Shown: positions 1 to 64,000 of the stretch, one piece after another | How positions within the stretch are numbered: the first letter of the stretch is position 1 | How the letters are laid out: each line of letters begins with the position of its first letter | Source of the DNA: Branchiostoma floridae | Lineage: Eukaryota > Chordata > Leptocardii > Amphioxiformes > Branchiostomatidae | NCBI RefSeq assembly: GCF_000003815.2 | Contig: NC_049994.1 | Location: 5,564,903-5,628,902 of the forward strand | DNA: 64,000 bases | Direction: 5' to 3' | Position numbers and translations under genes: made by a program | Notes under the pieces: model-generated | What the model saw: only the letters and a program-made list of their open reading frames with translations | Told to the model about the DNA's origin: nothing | Databases searched by the model: none

Positions 1-1332
1 TTCTGCAGTCTTATTATGACGGCAGTCTTCTCTCGTATATTTCCAATACTTAGATATGTTATTTTTCTTCGTAATGTGTAGATTTAAACAGTATATCATG
101 ATCTTACGCCGAAAAGCAGTTCGTACTCAAGCAACTGGATATGATGTTGGAAACTTTTAGACATTTGATATACTTAGTCAACAATCCACGGTCTTTGTGT
201 ATACATTTCTTAAATGGTCACTGTGTGTCAAACTGTACCAAATGAAATCACATGTAATTATAAGTACTAAAAGCAGCTTTTCCAGTATTACATGACACTT
301 CTATAGAGGGGTAGCAAACTTTACGCTTGGGGCTACTTATCAAGCAGAGGTTCGACTTCGGCTGTTTTTTTTACGTATTTTCAAGCGTTTTATCGGGCTT
401 CTAACCGGGGTTTTCTAAAATCAACTAGAGTTCGACGATCTCATACCCCCATGAAATAGATTTTGTGCAAATAACTTACACACTTGCATGATTTATGAAT
501 TGTGATGTTCGCCTTCAACTAACACATGTCACAAGTATAAAGTTCCCATCATTTATCATTAAGCGGTTTGGCCATTTTTGTATTTATTATGCAAATCTGT
601 TCCTAACTTGCATGTTTGGTATCTGTTCTGTTCCAACTTTAATGAATTACAAGTGGTACATTTATTGAAGCTAGTTATGGAAAACAATGGAATTATACAA
701 CTTCCTCATCAATTATGCGAATTTAGCCACCATTTGCATAATATGCATATCACCGTGTGCATCTTTGCCTAAGCTACCCACATGCCTAATCTGTGGTTCA
801 TTTCTTCAATTGTCGTGTTTGGAATTGGAATGTTCTGACAAAAATGACTGCAGTTTCAAAATTCAACGGCTCAAACCTGCCCCACCTTGTTTTGACATCA
901 AGAGCTATCTGCCACCCACTGAATGTCAAGACCACACCATGTCCGGGACGAGAACTTAGCCCTACACAATGTAGTTTTTCGTATCTGCAGGGTTTTCCCA
1001 GCACAGCCTTGCGGACATTTCGTCCATTGCATGGATGCCAAAGTCTCGAGGTTAATTTGAGCCGCAACGAGTTTAACCCCCTCCCCCCCCCCCCCCCCAA
1101 AAAAAAAAACAACTTCGGTAACTCGTTGTAGCTTCTACCAGGCTCCGCGGATCGATGGTCAAATAGTAGAATTGGAATTGGTAGAGTCGGCTTGACATAG
1201 TAGTCAGTATTCCTTGGTAGTGCGTGTACATGTATTCATCTATTATGCATTCTACGCCTTAACAAGAGGTCACACGACAATGAACACGGCACGGAATGAG
1301 CCCCGCCCTCCCTTTGTCTAGACTACGGTCAC
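1..1332. other. Intergenic sequence, left edge, repeat-derived
   Basis: I see no credible gene here. Positions about 425-770 read, on the minus strand, like the tail of the dispersed repeat seen at 48545-49624: the 'ctagagttcgacgatctcat' boundary followed by runs of 'tttgcat' and 'aatttatg'. A C-tract/A-tract lies at 1081-1110. The small open frames at 578-1131 overlap one another in different frames, have no splice context and resemble no protein family. Confidence 0.6.
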
Positions 1333-1363
1333 GCTGTCAATCACCCGCCGGGTGATTGACAGC
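1333..1363. promoter_or_regulatory. Perfect inverted repeat with two PBX-PREP/MEIS decamer sites
   Basis: Two 14-base arms (1333-1346 and 1350-1363) are exact reverse complements around a 3-base spacer. Each arm contains TGATTGACAG, at 1353-1362 on the plus strand and 1334-1343 on the minus strand. This is the known composite decamer for PBX with PREP/MEIS TALE homeodomain proteins. It sits just upstream of a candidate 5' non-coding exon, so it probably belongs to the promoter of the methyltransferase gene starting at 3860. The match is seen directly; binding is inferred. Confidence 0.6.
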
Positions 1364-1379
1364 GGGACTGATATTAAGT

Positions 1380-1454
1380 GAGTGCCGTTCTGAAGAAATA
1401 CATCGCCGAGAATCTGTCACGCACCGAGACCAGTTTCGACCTGAAAACATCTAG
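1380..1454 (+). other. Candidate 5' non-coding exon of the EgtD-like gene
   Basis: Right after the TALE-site palindrome the sequence reaches a good donor, TAG|GTAAAT, at 1455. The first coding exon (3850 onward) starts with an acceptor ten bases before the ATG, so an upstream non-coding exon is required. This is the best candidate. The transcription start is not determined. Confidence 0.4.
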
Positions 1455-1960
1455 GTAAATTCCCGTTGTTTCATTGTTCGTTTTAGCCTAGAACGTTACA
1501 TACTGTACTCCGGATTTGTCCTCCTTTCTTCATGTCTCTGGTCAGTTAATAAGACCGGGGGTGGGTATAGCGTTTCAATGACTCGACTGAAGCCTAAACC
1601 GGTTTTGCTTCTTTCAGTTACATGTACGTTGAAATTTCAAAAATGCATGTCAAAATGAGCTTCTGTGGTTGTAAGGCTTTTTCTATGGCGGGCTTGTCGA
1701 GAAATTGAGCCAAAACCTTTTTGGGCCATTTATGTTATACCAAGGACATTAATATTATACGTAGTGTAGTATTGGTTATAGTGGCCTACTAGGTCAGTAG
1801 AGCGTTTTACGCCCAAATATAGATCTCCTTGTCACTTCCATGAAGACGGAAGTATGGTTTTGGCCCTGCTGTTTAGGGTCTGGTTTGTCTTGTATGTGGG
1901 GTTATATTTCAAGAACCGTTGATTGCCAACTTGAAGGTTTTTGGGTAGGTGAGTAGGTGT

Positions 1961-2139
1961 TAATCTCCAAGCAGATCCTACGGTAGCATAAGATAGTAAC
2001 AAAAGTTGGCAGAGAAGTGAAGCCGGTTTAGGAGTGTGTTTCGCTACATGGCAAATTAATGGACACCTCTTGGCTGACTACACTCCTTGGCCAGTTTGGT
2101 ACTATCTTATGCCATTGTAGGATCTGCTTGGAGATTAGG
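1961..2139. mobile_element. Foldback (MITE-like) element
   Basis: Near-perfect inverted arms begin 'taatctccaagcagatccta' and end with the reverse complement at 2139, enclosing about 100 bases. A single diverged arm of the same family occurs at 4608-4700. No coding capacity. Confidence 0.7.
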
Positions 2140-2615
2140 TAGGTGTGGGGATGGTGATGGTGCAGGTCGATTTTGAGCCCCCTATTGGTTGACCTTGGTA
2201 CTGCAGCAGCACGTTTTCTATTACATTGTATATCTATGCACCTGGACTTGCTGTGGTGTTGATTTTTTGGTGGTGGGTAGGTGTTGAATTGATGCTTTTG
2301 TGGTGTAAGTTTAATTTTCGCAATAGATGATTTGAATTTCAGACTTATGGCATGTGACGTGTGTAAATTAGTTAAGGTGAACATCGCCAAGCATGGATTA
2401 TACAAATTTGAGACACATTTTGATGAAATTTAGGAAAAAAGCTCATTATATTTCATGGAAGTATGAGGTCTTCGAACTCAGGGCTTAATATCCTTGTCAC
2501 ATTTGGCGAAAATCGATCGGACGACGATTCTGCGGCGATCGCCCGAGCCTCGCTAATAATAATAACTTTATTGCACAACAATTGTACAAGGTACGAAGTA
2601 CTAATATGGCTTATA

Positions 2616-3089
2616 CAGTCAAACCTGTCTATAGCGGCCACTCAAGGGACTGGTCAAAATTGGCCACTATAGAGAAAATGCTGAATCAGCATTTTCTCTG
2701 TAGTGGCCACCTCTCTATAGTGATTAATTGACCACAAGCAATAATTTACCATTGGTTTAAGTAATCATTGATCTTTATTCACATAATACAATACTGTACA
2801 TGTACTGCAATGATTGTTATACTATATGTATTAAGAAAACAAAGGCTAAATAAAAGTTTTAAATGTTCTACAATTGATATTGTCTGAAGAGACCGGTATC
2901 GTCATATTTCAAATTGATCCTTCGGCTTGGATCCTTTGATGATGGCTTTGATACTTCGCCGTCTGTCTGTGTGTTCCCGCTCGCGTTCACACGTCAGATT
3001 CCACCGTCAGATTCCACCGACAAAAAGTGGCCACTATGGCCAGGTGGCCGGTATGCAAAGGTGCCAGGCCGCTAATACAGGTTTGACTG
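2616..3089. mobile_element. pogo/Tc1-like MITE with CAGTCAAACCTGT termini
   Basis: The element starts CAGTCAAACCTGT and ends with the reverse complement, flanked on both sides by TA, the target duplication typical of Tc1/mariner/pogo elements. Both ends carry 'tatagcggccac'-like subterminal sequence. Related copies are at 10275-10736, 11398-11627 and, one-ended, at 8962. No intact transposase frame is visible. Confidence 0.7.
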
Positions 3090-3859
3090 TATGTGGCATG
3101 GACGGTTTTCAGGTGAAAGATACGCGCAACCCTCTGTCGAACTTAAATATGGCCGATCTCCCATCGATACGCCCGAAGATCGTGGATAATGTGACAGGGG
3201 TATTAGCAGACCCGTCGAGCGAGCGATTTGCGTGGCACCCGGGTTCTAAAAGAATTAACCCGCGGGCGATGGATATGTTAACACTAGAGTCTTGAAAACC
3301 ACTTGTCTACCACCATGCATATACATATGCAGCATTTTACCATATTTGCAATAGATAATCACAGACTAGTATTAGATGTCACCAATCCACGATTTAGGGG
3401 GATAGCTCAGAATAGGGAATACACAGGGTCGGAAAAAGGAAGGTTAAAAACAACAATCATGTGGAATCGTAACTTTCTACAGTACTTCAGCGGAACTTTC
3501 GGGTCGAATATATTTTGTTCCGAACCGCTGTGGTCGCGATTTTTGAGCGGGATATGGCTTGGGGCAGAGACTTCTACGGTAATGCAGTGGAAAGCAATGA
3601 TATCTCGTGTTCTGGACATGTTGTGTTCGTGATTTTTTTTATGGTAGATAGCTCTTGGTATTGACGGTTAAGCCCCCCCCCCCCCTCCAGCGGATTATTT
3701 GGATCTGCAAGGGATCCAAACTTTGAACCCCTAAAAACCGCGGCTTAGGCCGAAGGGATTATATAAGGCTAAATGAAGATTTTAAAAACTTTGAAAGAAA
3801 ATAAGAAGGTATCTTCATGTTGTGAACTTAATTTTTTTTTGTGTTGCAGTGAGAAAAAA

Positions 3860-6800
3860 ATGAACTCCCTGGCGAAACTAGATGCAAATGAAAACATCGA
3901 CCCCGTTATGAATGGAACAGTGAATGGAGCTGTCACCATGGAAACGGTGGTGAACGGCGAAGGTGATGACGTCATCAACGGCCACAGCATAGATGACGTC
4001 ATCAGCATGGGTGACGTGGCCGAAGAGTTGTTGCCCGTCGTGGCTGGACTGACGTCACGTCGCAAATACGTGCCCCACTGGTACCTGTACGATACCCGTG
4101 GTTCGGAACTATACGAGGAGTGAGTATGCATAATCACTAATGCATCCATTTTTTGCAGCATTAGGAGGGGAACATTATCATACATAAATCATGCAAATCA
4201 GTGCATCATTTACATAATTTATGTGGAAGTGCTGCCGTAGCCTTTTTTGGTAAGATAAGACTTTGAAATTTGAACAACTTTGTCTATTGTAACTTCAACC
4301 AACCCACAAACTGCATTTAGTACAAGTAACTAGATGGTTAATCAGTTAAGTGGCTATTCGGCTATCATATCTCTTTTTTCTCTCTCTCGGTCCTTCCATT
4401 TTCTGTGACGTTTAACAGCGTTGCAATGTCTTGAGTACGGAGTACTAGTCGCTTAGGCCGTGACTTGATTTCATTACATGAATGACATCAGCGCACGCAT
4501 CAATTTTCATCCGTTCACCCACTCAAAAAATGTACATGTCCGTCAAATATTTGTACTTCTATGTTTTAATTTTGCATTCCCACGTTTTGACAGAGATGGG
4601 CGGGCTTAATCTCCAAGCAGATCCTACGGTAGCATAAGATGCGTGTAGTATCAAAAGCTGGCAAAGGAGTGTGCCCGGCCTAGGAGTGTACATTGGCTAC
4701 CACTAGGAAAGTGCCTTAAAGACGACCCAAAATGTAGCAATGACGAATGTCATAACCTTCCCGAATCTTCAAGCAGACGTATGGTTTCGACTGTCATTGT
4801 GTGGTGTCTCTAGCCTCATTTGCAGGCCTTTTAGGGGTGTAACACATGTTGCAAATCAGCGCGCTCCCCAAAAACAGAAACTTCGATCGGCTCTCGTAGA
4901 GCTACTAGCATCCTCCTGCGCAGGGACATCCAACGACGAAACCACCTGTCTTGATGTACCCTGCTTTCTCAACCGTCACTCTCAGTTCCTGACCGCCATG
5001 CTTATAAATATTAATGAGCTTACCCTTATATATGCGAGACCCCTTTTGAAAACAGAAAGGCCATTCGAATTCTCTGATTGGCTGACAGCTGGTTTGAGGG
5101 GACGCCCACAGGAACTAAAAGTGACGGTTGAGAAAGCAGGGTACATCCAGACAGGCCGTTTTGCCGTTGGATGTCCCTGCGTAGGAAGAAAGGCCTGCAA
5201 GTGATGCCTTTGTTTCTTTATTGAACGCCATACATTTGGAGATTCGTGGCTTTATTTTTTTGTCCGTTTCCACAGACTTGTACACAACTCGTCGACCTAC
5301 AAACTGTGGAAGCACGAATACAGTGTGCTACAAGAACACGGGGACGAGATCTCTAGCAAAATCTCGTCCCCGGCCGTTCTCGTGGAGCTCGGGAGCGGAG
5401 CTTCCTCCAAAACCCGCCTGGTTATCGAGGCTATGTTGAAGCGACACGGAAGCTTCACGTTCATTCCAGTGGACATAGCCAAGGGTAACCGTTAATAGCC
5501 TCTATAGCAGGCTCTCTGGGGCCTTTTTTCTGCTCATAATACAGGAGCAATGGTTAAGCGACCTAGTAGTACAAAAAGAAATTGCCAGCAAAAGACCAAA
5601 ATGACGAGAAAAGGCCTTAGAGAGCCTACTATGGAGGCTAGCTTTTCAAGTTTTCCTTTTTTATACAAATAAATGGGTGGACACATGTGCATGACTTGCT
5701 AATTCTAGAAGGTCATATTTTCATGCCTTTTCGGTCTGTTTGTTTGTTTGTTTCCTGTTTTTGTTACACAGAGTTTATTGAGGACTGTGGGCGGCAGTTG
5801 GAGAGGGACTACCCGGGACTAACTGTGGAGCCGTACGGTGGGTTGTACATGGACGGGGTACGGCACATTGCCGCCCGCCCTGAAGCCAAGATGCTCCTGT
5901 TCCTGGGGAGCAGCTTCAGTAACATCCCGCTGGTGGAACAACTGAAGATGATGGTGGATATAAGGATGCGACTTAGCGGTAAGCACCTGCAGTTTTACTT
6001 CTAAAGAAAACCACCATATTGTAACAACTTTGAGGGGGGTTCACACATGCGCATATATTCAAGTCCGTATGAGGTCCGTATGGCAGTCTTAGCCTCTACC
6101 AGGATTCAAAGGTTGATGGAAAAATAAGAGAAATTGGACACTAATATATATGTATAGACCGATATGTGTCAGACGAGTTAGCTGGGTCGCAAACCATACT
6201 CCAGCTAGCTCCTTTGGCATGTTTAGCATCGACATTTGTCCAATTTCTACTATTTTTATAGTGACCTGTTGGGCCTGGTAGAGACTTAAAGAACTCCATA
6301 CGACCCCTTGCACATATACCCCCCTTAAGAAAGACAGACGCCTCTTTGTACGTAGTACACGGAACGTTGCAGGTTAAATGACAATGTATCGTAGCCTGGG
6401 CGCCAGTCTTTGTAGCTTTTTTGATAGTCCTCTCTCTGAGCCTGAGTATCAGCTTGGTTAGTTTTACTTGGGCTAGACAGAGAAAAAATATGTTTCCCTT
6501 CCGAAAAAAAACATCACTTTAGTGTCATTACGAAAGGCAGTGGATTCTACCTGAAACGTCTGACCGTTTCCAAAATCATATCCAGTTGCTTTAGTTACTT
6601 ATTTTTGGCATATCTTATAAAGAAAACTGTAAGTTAAAGAAAACATCCAGCGGGAGTTTGAAGGCTTTATTCCATCCGTGACCGACTAGATCCCATGGTT
6701 TATTTATTCATCACTACATGTACACTGTCTACACGAACAGTGGGAATTTATTGATGAATGCCACGTACGTCTGGTAAAGGTTGCTTTGTCATTTGTATGC

Positions 6801-9450
6801 TTTAGGCAACGATTATCAGACTTATCAGGAATGTACTTTTTATTGTCTCTAAATCTCACTTCTTGAGGAGTGAATCTTGTATGTCTAACTCCAGGTGTTA
6901 CCTTAGGTATTATGTGATTACGTCCATGACAATGTCCTTGATTACGAGAAGTACAGAATCCGGAAAGGAAACCCCCAGTACATGTGATTTCTAAGGGACT
7001 TCGGCCATCCGGGTTATTATTGAAGGATCTTGTGGGCAGGGCCATAATCACATAATGCCTTAATTTGGCTTAAATACTAGTAACACATGGAATTAGACAC
7101 GCATGGTTCACTCCACAAAACGTGGGATTCACCACCAGTTATTTATACAACAACAACGCCTGAAGCAACCATGCCACAATTTCACAGGTCTGCCTAAACA
7201 ATTCAAACGACCTCAAATGACCTCCTGAAAACGACTCTAATATGCAGTGTACATGGAGCAACGACCTTGTATGGCGCTTTGGATGCATTATTTATGCATG
7301 ATCTATAGATTTTTTTTTTAAAAACGCGACACGTCCTAACTACTTACCAGTTATTTGGAGAATAGTCAGCTTGTTCACGGAATGGACCCGTCTACCCCAG
7401 CTTCTGGAACTTGACGTCGGAAACACGTGACTGCAGCAGGGGGTCGTAAATGCCAGATTACCTGTGTCGCCCCCCGTCTCTGTTGTTTAACATATATTCC
7501 CGTGTGTATTGCAGAGCAAGATAGGCTTGTCCTGGGATTGGACATGAACACTGATCGAGAGGCCCTGTCCAGGGCTTACGATGACCAGTGGTCGCCATGG
7601 TTACGGGACAACTTCATATGTCGTTTGAATCAGGTATCCATTTTTGCCCATCATTTACAAAATAAAATTCAATCAACCATCCAACTAATCACGATTTCAG
7701 GTCAAGATTATCTTAAGTTCTCAGTAAGCTACGAGGGGCGTGCAATTAGTAATGGTCCTGACCCATTTCCCATAGCAGGAGATTAATGAAACTTGGCACA
7801 GTTATTAGTCTTTCTCTTCATAGGAATCACCCAGAGTTATGCATTTCTCCCATCGTTTGATGCAGCTCTGGACACCGATTTTGTAGGACACCCCAGGTTG
7901 GTCCTCCAACTGATGCCTCATCAATGGCACAAGAGGGACGACCAGGTCTGGGAGCTGTTTCCACAGACTTCCAGCCACGTTTGAATTCAGGATGCCAGCG
8001 TTTTACAAGGTCATATGATGGGGAATCATCATCATAAGTTTCATTTATTTCATCAAAAGTCTTCTTTGGTGTGCGTCCTTTCAAATACAAAAACCGGATC
8101 ACTGCGCGACACTCAACTGGTTCCATTTCACACCTGGTCCATTTCGCACCTGACTAAGTTCAAACACCAGTAAATCAGAAACCACAATTAGTTCAGAGCT
8201 GTCTTTTGCAACATAACCCATAGAGATATGAATTATTACACATACAAAATTTCATTTAGATCAGACAACTGGAAGTGGGTCAGGACCATTACTTATTGCA
8301 CGCCCCTCGTATGGTCACAATGTTTGGTTGGTAAATAGCTCGTGTTTTGGAAGAACATAAATCTGGGCCCTCTACAACTTTCTTTGGAACTGCATGCATG
8401 GGAAATTTCAGTTGCAAACTTTGAAACAAGATATTTCAACTTCAAGAAGGGATAGATGATCTACTTTAATTTAACTAATCAACAATGCATTTTTCAACGT
8501 CTATCCCAGGACTTTGGTGGGGACATGAAGAAGGGGAAATTTGAGTACACCTTTGATTTTGTGGAGAACCCAGCGGATGGCGACACACCCAGCTACATTC
8601 AGCTGTCTCTACGTAGTGTTGGCAACCAACAGGTACACTTTGGTGAGTATTCTTGTGCTCAGAATGCTTTATTTCAATTGTAGTATCTTACTTTGTACCC
8701 TCTGCAACAGGGTTCCAATGGTTGATGCTTTTGAATGGTATAATTAATAGTCTTTGCCTTTGGCTTGGTAGACAATAATACTAGTCCTTGGTTTTTACTG
8801 CCACACACTCCCCGATACATACTCATTCCTTCAACAAGAGTCCACAGGACACAAATCTCCATGCAGTGAATATGGTGTTTGCATTGTGAGCTAACATGCT
8901 TGGTTCTCTTTACGTAAGAATAACATTTTCTTTAAAACCTGTTTGCATTCATTTCCATGTACAGTGAAACATGTATTAGCGGCCACCTTTGCATAGCGGC
9001 CACCTGGCCATTGCGGTCACTTTTTGTCAGTCCCTTGGATTTTTCCCATTGACCTAAGCATTAAGAGATAGTCTATAGCTGCCACCTCTTCAAGCTGCCA
9101 CGGCCACATGATTTTGTAGATACAGAAACACTGCATACTGCAACCATATAGCAGCCATATGGTATCCTGCGGCGAGTATAAAATCGTAGTTTGCATTTGC
9201 TGTTGGCAATCCCATTCATAGTGATTTTCTCTCCGGTCCAGAAAAACTTTCGCTTGACCTTGACTTCCAAGATGGCGAGAGGATCTATCTGGCCGAAGGG
9301 ATGAACTACAGCTGCAAGTGGAACCTAAAGCAGCTGCGCCGCCTAGCGGAAAGGAGCGGCTTTACAGTGGAGGCCCACTGGGCCAACAATGAGAACACCT
9401 ACTGCATCGTCTGTTTTGCACCTGCAGAAACCATCGCTTCATCTGCCTAA
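3860..9450 (+). CDS. EgtD-type SAM-dependent methyltransferase (histidine N-alpha-methyltransferase-like)
   Basis: Six coding exons: 3860-4119, 5276-5484, 5772-5978, 7515-7633, 8510-8642 and 9242-9450. They join in matching phases to 378 residues ending in TAA. The start is the ATG ten bases after a polypyrimidine/CAG acceptor at 3849. Family signatures occur in order: YDTRGSELYEE (77-87), the SAM-binding VELGSGASSKT (123-133), LLFLGSSFSN, LVLGLDMNTD followed by AYDD, then a C-terminal SCKW segment. Bacterial EgtD makes hercynine, the ergothioneine precursor; the bacterial enzyme is around 320 residues, so this one has an extra ~60-residue acidic N terminus. No EgtB/sulfatase-modifying domain is attached. 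The region after YEE reads STYKLWKHEY rather than the usual tyrosine-rich histidine pocket, so histidine may not be the substrate. An AATAAA lies at 9478-9483. Family assignment is firm; substrate unknown. Confidence 0.88.
4911..5191. mobile_element. Foldback MITE, family shared with 55241-55525
   Basis: Inverted arms ('gcagggacatccaacg' on the left, its reverse complement near 5165-5180 on the right) surround about 150 bases including a TATATA-like stretch. A second copy with the same arms and core lies at 55241-55525. It occupies intron 1 of the methyltransferase coding region, and the small open frames on both strands here are products of the element. Confidence 0.75.
7732..8309 (-). mobile_element. 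Deleted mariner transposon in an intron
   Basis: Terminal inverted repeats starting cgaggggcgtgcaat are flanked by TA at 7730-7731 and 8310-8311. Inside, the minus strand (8126-7827) encodes the N-terminal helix-turn-helix of a mariner (Mos1-like) transposase: RAVIRFLYLKGRTPKKTFDE, then a YDLVKRW segment and the RPGRPS linker. The frame then degenerates and the catalytic DDD/D domain is missing. At 578 bp it is a non-autonomous deletion relic within the intron between exons 4 and 5 of the methyltransferase gene. Confidence 0.85.
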
Positions 9451-10040
9451 TCGGGAACTTACACAGTCTACTGTTGTAATAAACATGTAGCTATTATATC
9501 TAGGGCAGTTTTGGTGAAAGTTTTGGTGAAATGTTTGGTATATGTACTTCCACTGTGTGGACTGGTCTAAAATTAGAAAAACATATTGTTTTAGGGGTGC
9601 TATAGTGTAAGGGCGACAGGGTGAATCGTTTCGACAATGTAGAAATTATAGCAGAGTGCAGTAGAGGAATGAAAATGGCACCAAAATAAACCTGTTAAAT
9701 CATGACACCAGTTGTGTTCTGTTCAATCACCTACAGCAGGAACTGTCGTGAGATTCTTCACTTGAGTTCTGAGTTAATAAGTTTGAAAAAAGAATTTAAA
9801 AAAACTATAATTCAAATAATTTTCTAGCCATACATCAGACACAGACATATTGGAAGAGAGTTCTTTTACTTTACTTTTGTGCTTCTCAAGACTCTCATAG
9901 CATGTAAGTTATACAACAGGGACAACAAACTGTAAGAAGTTCAGCATCTGAACCACAATAGGAAGCAGTTATTGTAACGTTCATTAACCATAAGACTGGA
10001 CATCTTTAAAGTATATAGTTGAGTGGATTCATTCCTTATG

Positions 10041-10258
10041 TTACTGACATCTTGCATACTGCAGTCATTCCTCAGTAAGACATCCGCATAGTTCAAGTTT
10101 TGAACTTTTATTCAGCCTGTCAGCCTAAGCCTCTAGCCACTGAAGAAGATGTACATAGCAAAACTAGTTTGGCCGACAGGCTGAATAAAAGTTCAAAACT
10201 TTATGCGGCTCCAGATGTCTTACTGAGAGACGACTGCAGTGTGCAAGATGTCGGTAGC
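10041..10258. mobile_element. Long foldback element
   Basis: About 100-base arms are inverted complements, for example 'cttgcatactgcagtc' against 'gactgcagtgtgcaag' and 'cttttattcagcctgtc' against 'gacaggctgaataaaag'. The only minus-strand AATAAA I noted below the TSN stop (about 10107-10112) lies inside this element, so it may supply TSN's polyadenylation signal. Confidence 0.7.
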
Positions 10259-10274
10259 TTGAGGAATGTATCTA

Positions 10275-10736
10275 CAGTCAAACCTGTACTAGCGGCCACC
10301 TTTGCATAGCAGCCACCTGGCCATAGTGGCCACTTTTTGTCGGTCCAATGGATTTGTAATGATTAAGAAATAGGCTCAGCGGCCACACGATTTCCGGTCC
10401 CGTTGATACAGAAACACTGCCTATTGCAACCATACTGTAGCCGTATGTTACCCTGCACCGAGTTTGAAATTGTAGTTTGCGAGGATTTGGAGTTCCTGAC
10501 AGGGTCATTTTGGCGGTAGCAGAAGGTATGCATGCCTTGAGCATTAAAGTGCAAGTCTTTGTCGGTGAATTTACCGATCAAGACAATGTTACTTGGTGAA
10601 AAAGATTAGTGGGAACTGAAATCATGTGTAGCTTGCTCATGGTCAATTGATCAACGTTTTCTCTATAGTGGCCACCTGTCTATAGTGGCCATATTTCTCC
10701 AGTCCCTTGAGTGGCCGCTATAGACAGGTTTGACTG
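10275..10736. mobile_element. pogo/Tc1-like MITE, second copy
   Basis: Same CAGTCAAACCTGT termini and TA flanks as 2616-3089, with the subterminal 'agcggccacc' motif at both ends. It ends 27 bases below the TSN stop codon, so it probably forms part of the TSN 3' untranslated region. Confidence 0.75.
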
Positions 10737-10763
10737 TACTCTATATACCAGACATCATTAAGG

Positions 10764-13700
10764 TTACTGCTCCTCTGTAGGGGCTTCTGGTTTCTGAGCA
10801 GGTGGTGGGTTCAGCCCACGAATCGTCACGTCGTACACAACCTCTTCAATCTTCTTCACGTCGTACTTCAACCCGTCAAACCTCTTACGAAGGGCGTCGT
10901 TCTTCAGATTCAGCAGCCGAAAACCTGGCAAGAAAAACATTACCATTATGGCTGTGTCACTTTAAACAAACAAAGTAGTATGTGCTTGGGCTAAATGGTC
11001 TAATTATAAGTGACTTCTCACACACACACACACAAAAGGCCACACAACAATGCAGCCTGCTATGGTTTATTGCACAGTACTTGAAAGATGGGGTCCCTTG
11101 TAAACCTGGGACCTTAAGGATAATAGTCCAGCAAAAATTGCACAAATACCCTTTAAACAGGGCAAAATGGAGTGGGTCTACAGCAAGAGTACTAGTAATT
11201 CCCATCTGATGCTAGTAAGTCTACCTACAGTCTACTTTCATTCTCCTTTAGGTCCCAGGTTTGCAAGTGAGTCATTACAATAAAAGAGTCTAGTCTAGTC
11301 AAGCATGTTTCATATTTGATTATATTACTAATATACCTGCTCATATTGAATATGGAACATGCTAATATTATTACTAGTACTAGTAGCATTGATGATACAG
11401 TGAAACCTGTGGTTGTACAATCAACCACCACCTCTACATAAGGACCACCTGGTCAATGTGGCCACCTTTTGGCGTTCCCTTCAATAATTTTTCCAATTAA
11501 CACATTCAAGCACTAAGAATCCTGTTTAATAAGAAAAATATCTAAAAAATAATCCTGTCTATAGTGACCACCTGTCCCCACAGATTTCAATGATACCCTG
11601 AGTGGTCTTCTTGGGCAGGTTTGACTGTACTATGTTTAACGAAAAAATCTTCTAACTATAAACTAACCTGCATCCAGTTCTGCCACAAAGTTGGCAATCT
11701 TGGTGGGTCTGCTGTAGTCACCCGCTGTCACACTGTTCACTGCTAATCTAGACTGAGGTACAGATGTCATAGCATGATTAAATCTCGCTTATAGCAGCCC
11801 ACACAACATCCTATCAGCCTCAGTTACAACCCTGGACAGAGGAGTTTGTGTTATACAGATTGCAAATGTCAGTTACATGTCAAGAGCAAAAGTAAGGGAA
11901 GGTTATACAAGTGTCTTCATTAACAGTTTGCCCAAAGCATTTCTTATACAGTCAAAACAATATCAAGCTTTGCATTGTAGTCATCTGGCCATAGGACACT
12001 TTTCTCAGTCCCTTGGATATTTCCCACTGACCTAAGCATTAAGAATTCAGTCTACAGCATTCAGTTGTCCACTGTGTCACACAATTCTGTTCCCGCCAAT
12101 AATATAGCAAGACTACAGATTACAGTCATGGAGCATACTTACCTGATTATAACAGCAGCTGTATCACCACCCAAACCAAGTTCAAAATCTTTTGATGTCC
12201 ATACATTTTGCAAAATGCGGACTCAGCATGGACCCAATATCATGTATTAAGATGATGATAAAAAACCATCAGTACATATTCTAACTCTATGTTTCCACAA
12301 GTTGCTGAGATTTATAAAAATTTATGCATTTAGTTCAGTAAAATGTTTTGGTTCCAAACATATCTTTACATACCAGCTCATTTGCCAGCTGAAGAAGTCC
12401 CATCAGAAAGTCATCCAGGTCGATGTGGAAACCATCTTCTCTTCTCTCTTTAACTGTACATGAGGAGAAAAACTATGCATGATGTATAAAATTACTAATA
12501 AACTGGTGGACGTACCAACTGTATACTAAGTCAGTAACACCAACTATATGAAAAGAACAAGATATGCCTTCACATGCCAGAGTTTTCAACCCAGAATCAC
12601 TGTGTTCAAAACTTTGCTTTTTCCTAGAACTATCGTGGTTATCAAACTTCTATCATAGATGACTTGGGTAGGACTTGGCCTAAGAAACAAGTAATAACCT
12701 CTAGACTAAATCTCAGTTTCTTTAATCTTATTTGATATTTGTAGCACATGGTATGCTGTGTGTTGTACAAGTACTTAGTAATTTTTGTACAGGTTTCGCA
12801 CAAGTACAAGTATATAGTGGAAATTATACTGTCTTTACAGAGTTCAGCAATTTCTGAGAAATATCTACTCACCAAGTGATGTATCCAACCATATACAGTC
12901 TGTACCTAAACTCACTACTTATCCCTTTCCTTTAAAAAAGAAAGAAAAAGTTTTGCTATACCTCCGAGTAATTCTGCTGCCTCTTCCCTGGTGATGAGCT
13001 TGTCTGACTCCAGGTACACCAGGAAGGCTGCCAGGAACACACAGCGCTGGTTAGCAAACCGCCAGTGGTCGTGGAATCTGGGGAACATAGAACGGAAAAT
13101 ATTACTCCGCAGTGTTCTCTTTTTTCAAAGCGTACGTATGGGCATCTCCAACAGCAAAGCCATGTGCTACATGCTCACAGCATAGGGGATACAAATCACA
13201 GCATAGGGGCCCCTATGCTGAAAAAGCCAGGCAAGAACACTGAGGTAAGGCTGGTGTCCCAAGATGACCATTACATTAAACGCAGGAGGGTCCCGGAGTC
13301 ACTGAACACTGCCTTGTTGCACAAGATTTTTAGAAAACAATTGTGATTCGTGGGTATTACATATCTAGTGATTTGTGGGTATTGCATATCTAGGTTTGTA
13401 TGTTTTCGCATAGTGATTCGTGCGGTTTTCATAAGATTTGTACGTTCTTGCATAGTGTTTTGCGTGTATCACATAAGATTCATACAAATTTCATGAGGTT
13501 CGTGCAAATGATTAGGCACCCCTGAACTATTCAAGTCCTCAGAGCCAGTGCTTACCTGTAATACTGTTCCGCTGGCAGCTTGGCTGCGAGTTCACTGTAC
13601 TGACGTCTGATATTAGTGAACATCTCACGGCTCCTCTTACAGATAGACACCGCTGCAGGGGAGACAAATATTTTGTTTTATCTGCTATAATCTATTTCTA

Positions 13701-15662
13701 CTGTATACTTAGCTTTCACCTAGCAGTGGTTGGTATCAGATAAACTTAAAAGAGCAATAAACAATAAGAACAATAAACTGATGTTACATTATTTATAGGG
13801 AAGCCATTATTCACTGTTTGAGGTTTATTCAAGAACATTAGTAACCACTCATGCAAGGGGACTGGAATGAAAAAAAAAATTGATACAGTCCTAGTTGGCC
13901 AATAGAGATAGATAAATAATAACTTATTTTTTGTTAAGGTTAATGGGAATATAAATAAATATGTTCAAGGATCAAACTTTGAAGTTTAAGTCAATTCAAA
14001 CAGTTCTTTTCAACAGTCTTGTCCATGCTTTAACACGGAACGTTATATTGTCCATAAGATTATAACCTCTGTTGGTTTGCATAACAAAGTCCATATATGT
14101 TGTATTTATGTCTCAGGGGCCTTTACCTTTGACCTGTGTATGTGCAGTTTCTTCTTCAACATGTATTTTTACATTCCCATTGACCCAAACAATAACAAAT
14201 TTTTATTTTATCTCTATTGGCCAAGTGTTTAATAGGACTACCATCTCTTTAAAATAATAAATACACACTATCTTTACATCCTGTGGGCTGGTGTACCCCC
14301 TGCAGCACAGTTAGTATCTCCCGGGCTGTCTGTTCAATCTCACGCACTGATGCTCGGATTTCCTGCAAAGGAGAACAAACAGACTTCATACTATAGGACA
14401 CAAAATACTGTGATGTTATTGAGGAACTTTTTTGTGGGGGCTACGGCTTAGACTAAGAGAGTAACTAATTAGCCCCTACGAGGGCGACGGACACCAAAAT
14501 TAATTTGATAACGTGTTTTTGTTGGCATCCGTCTGTCTCGGAAGACGATGTTAGGCAGACGGGTTTAAGGCGACCCGTCTGCCTGGCCTGCACTTGGATT
14601 TTTAAGGTGAAGGAGGGGTGTGCACGTCCTTCTCCACCCTCTCGTCCACTGGCGCACTAGTCCTACAGGGGCAACTGTATGCACCGTGTGAGGCGGCTCC
14701 AGCAGATGCAGGTTTGTTGTTTGGACTTTCCGTCTCCTAGGAGGACTTCCGACTAAGGATGCAAGGGGTTCCTCCTACCCCTGACTCATGTGTCATGGCG
14801 GGTGCGTCATGCCCGAACATGCCCGAACATGCCCCTATGGCCTGTCACCACCACAAAGGCCTGTCACTGCCACTAGCCGCAGCTAGGTACTCATTCACAC
14901 CTGAGTTAAGTGAGGAAAGTCATGTTAAGTGCCTTTCCCAAGGGCACAAGACCGGTGACACGACAAGCGGATTCGAACCCAGGACCTCTTGGGCTTGAGA
15001 CCAACGCGCTGACGATCGTGCCATGCAGTCCCACAATAACATGTGTAGTTACTGAGATATTAATGAAAACAAGATTTTCCTTAATGGCTGCTTTAATTTG
15101 CATATAATTTGTACTGATTGCCCAAGGAGAGTGGCATCATCCACATTCTTATATCTGTGCACATCTCAGAGGTATAGTACTAACAGCAAAAAAACTTATG
15201 TATGGAGACTGTGAACCGCAAAAGTTATAAAAAAAATTGGGTTCGGCAACCAGACCATAAAGAGCTTATGGCAAGCAACAATGTAAAACAATCGCTTTAT
15301 AACACTACTATCAAGATGAGGGTGTCGGTCTATAATTTGCAGCATAATTTACCTAAAAATCCTACTATGTTGCCCAAATTGCCATGTTTCATCGGGACAT
15401 CAACAAATTAAAGGGTTATAAGTTATAGGTGTGAACACATAGACATAGACAACAGCAATACTCCTGCAAGAGCTTACTGACCTACACGGAGTAAAAAAAA
15501 GACAAATGTGAAGGAACAAGTTTCATCGCAAAATTCATCATCATCATCATTTATCGATCAGTTTCAAATTTTCATACAACACCTTACCTCTCTAATGTCC
15601 TGGTCCTTTGTTAGGTATTCTTGAAACTTTGAGAATGTCTCTTGCGTTGGTGCTGACGCCAT
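10764..15662 (-). CDS. TSN: Translin
   Basis: Seven exons on the minus strand: 15662-15588, 14362-14278, 13652-13556, 13077-12962, 12453-12374, 11752-11668 and 10924-10764. All junctions are in phase, giving 232 residues (vertebrate translin has 228). Clear translin landmarks are DQDIREEIRA at the N terminus, AEQYYRFHDHWRFANQR, VYLESDKLITREEAAELLG, the RREDGFHIDLDDFL loop, LAVNSVTAGDYSRP, and GFRLLNLKNDALRKRFDGLK with YDVKKIEEVVYD at the C terminus. Translin binds single-stranded DNA and RNA and, with TRAX, forms the C3PO endoribonuclease that removes the passenger strand during RISC activation. The tail (NPPPAQKPEAPTEEQ) is longer and more proline-rich than I recall for vertebrates. The gene is divergent from RNF32 across the satellite array. 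Confidence 0.96.
11398..11627. mobile_element. pogo/Tc1-like MITE, short copy
   Basis: Starts cagtgaaacctgt and ends with the complementary gtttgactg, with TA on both sides. It is about half the length of the other copies and lies between the last two TSN exons. Confidence 0.65.
14886..15030 (-). mobile_element. tRNA-derived SINE
   Basis: On the minus strand the segment carries a pol III B-box-like GGGTTCGAATCC and an A-box-like region, followed by the tail 'aagtgcctttcccaagggca' (plus-strand sense). The same tail accompanies the related copy at 62745-62903. It lies in the first TSN intron. Confidence 0.65.
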
Positions 15663-15930
15663 AGTCTGCTTTTCTTCGCGCTCAGAGAAATGTAATCAAA
15701 CAAAGACAACACTTTTTCTCAACATGCCACACACTGCCTCAAGTTTTAATGACCTCTGACTTTTCACCTTTCACCCTATATAATCCCGTCCTTGCAAATT
15801 TTGTACAAATTTCATTGGCCAATTGTTAGACATTACTCTTGTCTGATTGGTCAATTGACACCAACACTGCTCCTGATTGGTCGGTTACCCGTATCTCAAA
15901 AAACATGGCGGAGGATAACAACTGACTTGT
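15663..15930 (-). promoter_or_regulatory. TSN promoter region with a CCAAT-box cluster
   Basis: Between the TSN start codon and the satellite are four CCAAT boxes: an overlapping palindromic pair ATTGGCCAAT at 15814-15823, and ATTGG at 15846-15850 and 15876-15880. Spacing of about 30 bases suits NF-Y, and their position 150-220 bases upstream of the ATG fits a TATA-less housekeeping promoter. A further motif, AACATGGCGGAGG, lies at 15903 and resembles a YY1-type element. Binding is inferred. Confidence 0.55.
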
Positions 15931-16521
15931 GGTCTCATAACACAGTAATTATCCGCGACCCCCGTCCCCAAAAGTAGTTCGGGTTAAAATAGTGCATCGC
16001 GGTACTTGCAAAGGCCGTATTCATTCTTCCGTGCACGACAGCGAGGTGGAATCTATGGTGAATAGTAGAGGAATACATCGGTGTTCATACTGTATAAGTT
16101 GGATTACGTCGCTTTTTCGGCCGGCGGGAATTTGCGCCTTGATATGTTACCGGCACTTCCTGTTCGCCGCCTGCAGTTCCATGACCTCCGCTGGGGGTCA
16201 AATCAAAGTGTCTGTTATAGAAAAACGAGCCGGCAAATCTATGCTCATCTTCAGATATTTTGTAGCTTGTACCCTCAACTTCAACATACTAAATTCTTGT
16301 GAATTGTATCTGCACCCTACTATAGGTTTTGAGTCGTCGAACCACCTCACTTTGGGGTCCTTAACCATGTAAATCCCCATACCCGAAAAACTGTGTTCTG
16401 AGACCTTCATCCACAGCGTGAATTCCCCAGGGACGGACAAGCACATTAAATTTGACCGATATATTAGTAATTGACCTCGGCTGACTTGAACTGTAACATT
16501 TTCGTTACCGTCTGACCCGCC

Positions 16522-16535
16522 GTTACCATGACAAC
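16522..16535. promoter_or_regulatory. X-box (RFX-type) motif in the satellite, variant copy
   Basis: This first monomer has GTTACCATGACAAC, one base off the palindromic X-box. The motif is perfect (GTTACCATGGCAAC) at 17506-17519, 18491-18504, 19476-19489, 19982-19995, 20966-20979 and 21950-21963. It matches the RFX consensus GTNRCC-N(0-3)-RGYAAC. Confidence 0.55.
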
Positions 16536-19500
16536 GGCCGCCTAGACCGTTCCCTATGCTTAAGTATAGGACTTAGTGCGGTCTAAAGCCCGCTCGACTC
16601 CCCCCCCCCCCTTTTCCGCCCTAAAAAAGACAAACCCCCAACCCCAACCACTCAGAACGGTAGAATGTGGTCTGGCAAGCTCCTTATAACAGAAAAAGTC
16701 AACCAGAATATTAAATTTGTTGAGATAATGAGACCAATTAGCGGCCCCTCAGATAGTCCTTGTACAGTGCCGACACCTGTGCTAGGCGCCAAAGTGCAAA
16801 GTTGGCCATATCTCAGGAACCATTTGGATTTCTGATCTAAAATTTGGTACGGTTTTGTATCTTGACTAGTTTTATTGTATGAACGTAAAGAAATCCAAGG
16901 TCAAGTTGGCTTAAGGTCTCATAACACAGTAATTATCCGCGACCCCCGTCCCCAAAAGTAGTTCGGGTTAAAATAGTGCATCGCGGTACTTGCAAAGGCC
17001 GTATTCATTCTTCCGTGCACGACAGCGAGGTGGAATCTATGGTGAATAGTAGAGGAATACATCGGTGTTCATACTGTATAAGTTGGATTACGTCGCTTTT
17101 TCGGCCGGCGGGAATTTGCGCCTTGATATGTTACCGGCACTTCCTGTTCGCCGCCTGCAGTTCCATGACCTCCGCTGGGGGTCAAATCAAAGTGTCTGTT
17201 ATAGAAAAACGAGCCGGCAAATCTATGCTCATCTTCAGATATTTTGTAGCTTGTACCCTCAACTTCAACATACTAAATTCTTGTGAATTGTATCTGCACC
17301 CTACTATAGGTTTTGAGTCGTCGAACCACCTCACTTTGGGGTCCTTAACCATGTAAATCCCCATACCCGAAAAACTGTGTTCTGAGACCTTCATCCACAG
17401 CGTGAATTCCCCAGGGACGGACAAGCACATTAAATTTGACCGATATATTAGTAATTGACCTCGGCTGACTTGAACTGTAACATTTTCGTTACCGTCTGAC
17501 CCGCCGTTACCATGGCAACGGCCGCCTAGACCGTTCCCTATGCTTAAGTATAGGACTTAGTGCGGTCTAAAGCCCGCTCGACTCCCCCCCCCCCCTTTTT
17601 CCGCCCTAAAAAGGACAAACCCCCAACCCCAACCACTCAGAACGGTAGAATGTGGTCTGGCAAGCTCCTTATAACAGAAAAAGTCAACCAGAATATTAAA
17701 TTTGTTGAGATAATGAGACCAATTAGCGGCCCCTCAGATAGTCCTTGTACAGTGCCGACACCTGTGCTAGGCGCCAAAGTGCAAAGTTGGCCATATCTCA
17801 GGAACCATTTGGATTTCTGATCTAAAATTTGGTACGGTTTTGTATCTTGACTAGTTTTATTGTATGAACGTAAAGAAATCCAAGGTCAAGTTGGCTTAAG
17901 GTCTCATAACACAGTAATTATCCGCGACCCCCGTCCCCAAAAGTAGTTCGGGTTAAAATAGTGCATCGCGGTACTTGCAAAGGCCGTATTCATTCTTCCG
18001 TGCACGACAGCGAGGTGGAATCTATGGTGAATAGTAGAGGAATACATCGGTGTTCATACTGTATAAGTTGGATTACGTCGCTTCTTCGGCCGGCGGGAAT
18101 TTGCGCCTTGATATGTTACCGGCACTTCCTGTTCGCCGCCTGCAGTTCCATGACCTCCGCTGGGGGTCAAATCAAAGTGTCTGTTATAGAAAAACGAGCC
18201 GGCAAATCTATGCTCATCTTCAGATATTTTGTAGCTTGTACCCTCAACTTCAACATACTAAATTCTTGTGAATTGTATCTGCACCCTACTATAGGTTTTG
18301 AGTCGTCGAACCACCTCACTTTGGGGTCCTTAACCATGTAAATCCCCATACCCGAAAAACTGTGTTCTGAGACCTTCATCCACAGCGTGAATTCCCCAGG
18401 GACGGACAAGCACATTAAATTTGACCGATATATTAGTAATTGACCTCGGCTGACTTGAACTGTAACATTTTCGTTACCGTCTGACCCGCCGTTACCATGG
18501 CAACGGCCGCCTAGACCGTTCCCTATGCTTAAGTATAGGACTTAGTGCGGTCTAAAGCCCGCTCGACTCCCCCCCCCCCCTTTTTCCGCCCTAAAAAGGA
18601 CAAACCCCCAACCCCAACCACTCAGAACGGTAGAATGTGGTCTGGCAAGCTCCTTATAACAGAAAAAGTCAACCAGAATATTAAATTTGTTGAGATAATG
18701 AGACCAATTAGCGGCCCCTCAGATAGTCCTTGTACAGTGCCGACACCTGTGCTAGGCGCCAAAGTGCAAAGTTGGCCATATCTCAGGAACCATTTGGATT
18801 TCTGATCTAAAATTTGGTACGGTTTTGTATCTTGACTAGTTTTATTGTATGAACGTAAAGAAATCCAAGGTCAAGTTGGCTTAAGGTCTCATAACACAGT
18901 AATTATCCGCGACCCCCGTCCCCAAAAGTAGTTCGGGTTAAAATAGTGCATCGCGGTACTTGCAAAGGCCGTATTCATTCTTCCGTGCACGACAGCGAGG
19001 TGGAATCTATGGTGAATAGTAGAGGAATACATCGGTGTTCATACTGTATAAGTTGGATTACGTCGCTTCTTCGGCCGGCGGGAATTTGCGCCTTGATATG
19101 TTACCGGCACTTCCTGTTCGCCGCCTGCAGTTCCATGACCTCCGCTGGGGGTCAAATCAAAGTGTCTGTTATAGAAAAACGAGCCGGCAAATCTATGCTC
19201 ATCTTCAGATATTTTGTAGCTTGTACCCTCAACTTCAACATACTAAATTCTTGTGAATTGTATCTGCACCCTACTATAGGTTTTGAGTCGTCGAACCACC
19301 TCACTTTGGGGTCCTTAACCATGTAAATCCCCATACCCGAAAAACTGTGTTCTGAGACCTTCATCCACAGCGTGAATTCCCCAGGGACGGACAAGCACAT
19401 TAAATTTGACCGACATATTAGTAATTGACCTCGGCTGACTTGAACTGTAACATTTTCGTTACCGTCTGACCCGCCGTTACCATGGCAACGGCCGCCTAGA

Positions 19501-19554
19501 CCGTTCCCTATGCTTAAGTATAGGACTTAGTGCGGTCTAAGCCCGCTCGACTCC

Positions 19555-19881
19555 CCCCCCCCCCTTATTCCCCCCCTAAAAGGAAAAACCCCCAATCCCA
19601 ACAAATAAAAAAGGGAAAAATTGGGCCGGGAAAGCCTCTTTAAAAAAAAAAATTCACCCCAAAAATAAAATTGTTTGGGAATAAGAAGACCAATTACGGC
19701 CCCCCCAAAAGCCCTTGTACAGGGCCGACCCCTGTGCTAGGCCCCAAAGTGAAAAGTTGGCCATATCTCAGGAACCATTTGGATTTCTGCTCTAAAATTT
19801 GGAACGGTTTTGTATCTGGACTAGTTTTATTGTATGAACGAAAAAAAATCCAAGGCCAAGTTGGGTTAAGGTCTCAAAACA
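19555..19881. repeat. Degenerate satellite segment, probable low-quality sequence
   Basis: The second half of the 18885 monomer departs abruptly from its siblings: bases drop out, homopolymers lengthen (for example an eleven-A run), and substitutions favour A, C and G runs. It then jumps at about 19881 into the middle of the unit at 'attccccaggg', losing about 480 bases. This looks like a poor read or a collapsed join in the assembly rather than biological divergence. Confidence 0.6.
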
Positions 19882-22800
19882 ATTCCCCAGGGACGGACAA
19901 GCACATTAAATTTGACCGATATATTAGTAATTGACCTCGGCTGACTTGAACTGTAACATTTTCGTTACCGTCTGACCCGCCGTTACCATGGCAACGGCCG
20001 CCTAGACCGTTCCCTATGCTTAAGTATAGGACTTAGTGCGGTCTAAAGCCCGCTCGACTCCCCCCCCCCCTTTTTCCGCCCTAAAAAGGACAAACCCCCA
20101 ACCCCAACCACTCAGAACGGTAGAATGTGGTCTGGCAAGCTCCTTATAACAGAAAAAGTCAACCAGAATATCAAGTTTGTTGAGATAATGAGACCAATAA
20201 GCGGCCCCTCAGATAGTCCTTGTACAGTGCCGACACCTGTGCTAGGCGCCAAAGTGCAAAGTTGGCCATATCTCAGGAACCATTTGGATTTCTGCTCTAA
20301 AATTTGGTACGGTTTTGTATCTTGACTAGTTTTATTGTATGAACGTAAAGAAATCCAAGGTCAAGTTGGCTTAAGGTCTCATAACACAGTAATTATCCGC
20401 GACCCCCGTCCCCAAAAGTAGTTCGGGTTAAAATAGTGCATCGCGGTACTTGCAAAGGCCGTATTCATTCTTCCGTGCACGACAGCGAGGTGGAATCTAT
20501 GGTGAATAGTAGAGGAATACATCGGTGTTCATACTGTATAAGTTGGATTACGTCGCTTCTTCGGCCGGCGGGAATTTGCGCCTTGATATGTTACCGGCAC
20601 TTCCTGTTCGCCGCCTGCAGTTCCATGACCTCCGCTGGGGGTCAAATCAAAGTGTCTGTTATAGAAAAACGAGCCGGCAAATCTATGCTCATCTTCAGAT
20701 ATTTTGTAGCTTGTACCCTCAACTTCAACATACTAAATTCTTGTGAATTGTATCTGCACCCTACTATAGGTTTTGAGTCGTCGAACCACCTCACTTTGGG
20801 GTCCTTAACCATGTAAATCCCCATACCCGAAAAACTGTGTTCTGAGACCTTCATCCACAGCGTGAATTCCCCAGGGACGGACAAGCACATTAAATTTGAC
20901 CGACATATTAGTAATTGACCTCGGCTGACTTGAACTGTAACATTTTCGTTACCGTCTGACCCGCCGTTACCATGGCAACGGCCGCCTAGACCGTTCCCTA
21001 TGCTTAAGTATAGGACTTAGTGCGGTCTAAAGCCCGCTCGACTCCCCCCCCCCCCTTTTCCGCCCTAAAAAAGACAAACCCCCAACCCCAATCACTCAGA
21101 ACGGTAGAATGTGGTCTGGCAAGCTCCTTATAACAGAAAAAGTCAACCAGAATATCAAGTTTGTTGAGATAATGAGACCAATAAGCGGCCCCTCAGATAG
21201 TCCTTGTACAGTGCCGACACCTGTGCTAGGCGCCAAAGTGCAAAGTTGGCCATATCTCAGGAACCATTTGGATTTCTGCTCTAAAATTTGGTACGGTTTT
21301 GTATCTTGACTAGTTTTATTGTATGAACGTAAAGAAATCCAAGGTCAAGTTGGCTTAAGGTCTCATAACACAGTAATTATCCGCGACCCCCGTCCCCAAA
21401 AGTAGTTCGGGTTAAAATAGTGCATCGCGGTACTTGCAAAGGCCGTATTCATTCTTCCGTGCACGACAGCGAGGTGGAATCTATGGTGAATAGTAGAGGA
21501 ATACATCGGTGTTCATACTGTATAAGTTGGATTACGTCGCTTTTTCGGCCGGCGGGAATTTGCGCCTTGATATGTTACCGGCACTTCCTGTTCGCCGCCT
21601 GCAGTTCCATGACCTCCGCTGGGGGTCAAATCAAAGTGTCTGTTATAGAAAAACGAGCCGGCAAATCTATGCTCATCTTCAGATATTTTGTAGCTTGTAC
21701 CCTCAACTTCAACATACTAAATTCTTGTGAATTGTATCTGCACCCTACTATAGGTTTTGAGTCGTCGAACCACCTCACTTTGGGGTCCTTAACCATGTAA
21801 ATCCCCATACCCGAAAAACTGTGTTCTGAGACCTTCATCCACAGCGTGAATTCCCCAGGGACGGACAAGCACATTAAATTTGACCGATATATTAGTAATT
21901 GACCTCGGCTGACTTGAACTGTAACATTTTCGTTACCGTCTGACCCGCCGTTACCATGGCAACGGCCGCCTAGACCGTTCCCTATGCTTAAGTATAGGAT
22001 TTAGTGCGGTCTAAAGCCCGCTCGACTCCCCCCCCCCCTTTTCCGCCCTAAAAAAGACAAACCCCCAACCCCAATCACTCAGAACGGTAGAATGTGGTCT
22101 GGCAAGCTCCTTATAACAGAAAAAGTCAACCAGAATATCAAGTTTGTTGAGATAATGAGACCAATAAGCGGCCCCTCAGATAGTCCTTGTACAGTGCCGA
22201 CACCTGTGCTAGGCGCCAAAGTGCAAAGTTGGCCATATCTCAGGAACCATTTGGATTTCTGATCTAAAATTTGGTACGGTTTTGTATCTTGACTAGTTTT
22301 ATTGTATGAACGTAAAGAAATCCAAGGTCAAGTTGGCTTAAGGTCTCATAACACAGTAATTATCCGCGACCCCCGTCCCCAAAAGTAGTTCGGGTTAAAA
22401 TAGTGCATCGCGGTACTTGCAAAGGCCGTATTCATTCTTCCGTGCACGACAGCGAGGTGGAATCTATGGTGAATAGTAGAGGAATACATCGGTGTTCATA
22501 CTGTATAAGTTGGATTACGTCGCTTCTTCGGCCGGCGGGAATTTGCGCCTTGATATGTTACCGGCACTTCCTGTTCGCCGCCTGCAGTTCCATGACCTCC
22601 GCTGGGGGTCAAATCAAAGTGTCTGTTATAGAAAAACGAGCCGGCAAATCTATGCTCATCTTCAGATATTTTGTAGCTTGTACCCTCAACTTCAACATAC
22701 TAAATTCTTGTGAATTGTATCTGCACCCTACTATAGGTTTTGAGTCGTCGAACCACCTCACTTTGGGGTCCTTAACCATGTAAATCCCCATACCCGAAAA

Positions 22801-22907
22801 ACTGTGTTCTGAGACCTTGTTGCTTGGTAGCTCCAAACAACAAATTTCCGTGAAAATTTAGAGGCCTTTGGAATGTTTTTATGAGCAATAAACTTTCGGA
22901 TATTAAG

Positions 22908-31289
<8,382 letters not shown>

Positions 31290-33692
31290 TGTGTATGGTC
31301 AATAATACATATTAGGGTATATCTCTCAACTTCTGATTAAAAAGAGTATCTTCCACTATATACAAGACGTCTTACAATACACATGTATACATATGATGGT
31401 TGTTATAGTTCGACACTCAACACTTGTTATTAATGGCTATCTGTGGCTATATTAATGACAAATAGCCTTTGAATCACATGATACCATAAGTCTTTTATAG
31501 ATTGCAATGAAATTTTCCTGAGAAAAAAATGTGTTGACTTTTATTGCGTATAAATGATCTTGAACACTAAAAGTTGGTATAACCAATAAAAATTACAGAC
31601 ACATTATTTATAGATTTTTGCATCTACGAGAAGACAAAAAGTTCTATGCAATTACAGTATTGGAACCTTCCTTGAGACAGACATCTCTGTCAACCAACCC
31701 TACTTTGGTATGCTGCGCGTCTTCAGTCGTTACAGCTGTAAAAGTTACTTTAAAAGGGGAAATATTCACAAGGATTTAATTTTGTGGTAAGTGGTTGCAA
31801 TTGTTTTAATTTCACAGTTGAAATAAGGGGCAGGTGGACAGGAGACAGAACAAAATACTCTCCAAGTAGAGGTTAGGCTGCAAAACGTGAAGAAAACAGA
31901 CGTACAAAATAGAAAGCCCTAAAAAAAGGCAGAAAACAGCCAGAGCCAACCTCCGCTTTGAGAGTAAGAATAAAATTGTTTTTAGTGGTTTTACCTTTTC
32001 ACCACAAAAACATGCTCACATAATCCCAGCAACAACATTTCCCCATTTATAGTTGGTTGGTAAAGCCAAGGAGGTTATCTAAGCTAAATCTCAATTGCTT
32101 GTCATTTAGTCAAAAAGAGAAATATAGTTGAGTACTACAGCATACGACGCATATTTTATGGATGGAAATTTTTGCTTTATCTTCGCTAGGATAACCTTAT
32201 CTAACATGAATGAAACAGAAATGCTTTCATTGCATACCCAGTGATGTTGAACAGCTTCTTTTGTCTCAAAAAAGCTGTAAAATTTGACACTTCTTTGATG
32301 ACAGAGTAGTAAAAAAAGCTGTAAAATTTTTAACATACTGTACTTTGACAGTAGTAAAAAGCGGTAAAATTTTACATTAATTTGATGACAGAGTAGTAAA
32401 AGAAGCGGTAAGATTTTACACTACCTTGATGACACAGATACTGTCATCAAGAGGCCTTTCACCAAATTTCAGAAATAAGCCTAGCTTACAAATAACTGAT
32501 AAAATTATCCTGTCACATTTATTTTACAGTATTTCAAAATAATTTTTTCCACTCATCGGTCCTATCATTTACAGTTCCCTAACATACATGTATTGGTCTT
32601 TATTGGTGTTTTTTCTTATCTCTACTTCGTGACCCCATTTAAGTACAGAATAATACATGCCGAATACACAGATAAACTTAGGCAACATAAGTTAACATTA
32701 TAACCTCACTATTTCTGTATTTGAATAAGTCATAATCTAGAAACACAGAAGTTAAATGTATAAGTTTTTGATGTAAGAAAGTAGCGTCCTGTACTTTTTT
32801 ATACAGTCCATATGACACACACCCTCCCCACCCCCCCACCCCCCTCACATGACACTTTGTTCAACAGGTCAACCTAAAACCGGTTGAGTGACTTCACCTT
32901 CCCAAAGCTGGTGACAAAATTGGGGAACTTAGCTGAGATACAGGTAGTACTATATTTTGTTTACACCTGTATGTATAGCAGGCATTCTTTTATTGTACAG
33001 TTGTCAAGGCCTAATAGAAATGGGAATTCAATCATGCTATAACACTTTCAATGATTCGCCACATACTAGTAGTCTTGTCAAAGATCTAAACAACAGTATT
33101 GCATGTTGAGAGAATGCGTTGTAGTACGTATCGAGACACGGAGCCGAAGACATTAAGCCATTCGTTCTGTTAGTCAAAGTTGCTCGTCGGCTTTCCAGTG
33201 AATGTTTCAGATTTTCGGTCATATAACATTGGTATCTATAAATACAACACTCCTCTAGAACAAAGAATCTGTCAGTTTTGTATCTCAAACAGAGTAGAAG
33301 ATGAAGATGTTGATTGTACTATATATGATAGAAATTACTTTATTTAGCTATAGTATATAGGAAGTAGATTCCCTCACTTTAGACATATGAGTGGCAAGGA
33401 ACAAAGTTATGTTCCTCATGTGTTGACAAACCGACTTGCTAAAACTCACAAACCGTCCTACATTTTCTCCATTTTTACCAAGGGGCGAGAAGAAGCCGAA
33501 CTAGGTCTATGAATATGATCTATGAATTATGTATGCTGTGTTTCTTTTGTGACCTGTACTTAGCTCGGTTGGGCAAAGAAATGTACAGTAAAGGTCTTCA
33601 CTAAACTGTTTATCACAATTAATGACAAAATCTACTTGTCGTTGTCTTTTACGGAGGTGCCTTTAGTTTATTGCCGCCATTTCTCCCCAGCT
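31290..33692. other. Intergenic region RNF32 to GAL3ST-like gene
   Basis: Contains the RNF32 polyadenylation signal (31585) and an imperfect 60-70 bp tandem repeat at about 32270-32437, built on 'gcggtaaaattttac' and 'ttgatgacagagtagtaaaa'. A C-rich tract lies at 32819-32848. I see no gene. Confidence 0.6.
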
Positions 33693-36600
33693 ATGAGAGT
33701 TGTCCGATGGAGGACGGCTGGTGTTGTGACCTTGCTGCTCGTCTGTTTCTTCATGTTCAAGTTTGCCTGTCGGCCCGTCCCGACTTGCCAACAGGCACCA
33801 AGCAAACACAGCGAGAACCAAAGACACAGGACAAAACGTAAAGAAGACAGGTACATGCATTATGTTTTAGAAATATGTAATGAGAAAGTATCGTATTATG
33901 CCCTATTTCACAAAGGCGGTGGTCTCACAGCAACCTTGAATTTGATAGATCTCTCAACGAATTTCATTGATGAAAAAACGACCGTTTTTACGCTATGCGT
34001 TGACTTTTTATCATAGGCTTTTGCTAATCTCCAGCAAGCAGTTTTTACGGTGGCATAAGGCAATCATACGCGCTGAAGGAGTTTAGCCGACAGAGGAGTT
34101 TTATTTTACCAGAAACTTTAATCTATCCGAAAACTGAATTGAAAGATTGTGATTTGTTGTCGAGATATTCCCGTTTAAAGGTTAAAAGCTTCCCCTTTAA
34201 GTTATTACGTTCTATAAGCTTTTACTTTTTGAAAGAAAGGATTTTCTGTACTATGTATGATAAGCGTATCAAAAATGATAAAAATGATCCTAAGCTAAAA
34301 GATCTACAAATCGTTTCTGTTCCTAATTTTGCCGATATCTCAGTCGTAATCACTTATTTGTAGTAAAGTATCCACTATTTATTAAAGTTACAACTTTTGC
34401 TACCCTGGGAGCCAGACAGGACCGGGTAGCTAGCGAGTTTTGTTCGGGGACCCAATGCAGCCAGCCCGCAGATCTCACATTAGTGCTCCTGGGGAGTTTA
34501 AGCCTGAAGGAGTTATCGCTACCCTGGGAGTCAGACAGGACCGTGTAGCTAGCGAGTTTTGTTCGGGGACCCAAGGCAGTCAGCCCGCAGATCTCACATT
34601 AGTGCTCCGGGGAGAACTTTTGCGTAAAATAGATATGGCTGATATCATATTGTTTTTCCTGTCCAGAGTCTCTATTGGTCCTTGCAGTGCTAAGGTAAAG
34701 CACGTGGTGTTTTTGAAGGTCCACAAGGCTGCATCTACCACTGTGGCGTCCATCTTCCAAAGGTTCGGCTGGAAACACAACCTCACCTTCGTTCTTCCTA
34801 CACACTATAGGTAGGCCCCCACGTTTGCTCTAGCGGATAGGAGTGGCACTGCAGATGGGGCTCAGATTTGAAGTTCTGAAAGCTTAAGCGTTAAATCACC
34901 TCAGTCAAGCCGCTGCAAGAGGACTGTACAAAAAAGACCGTCAAAGTACGAAATTGTGTTTTTCGGGGGAACAAGGATTCACACAAGGCTCTCAAAGGGG
35001 CTAGAAAATCTGTGTCTATTTTAATGTGCAGTGTAACTTATTCAACAATTCAACACCTAAAAGCAATAATAGTTTCCATGAAGGATAACATAGTCTTTAT
35101 CCTAATTGTTTTTCCGGACCGTTCACTCACACGGATTCCTCCCAAAATACAGGGACTACATAGGCTGGCCGTATTACATGAAGCCACAAGATATCCTTCC
35201 GTCACCTACAGGCAGTTACAACATACTTTGTGATCACGTGGTTTATGACGACAGGATATTGAGCACTTTGATGCCTGACGACACCTTTTCTATCGCCATC
35301 TTGAGAGAACCCCTAAGGTACAAAATGGTTAATCAATACATGTACATCATCATTCCATGGTAATGGTTACAAATTATAGCATTATTACATTAGAGCCTAC
35401 CGACCTACTCTCAACAGTGACGGAGGGCGACATAGACTTTCTGATACTCATGACCCCCTCCCGGAAAAGTGGTGTGTTCCTGACGTCACTGCTGGAGATA
35501 GAATTAAGGGTCAATCTGTGAACAAAGTCGACGGAGAAGGCCTTATAGTTTAGTTCAGTGTTGGAAGTAAAGTGTTAGCATTTTTTTCTATAATGACCAA
35601 TTATTGTATAATACTATATTATATATTATATGATATTTTATATATTCATTACATAGACCATCAAAATTAAGATCGTTTTTCATACATACGGTGGTAGGAA
35701 CACTAGTTCACCTTTATCCGCGGGTTAGCCTATATCCGTTGCTTTTCACATTGTATTTGGGGGTATCAAGTCTACGAACGGTGGTTTCAGATTACAATAT
35801 TTTGATGATATTAAAATCTGAAACCACAGTCCGTCAAATTGATATTCCTAAATACCCTGTTTTTAAAAAAACAACGGATATAGGTTACCCCGGATAAAGG
35901 TGAACTAGCGTTAATTGTTCCTTTTGTTTTTTTAGTCATCTCAAGTCGGTCTTCCATTGGTGGCATTTGGATCAAAAGTACAACGTCAGCTCACACACCG
36001 GAAGTGACGTCATCACCAGTTTCCTTGACAACCCCATGTTCTATGAGACGAGGCTGTCGTCCAATGTCGAAACCCTCCGTCCGTTCATATACACCCGGAA
36101 CTTTCAGTCCTACGACTTCGGATTCCCAGTTCACCTGTCTGATCATGAAAACTTCGTTCAAGAGTTCTTAGAGGCGGTGAAGACTCAGTTTCACCTTGTG
36201 ATGATCATGGAATATTTTGACGAATCGCTGGTCCTACTGAAACGATTACTTTGCTGGGAACTTGTGGACATTTTGTATCTAGGACTCCAAAGATCCAGGA
36301 CGTATTCGTACAAAACTACAAAGGTTTCAAGAGAAACTGTCGACAAGCACCAACAGTGGAGCAAAGTAGACTACAATATGTATGACTATTTCAACAAGTC
36401 TCTATGGAAAATGATCCAGAACGAAGAACAAAGAAGTTTCTATTCAGAAGTCCGTCATTTTGAAAATGTGTTGCTAGAAGTTCAACAGTATTGTTCAGTC
36501 CTACCAAAGGGATACATGCAGAGTTTAAAGCCCGTTCCAAAGAAAATAATTCCAGCTAGCGAATGGAATGATGTTATAAATTTGGACGAACTTTTCTGTT

Positions 36601-36836
36601 TGGAGTTGAGAATGGGTTGGGATGACTGGGAGTATGTTATAAAGAGTTCCCATCTTGGAGAGTTGAGAAGACAAAGTTCTTTTAAGTTCGATATAAGTTT
36701 CGTTCAAGTCCCTCGGCCGACGAGCGTCATGTCGAGAATATTACGTAAGAGATTTCAAGTTAAGGGTCCGAAGCTCGTCTGTGAAAATCGTTCCACGTAT
36801 TGTACATTAGATAAGCGTGCACTGAATAAAGTATGA
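33693..36836 (+). CDS. Galactose-3-O-sulfotransferase family enzyme (GAL3ST-like)
   Basis: Four coding exons: 33693-33850, 34667-34810, 35153-35317 and 35936-36836. The three introns share the same phase and the product is 455 residues. It has the layout of a type II Golgi enzyme: a short N terminus (MRVVRWRT), a membrane anchor at about residues 9-27, a basic stem, then the PAPS 5'-phosphosulfate loop LKVHKAASTT (69-78). YNILCDHVVY and FSIAILREPLSHLKS (the 3'-phosphate site) follow. The long last exon shows the family's C-terminal fold (HENFVQEFLEAVKTQFHLVM, EYFDESLVLLKRLLCW, YFNKSLW). Members transfer sulfate to the 3-position of galactose on glycolipids or glycans; the acceptor cannot be read here. 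The exon 3 acceptor is weak but in phase. An AATAAA (36823-36828) precedes the stop, and another lies at 37156-37161. Confidence 0.9.
34398..34620. repeat. Direct duplication in GAL3ST-like intron 1
   Basis: Two ~100 bp copies of a segment beginning 'taccctgggagccagacagg' and containing 'gtagctagcgagttttgttc' lie in tandem at about 34401 and 34521, differing at a few bases. The second copy ends 45 bases before exon 2. Confidence 0.75.
35703..35908. mobile_element. Foldback MITE in GAL3ST-like last intron
   Basis: Arms of about 40 bases (starting ctagttcacctttatccg) are imperfect reverse complements at the two ends. An inner inverted pair ('gtggtttcagatt' and 'aatctgaaaccac') makes the whole element foldable. 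It ends 27 bases before the exon 4 acceptor. Confidence 0.75.
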
Positions 36837-38469
36837 AACATTATATCACAAAATTGTTCTGATCAACACTGCTAGAATTCTAAGGAAGCTAAGATGGTCA
36901 CGATATATTTGTCTCCTTTACCTCTTTTGTTCTTCATTTTGTCTATGAGAATACCGAATTACCATTAAATTTTTTTTGACTCACTCTAATGGCCGCTAAA
37001 AGGGAAAATCACCCAAAAGATTCCATGCCTTCAAGACCGAGTACTATAGAGCTAGCAACCGGCGATGTGTTCAAAAACTCGTATTTTTCCAGAACTACCG
37101 TAGATTGTCATTGTTACATATAAGTAAGTCAATAGAATGATAATTGTTACTTTTCAATAAAGCTTTAAAAATAGGCCTCGGAACCAGCGGTAAAAAAAAC
37201 AAACTTCATGACAGGAACTTTCAGTCACTTCCCAGTTGGCATTTTGTTATGTTCACCACTATTGAGAGACTATCGATATCGTCGCCATTTTTATTGCCAG
37301 GCTTGTTCTATTCTTAGCAATAATTCCACACTATTAATTGTAGGAAAATGTTCATCCCGTGAACAATCCAAGATGTATATGTCATGAGTGATGATAAAGA
37401 ATGGATTCTTATCTCACTATAGAAGAAAACACACACTTCATTTTCTAAACTTCTAAAATCATATCGCAGACACCGACGAGTAATCATTTGCGACATTGAA
37501 GTAAGGTAGCATACACAATATAAAGTAAAGATTTGTACTACAAGACGTTACCCACATCAATCCTTTGCTATTAGTTGCCACAACTCATAGTACATGATTG
37601 AACAAACATCCAGTAACTAAACTTTGGAAGGTTTGCAAAGGGAGCAATATATGAGTACATGTATATAACACCATGGTCACTGTGTCAACTAATACGTGCT
37701 GCGTTCGAACATTCGTGTTATTTGCTGTTTTACCTGCCCGAAAGTCTGTTGTGGTTTAAAGTCTTTCCGACAACTATTTGTACAGTACACACGCTTGCGC
37801 TTACGTAATAGTACTTGGTGTTAGCTACATGGTTAAACTATGACCTCGAGCATACCAGTCTATTAGGTCGTTGGACACTCGGAAAGCTGATATATTGTGA
37901 TTTTAGATGTATGTTTAGTTCTTGCTTGATGAATCGTAACAAACTGGCCGCACACTGGATTTTTGAAGAGGTTCATACTTTATCGTCTTCCCCCCATGAC
38001 ACTTTGCACCAGAGTCAGGTAACAGGACTTGTCTACTTAAATAGGTGGTTTTGAGTGGTATTGATCTCATGGTTCACAGTGGGGTTAATTTTTTTCATAA
38101 CATTAACAGGTCGGACAACAGTGACGGCCGGGGTGTCGTTACCACCAAGTGTTCTGTTTGTTTCAGTGGGTCATGCGTGTGCAAAACAAAATGCTTCCGC
38201 TATCAGTATGACCTTCTTGCGCAGCCGCATTACGTGATCGGCGTACGAAACCTTAACGTCACGTTTGCAAACACGCAAATTTCAGGTACCATTACGTTTA
38301 TAGGTAGACAACGCGGTCCCTCCGATGTCACACGTGCACCGTTGTCCTCCATGTTTGGTAACGTTTTTAAATAACAACCTTTCTGTTCATCGAGTGGGTC
38401 TTCGACATACATTTCTCAATCTCAGCCTTGGTTCAGACGTTCTGAACTGTGTCGAACGCTTTACACTAT
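36837..38469. other. Intergenic region before the TRIM gene
   Basis: The polyadenylation signal of the sulfotransferase gene is at 37156-37161. Otherwise AT-rich sequence with no recognisable gene, repeat family or clear core promoter. Confidence 0.5.
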
Positions 38470-41400
38470 ATGGCGGAATCGAAACTTCTGAATCGCCTCT
38501 TAGAAGACTTCCTTGAGTGTCAGATCTGCCTGCAGCCCTACTGCCGGCCTAAGGTACTGTCTTGTCTTCATTCCTTCTGCCAGCAGTGTCTTGAAGAGGT
38601 TTTGAAGAAGCAAAAGGTCAAAACCGAGCTAGACTGCCCCACCTGTCGCACCAAGTCTTTACTTCCGGGTGGCGGGGTCGCGGAACTGAAAGATAATTTC
38701 TTCGTGGAGAGCCTGAAGGATACGATTGACGTCCACAAGAAGCTGACTAATGAAGGAGAGAGTCTGGTCTGTGGGAGCTGTGAGACCAAGTCAGGAGCGG
38801 AGTCTTTTTGTACGGAATGTGGCTTCTTTTTATGTGACGAATGTGTAGCAATCCACCGTCGTATAGCGGTGACCAGAGGTCACCAGGTGATCGGTGTAGA
38901 GCAGCTCAAGGCCGAATCCGACACCGTTAAGATCAAGCCTCGTCCCCTGCCACCGTGTAGGGTCCACTCACAGGAGGCTCTCAAGTTCTTCTGCACCAAC
39001 TGTAGCGAGGCTATTTGTCAGGTATGCACCGCTCTGTCCCACAAGGACCACAATTACGAGTATTTCACTGACACAGCTGTGAAAGCTAAAGAAGACATAA
39101 GCGCTCTTCTTGCGAAAACAGAAAAGAACGGATGGGAGACCTTAAGAACGCTGACCAATAGGCGAACGCACAGAAGACCGAGCTCGAGAAAAATGTCACC
39201 GAAACTATCGAAAAGATCAAGAGGAAAGCAGAAAAAACTAGAAAGGATTTAGTTGCGCTTGTCAATCAGCAAGAGGCAGAGTTACTGGATTGTGTTAACA
39301 CGGTGAGCCAGACCCGGAGAAAGGAGATCTCCATCGCTATAGAAGAGATAGAAACGGCGACTGTGGCGTTAGAGAGCGCGGCAGAGTTCGGACGGAACAT
39401 CGTGGAACACGGATCGGAGTTTGACATCATGGCGGTCAGTGGGGAAGTGAATATTAGATTGAAGAAACTGTTACAGGTAGAGCTTGCCGATATTACAGAG
39501 GAATTACCTACGAAGGCCTACATCGATTTTGAAGAGGACGAGATGTCAGACATGGCCAGGTATCGCCTGGGAGAAGTGAAAACAACGCAGGCCGGTAATT
39601 ATATTTAGACTTACAAGTCACACAAAAGTATACATATTTGCTATAGTGATTGCTAAAAATGAAGTGTTGACTTGTAAACACAGACTATATACAAGTGTAC
39701 ATCCTCCAGAATGCTATATCATGGACTGATTTTGATCACTCGAAATGGCTATCTTTATCATATCTTCCACATTTTTTGTACCTATAAGATTCAGGTTTCC
39801 GTACTGCCCGTTTCACGACCCTCGGTACCACCGGCCGTCTGGGCCCGAAGGCCTACATCGATTTTGAGGATGACGACACGTCAGACATGGTCAGGTATCG
39901 CCTGGGAGAAGTGAAAACAACTCAGGGTAAGATTTACAAGTCTCACAAAAGTATACATATTTGCTATGGTGATTGCTAAAATCACAAACCCTACTCACAA
40001 TGTAGAGCTTGTGATAGTCTACTAACCACTGCTTTAAAAGAACAAGACAAACACCGCAAAAGTAAACGCAGTACCTTATAGTTGATCAGGCATTATAGTG
40101 CTATGTACTTATAAATACAATATTTACGCAATAAGTATTTCTGGCATGATCTTGCAAATAAAACAATATACATATCCCCAATTCATAGCTCGACAAACTT
40201 TTGTATCAATTTGTTCATATTTGTCATAAACGAAGAAAAACAATCTTACAGAATTACCAGTGACTACTTTTTAAAGGTAAACACACGCACCTCCAAATTT
40301 ACGATGGCTATTAGTCCATCTTGTTCACGGAGTCACCTAGTTCTCGCGAGAGTTGCGTGGACCTTCTGCCCTTCACCCCGCCTCCTTGCGGAGTAGGGTT
40401 AAGTAGGACTTGGGTAGCTCCCAGCCATCATTGCGGTTCAGCTTTGCACCTTCCAACTCGATGTGGACTGCTTCTTTGACCTTTCTGTGGGCTTTACGTG
40501 GTTCTTGGTCAATAATCTCGACAGTGTCTGAGATAGGTTTGGTCTATCCTTCGAAAATTTGGAGGTACGCGTATATATACGTGTGTTTACCTCACTGTTA
40601 GATGGAAATTCTATTAAATGTGACTAATGAATCTCTTCAATGAAATCTTACAGAAAAATCTAAAAGTCCAATTTTCTTATCATTGTATTGATAAGTACTG
40701 ACAAGTAAGTATTGACTCTTTAAAACAGACTACATACAAATTTACATCCACCAGAATGCTATATCGATCATGGACTGATTTTGATCACTCGAAATGACTA
40801 TCTTTATCATATCTTCCACATTTTTTGTACCTATAAGATTCAGGTTTCCGTACTGCACGTTTCACGACTCTTGGTACCATCGGCCGTCTGGGTCCGACCA
40901 GCCTGGGGACCCACTACCGCGGACAGGACCACGAGGGGCTGGTGCAGCTGAAGGACGGGATTCAGTACTTCACTGTACCAAATACTGGGCAGTACAGGGT
41001 AGAGGCGGCAGGTGTGTTAATAGGTGCAAATCCATTCTTTAGTTATTTTACTTTGGAATGATTACATTTAATTGAAATGCCATATTTGGCATTGTATAGC
41101 ATTTAGAATCTTAACAGGCTGTGTTGTATTTGTACTTTCTAGGTTCTGCCGCAGGTTGGGGTGGGGTAGACCCCAAGTCCGCCAGAGGGCGCGGTGCGGT
41201 GGTCAGAGGAACCTTTCAACTGCAGAAAGGTAGGGGTCCTGATGATCACTATTCTCTAACCCCTGCTTGGAGAGTAACATCGACTACCATAATTCCACCA
41301 GGTGTCATAATACCGCCACCTAAAAAAAAACGTTTAGTACAGAGGTCTCCCCAAGATTGTCTTGAACACCGAATGTTAGATATCCTAAATGTAATACAAT

Positions 41401-42473
41401 TCAGATATTTAGGTTAGATTGATCAGAGGAAGCGGAGACAACCATGGTCTTGTAAAAGACGTGTTATAGTAGGAGATAAAAACAAGTAAAGCATTCCCTT
41501 GTTGTTGTTTTTGTTGTTGTTTATTTCGATCTCCAATTAGATTTTTTGCAATGTCACTATATAAGCTACGCAAAACATTTATCTAGATGATACATTAATT
41601 CCTTTCGGCCTGACATTCAAGAGGTCTATGAAAAATGGCCTTTTATTAATGTACATTTTCTACTTCGGTGATATTACAGCGATTACTTCATAATTTCATG
41701 GTGACAGGACTAGACATGCATACAGAAAAGCTATTTCTCTTCCTTTGAAAGTGACCGCTATCAACCAGCTGATAATTCTGTCCCTTGTAAATGAAAAGAG
41801 CGAAAACCTCTAGGCTCAACCGTTTTGACTTTTGTGGCCAATTATCATTTTAGGTGAGGTGTTGAAGATACTTGCTGGCCAAGAGGGAGGGGAGAACAAG
41901 TTTGGCTTTTCTGTTGGCGGTGGAGGCGGAACCTTCGTCACCAAGACGGACAACACGCCGCTGATCGTGGCGGGGGGTGCGGGAGGAGGTTTTATGATGC
42001 TTGGTAGGAGCCCCAACAGTGACGGTACAACCGCGACAACGGGACAGACAAGCGGGGGTGGTCAGTCACATTTTGCAGGAGGTACTGACGGAAAAGGCGC
42101 CACACAAGGAAGCGATGGCCCTGTCGGTGGGGGAGGCGGGGGGCTCCTAACGGACGGCGCGAGTGGACAAGTCAACTTTGGTGGCACTGATGGGGGTCAA
42201 GGGGGTGAGGGTGGGAAAGCCTTCGTGAACGGTGGAGTCGGTGGGAGGGGGGTGAACTACAATGCAGAGGGCGGGTTTGGAGGAGGGGGAGGGAGTAATG
42301 GCTATGGAGGTGGGGGAGGAGGAGGGGGTGGGTACTCAGGAGGAGGGAGGGGGGGTAACTATAGTGGCACATGTGGGGGTGGAGGTGGTTCCTATAACTC
42401 CGGATCAGACACTAGCGGTGAAGGCGGGGCCAATGACGGGCCGGGATATGTTATAATTACTAAGGACATATAG
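38470..42473 (+). CDS. TRIM (RING/B-box/coiled coil) fused to an ALK/LTK-type glycine-rich domain; disrupted
   Basis: Exons: 38470-39594, 39795-39926, 40844-41011, 41143-41229 and 41854-42473, all phase 1 introns. The first exon encodes a RING (C17, C20, C32, H34, C37, C40, C56, C59), two B-boxes (CGSCETKSG.., CRVHSQEALKFFC..) and a coiled coil. The last three exons encode FTTLGTIGRLGPTSLGTHY, IQYFTVPNTGQYRVEAAG, GEVLKILAGQEGG and a long Gly-rich stretch with PLIVAGGAGGG, ending GPGYVIITK. That is the pattern of the glycine-rich domain of ALK/LTK receptors. A likely ubiquitin ligase with an unusual C-terminal module. The frame breaks near 39121-39131 and an in-frame TAG sits at 39159-39161, so as assembled the product stops in the coiled coil. 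Pseudogene, allele or sequencing error are all possible. Confidence 0.8.
39795..39926 (+). repeat. Chimeric duplicated exon inside the TRIM gene
   Basis: This 132-base exon begins like exon 3 (FRTARFTTLGTTGRLGP matches 40844 onward) and switches abruptly to the end of exon 1 (KAYIDFEDDDTSDMVRYRLG matches about 39510-39590). The flanking introns are also duplicated: 39601-39794 resembles both 39927-39985 and 40741-40843. It is phase 1 on both sides, so splicing keeps the frame. It records an unequal tandem duplication. Confidence 0.8.
40250..40610. repeat. Dispersed inverted element in a TRIM intron
   Basis: The left part (tttaaaggtaaacacacgca) and right part (cgtgtgtttacctcactg) are inverted relatives around 'atttggaggt'-type sequence. 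A third copy of this end is at 57370-57410 in the lectin gene. Non-coding. Confidence 0.55.
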
Positions 42474-43614
42474 ATACGTCACCAATCCTGACACAAACAT
42501 ACTTTTTTCCAACAACTTTAGACAACCAAAAGTTAACCTGATTCCCATGTTTGTTTGATTAATTGTGTGTCTATTTCATTACAACAACATTAGTTACTTA
42601 CTGACTTACTAATTTGCATTACCTTTTTTCAAATAATGCAGATTGTTATGAATGTTTAAATCATCCATAATCTGGAGCAGCCACAGTTTGGTGGTAATAT
42701 GTATGAAGCGACAGTGTATTCAAATATATGATACCTTACTGACGACACAATATCACCAGAGAGGACGCAAAATTACTGTTAGGAAGTATGCTATAATAGA
42801 ACTCATCGTGTTGACTCTATACTTCTTACAATACCTATGCTAACGTCAATCCCAAGGTAACAGAAGAAGATGTGAAAGAATAAAAGAAATGAATAATCAT
42901 ACTCTATGTGCAGCATGGCCTAATCATGTACGGGGTGTTAGGTATCCTCTACGTGAATGTTGTGGACCATAATAATTGCAACTGGGAAATTGTATCAAAG
43001 AAATAGGACTCTACAATCTACAATGCCGTCAGGCTTCCAGGGTAGTCTGTTGTGCTGTTGACAAATTAACTGGCCGTTCGGTCATCTGATGGTCATTTTA
43101 GCCTGTAGTGACTGTAGTTTACTTAGTTCATCATTTTACGTTGTGGGATGTATTGTACCACGTTGTGTGTCCAAGAGCCAGCCTGGGTACTATCTTGAGA
43201 GTAGTCACCAGTAACCTAACGTGGAACTGTAACAAGTAAAATGAAATAGTGTGTAATACATTCACTTATTTACTTACTTTGGTCGAGCTCCCGCTCATTT
43301 ATGTAAATTGAAAAAAACTACTTCAGTTTGCTTTTAATAACTTTTATTCAATCAACAAGAGTCAAGTGCACAAAATGTCGAACATGCATAACATAATGAT
43401 TGGCTTTAATACATATCTAACAAGTGGATGATCTTTTTAGCCAACAGATTGAATCCATGTTTAGACACAATTTTTTCCGAGCTCAAATTGACATTTTTCA
43501 GGTTGAAGAACATTGCATGTTGTGTGATTGGAATAAGACGAGACAAAAAAATTTTCAACCAAAGAAAATAAAATCGACGACCAATCGTCCTTTGATTCTA
43601 AACCAATTTCAACT
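42474..43614. other. Intergenic region, convergent TRIM / secreted-peptide gene
   Basis: AATAAA at 42879-42884 probably serves the TRIM gene. TTTATT near 43340 would be AATAAA for the minus-strand secreted-peptide gene. No other gene seen. Confidence 0.5.
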
Positions 43615-44924
43615 TTACTCGTAAGTCCTTCTCCGTTGACCTCCTTCCTGATCCGCGAGTATGTTCTCCACTTCCTCGTTCTGTAGTTCCCGTGTATCCA
43701 AGTGTTCACTGGTCTCATCAAGTTCCTCCAGGAGCGACCTCGCCTCTTCCACAACCTCCCTCAACTCGGAGTCAGCTGCACGGGTAGAGGAAAGACAAAT
43801 ATTATGAGACAGCTGTGACAAATACAGATATGTAATTAAAGTACATCGATTTCGGGTACGGCACCGATGTGTAGTGCAGAAATTTATTGTTTTGAAGAAC
43901 ATTGCTGACACTGAAACAGCTTGTATCATAGATTATCATATAGCCAGGCGCCGCGGACCAATCAGAAGGCCCCGTTCCACGTTGGTTATGACGCCGTAAC
44001 ACAAAGATCCAGGCCAGGCAGGTGGGTTTCGCTCCTCTGATTGGTCAGAATGAATCGACACCGGTACCGGTGTCGATTTGCATCGACACCGGCACCAGTG
44101 TCGATGCAAATCGACACCGGTGCCGGTGTTGATTCATTTTGACCAATCAAAGCGATACACACAAGGAAGTAAGATATATGCAAGCATTGACCAATAAAAA
44201 GGAGCGAAACAAATACCAGAGCAGAGGGAATAAGTACAGACTGTAAGGGGGATGGCTCCTTCTAACATTGATAATGAGTTTTGTTCGTTCTAAAAAGCCC
44301 GCAATGTTTCGGATATTTTCTGTGGAAATTTTTGGTTGCAAAATGCAGTGTGTAATCTCCTTACATATGCACGTACCAAAGAACAAATGTGAATTTTCAG
44401 AAATTCGATAAAGGAATTCACACGTAGAGTACCAAGAGATCTATGCGTCATACCGGAGTTTCGGAAGGCTATATGATAATAACGTTAATGACCCACCTGT
44501 TCCTCGGTGTACATGGTGTCATAACGCCTGGCCCTTTGCTATAACCACCTCATAAAACCACCTCGTTCGCTTCGCTCACATAGGTGGTTTTATTCGGTGG
44601 TTATAGCAAAGGACCAGGCGTTATGACACCATATACACCTCGGGGCGGGTCATTAACCCTTAAATGTACCATTCCTAAGTAAAATAAAGCCCGTTGATTT
44701 TCGTAGGAACATTATCTACTCAGTTATCCCTGCCAAATAGAAAAAAAAGGTCCAGGCAAAACCAAGATGTCCGTCTGAATGTTTTGATCACCAAACGTAC
44801 CATCTGCATCGATATCCAGACGGCCCCTTCTGCGCCTGCGCCGACGCCTCCATCCCTCCGAGTCGTCGATCAGCGTTGCCATGACAACCATCGTCACCAG
44901 CATCATGCAGACAAACAGCTTCAT
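43615..44924 (-). CDS. Secreted poly-arginine peptide precursor, copy A
   Basis: Two coding exons, 44924-44801 and 43775-43615, phase 1 intron, 94 residues. Residues 1-17 are a typical hydrophobic signal sequence (MKLFVCMMLVTMVVMA). TLIDDSEG and WRRRRRRRRGRL (eight consecutive arginines) follow, then an acidic link (DIDAD) and a strongly anionic predicted helix (ELREVVEEARSLLEEL .. LQNEEVENILADQE) ending RRRTYE. A cationic segment starting with Trp next to an acidic propiece resembles the layout of antimicrobial-peptide precursors (styelins, pleurocidins), but I recognise no family. Its coding-exon acceptor is at 44937/44938 and the 5' non-coding exon is at 45384-45450. Paralogue of copy B at 50089; the second exons have identical length. 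Confidence 0.8.
44040..44147. repeat. Nested palindrome: three 24-bp palindromes at 28-bp period inside an inverted repeat
   Basis: The 24-base units at 44054-44077, 44082-44105 and 44110-44133 each begin atcgacaccgg and are palindromic, the first perfectly. The spacers are TTGC and GCAA, complements of each other. The whole is bracketed by attggtcagaatga and its inverted relative tcattttgaccaat. It lies in the intron of the copy A gene. It could extrude as a cruciform or bind dimeric factors; function unknown. Confidence 0.85.
44484..44657. mobile_element. Foldback element in copy A intron
   Basis: Arms run gttaatgacccacctgttcc to its relaxed complement ending cattaac, with an inner near-perfect arm 'ctttgctataaccacc' against 'ggtggttatagcaaag'. 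The ~170-base element can fold almost end to end. No coding capacity. Confidence 0.75.
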
Positions 44925-45383
44925 GGTGTAGCTTCAGCTGATGTTGGGAGGGGAAACAAAATGGTCACGATTATTCGGTGGAAACATCTAACTCAGTTCT
45001 ATCATGGTGGTAAGATGTCATGTGGAAGACTACACAAAGTCACTACAAATCTGCCAAACAAACTCCAGGAATCAAATATACAAAATTTCGGGAAGAACAT
45101 CACTTTTTATATGGCTGTAGCTAACTAGTCTTGTTTTTTTGGGGGGGTCAACAGCAAACCATTCGACGAAAAAAATATACTTTACTTTGATTTAGGCAAT
45201 GTGTTAGAAATTACTTTCATGCCACGCTTTTTTAACAATTTCCCATAAAACAAGTCCATCTTCTATGAAGACCCGCTGAATAAAGAAAACTAGAAACACC
45301 AAGAAGATATGGCGCGTATTGTACGTACGAAAACAGAGATAAGTGATTGATAAAGAACATGATGGTAAGAGTTTGATACTTAC

Positions 45384-45510
45384 AGAATTCCTGGACACGT
45401 AGATCACTGTACAACTTCACTCTGAGGTCAGGTCTGGCGGGAATGAATGAGGAGGGCTCGCGGGGATGGAAATATATACTCCAAGGTGTAAGACAAGTAT
45501 GCAAATGAGG
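45384..45510 (-). promoter_or_regulatory. Promoter and 5' non-coding exon of copy A
   Basis: On the minus strand a TATA element (AGTATATATTTCC near 45480-45466) is preceded by ATTTGCAT (octamer, near 45500) and followed by a non-coding exon ending at 45384 with donor GTAAGTATC. The same elements in the same order occur in copy B (48380-48505). Conservation in two copies supports function; the exact start site is inferred from TATA spacing. Confidence 0.65.
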
Positions 45511-48374
45511 TATTGTAGACTTTGGTACTGACTCTTGTCTGTCAACAAAAGTACCATGGGCGTGTCACGCTCGCTTGAAGAAAAGGAGACAATCACACAT
45601 TTGTGACCGAAACTTGTCTGTCAATGGTTATTTGTGTATTACTGACCACCAAAAGAGAAGACTACATTGAAAATAATGCACTTACATGTTTATGAAAGGA
45701 ATGGTATGTTAATAGTAGATATGTGCGGAAAAGTAACAGACAACAAATACTGGGCATCTACGATAGAATTGAATGTGAGCATTCTAGGTGCGAAATAGCT
45801 ACAACTTTCCCAACCATGCTGTGATAAAATGGGTTGAAACGGAGAGTGGATTCTTAATCGCACAAGATATAGGCAGTAACAAACAACAATTCCACACAAT
45901 AACACACAAGTGTGCGAAAGTTCCAACGAGTTTTATCGGACTTTGGTCAAATGTATACGCTAGACAAGCAAACGATGTACAGAAAACCAACAGATAATAT
46001 CTGTTCTTACTTTATAGAGATTGGACGGACATGTACAACTAAGATTGATTCTTTGTAAGCAGCCTAGGGGCTAGTGCTATTCATTTCGGAAAGGGGTTCT
46101 TTTCTGTACAAAAACAAGAACACACATGTGCGCGAAACGTTATTGGTCAAAGAAATGTTGAACAAGCAAACAAAGCACAGAATCCACATTTCTGCTCTAA
46201 ATGATAGAAGTACAGTGATACGAGGGTGAGTAAAAAATAACGTCATTTGTTTTAAAACTGTACAGCTAGGTGCACTTTTTCATCTAATGAGTTGAAAGTT
46301 GTCACAAATGTTAAGACATATATTGTCTTTAGATTCAAACATCTCAATTTGTCGCTCAGATTTCTATGACTGACTGAGATAATTTCAAGATGACTACACC
46401 CTTTAAAGTTTGTCAGATATTCACTTCATATATCTGACCCACGTACTACTACAGGATACTGAAATTACATAAGATTCTGCAGAATGTCTACATAGGTATC
46501 GTGCTTATTTTCATTTCTGAACTCCCTATATAGTACAGGAGCCAATTCCTAAAAGAGGCCTAGAAATGTTATTTCGTTCAACCCATCTTACAGAAAAGGT
46601 TTGACCTGATATTTTGGTAGAGGGGGTCCATCTGCATCACACCTTATGTGGTCAAATTGTGGTATCACGCTCCTGCTAGCGCTAATTAAAGATAATTATT
46701 CATGGGCCACAGGTATATTTTCCAGGGGGAGTGGCCAAAATCTAAACATCAATATTTTTTTTGAAAATTGGTACACTGACACAACTTGACACGAGGGTCA
46801 CAAAAATGTTGATATTTTTTTGCTATGTCACATCGTTCAGTCGTCACGGGTCATTAAAATGCATTTTTGGCATAATAAATGATGCATAATTAACTTTACT
46901 TTGACATACATTAATTTGTGTCACCTGTAATGCTGCTAGGTGGAGTGCGTTGTGATATAAGAGTCAGTTTGATCCATAGCCGAACATGTTGTTTGTTGAC
47001 TGAAGGTATTTTTAGACCACTTTTCTATTAACCGATATTAAGTGTTTAAAGGCCAAGAAGTGTGCTAAACTTGATATCTATTAGTTTAATGGAAAATAGG
47101 CTACAGAATCTTTTATTGACACATCACATATTCAGTGCCCTGAAAACCGAACTATATAAAACTTGAACCACATCTTTCTTCCAACGGACGAGATTGATAA
47201 ATTTTCACACAAAAACGTTATCTTCAGAAAATTGGACCTTGGAATCTTGCAAATTCAACGGTGAACGGACGTGTTCAAGCAACGCAATAAATTTGTATAC
47301 CTGTTACGTGTGCCTGTAACATGTTGTAGCACTGGCTCAGTGGTATTATTCACGCGTGGAAAACTAACGCTCCGGGATCGAATCCGTGGACAGATAATGT
47401 TTTTTAATTTTTCTTTTTGCTGCATTTTCGCCAAAATGTTGCCTTTCTTGTTGCTTCTTTTCTTGCGATTTTTGCTTTCTTTTCCCTTCGCCCACATCCT
47501 GCATTTTTTTTTCAAAAATGTTGCCTTTCTAGTTCGACAATAATATCACCATAGACAAAGGTTAATAAACTTTGTTTGAAGTGTTATTCTTTCCAACTGT
47601 TCCCAGCCAGCCTCTAGACTACTCATGCAGTCGCCATAGCAACCAAATCTGAATTCTAATAAGTTAAAACACGGCCAGACAAAAGCAGATATTATTTGTT
47701 GGTTTACTGTATATTGTCTGCTGTACAGAAAACCAACAGATTGGGCATCCACAATAGAATTTTACAAAGTTAACAAACATTTCTCTGACCGAAGAACACG
47801 TTGGACGTTTCACACACTTCAGTGTCATTGTGAGTGTCCTGAGTCCTGTAACCAGGAGAATCAAAGTTAGCACACTTCTTGTCCTTTAAACACTTTATTT
47901 AACCGTGAAATAACGGGTTGAAATAGTAAATAACAGTTAAAACAACTCGCCTGATTATATGCGGCACTGTAGTTGGAACAGAAACGGGATTTTTCACTGA
48001 CTACTGTACAGTATATACTCACAACCACACACAGGTGTGCCAAACTTACAATACGAGTGTTCTTTGGTCAGAGAAATGTTGTTAACTTCAATTCTATCGC
48101 AGGTGCCCAATCTGTGTTGGTTGTCTGTATAGTTTGCTGATTTAGCACGTATCTAGTATTAAGATACCCTTTCCTTTCATAAAGATGTGAGTGCATTCTT
48201 TCCAAAGTTGTCTTCCCTTTTTTGGTCAGTATGACACACACTAACCATTGACAGACAAGTTTCTTTCAGAAACGTGTGATTGTCTTCATTTCACAGTTGT
48301 CTTCTGGCGGGTGTGACACGGCCATAGCATCATTATTGACACACAATAAACTCTAAGTCAGTACCAAAGTCTAC
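45511..48374. other. Spacer between the divergent poly-arginine genes
   Basis: The outer parts are inverted relatives of each other: 45560-45740 against about 48180-48330, sharing 'gacaagtttctttcagaaac'-like and 'cattgacagacaagt' segments. They form the inner arms of the palindromic duplication. Positions 46216-46460 carry the left half of a mariner-type element. About 47336-47395 is a tRNA-like SINE head with B-box GGATCGAATCC. No gene seen. Confidence 0.55.
46216..46460 (+). mobile_element. Truncated mariner MITE, left end
   Basis: Begins tacgagggtgagtaaaaaat and continues with sequence homologous to 51605-51800 ('gagttgaaa..', 'gtgactga', 'gaccacaccc'-type landmarks). No matching right terminus was found. 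Confidence 0.6.
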
Positions 48375-48379
48375 AATGA

Positions 48380-48505
48380 CCTATTTGCATACTTGTCTTA
48401 CACCTTGGGGTATATATTTCCATCCCCGCGAGCCCTCCTCATTCATTCCCGCCAGCCGTGACCTCAGAGTGACATCGTGCCGTGATCTACGTGTCCAGGA
48501 ATTCT
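48380..48505 (+). promoter_or_regulatory. Promoter and 5' non-coding exon of copy B
   Basis: ATTTGCAT octamer near 48383-48390, TATATATT near 48411-48418, then a non-coding exon ending at 48505 with donor GTAAGTATC. It is the inverted counterpart of 45384-45510 with only scattered differences. The intron runs to 50075, where a CAG acceptor precedes the coding exon. Confidence 0.65.
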
Positions 48506-48544
48506 GTAAGTATCAAACTCTTACCAACACGTTCTTTTGCAATC

Positions 48545-49624
48545 ATTACCTCCATTAAATGTCATGGAGGTTATATTTTACCCCGCGTTTGTCTGTGTGT
48601 GTGTGTGTGTGTGTGTCTGTGTGTAAACAAAATAACTCATGAACGGTTGGGTGGATTGGTTTCATACTTGGTGTGTTGGTAGTGTGTGATGAAAGCTGGA
48701 AATGATTAGATTTTGGACCCCCTAGCGACTCCCCTTGGTACTGCAGCACAACTTCCGGTTTTGCTATCTCGGTGTTCTGAACATGCTATGGTGACGATTT
48801 TTGAATATTAGATAGCTCCTGTGCTCAGAAAGAAATGACATAAGTTTGGGCCCCCTAGCGTCTAGTTTTGGGACAGCAGGGGCATTTTTGTCAAAAACTT
48901 CTGAAGACGATAACTCAAGAAGGGAACAACGGATTTTCATGATTTTTGGTATGTAGATACCTCAGACAATGTTGTACAAAATGACATACTAATTATGCAA
49001 AATAGAAGTACATTTGCATAATTAATGAGGATATTCTATCATGGCAGTTTTTTCAATGTATCTCTTGTCCTGGATGTGATATGGTCTTAACATTTGTCTG
49101 GTAGATAGCTTGCAGTGTCATGACAAAGTGGGGCAGGTTTCAGCCCCCTAACATTTAATTTTGGAACTGCAGGGGCGTTTTTGTCAAGACATTCCAAAGA
49201 GGATAACTGCAGAAAGGATTGATGGATTGGCATCATATTAGGCATGCGGGTACCTTAGGCAAAGATGTTCATAATGATATACATGTTGTGCAAATGAGGA
49301 CTTAATTTGCATAATTAATGAGGAAATTGTATAATTCTATTGTTTTCAATAACTGGACTTCAATAAATGTAACACATGTTAGTTATGATAGGTGGAATAT
49401 AAGCAGATACCAAATATGGTAATGAGGAACTTATTTGCATAATTTATGTAAAAGTTGCAAAACCGCTTTATGATTAATGATGGGAATTTTATAATTGTGA
49501 CATGAGTACGTTAGTCAATGATGAACAATACCATGCATAAATTATGTAAATGTGTTAGTCAATTGCATGAAATTTACGAAAGCTCTAAATTTTCATGGAG
49601 GTATGAGGTCGCCGAACTCTAGTT
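48545..49624 (+). repeat. Dispersed repeat (~1.1 kb)
   Basis: Begins 'ctccattaaatgtcatggag', includes a (GT)n tract, several 'taatttgcataattaatgag' blocks and ends 'tatgaggtcgccgaactcta'. Related copies: about 53320-53984 (plus), 2400-2485 (end only) and about 425-770 (minus). It fills most of the 5' intron of copy B and has no open frame of note. Transposon class unclear. Confidence 0.7.
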
Positions 49625-50088
49625 TTCCGTGTCTCCGTACGTACCATACGCGCCATATTTTTTGGTGTTTTTAGTTTTAGTTATTTAGCGGGTCTTGCTG
49701 GAATATGGACTTGTTTTGTGGGAAATTGATGAAAATCATGTCTAACACATTATCCAAATCAAAGTAAAGCTTATAGATGTTCGTCGAATGGTTGTTAGAT
49801 TCTTATCAAACAAGTATCATATCGTATAAGGGTTAGGCATCCAGGTAATAAGATAAGCTAAGAAACAGTCACTCAAGTAACTGGATATGATTTTAGAAAC
49901 GGCCAGACTTTTTGGAGGACATAGTTATTTTTTTTAGATACTAGTTCTTAGTACATGTAAACCGTACAAAAAGCGATATCTTTTCCACCTTTTGCCAATT
50001 TGTTCAGTTTCTTTGGCGAATTTACGTGAGTTCGTGTAATAACCGAGATTGTTTTCTTTTCCCTTCCTACATCAGCTGAAGCTACATC

Positions 50089-50662
50089 ATGAAGCTGTTT
50101 GTCTGCATGATGCTGGTGACGATGGTTGTCATGGCAACGCTGATCGACGACTCCGAGGGATGGAGGCGTCGGCGCAGGCGCAGGCGCAGAAGGGGTCGCC
50201 TGGATGCCGATGCAGATGGTACGTTTGGTCATCACAAACATTCATACGGACGCTTTGGTTTTATCTAGGCGTTGTCTGTTTGCCACGGATAAGAAAAAAT
50301 AACGTTTCTACATAGAAAGCAGAAGCACAAATAATTTGTTTTAACTGATACATTCTATAATACAAACATTGTTTTTTCAGTGTCTACAATATTCTTGACG
50401 AATGAATTTCTGCATTACACATAGAACCAGTGACGTCCCAAGTCGATGTACTATAATTGTTTTGCCGCATTTGTCTCACAATATTTGTCTTTCCTGTCCA
50501 GCTGACTCCGAGTTGAGGGAGGTTGTGGAAGAGGCGAGGTCGCTCCTGGAGGAACTTGATGAGGCTAGTGAACACTTGGATACACGGGAACTACAGAACG
50601 AAGAACTGGAGAACATACTCGCGGATCAGGAAGAACGTCAACAGAGAAGGAATATAGAGTAA
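50089..50662 (+). CDS. Secreted poly-arginine peptide precursor, copy B
   Basis: Two coding exons, 50089-50218 and 50502-50662, phase 1, 96 residues. The signal sequence is identical to copy A, then TLIDDSEG, W and ten arginines encoded by mixed AGG/CGC/CGT/AGA codons, GRL and DADAD. The acidic helical tail reads ELREVVEEARSLLEELDEAS .. LQNEELENILADQEER and ends QQRRNIE. The ten-Arg run (residues 26-35) is followed by Gly-Arg, which could allow amidation if processed. Substitutions relative to copy A are few and the frame is intact in both, which suggests a recent and still functional duplication. The ATG follows the acceptor (50075) by 13 bases. Functions such as antimicrobial, nucleic-acid-binding or cell-penetrating are hypotheses only. 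Confidence 0.8.
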
Positions 50663-53600
50663 AATTTAGTATGATTGATCGTCGATTTTATTTTTCTCGG
50701 ATTGAATATGTTTTGGCTTGCATTATTCGTATTATTCTCTCGTAACGTGCAATGTTATTGGACTCAATGAGAATGCCACTTGAGTTGATAAAAGAACATT
50801 CTATTGACTCACAACTCACTGGGGCCAGGAAGTGAATGGAGAGAAGGACTCTCGAGTAATGAATTAGTCAAGTTGAAACTGGTTTAGAACCCAAGGATCA
50901 TTAGACGATTTTATTAGTTTTGTGTAGTGTTTTCTTTCTCCTTTTACACAGCGTGCAATGTTCAAGTATTCTTCAACTCAGAGAAAATGTTACTTGAGCT
51001 GGTCACAAAACTGTGTCTAATAATGGATTCAATCTGTTCAATCAGTAATTATATAATGTATAATTGCATATTTATTTATGCAGCATTTTATGAACTTGCT
51101 CGTTCAATAATAATTATTGAAAAGGACTTGCGATTCTTTTTTCATTATTCAGTATCACCTTACTACTCTCTATATAAAGTTGATAGTAGAGTGGTGTACT
51201 TCATGTTTAGTAAATTAAGTGGTTATAGCACAGAAACCGGATATTAGCTTAGGTCAAACTTAAAACTTTTTATTGTGATCGTTAATTAGCAATGGGTATT
51301 CTTAGAGCAGAGTTTTGTGCTTGGTGGTACTACCAGTTCCAACATATCTGACAATGGGTACCAATTGGTAATATTGTTTTAGACCAAGAACTGTTACCAA
51401 GAACGTCTTGATAACAGTATGTTGCATTTACATGGCACTATGGAAATGCAGTCAGGTGGTCAGCACAAAATAAGTCTAGTGGAGTTTCTTGCCCTTTTGC
51501 TATTCTTTTTTACATCATGATATAAACCTACATATTCTGGTTCAAATATATAGTAGAGAAAAAATACAGTAATAGAATGCTACGTAGTGTACACACGGAA
51601 TATACGAGGGTGAGTCAGAAAGTAATGCAAGTGCTTTCATAACAGAGTCGGTCTTTGATGGAATGAGTTGAAATTTGGCACAAAGGTGGAGACATATCTC
51701 ATCTTGAGATTGAAATATCTAAATTTGTTGCTCATTATTTTATGAGTGACTGAGCTGCTTTCAATGTGACCACACCCTAGGTATCCCGTCAGACGAAAAG
51801 TGAATCCCAATTAACGTACAATTAAGGATTTCCCTTAACCAATTTATGCTATTGTAGGAGACTAAGCCTGTACATGTAGTAAGCTGCATTTCTCTATAAG
51901 CCACATGCATAATTTCAACTCTGAAATACGAGAAGTTTTTCTTTTTTCGTTGCTGGTGTAGAGTGAGGTATACGCGGTCTTCAGGGTCATGAGATTCGCG
52001 GTGTGTTGATTAAAAGTTTCTGTAGCCTTCTTTCCCATTAACAAAGAGAAATGAAACTTAGCACACTTTTTGGCCTTTAAATAGTTAATAACTGCGTAAA
52101 GTTTCGTTTCTTTTGGTTAATGGAAAAGTAGTCTTTTAACCAGCAACTCACGAATTCGTGATTAAATCCAACAGCTCTATAACACAACTAACTGCATCCT
52201 AGCAGCTGTAAATAAAGAACTATTACGAGTTTAGAAACAAAAATTCGCACGCAACCTATAGAGACATTTAGTATCATACATGTATAATTTCAACCTCCTA
52301 CAGTGATTTTCAGTGGGTCAGATTTAGAGGAATTAATAGTCTGACAATCTACCAAGGGTATGTTTATCTTGAAATCAACTCTGTTGCTCGTAAAATGACA
52401 AAGACCAAATTTTAAAAGATCAATCTCAAGAGGACATATACCTCTACTTTTGTGCAAAATTTCAACTCAATTGATTAAAAAACGAGTCTGGTATGAAACC
52501 ACTTGCATTACTTTCTGACTCACCCTCGTAGAGTCTGACATAGTTTCGACATACGCAAGCGCATCTTGCTTAGTGGTACAAATATGGCGGTTGATTACTC
52601 ATGGATATTTTGCTGACTGTAAATATATAATGTAATTGTAAACAGCAAATGATCACAAAAGACAAACGTCCATTTAAACATTTTTGATGAAAAATACCTT
52701 GGATTTTGGCCGATGGCGTCATCTAGTTACCATAACTTATTCATATTTGATTATGAAAGATATTCTAGATAACATAAGATTTTATTCATGCAATGATATA
52801 GCAGTAATATAGCAAATAAACTTCAAAAATACATTGTTACAACCAAAATTAGCGATTTTCGTCAAAAATACCAACAAACGGTTGCAATAGCAACACGAAA
52901 ATTCGGAGAATTTTCCAAACTATGTGAAATTGTAGCCAACTAATAAATAAATTCTAGGAAAACTCATCTCATCCTTCATGGTCAGCTGGAGATGCCGCTC
53001 ATAACAATTAATAGAAGTTAATTTGCAAGTTACAATATACAGGTACACAGCCCCACCCCAAAAATGCAGGAGTGTAAAAAATAGGAGATGTTTGACTACT
53101 GTTAACATATTTGACACAATTTACTTACATGTATTTGCACAGATATTTTCTTCAGAACATCAAGCTAATATAAAATACATGTCAGTCGTCAAAGTCCTCA
53201 AATTAAAACCTAAATTGATATTTTACTCATTTGCAACAGTTTCTCTACAGCTTTTCCAATCTTAGGATGTCTCAAACTTGTCACACTTCTAATATATTCC
53301 AACCTACTAATAAAAAAAAAGTGACGACGAGACCTTCGAAAGGATAAGATTTCGTCCCCCTATCGACCTTCTTTGGTACTATCTCTTGTTCTGTACGTGC
53401 GATGGTTATGATTTTGAAAAGATAGATAACTCTTGAAAGGGTTAGTCGGATAGCGGCTTTTGTTAACAACGATTCTTAAAACTTTTCAAAAGAATAACTC
53501 AATAAGGGGTTGGCGGATACATAGAGAACTTGAGTTGAAATTTACATGTACTCAGGCTCTAATTTGCATAATTTATGAGGAAATTGTCAACTTCCACTGC

Positions 53601-53985
53601 ATTCAACGATAGGACTACGAACCACAAAATGTAACTGGTAAGATAAAAACATAAATACAGTTTTGCAAATGAAGACTGAATTTCCATAATTTATGAAAAT
53701 ACTGCAATTTCATAGTTTTGAATAATGGGAGTTCCATCCTTGCTGCGTTTGGAAATTAAGTAAATGTGGACACTATTAGGCATTAATCATGCAAATGAGA
53801 GCTAGGAAATGAAACAATAACCCTTTCTTTGTTCTATATAACATACGTCCATCTTCAATATAATTAACGAATATATTTCAAACAAATGAGACCTTATTTG
53901 CATATTCAATGAGAAACGTTTATGATAAGTCACCCAAAATGTTAACATCATTAGGCGAAGGTCTGAGGTCGTGGAACTCTAGTTG
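50663..53985. other. Intergenic region, copy B to lectin gene
   Basis: No gene seen. Holds a 924-bp mariner-type MITE (51605-52528) and a copy of the dispersed repeat (about 53320-53984) that runs right up to the lectin stop codon. The short open frames here fall within repeats or AT-rich sequence. Confidence 0.6.
51605..52528. mobile_element. Non-autonomous mariner-type element
   Basis: Terminal inverted repeats cgagggtgagtcagaaagta and complement, flanked by TA on both sides (51603-51604 and 52529-52530). The interior is AT-rich with no transposase frame. Confidence 0.8.
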
Positions 53986-56900
53986 TTAAATTGGTTTCTC
54001 GCAAATGTAGGCATAGGCAGTGCCGCATTGGAAGTCGTTCCACTGCCCATGGTGCATCTTCTTTCCCAAAAACCAAATTTTGTAGTTCTGTCAAAAAGAG
54101 AACAACGCAAATATGTTACATTAAGAGGACTGCATTCGCCAAGGCACTCGTTTACACCATCAAGGCAAAAACACATTTCCGTTTTCATGCAGATTATGCA
54201 TCATAGGAATCATACTTACTCTATAGTATGATTTAGTACTCTATTCTGTACTGTATGTTCATCCACTTAATATTTGTATGTTAGAATTTAGATTATCTAC
54301 ATGTATTTGGACCACAGTCTTTCATTTCATGTATCTAGCCTTTTTTTCACTTGAAATTAGCCCCATGGGCATAAATTTGCAATAAAACATTTCATTATGT
54401 CAGTATCTCAATTTATTTGATGCTAATTTGAAATGCTATCAAATGTGTATCCTTGCACGAAATAAGATTTAGAAATCTTACACGATTCAGACTTATTTAT
54501 TTCAAGAGTCTAGAACCCAAATTTAAAGGTAATTCTATCACTATAGCTACAACTGGATGAAAATCGTGACTTTACTCACTTGTGAATTAGTGACTTTGAC
54601 ATGTTTAACCGGGTTTAGTAACTGATATTGATAAAGAATAATGCAAACACTATAAATAAACTCGGTTATCGTACTCGAAAAATGTAAGAGGCACACACCT
54701 TGGAATACACGACGGCGCAGTTCTCTCCCTTATATCCCGAGAACCATTTATTGTTATTCGGCTCCCCCGGAACCCAGTTTTTGTAGTGAAAACGTGACCC
54801 GTCTGTCCACTTCCATTGTCCAGATTTCTTATGTAGACCCATCCAGATGGCCGGTACCGTCGTCTTATCTGGAACGAAAAGCCAAGTACCATAGTCTTAA
54901 TAAGTTATTTGTAATCTCAGCCGACTCTTGAGTTATGGGGAGGGGCGCTTTTGTCTTTGGTTCATTTGCACATGAATTCAAGCCATACTGAATGTAGGAA
55001 ATTAAATGATAATATAAGGTTACATGGAAAGACTACACTGGATAACACATGGACTAACCATTTTTCAATACAGAGTAATCGTCAATGATTCTTTGATATG
55101 ATGAACATATCTCCTTGATATATGTCGATGTTTCACATTTCTACAATAAAGTGATATGGCAATTCTTTAAACAGGAGAAAAGAACAAATATGTTAGATCA
55201 TTTTCTACTTGACCCAACTATTAAGAATCTTGTCCCTAGCATTCTTCTACGCAGAGACATCCAACGGTGCCACCAAACCGCCTCTTGTTTGTACTCTGCT
55301 ATCTCAAGCGTCATCATCAGTTCCTGTAGGCGTCGCCACAAACCAGCTATCAGCCAATCAGAGAATAGGCCTTTCAGTTTCCAAAAGGGATCTTGCATAT
55401 ATAAAGGTAAGCTCATTAATATCTATAAACAGGGCGGTCAGGAACTGATGGTGACGGTTGAGATAGCAGAGTACTGACAAGAGGCGGTTTGCTGGCGCCG
55501 TTGGATATCTCTGCGTAGGAGAATGGTCCCTAGTTGCCATTTGTTCACTATGACCATTTTCGAAGAGTACATGTTACCCACAGTTTGAGATGAGATCTTT
55601 CACAAAGTTGTTCTCGGCCTGGTCGTTGATAGAGATAAGCATAGCGCCGTGTTGTCTGCATCGTGAGCTCGCTGCAGACCAACTGAGTTTGTCAGTCATC
55701 AGTTTGTAGCAGTGGTTGTTGTATTTCCTCCACTCACTCGGACACTGCAGAGCTGGGATCAAATTTGGAATTTTACAGAAGGCTGAACACATTTCTTGGT
55801 TTTACTGCCTGGCTCTATATGTTGGATAACCACAATATTCAGCCGTGATTTTTCTTACTAAGAGTCTTAGGAATGAGATTTCTTTATTAAATTGACATCT
55901 TTACCAAGTATCCGTGCTGTCTAGTACTGCTATAGTACAGAGCTAAGCCTCTGCAGCTGTCCAAAATTTAGAACGTTTTAAGTTCAGCGTTGTAGTATGT
56001 GATATGATTACTGGTGAAGGTAGAGTTTACAAAATTTAGGATTATTCACCCAGGAGATAACAGGTAAGTGCTTTGGGCAAAAAAAGAACTAATAGATTAT
56101 CTGTTACGTACAATTTTGCATAGAAAAGGCCAAATTTCTAACCGAATAGCTACATATACATGAGAGCGAACTTACAATTCTGACAGTTCTGTCCAGTCCA
56201 TCCAGGTGAGCAGGTACATTTGTAGCCGTCATCTTGGTTCACGCATCGTCCATGTTGGCATGGGTTCTCTGTGCACTCGTCAATGTCTGTGTAATAGATG
56301 AAATATTGTCTGATTGCTGGACCAGAAAGATTAGGTCAATTTTAGATTGTAGATGTTGAATATGTCAAGATAAAATAGTCGAGAAAAATATCTTACCTTG
56401 CTGACAGTTCTGTCCAGTCCATCCAGGTGAGCAGGTACATTTGTAGCCGCCATCTTGATTCACGCAGCGTCCATGTTGGCATGGGTTCTTGGTGCACTCG
56501 TCAATGTCTGTGTAATAAATTAAACATTGTGTCATTGGTAACTCTGAGAGAGTAGGTCAATGCTAAAATGTAGATGCTGAATGTGAAAGGATAAAACAGC
56601 AAAAAAAATTGTCACCTTGCTGACAGTTGTGTCCAGTCCATCCAGGTGAGCAGGTACATTTGTAGCCGCCATCTTTGTCCTGGCAGGTCCCATGTTTGCA
56701 TGGTTTCTTAGCACACTCATTTAGGTCTGTATATGAAGATTAAAAACGAAAAACTGTTATTGTCAGAAAATAAGTCAGAAAAAGAGCACCACAAACAATG
56801 GCTAGCTATGGACAGTCATAATGTTAAAATAAATGGTATCTGAATTTTCTCAAACTAGCATTCTAAGTACTTACCAGTGGTTAACAGAAATGAGGTAGTT

Positions 56901-59900
56901 CCTGGTAATGCATCGGCGGACACACTGCTGTTCTTAAATGACAAATACGTTGGAGCTCGAGTCGAGTCAACGACTATGAACTCGTCAAAAGCCGAGTTAT
57001 TTTCTTCATAGAATGCCGTCTTCCATGGGGTACTGGATTCCAGGATCATCGTGCCATTTTGTTGCAGTTTTGAACCAAAAGCCACCTAGATACAAGAGCA
57101 CAACGTTGAAATATCTGACATTCCATTCCACTTCCATTCCACTTCCATTCCACTTCCATTCCACTTCCATTCCACTTCCATTCCACTTCCATTCCACTTC
57201 CATTCCACTTCCATTCCACTTCCATTCCACTTCCATTCCACTTGTAACGCGACCTCGCTGCGGCCACATTGCAACCATAATACGTTTTGTGTGTTTAGCT
57301 GTCTTTCGTTGTTTTGTGTGTTTTTTGTTAACTCTCTAGGTCACTCCGTGAGCAAGATGGTCTTATAGCCATCGAAAATTTGGAGGTACGTGTGTTTACC
57401 TTTAAAAAGTAGTCACTGCTTAATGAAAATTCTATTGCCTGTTGTCATTTTAGTCATATACTTCAATATTTTCATGATATTCCTGTAATGAAGTCAAGCC
57501 TAGGGTTGCAGAAATCGAGGTCGCAGCGAAATCGCCGACTAGTGGAATGGGGGCTGAGGCTATACAGCCCAACTATGAAATATATCAACTGCTACTAATG
57601 ATATAGCCTCGTTGTAAACTTTACAGCAATTCTTTCACGCGCAATTTTCCGATTGCTTGATGGTTTATGGTTATTTTGCTTTGACCTTGGTTAAAAAAAT
57701 ATTAACGTGTGCCTACCAAAGTCTAGCCTAGGTACCTACGTGCCACCTGCTAAAGCTAAGGGCACAATCCGACGTCTACGTGCCAAAACGTGGGCAATCT
57801 TTTGGGATCCGTAAGTGGTAGGTACCGCCTCCGTACGAACTCGTAGGAAATCCGACGGATTTTGGAGCACGTAGACACGCCGTAGAACTTTACATGCAGG
57901 CAGAATTTTGTGTGCCATCGGGCTGCAGGTTCGCCAGCACGGGCGACGCGCCTGCCTTGAACGTTTTGAGAAATACGTGGCGGACGTGGCTTCCCAAATA
58001 ACGTACGGACAAATTGCACGTACGGCGGGTTAAGCAAGTGAAACGATTGAGCCAGCCGCCCTGCGAAGGATGGTACCCAGGCTAGCCGAAAAAAAATGGT
58101 TAAGTATGTATTGCCACTCGGTCCCTGTCTAAAACAAGACTTTCTAGCTTACCCTCCCATCGGAAGTGATCAGTAAGTGAGTTGCCATGATGCCAGCGAT
58201 GACAACTGATGCTACGGCCAGAAGTCCACATCCCATTGCAAGCCAGCAAACTTTGTTAGATTTCCACTCACTCCACATTTGCACGACACGTTCTGAGATG
58301 AAACAGGAGTAGAAAAATGCATTCTGAGCAAACGTCTGTAATAACCAGCCTCCGTTGAAGTCTTGGTACGGGACTGGGTTTTTTGGGGGGGTACGTGGGG
58401 AGGGGCGTTGGTTCGCGATTTTCAACGTTGGCTTGGTTCTCTTGTGNNNNNNNNNNNNNNNNNNNNNNNNNNNNNNNNNNNNNNNNNNNNNNNNNNNNNN
58501 NNNNNNNNNNNNNNNNNNNNNNNNNNNNNNNNNNNNNNNNNNNNNNTGCTAGTTACTAATGATAATATTATGATGATATTACTATTGTATAGTCCATGGT
58601 GCGCCATGTATGTGTTTTTATGTACAGGAGGACAGCTTTGAAAGGTGCATTTTACATGCACCTGTTTTGCCCTCCCATTCACTCCGTATGATAGATCAAA
58701 ATAAACAAATAAAGAAATGTATTCTTGTTTTCACCTATGCACTATAAGTGAAATGCACGCTTGAAAAAGTTGAATTATTGTTTTTCTTACTGCGTAGCTT
58801 TTCGTTAATTATGGATACTCTGTATGTCAATTCAATTTTATGAATTCATTTACTGTGCTTTTCCATCACAGCTGTCGGTACGTTCTCTTCAAGGCCATCA
58901 TTTGAAGGCCACAATACCGAAAAAAAAATCATATCAGACTGATGCAACAAATATTTGTGTAAAAGATTAAATGAGTAGGTTTTTTTTCGTTGAGGTGATA
59001 AAAAGACGCAAATGAAATGTTTTTTTCTCACACAACTTTTTATCAGATGTAGACCTTTGTTGTCGTGTGATGGTTGATTAATTGTCTATGCAGTTTCCAC
59101 AAGGTCTTCTTCGTTACACAATCTTTTTTTGATTCTTCCCTTTGATTCTTTCGACGACCATCTGTCGCCTTCATCAGTACAAAATGAAACAAATACTTTC
59201 GAATGAAACAAATACTTTCGGTGCTATGTAAACTAGAGAGAGTCAGTGCAATCTGAACTTCCAACCGTCATAATACAATCGTTTAAGTCCATTTAGTTCA
59301 TATCGTACCGATAGTATTTGTTTCATTTTGAACTGATGAAGCCGACATATGGTCGTCGAAACGTTTACGGAAGAAGGTTGTGTAATACCCATGTCACATC
59401 CACGCTCTTCGGGCGTATCGATGGAAGATCGGCCGTATCTAAGATGGAAGATCGGCCGTATCTAAGATGGAAGATCGGCCGTATCTAAGATCGACAGAGG
59501 GATGCGCGTATTTTTCACCTGAAAACCGTCCCTGTTACATATAAGCCATACTTTGTACCTTGTACAATTGCTGTGCAATAAAGATATTATTATAAGAGAG
59601 GCTCGGGCGATTTTCGCCAAATGTGACAGAGGAATAACGAAGAAGACTTTGTGGGATTGATCTACCAACCTGATGAAATTATTTACGGATGTCTATGCAT
59701 GTATTTACTAGCAGTCTTTGGCGAGGAAGGTTAATGAAGAATCAAATCCTTTCAATCAATTCTCAAACTAGAAACATACAATGTAGTTACAGTGGCTCTG
59801 TCTACAATGTGCTATGGAAATTATAAATACTGTAATAGTAAATTGCATCAAAAGAGTTGTAAATGTTGTATTCAATGCTGTAACGTACCTTTAGCCCTGT

Positions 59901-60846
59901 GTGCGAAGCTGACTTCCTGAGGATCTTTGTAGCCGTAAACATCCTCTGGTTTGGCGTAGTCGTGTGAAGAAGACTTTTCCTCAAACGTCTTGGTTACTTC
60001 TTCAGGCATTTTGTACCGGTAAGCATCCTCTGGTTTGTCGTAGTCGTGGGAAGAAGACTTTTCCTCAAACGTCTTGGTTACTTCTTCAGGCACTTTGTAC
60101 CGGTAAGCATCCTCTGGTTTGTCGTAGGCGTGGGAAGAAGACTTTTCCTCAAACGTCTTGTTTACTTCTTCAGGCACTTTGTACTGGTAAGCATCCTCTG
60201 GTTTGTCGTAGTCGTGTGAAGAAGATTTTTCCTCAAACGTCTTGTTAACTTCTTCAGGCACTTTGTACTGGTAAGCATCCCCTGGTTTGTCGTAGTTGTG
60301 TGAAGAAGACTGCTCCTCAAACTCGTTGTTTACTTCCTCAGGTACTTTGTAGCCGTAACAATCCTCTGGGTTGGTGTAGTAGTGGGAGCAATCATCTTCC
60401 TCATATCCCTTGCTGACTTCTTCAGCCTGTCGGTACGCGTAGGTGTGTTCTGATTCATGCCCCGAACACACCACTACGTGATCTCCGACGTGAAGGTATC
60501 GTGGCCCGGCCGCGGCAGGTTGCTTGTCGGTGGCGGAACCGAAGGGGCCTACTTCAGTCTGTTCTCCGACGATGGTGTGTTCATAGGCATGTTTACCACG
60601 ATCGGCATCCTTGCTTCGGATTTTGAGATCTTTGCCTGCGCTAGAGTAGGACATGTCTTCTTTTACTTTATTGCTATGTTTCCCAAGTGTTGGAGCGGGT
60701 GTGTATATGTAAGGCACTGAGGGTTGATGTGCTGAGCTGATCTTTGGGAGGTCCACATCTTCCTCTTTGGCATCTTCCTCACGTAGTGCCTGCTGAAGTT
60801 TTGAGCTCGGTTTTGTGACACCCACATCTTTCTCTGTTGTCGCCAT
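53986..60846 (-). CDS. Type II transmembrane C-type lectin with three EGF modules and a cytoplasmic YxxP repeat array
   Basis: Nine exons on the minus strand: 60846-59889, 58292-58153, 57085-56875, 56726-56616, 56507-56397, 56286-56176, 55752-55582, 54868-54699 and 54087-53986. The product is 694 residues. Residues 1-333 are cytoplasmic; 142-309 are six 28-residue repeats, each with two YxxP motifs (typically YDKP and YKVP). A membrane segment spans about 334-356 (CWLAMGCGLLAVASVVIAGI). A ~75-residue stem precedes three 37-residue EGF modules (437-547; two open DIDEC, one DLNEC, the calcium-binding type). The C-type lectin domain (548-694) has the EPN mannose-type Ca2+ motif and WND in the last exon. 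The 55582 donor (GTGGGT) is non-optimal but is the only one that keeps phase. A likely carbohydrate-recognition and signalling receptor; I know of no described protein with this layout. Confidence 0.85.
55241..55525. mobile_element. Foldback MITE, second copy
   Basis: Arms 'acgcagagacatccaacg' and complement. The internal 'tcagccaatcagagaat' and 'gcatatataaaggtaagctc' segments match 4911-5191 in inverse order. Lies in the intron between the first and second lectin-domain exons. Confidence 0.75.
57121..57242. repeat. 11-bp minisatellite (ttccattccac) in lectin intron
   Basis: About eleven nearly perfect copies of ttccattccac. All three minus frames remain open across it, producing spurious Trp/Asn/Gly-rich open frames. 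Confidence 0.95.
58447..58546. other. Assembly gap (100 N)
   Basis: Run of undetermined bases in the intron upstream of the transmembrane exon of the lectin gene. The exact 100 bases suggests a placeholder of unknown true size. Confidence 1.
59400..59640. repeat. Dispersed repeat with internal triplication
   Basis: Inverted relative of 2480-2620 and 3104-3200. It shares 'gggcgtatcgat', 'ttgtacaattg..tgcaataaag' and 'gctcgggcgat' blocks. The 'gatcggccgtatctaagatg' unit is present three times in tandem (59430-59495). Non-coding, in the first coding intron of the lectin gene. Confidence 0.6.
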
Positions 60847-62103
60847 TTCTGTGTTAAAAAAGGAAACCAGTCATCAGACTCACCGTTTGCTATAAGCTAC
60901 GTAGCAAACCTGCCTTCTTTTGACATCGTTGAATGCTATTCTACAAAAGCTGTACATTTACAAAAAAAATGATAATTCAAATATGAAAATATTCATTCTG
61001 CCATCCTATCGAATTGGCGCCATCTGGCATAAAAAACAAACCGTAGTGACTTTTGGAATAATGCCCGGTCAAAAGACCAGAGCAATATGAAGTACATGTA
61101 AGTTGATGTAACTTGTATGAATGAATAAATTTTATTGCTCAACAATCGCACAAGGTACAATGTATGTACATGCTGTGTAATTCACCAGTCGCCCCTACGG
61201 CTATAAGCTTTGGGTTTGCTCGGTCACTACAGTCTTCTCCCCCGCCTGCGTGACTGCGCCCACCCGGTTATATTTGCCTGAGAGTACTGCAGCTTTGTGA
61301 ATGTTTGGTGGTTGTGTCAGGGATGAAAAAGGTCCAAGAAAAAACAAAGGAAAGAAATCTATGGAAGGTGAATCTAAAAACTAGAAATACCTGTTAGTTT
61401 GTCGGTAGAGAACCCTTGTACCAACGAACACCCTGAAATGTACGTGTGTTCCTGCTATAAACTTTCACAGCAGCAAGGGTTTTGGAAAAGGGCTAGACTA
61501 TCTTAGAAGCGCATGCGTGTGAAATGAAAATGTACCCACGCCCATACTATGACATAATTCAAACTATCATTAAAGAGAGGGTGAAGGACTATACCCAAGT
61601 AAGGAGCGGTCCAGCTAAATTCTGGGAATAAAGCTTTCAAAGTACCTTAATTTGGCTGGAAGGATTTCGTTCAATATACATAATATGTTACACATATTGT
61701 TACATATTGTCTGAAAATGGCACATAAAATATGTTAGAAATCAGTCAGTAGAGACTTCATTATATATTAACATATTTATTTAGCCCTGAACAGTATTTTA
61801 GGACAGAAAACGTGATAGTTGAAAAAAATGTGAAAACTTGTTTTTAGTGGTTATTTCAAGACTTGTCTATATACTGGCGAATTAATGTGATAGAGGGGTG
61901 CTATCCCATTTTGCTCTAGCTATAGTAGACGCACATTTAGACTAATTTCTAAAATATTTTACTAGTAAAGTCATGGGATAAAGGGGTGTTATCATATTAT
62001 TTCACTAATATACCAATATTTTCTGTCTCTTACTAGATCTAGTAAAATAATGGGATAAAGGGGTGCTATCACATTATTTCACTAATAGATACAATCTTAA
62101 CTT
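60847..62103. other. Lectin 5' region and spacer
   Basis: An acceptor (TTTAACACAG on the minus strand) directly precedes the lectin start codon, so a 5' non-coding exon is expected. A good donor at about 61390 on the minus strand (CTAACAG|GTATTTC) is the best candidate. Positions 61120-61170 carry a 'tttattgctcaacaatcgca' repeat tail. Nothing else coding is seen. Confidence 0.45.
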
Positions 62104-62246
62104 CTAAACACCATACCGCCCGAAGAGACTGCAACAGAGGCTAGCGATCTTCAGACAGATATGACAGATATAGAAGGTACACCCCGCGGCACTTCTGGCT
62201 CCAGCCTTTTCAGCCTCTTGATTGAACTTCTTCAGTTGAGCGTCAT
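62104..62246 (-). CDS. Terminal exon of an unidentified small Cys-rich protein
   Basis: After a minus-strand acceptor (CATTTTAG at 62247 onward) one frame runs in phase 1 to TAG. It encodes DAQLKKFNQEAEKAGARS, then a Cys-rich hydrophobic tail (GCTFYICHICLKIASLCC, ending FGRYGV). The start and upstream exons were not found in the remaining window. The CxxC-type spacing could be metal-binding or palmitoylated. Family not recognised; it could be a non-coding artefact. Confidence 0.35.
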
Positions 62247-62570
62247 CTAAAATGGAAATCACAAAGACATTGCAAATAATCTAAGTAGGTCTGTATTGCA
62301 TTTTTGCTTGAAAAGGAGTAGTTTTGCCGATGTACACACGGATAATAGATTTAGGGTGAATGAACTTGTGACGACAGAGGGCAGCTCCCAGGGCAGCTGA
62401 AGACACGACGACAGTGCCACAGTGGTAAGACTGGTATGGTAACCTTTCAACAGGTACAGATTTAGACAGAACTGTGCCCTTGGCTGGTTAGGAGAATTGA
62501 TTTCTCTACATCGAATTAAAACACAACAAGACTTAGAGTAAGAAGCCGAGAACATATCAGACGACAGAAG

Positions 62571-62622
62571 ATGTGGACTGGACTGCTGCTCCTTACAATG
62601 GGGACGGCTGGAGAAAAGACAG
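62571..62622 (+). CDS. First exon of a secreted protein (signal peptide), continues beyond the window
   Basis: ATG opens a short hydrophobic leader (MWTGLLLLTMGTAGEKT) that reaches a consensus donor, ACAG|GTGAGT, at 62623 in phase 1, the usual phase after a signal-peptide exon. No continuation exon was recognised up to 64000. Product unknown. Confidence 0.5.
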
Positions 62623-64000
62623 GTGAGTCATTTTTTTTTTCAATTTGCTTTTGGACGAAGAGTAGCACTGTACTCAAGTTTTTTGTAACTTACATTAACA
62701 GTGCCACATACACGGTACACACAGAAGGTAAACGTATTTTACCTCAATGACCGGTTCAGGTTCCCATTTTTACACATGGGTGAAGCGAGGAAAGTCGTTT
62801 AAAGTGCCTTTCTCAAGGGCACAACGTCGGGGGCACGGTGGGGATCGAACTCAGGACCTCTAGATTCCGAGCCGAACGCTCTACCGGTCACGCCACACCG
62901 GACGTCACATTTTGCTCAGTCACGACTCTCAATGGTGTCGACAGGACAAGTCCAATCTATACGATCTTCCTCTATGCACCATAACACAACATCTCTAAAC
63001 TTTCTAACGTTTAAGTTTTCCTTATATTCTGTCTTTCAACTTTCTTGAGAAGAGTCATATCAGAGGGTCTGCATGTCCTTCTCCCTTAAGCGTTTCGAGC
63101 TAGCTATTCAAATGAAATCGTAGCCCCCCGCTGTAATTCAACGTTAAGCGTTATCGGTATGTTGTTCCCGATCGCGCGAAACGCTATCGGACGTTTTAAT
63201 TCTACGTAACACGTTGTTATTCTTAAGTCATCGTTACCCGTTGTCGAGACATTCTTCGTGTGGAGTAGACACATGGACACAAACGTCAGTTAAGTAACCC
63301 TCGGACACCATACATGTACTTCTGGACACTCCGCCCTCCCCCCCCCCCCCCCAAAAAAAAAATCAAGCTTAAAAACTTTGTGTATTTTTTTCAATAATGG
63401 AAATGTCATTAAATATAACTAGTCTACCGGCAAAATTCTCTGAACATGCAGGAAATGGCGTTTAAGAGTCCAGATTTCAAAATTTCACCGGCCTCGCTTG
63501 CTACGAATAGAATACGTTGCGGAAACGTCGCCCTCAAAAATAATTTTCGCTAATAGAAATGTTATCATCGAATTTTGTTTGGCTTGCGCCTCCGGCGATC
63601 TATACGACATAGTGAAAATATGTGGGGCGTGTGTCATCGCCCTCTAAAATCTCTTTCTCTAACAAAAATAGCGTTAAATTTAGCATTGTCAGCCAGTGAC
63701 ATATTTTGCCTCAAAATGCAGGAAATGGCGTTTCAAAGGGTTCAGATTTCAAAATTTCCCTAGACCTACCTTGCGACTGCTGCTCGGGTCTTTCCTTTGG
63801 GGCTCGAAATCGTGAAAATCTTGAAAATATATCACTTAAGCTAAAACCATGTTTCTCTCTAAAAGAATTGGCAGTAAACATAGCTTAGTCTACCAGCAAA
63901 GTTTGCCCCTCAAAATTCAGGAAATGGCGTTTCAGAGGGCCAAGATTTCAACATTTCCCCGAAGAAGCATTCCCCCGGAACCTCTAGGATTGTCGCGTCA
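62623..64000. other. Right-edge region, intron-like
   Basis: Contains a tRNA-derived SINE (62745-62903), a C/A tract (63338-63362) and a weak tandem pattern, 'caggaaatggcgtttcaaag', recurring at about 63450, 63718 and 63920 with ~200-270-base spacing. No exon could be supported. Confidence 0.45.
62745..62903 (-). mobile_element. tRNA-derived SINE
   Basis: On the minus strand 62901-62832 has a tRNA-like head: A-box-like GACCGGTAGAGCG and B-box GAGTTCGATCC. It is followed by a tail containing the conserved 'aagtgcctttctcaagggca' (plus sense) shared with 14886-15030 and fragments at 27240-27330. A diverged 3' part and imperfect arms argue against a working tRNA. Confidence 0.75.

Follow-up and report, generated by a model that had tools for sequence, protein, structure and literature searches.

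The window, by which we mean the whole 64,000-nucleotide stretch of Branchiostoma floridae DNA that was analyzed, contains a gene predicted to encode a transmembrane C-type lectin receptor with 12 YxxP motifs in its N-terminal cytoplasmic tail. Judged by its sequence, the gene is a member of a multigene lectin receptor family in this genome, and the YxxP-tailed lectin family is probably specific to lancelets, the search having covered the B. floridae assembly. With modest confidence, we favor the reading that these genes form a lineage-specific family of type II lectin receptors whose phosphorylated tails would dock Crk-like SH2 domains.

Vertebrate lectin receptors signal mainly via ITAM-type motifs. 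If the reading proposed here is true, Cas-like YxxP arrays in chordate lectins would be another route from sugar recognition to cytoskeletal signaling and would help explain lancelet lectin function. The family would also constitute a natural receptor series for multivalent SH2 recruitment, with 1 to 19 candidate docking sites. In two lancelet species, the set of dispensable genes is described as enriched in lectin C-type domains (PMC12373286).

Gene structure and membrane topology

The predicted gene model is made up of nine exons on the minus strand, encoding 694 residues plus a stop codon with every phase matching, and reads in order as a YxxP tail, a transmembrane segment, a stalk, three EGF domains, and one C-type lectin domain. 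Coding exon 1 (59889..60846) is predicted to supply the tail. It holds 319 open codons running from an ATG to the donor AAAG/GTACGT, and an acceptor-like tttaacacag lies 2 nt ahead of the ATG. Exon 2 (58153..58292) encodes the transmembrane segment (KVCWLAMGCGLLAVASVVIAGIMATHLLIT), with a best 19-residue mean hydropathy of 2.38. The stalk exon (exon 3, 56875..57085) has no Pfam match, and a similar exon is found in some paralogues. Exons 4 to 6 (56616..56726, 56397..56507, and 56176..56286) each encode an EGF domain according to both the gene model and Pfam, which reports three EGF stretches above its cut-off (E 1.4e-19).

The lectin domain is divided over the last three exons. Its first part lies in exon 7 (55582..55752; gene model and Pfam), its middle part with the EPN motif in exon 8 (54699..54868), and its end with the WND motif and stop codon in exon 9 (53986..54087), the latter two being supported by the gene model, Pfam, and a PDB search. 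The domain matches Lectin_C (PF00059) at 62.8 bits against a cut-off of 22.6 (E 5.7e-17), and 241 distinct PDB sequences match it at E 0.001 or better, led by LY75, PLA2R, and mannose receptors. We take EPN and WND to be Ca2+-site motifs, and sugar binding is predicted. The exon 7 donor was placed at T/GTGGGT because this keeps the frame and because GTGGGTAAC recurs at this exon in the window and in the paralogues L044 and L035. An alternative donor, GTAACA, was rejected as the frame breaks immediately.

The protein is most likely a type II receptor, with its tail inside the cell, a single membrane pass, and its lectin domain outside. The orientation is argued mainly from the EGF and lectin domains, which are extracellular; the two sides of the membrane segment differ little in charge (+2 versus +1).

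The sequence-only reading had assigned the lectin domain and the transmembrane exon to the same receptor as the tail, and the in-phase exons, the continuous frame, and the PF00059 match sustain that assignment. It could be objected that the repeat exon is a separate gene unjoined to the lectin, as a 100-N run marking an assembly gap (58447..58546) sits inside intron 1. Against this, the 59889-to-58292 join is in phase, a phase 1 donor meeting a phase 1 acceptor, and the junction recurs elsewhere in the genome. Counting the window, 25 distinct loci were found to have the transmembrane exon, and in 24 of them it lies directly behind a phase-matched AG; L034 is the exception, and L044 is a further matching case outside the 25. 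This recurring tail-to-membrane junction is the best available support that tail and receptor are one protein, and we regard the separate-gene explanation as very improbable. In L032, on the minus strand, the beginning of the transmembrane exon is matched three times, near 4223, 4451, and 4679 of the reverse complement, and two of these matches span the first 19 residues only.

Several other features of the window were observed in passing. The intron between exons 2 and 3 contains a perfect 11-bp repeat (TTCCATTCCAC; 57121-57243, 11.2 copies), which, read on the minus strand, shortly precedes exon 3. On the plus strand, seven near-identical 143-residue open frames occupy 15941-22780. Their spacing is 983-985 bp in most steps and 1490 in one, a period that exceeds the 500-bp limit of Tandem Repeats Finder. 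Open frames at 38446-39605 (plus strand) resemble, by eye, a RING/B-box TRIM-type protein. A very glycine-rich open frame at 41829-42470 (plus strand) resembles, again by eye, the glycine-rich region of ALK/LTK-type receptors.

The YxxP tail

All 12 YxxP motifs of the window tail fall between residues 157 and 309 (59920..60378, minus strand), where sequence reading and a tandem repeat search define six 28-residue (84-bp) units of two motifs each. The units read YTNP..YKVP, then YDKP..YKVP three times, YDKP..YKMP, and finally YAKP..YKDP. Our re-reading as 319 codons, six units, and 12 motifs matches the coordinates, strand, and motif list of the sequence-only reading, and the number of motifs also agrees with its remark that YxxP is repeated here as in the p130Cas substrate region. 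Tandem Repeats Finder reports a period of 84 bp at 59925-60387, with 5.5 copies and a 90% match, and a degenerate seventh unit, GHESEHTYAYRQAEEVSKGYEEDDCSHY, lies just upstream of the six repeats and is without YxxP. Composition alone would give 1.78 YxxP where 12 are present, and 12 were reached in 0 of 2000 shuffles. As the copies arise by duplication, the 12 motifs must not be counted as twelve independent events, and their recurrence across the family is stronger evidence than the shuffle test.

The window tail contains no YxxL/I, ITIM, or NPxY motifs. Readings of it as an ITAM, ITIM, or NPxY tail were rejected on these counts, and 1 to 2 YxxL/I are present in some paralogue tails. No credible domain was found in the window tail by Pfam and PDB searches. 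A Pfam match to p55_CTD (29.4 bits, cut-off 27) was rejected because no stretch passes alone and about 18 residues align, and it is probably an effect of the repeats or of composition. The PDB search of the tail returned just two alginate lyase chains at E 0.3, which were likewise rejected. A single-sequence fold of the tail, made with no alignment, gave a mean pLDDT of 44, which weakly suggests disorder.

A paralogous family in the genome

When the tail was searched against the window's own assembly (513,431,437 bases, 431 contigs), at least 64 matches at E 10 or better were obtained; leaving the window itself aside, the strongest has an E value of 3.6e-96. From the fetched DNA we collected 31 distinct tail exons, window included, without a YxxP filter. 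Membership required the end motif and a phase-1 GT behind it, plus either a GDH core or a P-x-[DE]-[VD] string; the uniform donors of the set are therefore a product of its construction, and the P-x-[DE]-[VD] option may tilt it slightly towards YxxP. The set omits L009, L015, L019, and one short L033 frame, each of which has at least one YxxP. YxxP is present in 31 of 31 tails, although all the tail DNA had been selected for its resemblance to the YxxP-rich window exon, which may favor YxxP-bearing tails. There are 1 to 19 motifs per tail, with a median of 4 and a total of 167, and these fall into the overlapping classes YKxP (77), Y[DE]xP (71), and YxxPxD (73).

A 52-residue tail query free of YxxP recovered 30 open frames from the fetched DNA, of which 29 have YxxP. 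The single frame lacking it is a piece of L012, a gene with a broken frame, and the other piece of that gene carries 5. The statement that all tails have the motif does not draw on an earlier collection of 35 tails, for which one YxxP or more was a condition of entry. Within this earlier collection, 21 of 35 tails exceed shuffles at p<0.05 and 14 do not, while the spacing from Y to P peaks at +3 (181 cases), with 12 at +2, 43 at +4, and 121 at +5. In L004 (C16 near 6.045 Mb) and L012 (C14 near 4.976 Mb), a frame break splits the tail, leaving 2 YxxP before the break and 14 after it in L004; these two loci may be pseudogenes or assembly errors.

Lectin exons were found in 11 of 17 fetched neighborhoods (7-10 kb, window included). 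The number of EGF exons between tail and lectin varies, from 0 in L044 and 3 in the window to 11 in L045, with other values elsewhere. Six neighborhoods have no lectin exon (L031, L033, L036, L037, L041, and L042), and in L033, L036, and L041 the EGF exons reach near the edge of the fetched stretch.

Repeat amplification and motif conservation

The length of the repeat period differs by gene. It is 84 bp in many, 174 in L005, 48 in L024, 27 in L033, and in multiples of 27 in L032. For 45.2 of 103 repeat units, where 7.2 would be expected, the nearest relative lies within the same tail. Copies thus arise by local duplication, and motif number overstates selection. A tree of the tails, covering 25 of the 31 since six open frames did not match the core pattern, places the long arrays in separate clades (L001 with L005 in one, and L017, L024, L028, and L030 in another), and other clades have 1 to 3 motifs. 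On our reading, the ancestral tail was short and its repeats were amplified more than once. It is tempting to go further and propose a lineage-specific lancelet family of dozens of lectin receptors in which arrays of a pYxxP docking unit lengthened on several independent occasions. The outcome would be a graded series of pattern receptors that signal through Crk/RasGAP SH2 domains, and we would give this proposal slightly less than even weight.

These same features could be explained if the repeats were a neutrally or structurally amplified disordered spacer, in which YxxP is a by-product with no SH2 role. The wide variation in unit number and length (27, 48, 84, and 174 bp), the clustering of copies by gene, and, weakly, the low pLDDT of the single-sequence fold made without an alignment are all in keeping with such a spacer, as is the array of L033, from which Tyr has mostly been lost. 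Of 34 xx[K/R]P sites in L033, the first residue is His in 26 and Tyr in 7, and at about 834-1397 the array consists of 9-residue units, GHSKPEDVY, in which His mostly stands for the YxxP Tyr and KPEDVY is kept. In L032, Tyr begins 12 of 31 such sites. The spacer explanation does not, however, account well for YxxP being kept in every tail of the 31-tail set and in nearly all frames found with the YxxP-free query. Nor does it fit L017, L019, and L024, in which one of the two motifs is gone in many units yet the other is retained. In L017, for example, the first motif has become YETA 9 times and YETV 5 times, with YETP left twice, and YKxP is retained 15 times. Finally, dN/dS is below 1 in the repeats of the window-like group, with medians of 0.50 for the N-terminal part of the tail and 0.41 for the repeats (66 pairs from 12 window-like tails). 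The comparison was set up with 14 tails, of which 2 were passed over; in L012 the N-terminal part, with a dN of 0.50 to the window, appears to have been misread. We judge the spacer explanation to be distinctly unlikely.

Residue conservation was followed in two ways. With weighting by tail, the 173 repeat units of the 31-tail set keep the first P in 66%, the second Y in 84%, and the second P in 80%; the first Y reaches 98%, in a column covered by roughly half the total weight (15.9 of 31) and with a local alignment that favors matches beginning there. In the ungapped membrane-proximal (terminal) element of the 31 tails, Y is present in 25 and P in 23, and both are less well kept than V (29/31), S (31/31), and F (29/31). 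Of the 25 motif Tyr codons of this element, 24 are TAC, which leaves a synonymous test with little power.

Candidate SH2 partners and proposed signaling

YxxP is the consensus of Crk and CrkL SH2 domains and is already recognized by choanoflagellate Crk, which dates the preference to before the metazoans, and two Crk genes, crka1 and crka2, are transcribed in B. floridae (PMC5043372). The receptors DCBLD1 (8 YxxP) and DCBLD2 (7 YxxP) bind the CRKL SH2 domain, driven by Fyn and Abl (PMC6029619). By likeness to these two proteins, we infer that the window tail may recruit Crk. In the proposed mechanism, a ligand would cluster the lectin domains outside the cell, allowing phosphorylation of the tail by a Src- or Abl-type kinase. 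Several pYxxP sites could then dock Crk-like SH2 domains simultaneously, a multivalent recruitment that would feed C3G/Rap1 or DOCK/Rac, the pathways in which Crk acts, and that might drive adhesion or bring the bound particle into the cell. Signal strength would be set by how many motifs a gene has (1 to 19). The Crk SH2 optimum at +1 is Asp. The presence of Lys at +1 in 77 of the 167 family motifs differs from this optimum and counts against the Crk reading. The His-for-Tyr array of L033, the mostly Pro-less first motif of L017, the 14 tails that do not exceed shuffles, and the weaker retention of Y and P than of V, S, and F in the terminal element also weigh against it.

Crk is not the sole candidate partner, as the first motif in the window's repeat units also fits the ligand of the p120RasGAP N-SH2 domain. 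Docking of phosphotyrosine would then be correct, with the main partner being p120RasGAP (pYxxPxD) above all, or Abl or Nck, and the receptor would damp Ras or act on Rho rather than drive Crk/Rac. YxxPxD is the name given to the p120RasGAP consensus. Every window repeat has YxxP[EG]D as its first motif, so that six of the 12 YxxP and all six first motifs fit YxxPxD, as do 73 of 167 family-wide. The structure of the p120RasGAP N-SH2 domain with p190RhoGAP shows contacts to pTyr-1105, Pro-1108, and Asp-1110 with a Kd of 0.3 μM (PMC6938330), and binding of the Abl SH2 domain to DCBLD2 appears to depend on YxxP sites (PMC6029619). The second window motif, YK[VMD]P[EQ]E, argues the other way since it lacks the Asp at +5, and YxxPxD as a written consensus together with RasGAP and SH2 was not found in the open literature. 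Y[DE]xP, present in 71 of 167 motifs, also speaks against a RasGAP preference, as it fits the SH2 domains of Crk and Nck. On motif content p120RasGAP is a serious rival partner for the window tail, although we consider it unlikely that this partner, Abl, or Nck is the main one in place of Crk.

Comparison with known systems

The sequence-only reading knew of no described lectin receptor with this kind of tail. Across 5.39 million open papers, none combined YxxP with a C-type lectin. Among the matches listed for amphioxus, C-type lectin, and YxxP, no paper had all three, and the titles and abstract starts listed by further searches had nothing on such tails. Transmembrane receptors with YxxP arrays are known from DCBLD1/2 and from choanoflagellates, so only the pairing of a lectin ectodomain with a YxxP array appears to be new.

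Dectin-1, CLEC2, and DC-SIGN are type II proteins with a lectin outside and tyrosine motifs inside, coupled through hemITAM, ITIM, or ITAM adaptors. The window receptor shares the extracellular lectin, the intracellular tyrosine motifs, and the predicted topology of these vertebrate signaling lectins, and differs from the hemITAM and ITIM lectins in that its tail is without YxxL/I or ITIM. Among choanoflagellate proteins, PTSG_05573 and others are similarly membrane proteins with several cytosolic YxxP, and phosphopeptides from one such protein bind a Crk SH2 domain (PMC5043372). Their ectodomains are different, consisting of thrombospondin repeats, DUF5011, and growth-factor-receptor-like regions, with no lectin or EGF domain named in the passages of that paper describing them (PMC5043372).

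p130Cas/BCAR1 resembles the window tail in having many YxxP, its substrate domain containing 15 (PMC5043372). It is nevertheless a cytosolic scaffold with an N-terminal SH3 and a C-terminal FAT-like domain, neither of which is among the 15 Pfam families that match the window protein at E 1 or better. DCBLD1 and DCBLD2 have a CUB/LCCL/discoidin ectodomain without a lectin domain, and their motifs are not known to form tandem repeats of one unit. CUB, LCCL, and discoidin are absent from the Pfam list of the window ectodomain (E 1 or better), on which EGF and C-type lectin types are found. The likeness lies in their being transmembrane receptors whose tails of 8 or 7 YxxP bind the CRKL SH2 domain if phosphorylated (PMC6029619). 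By analogy, the receptor encoded in the window would most likely operate in the manner of DCBLD1/2 and of the Cas substrate domain while belonging to neither.
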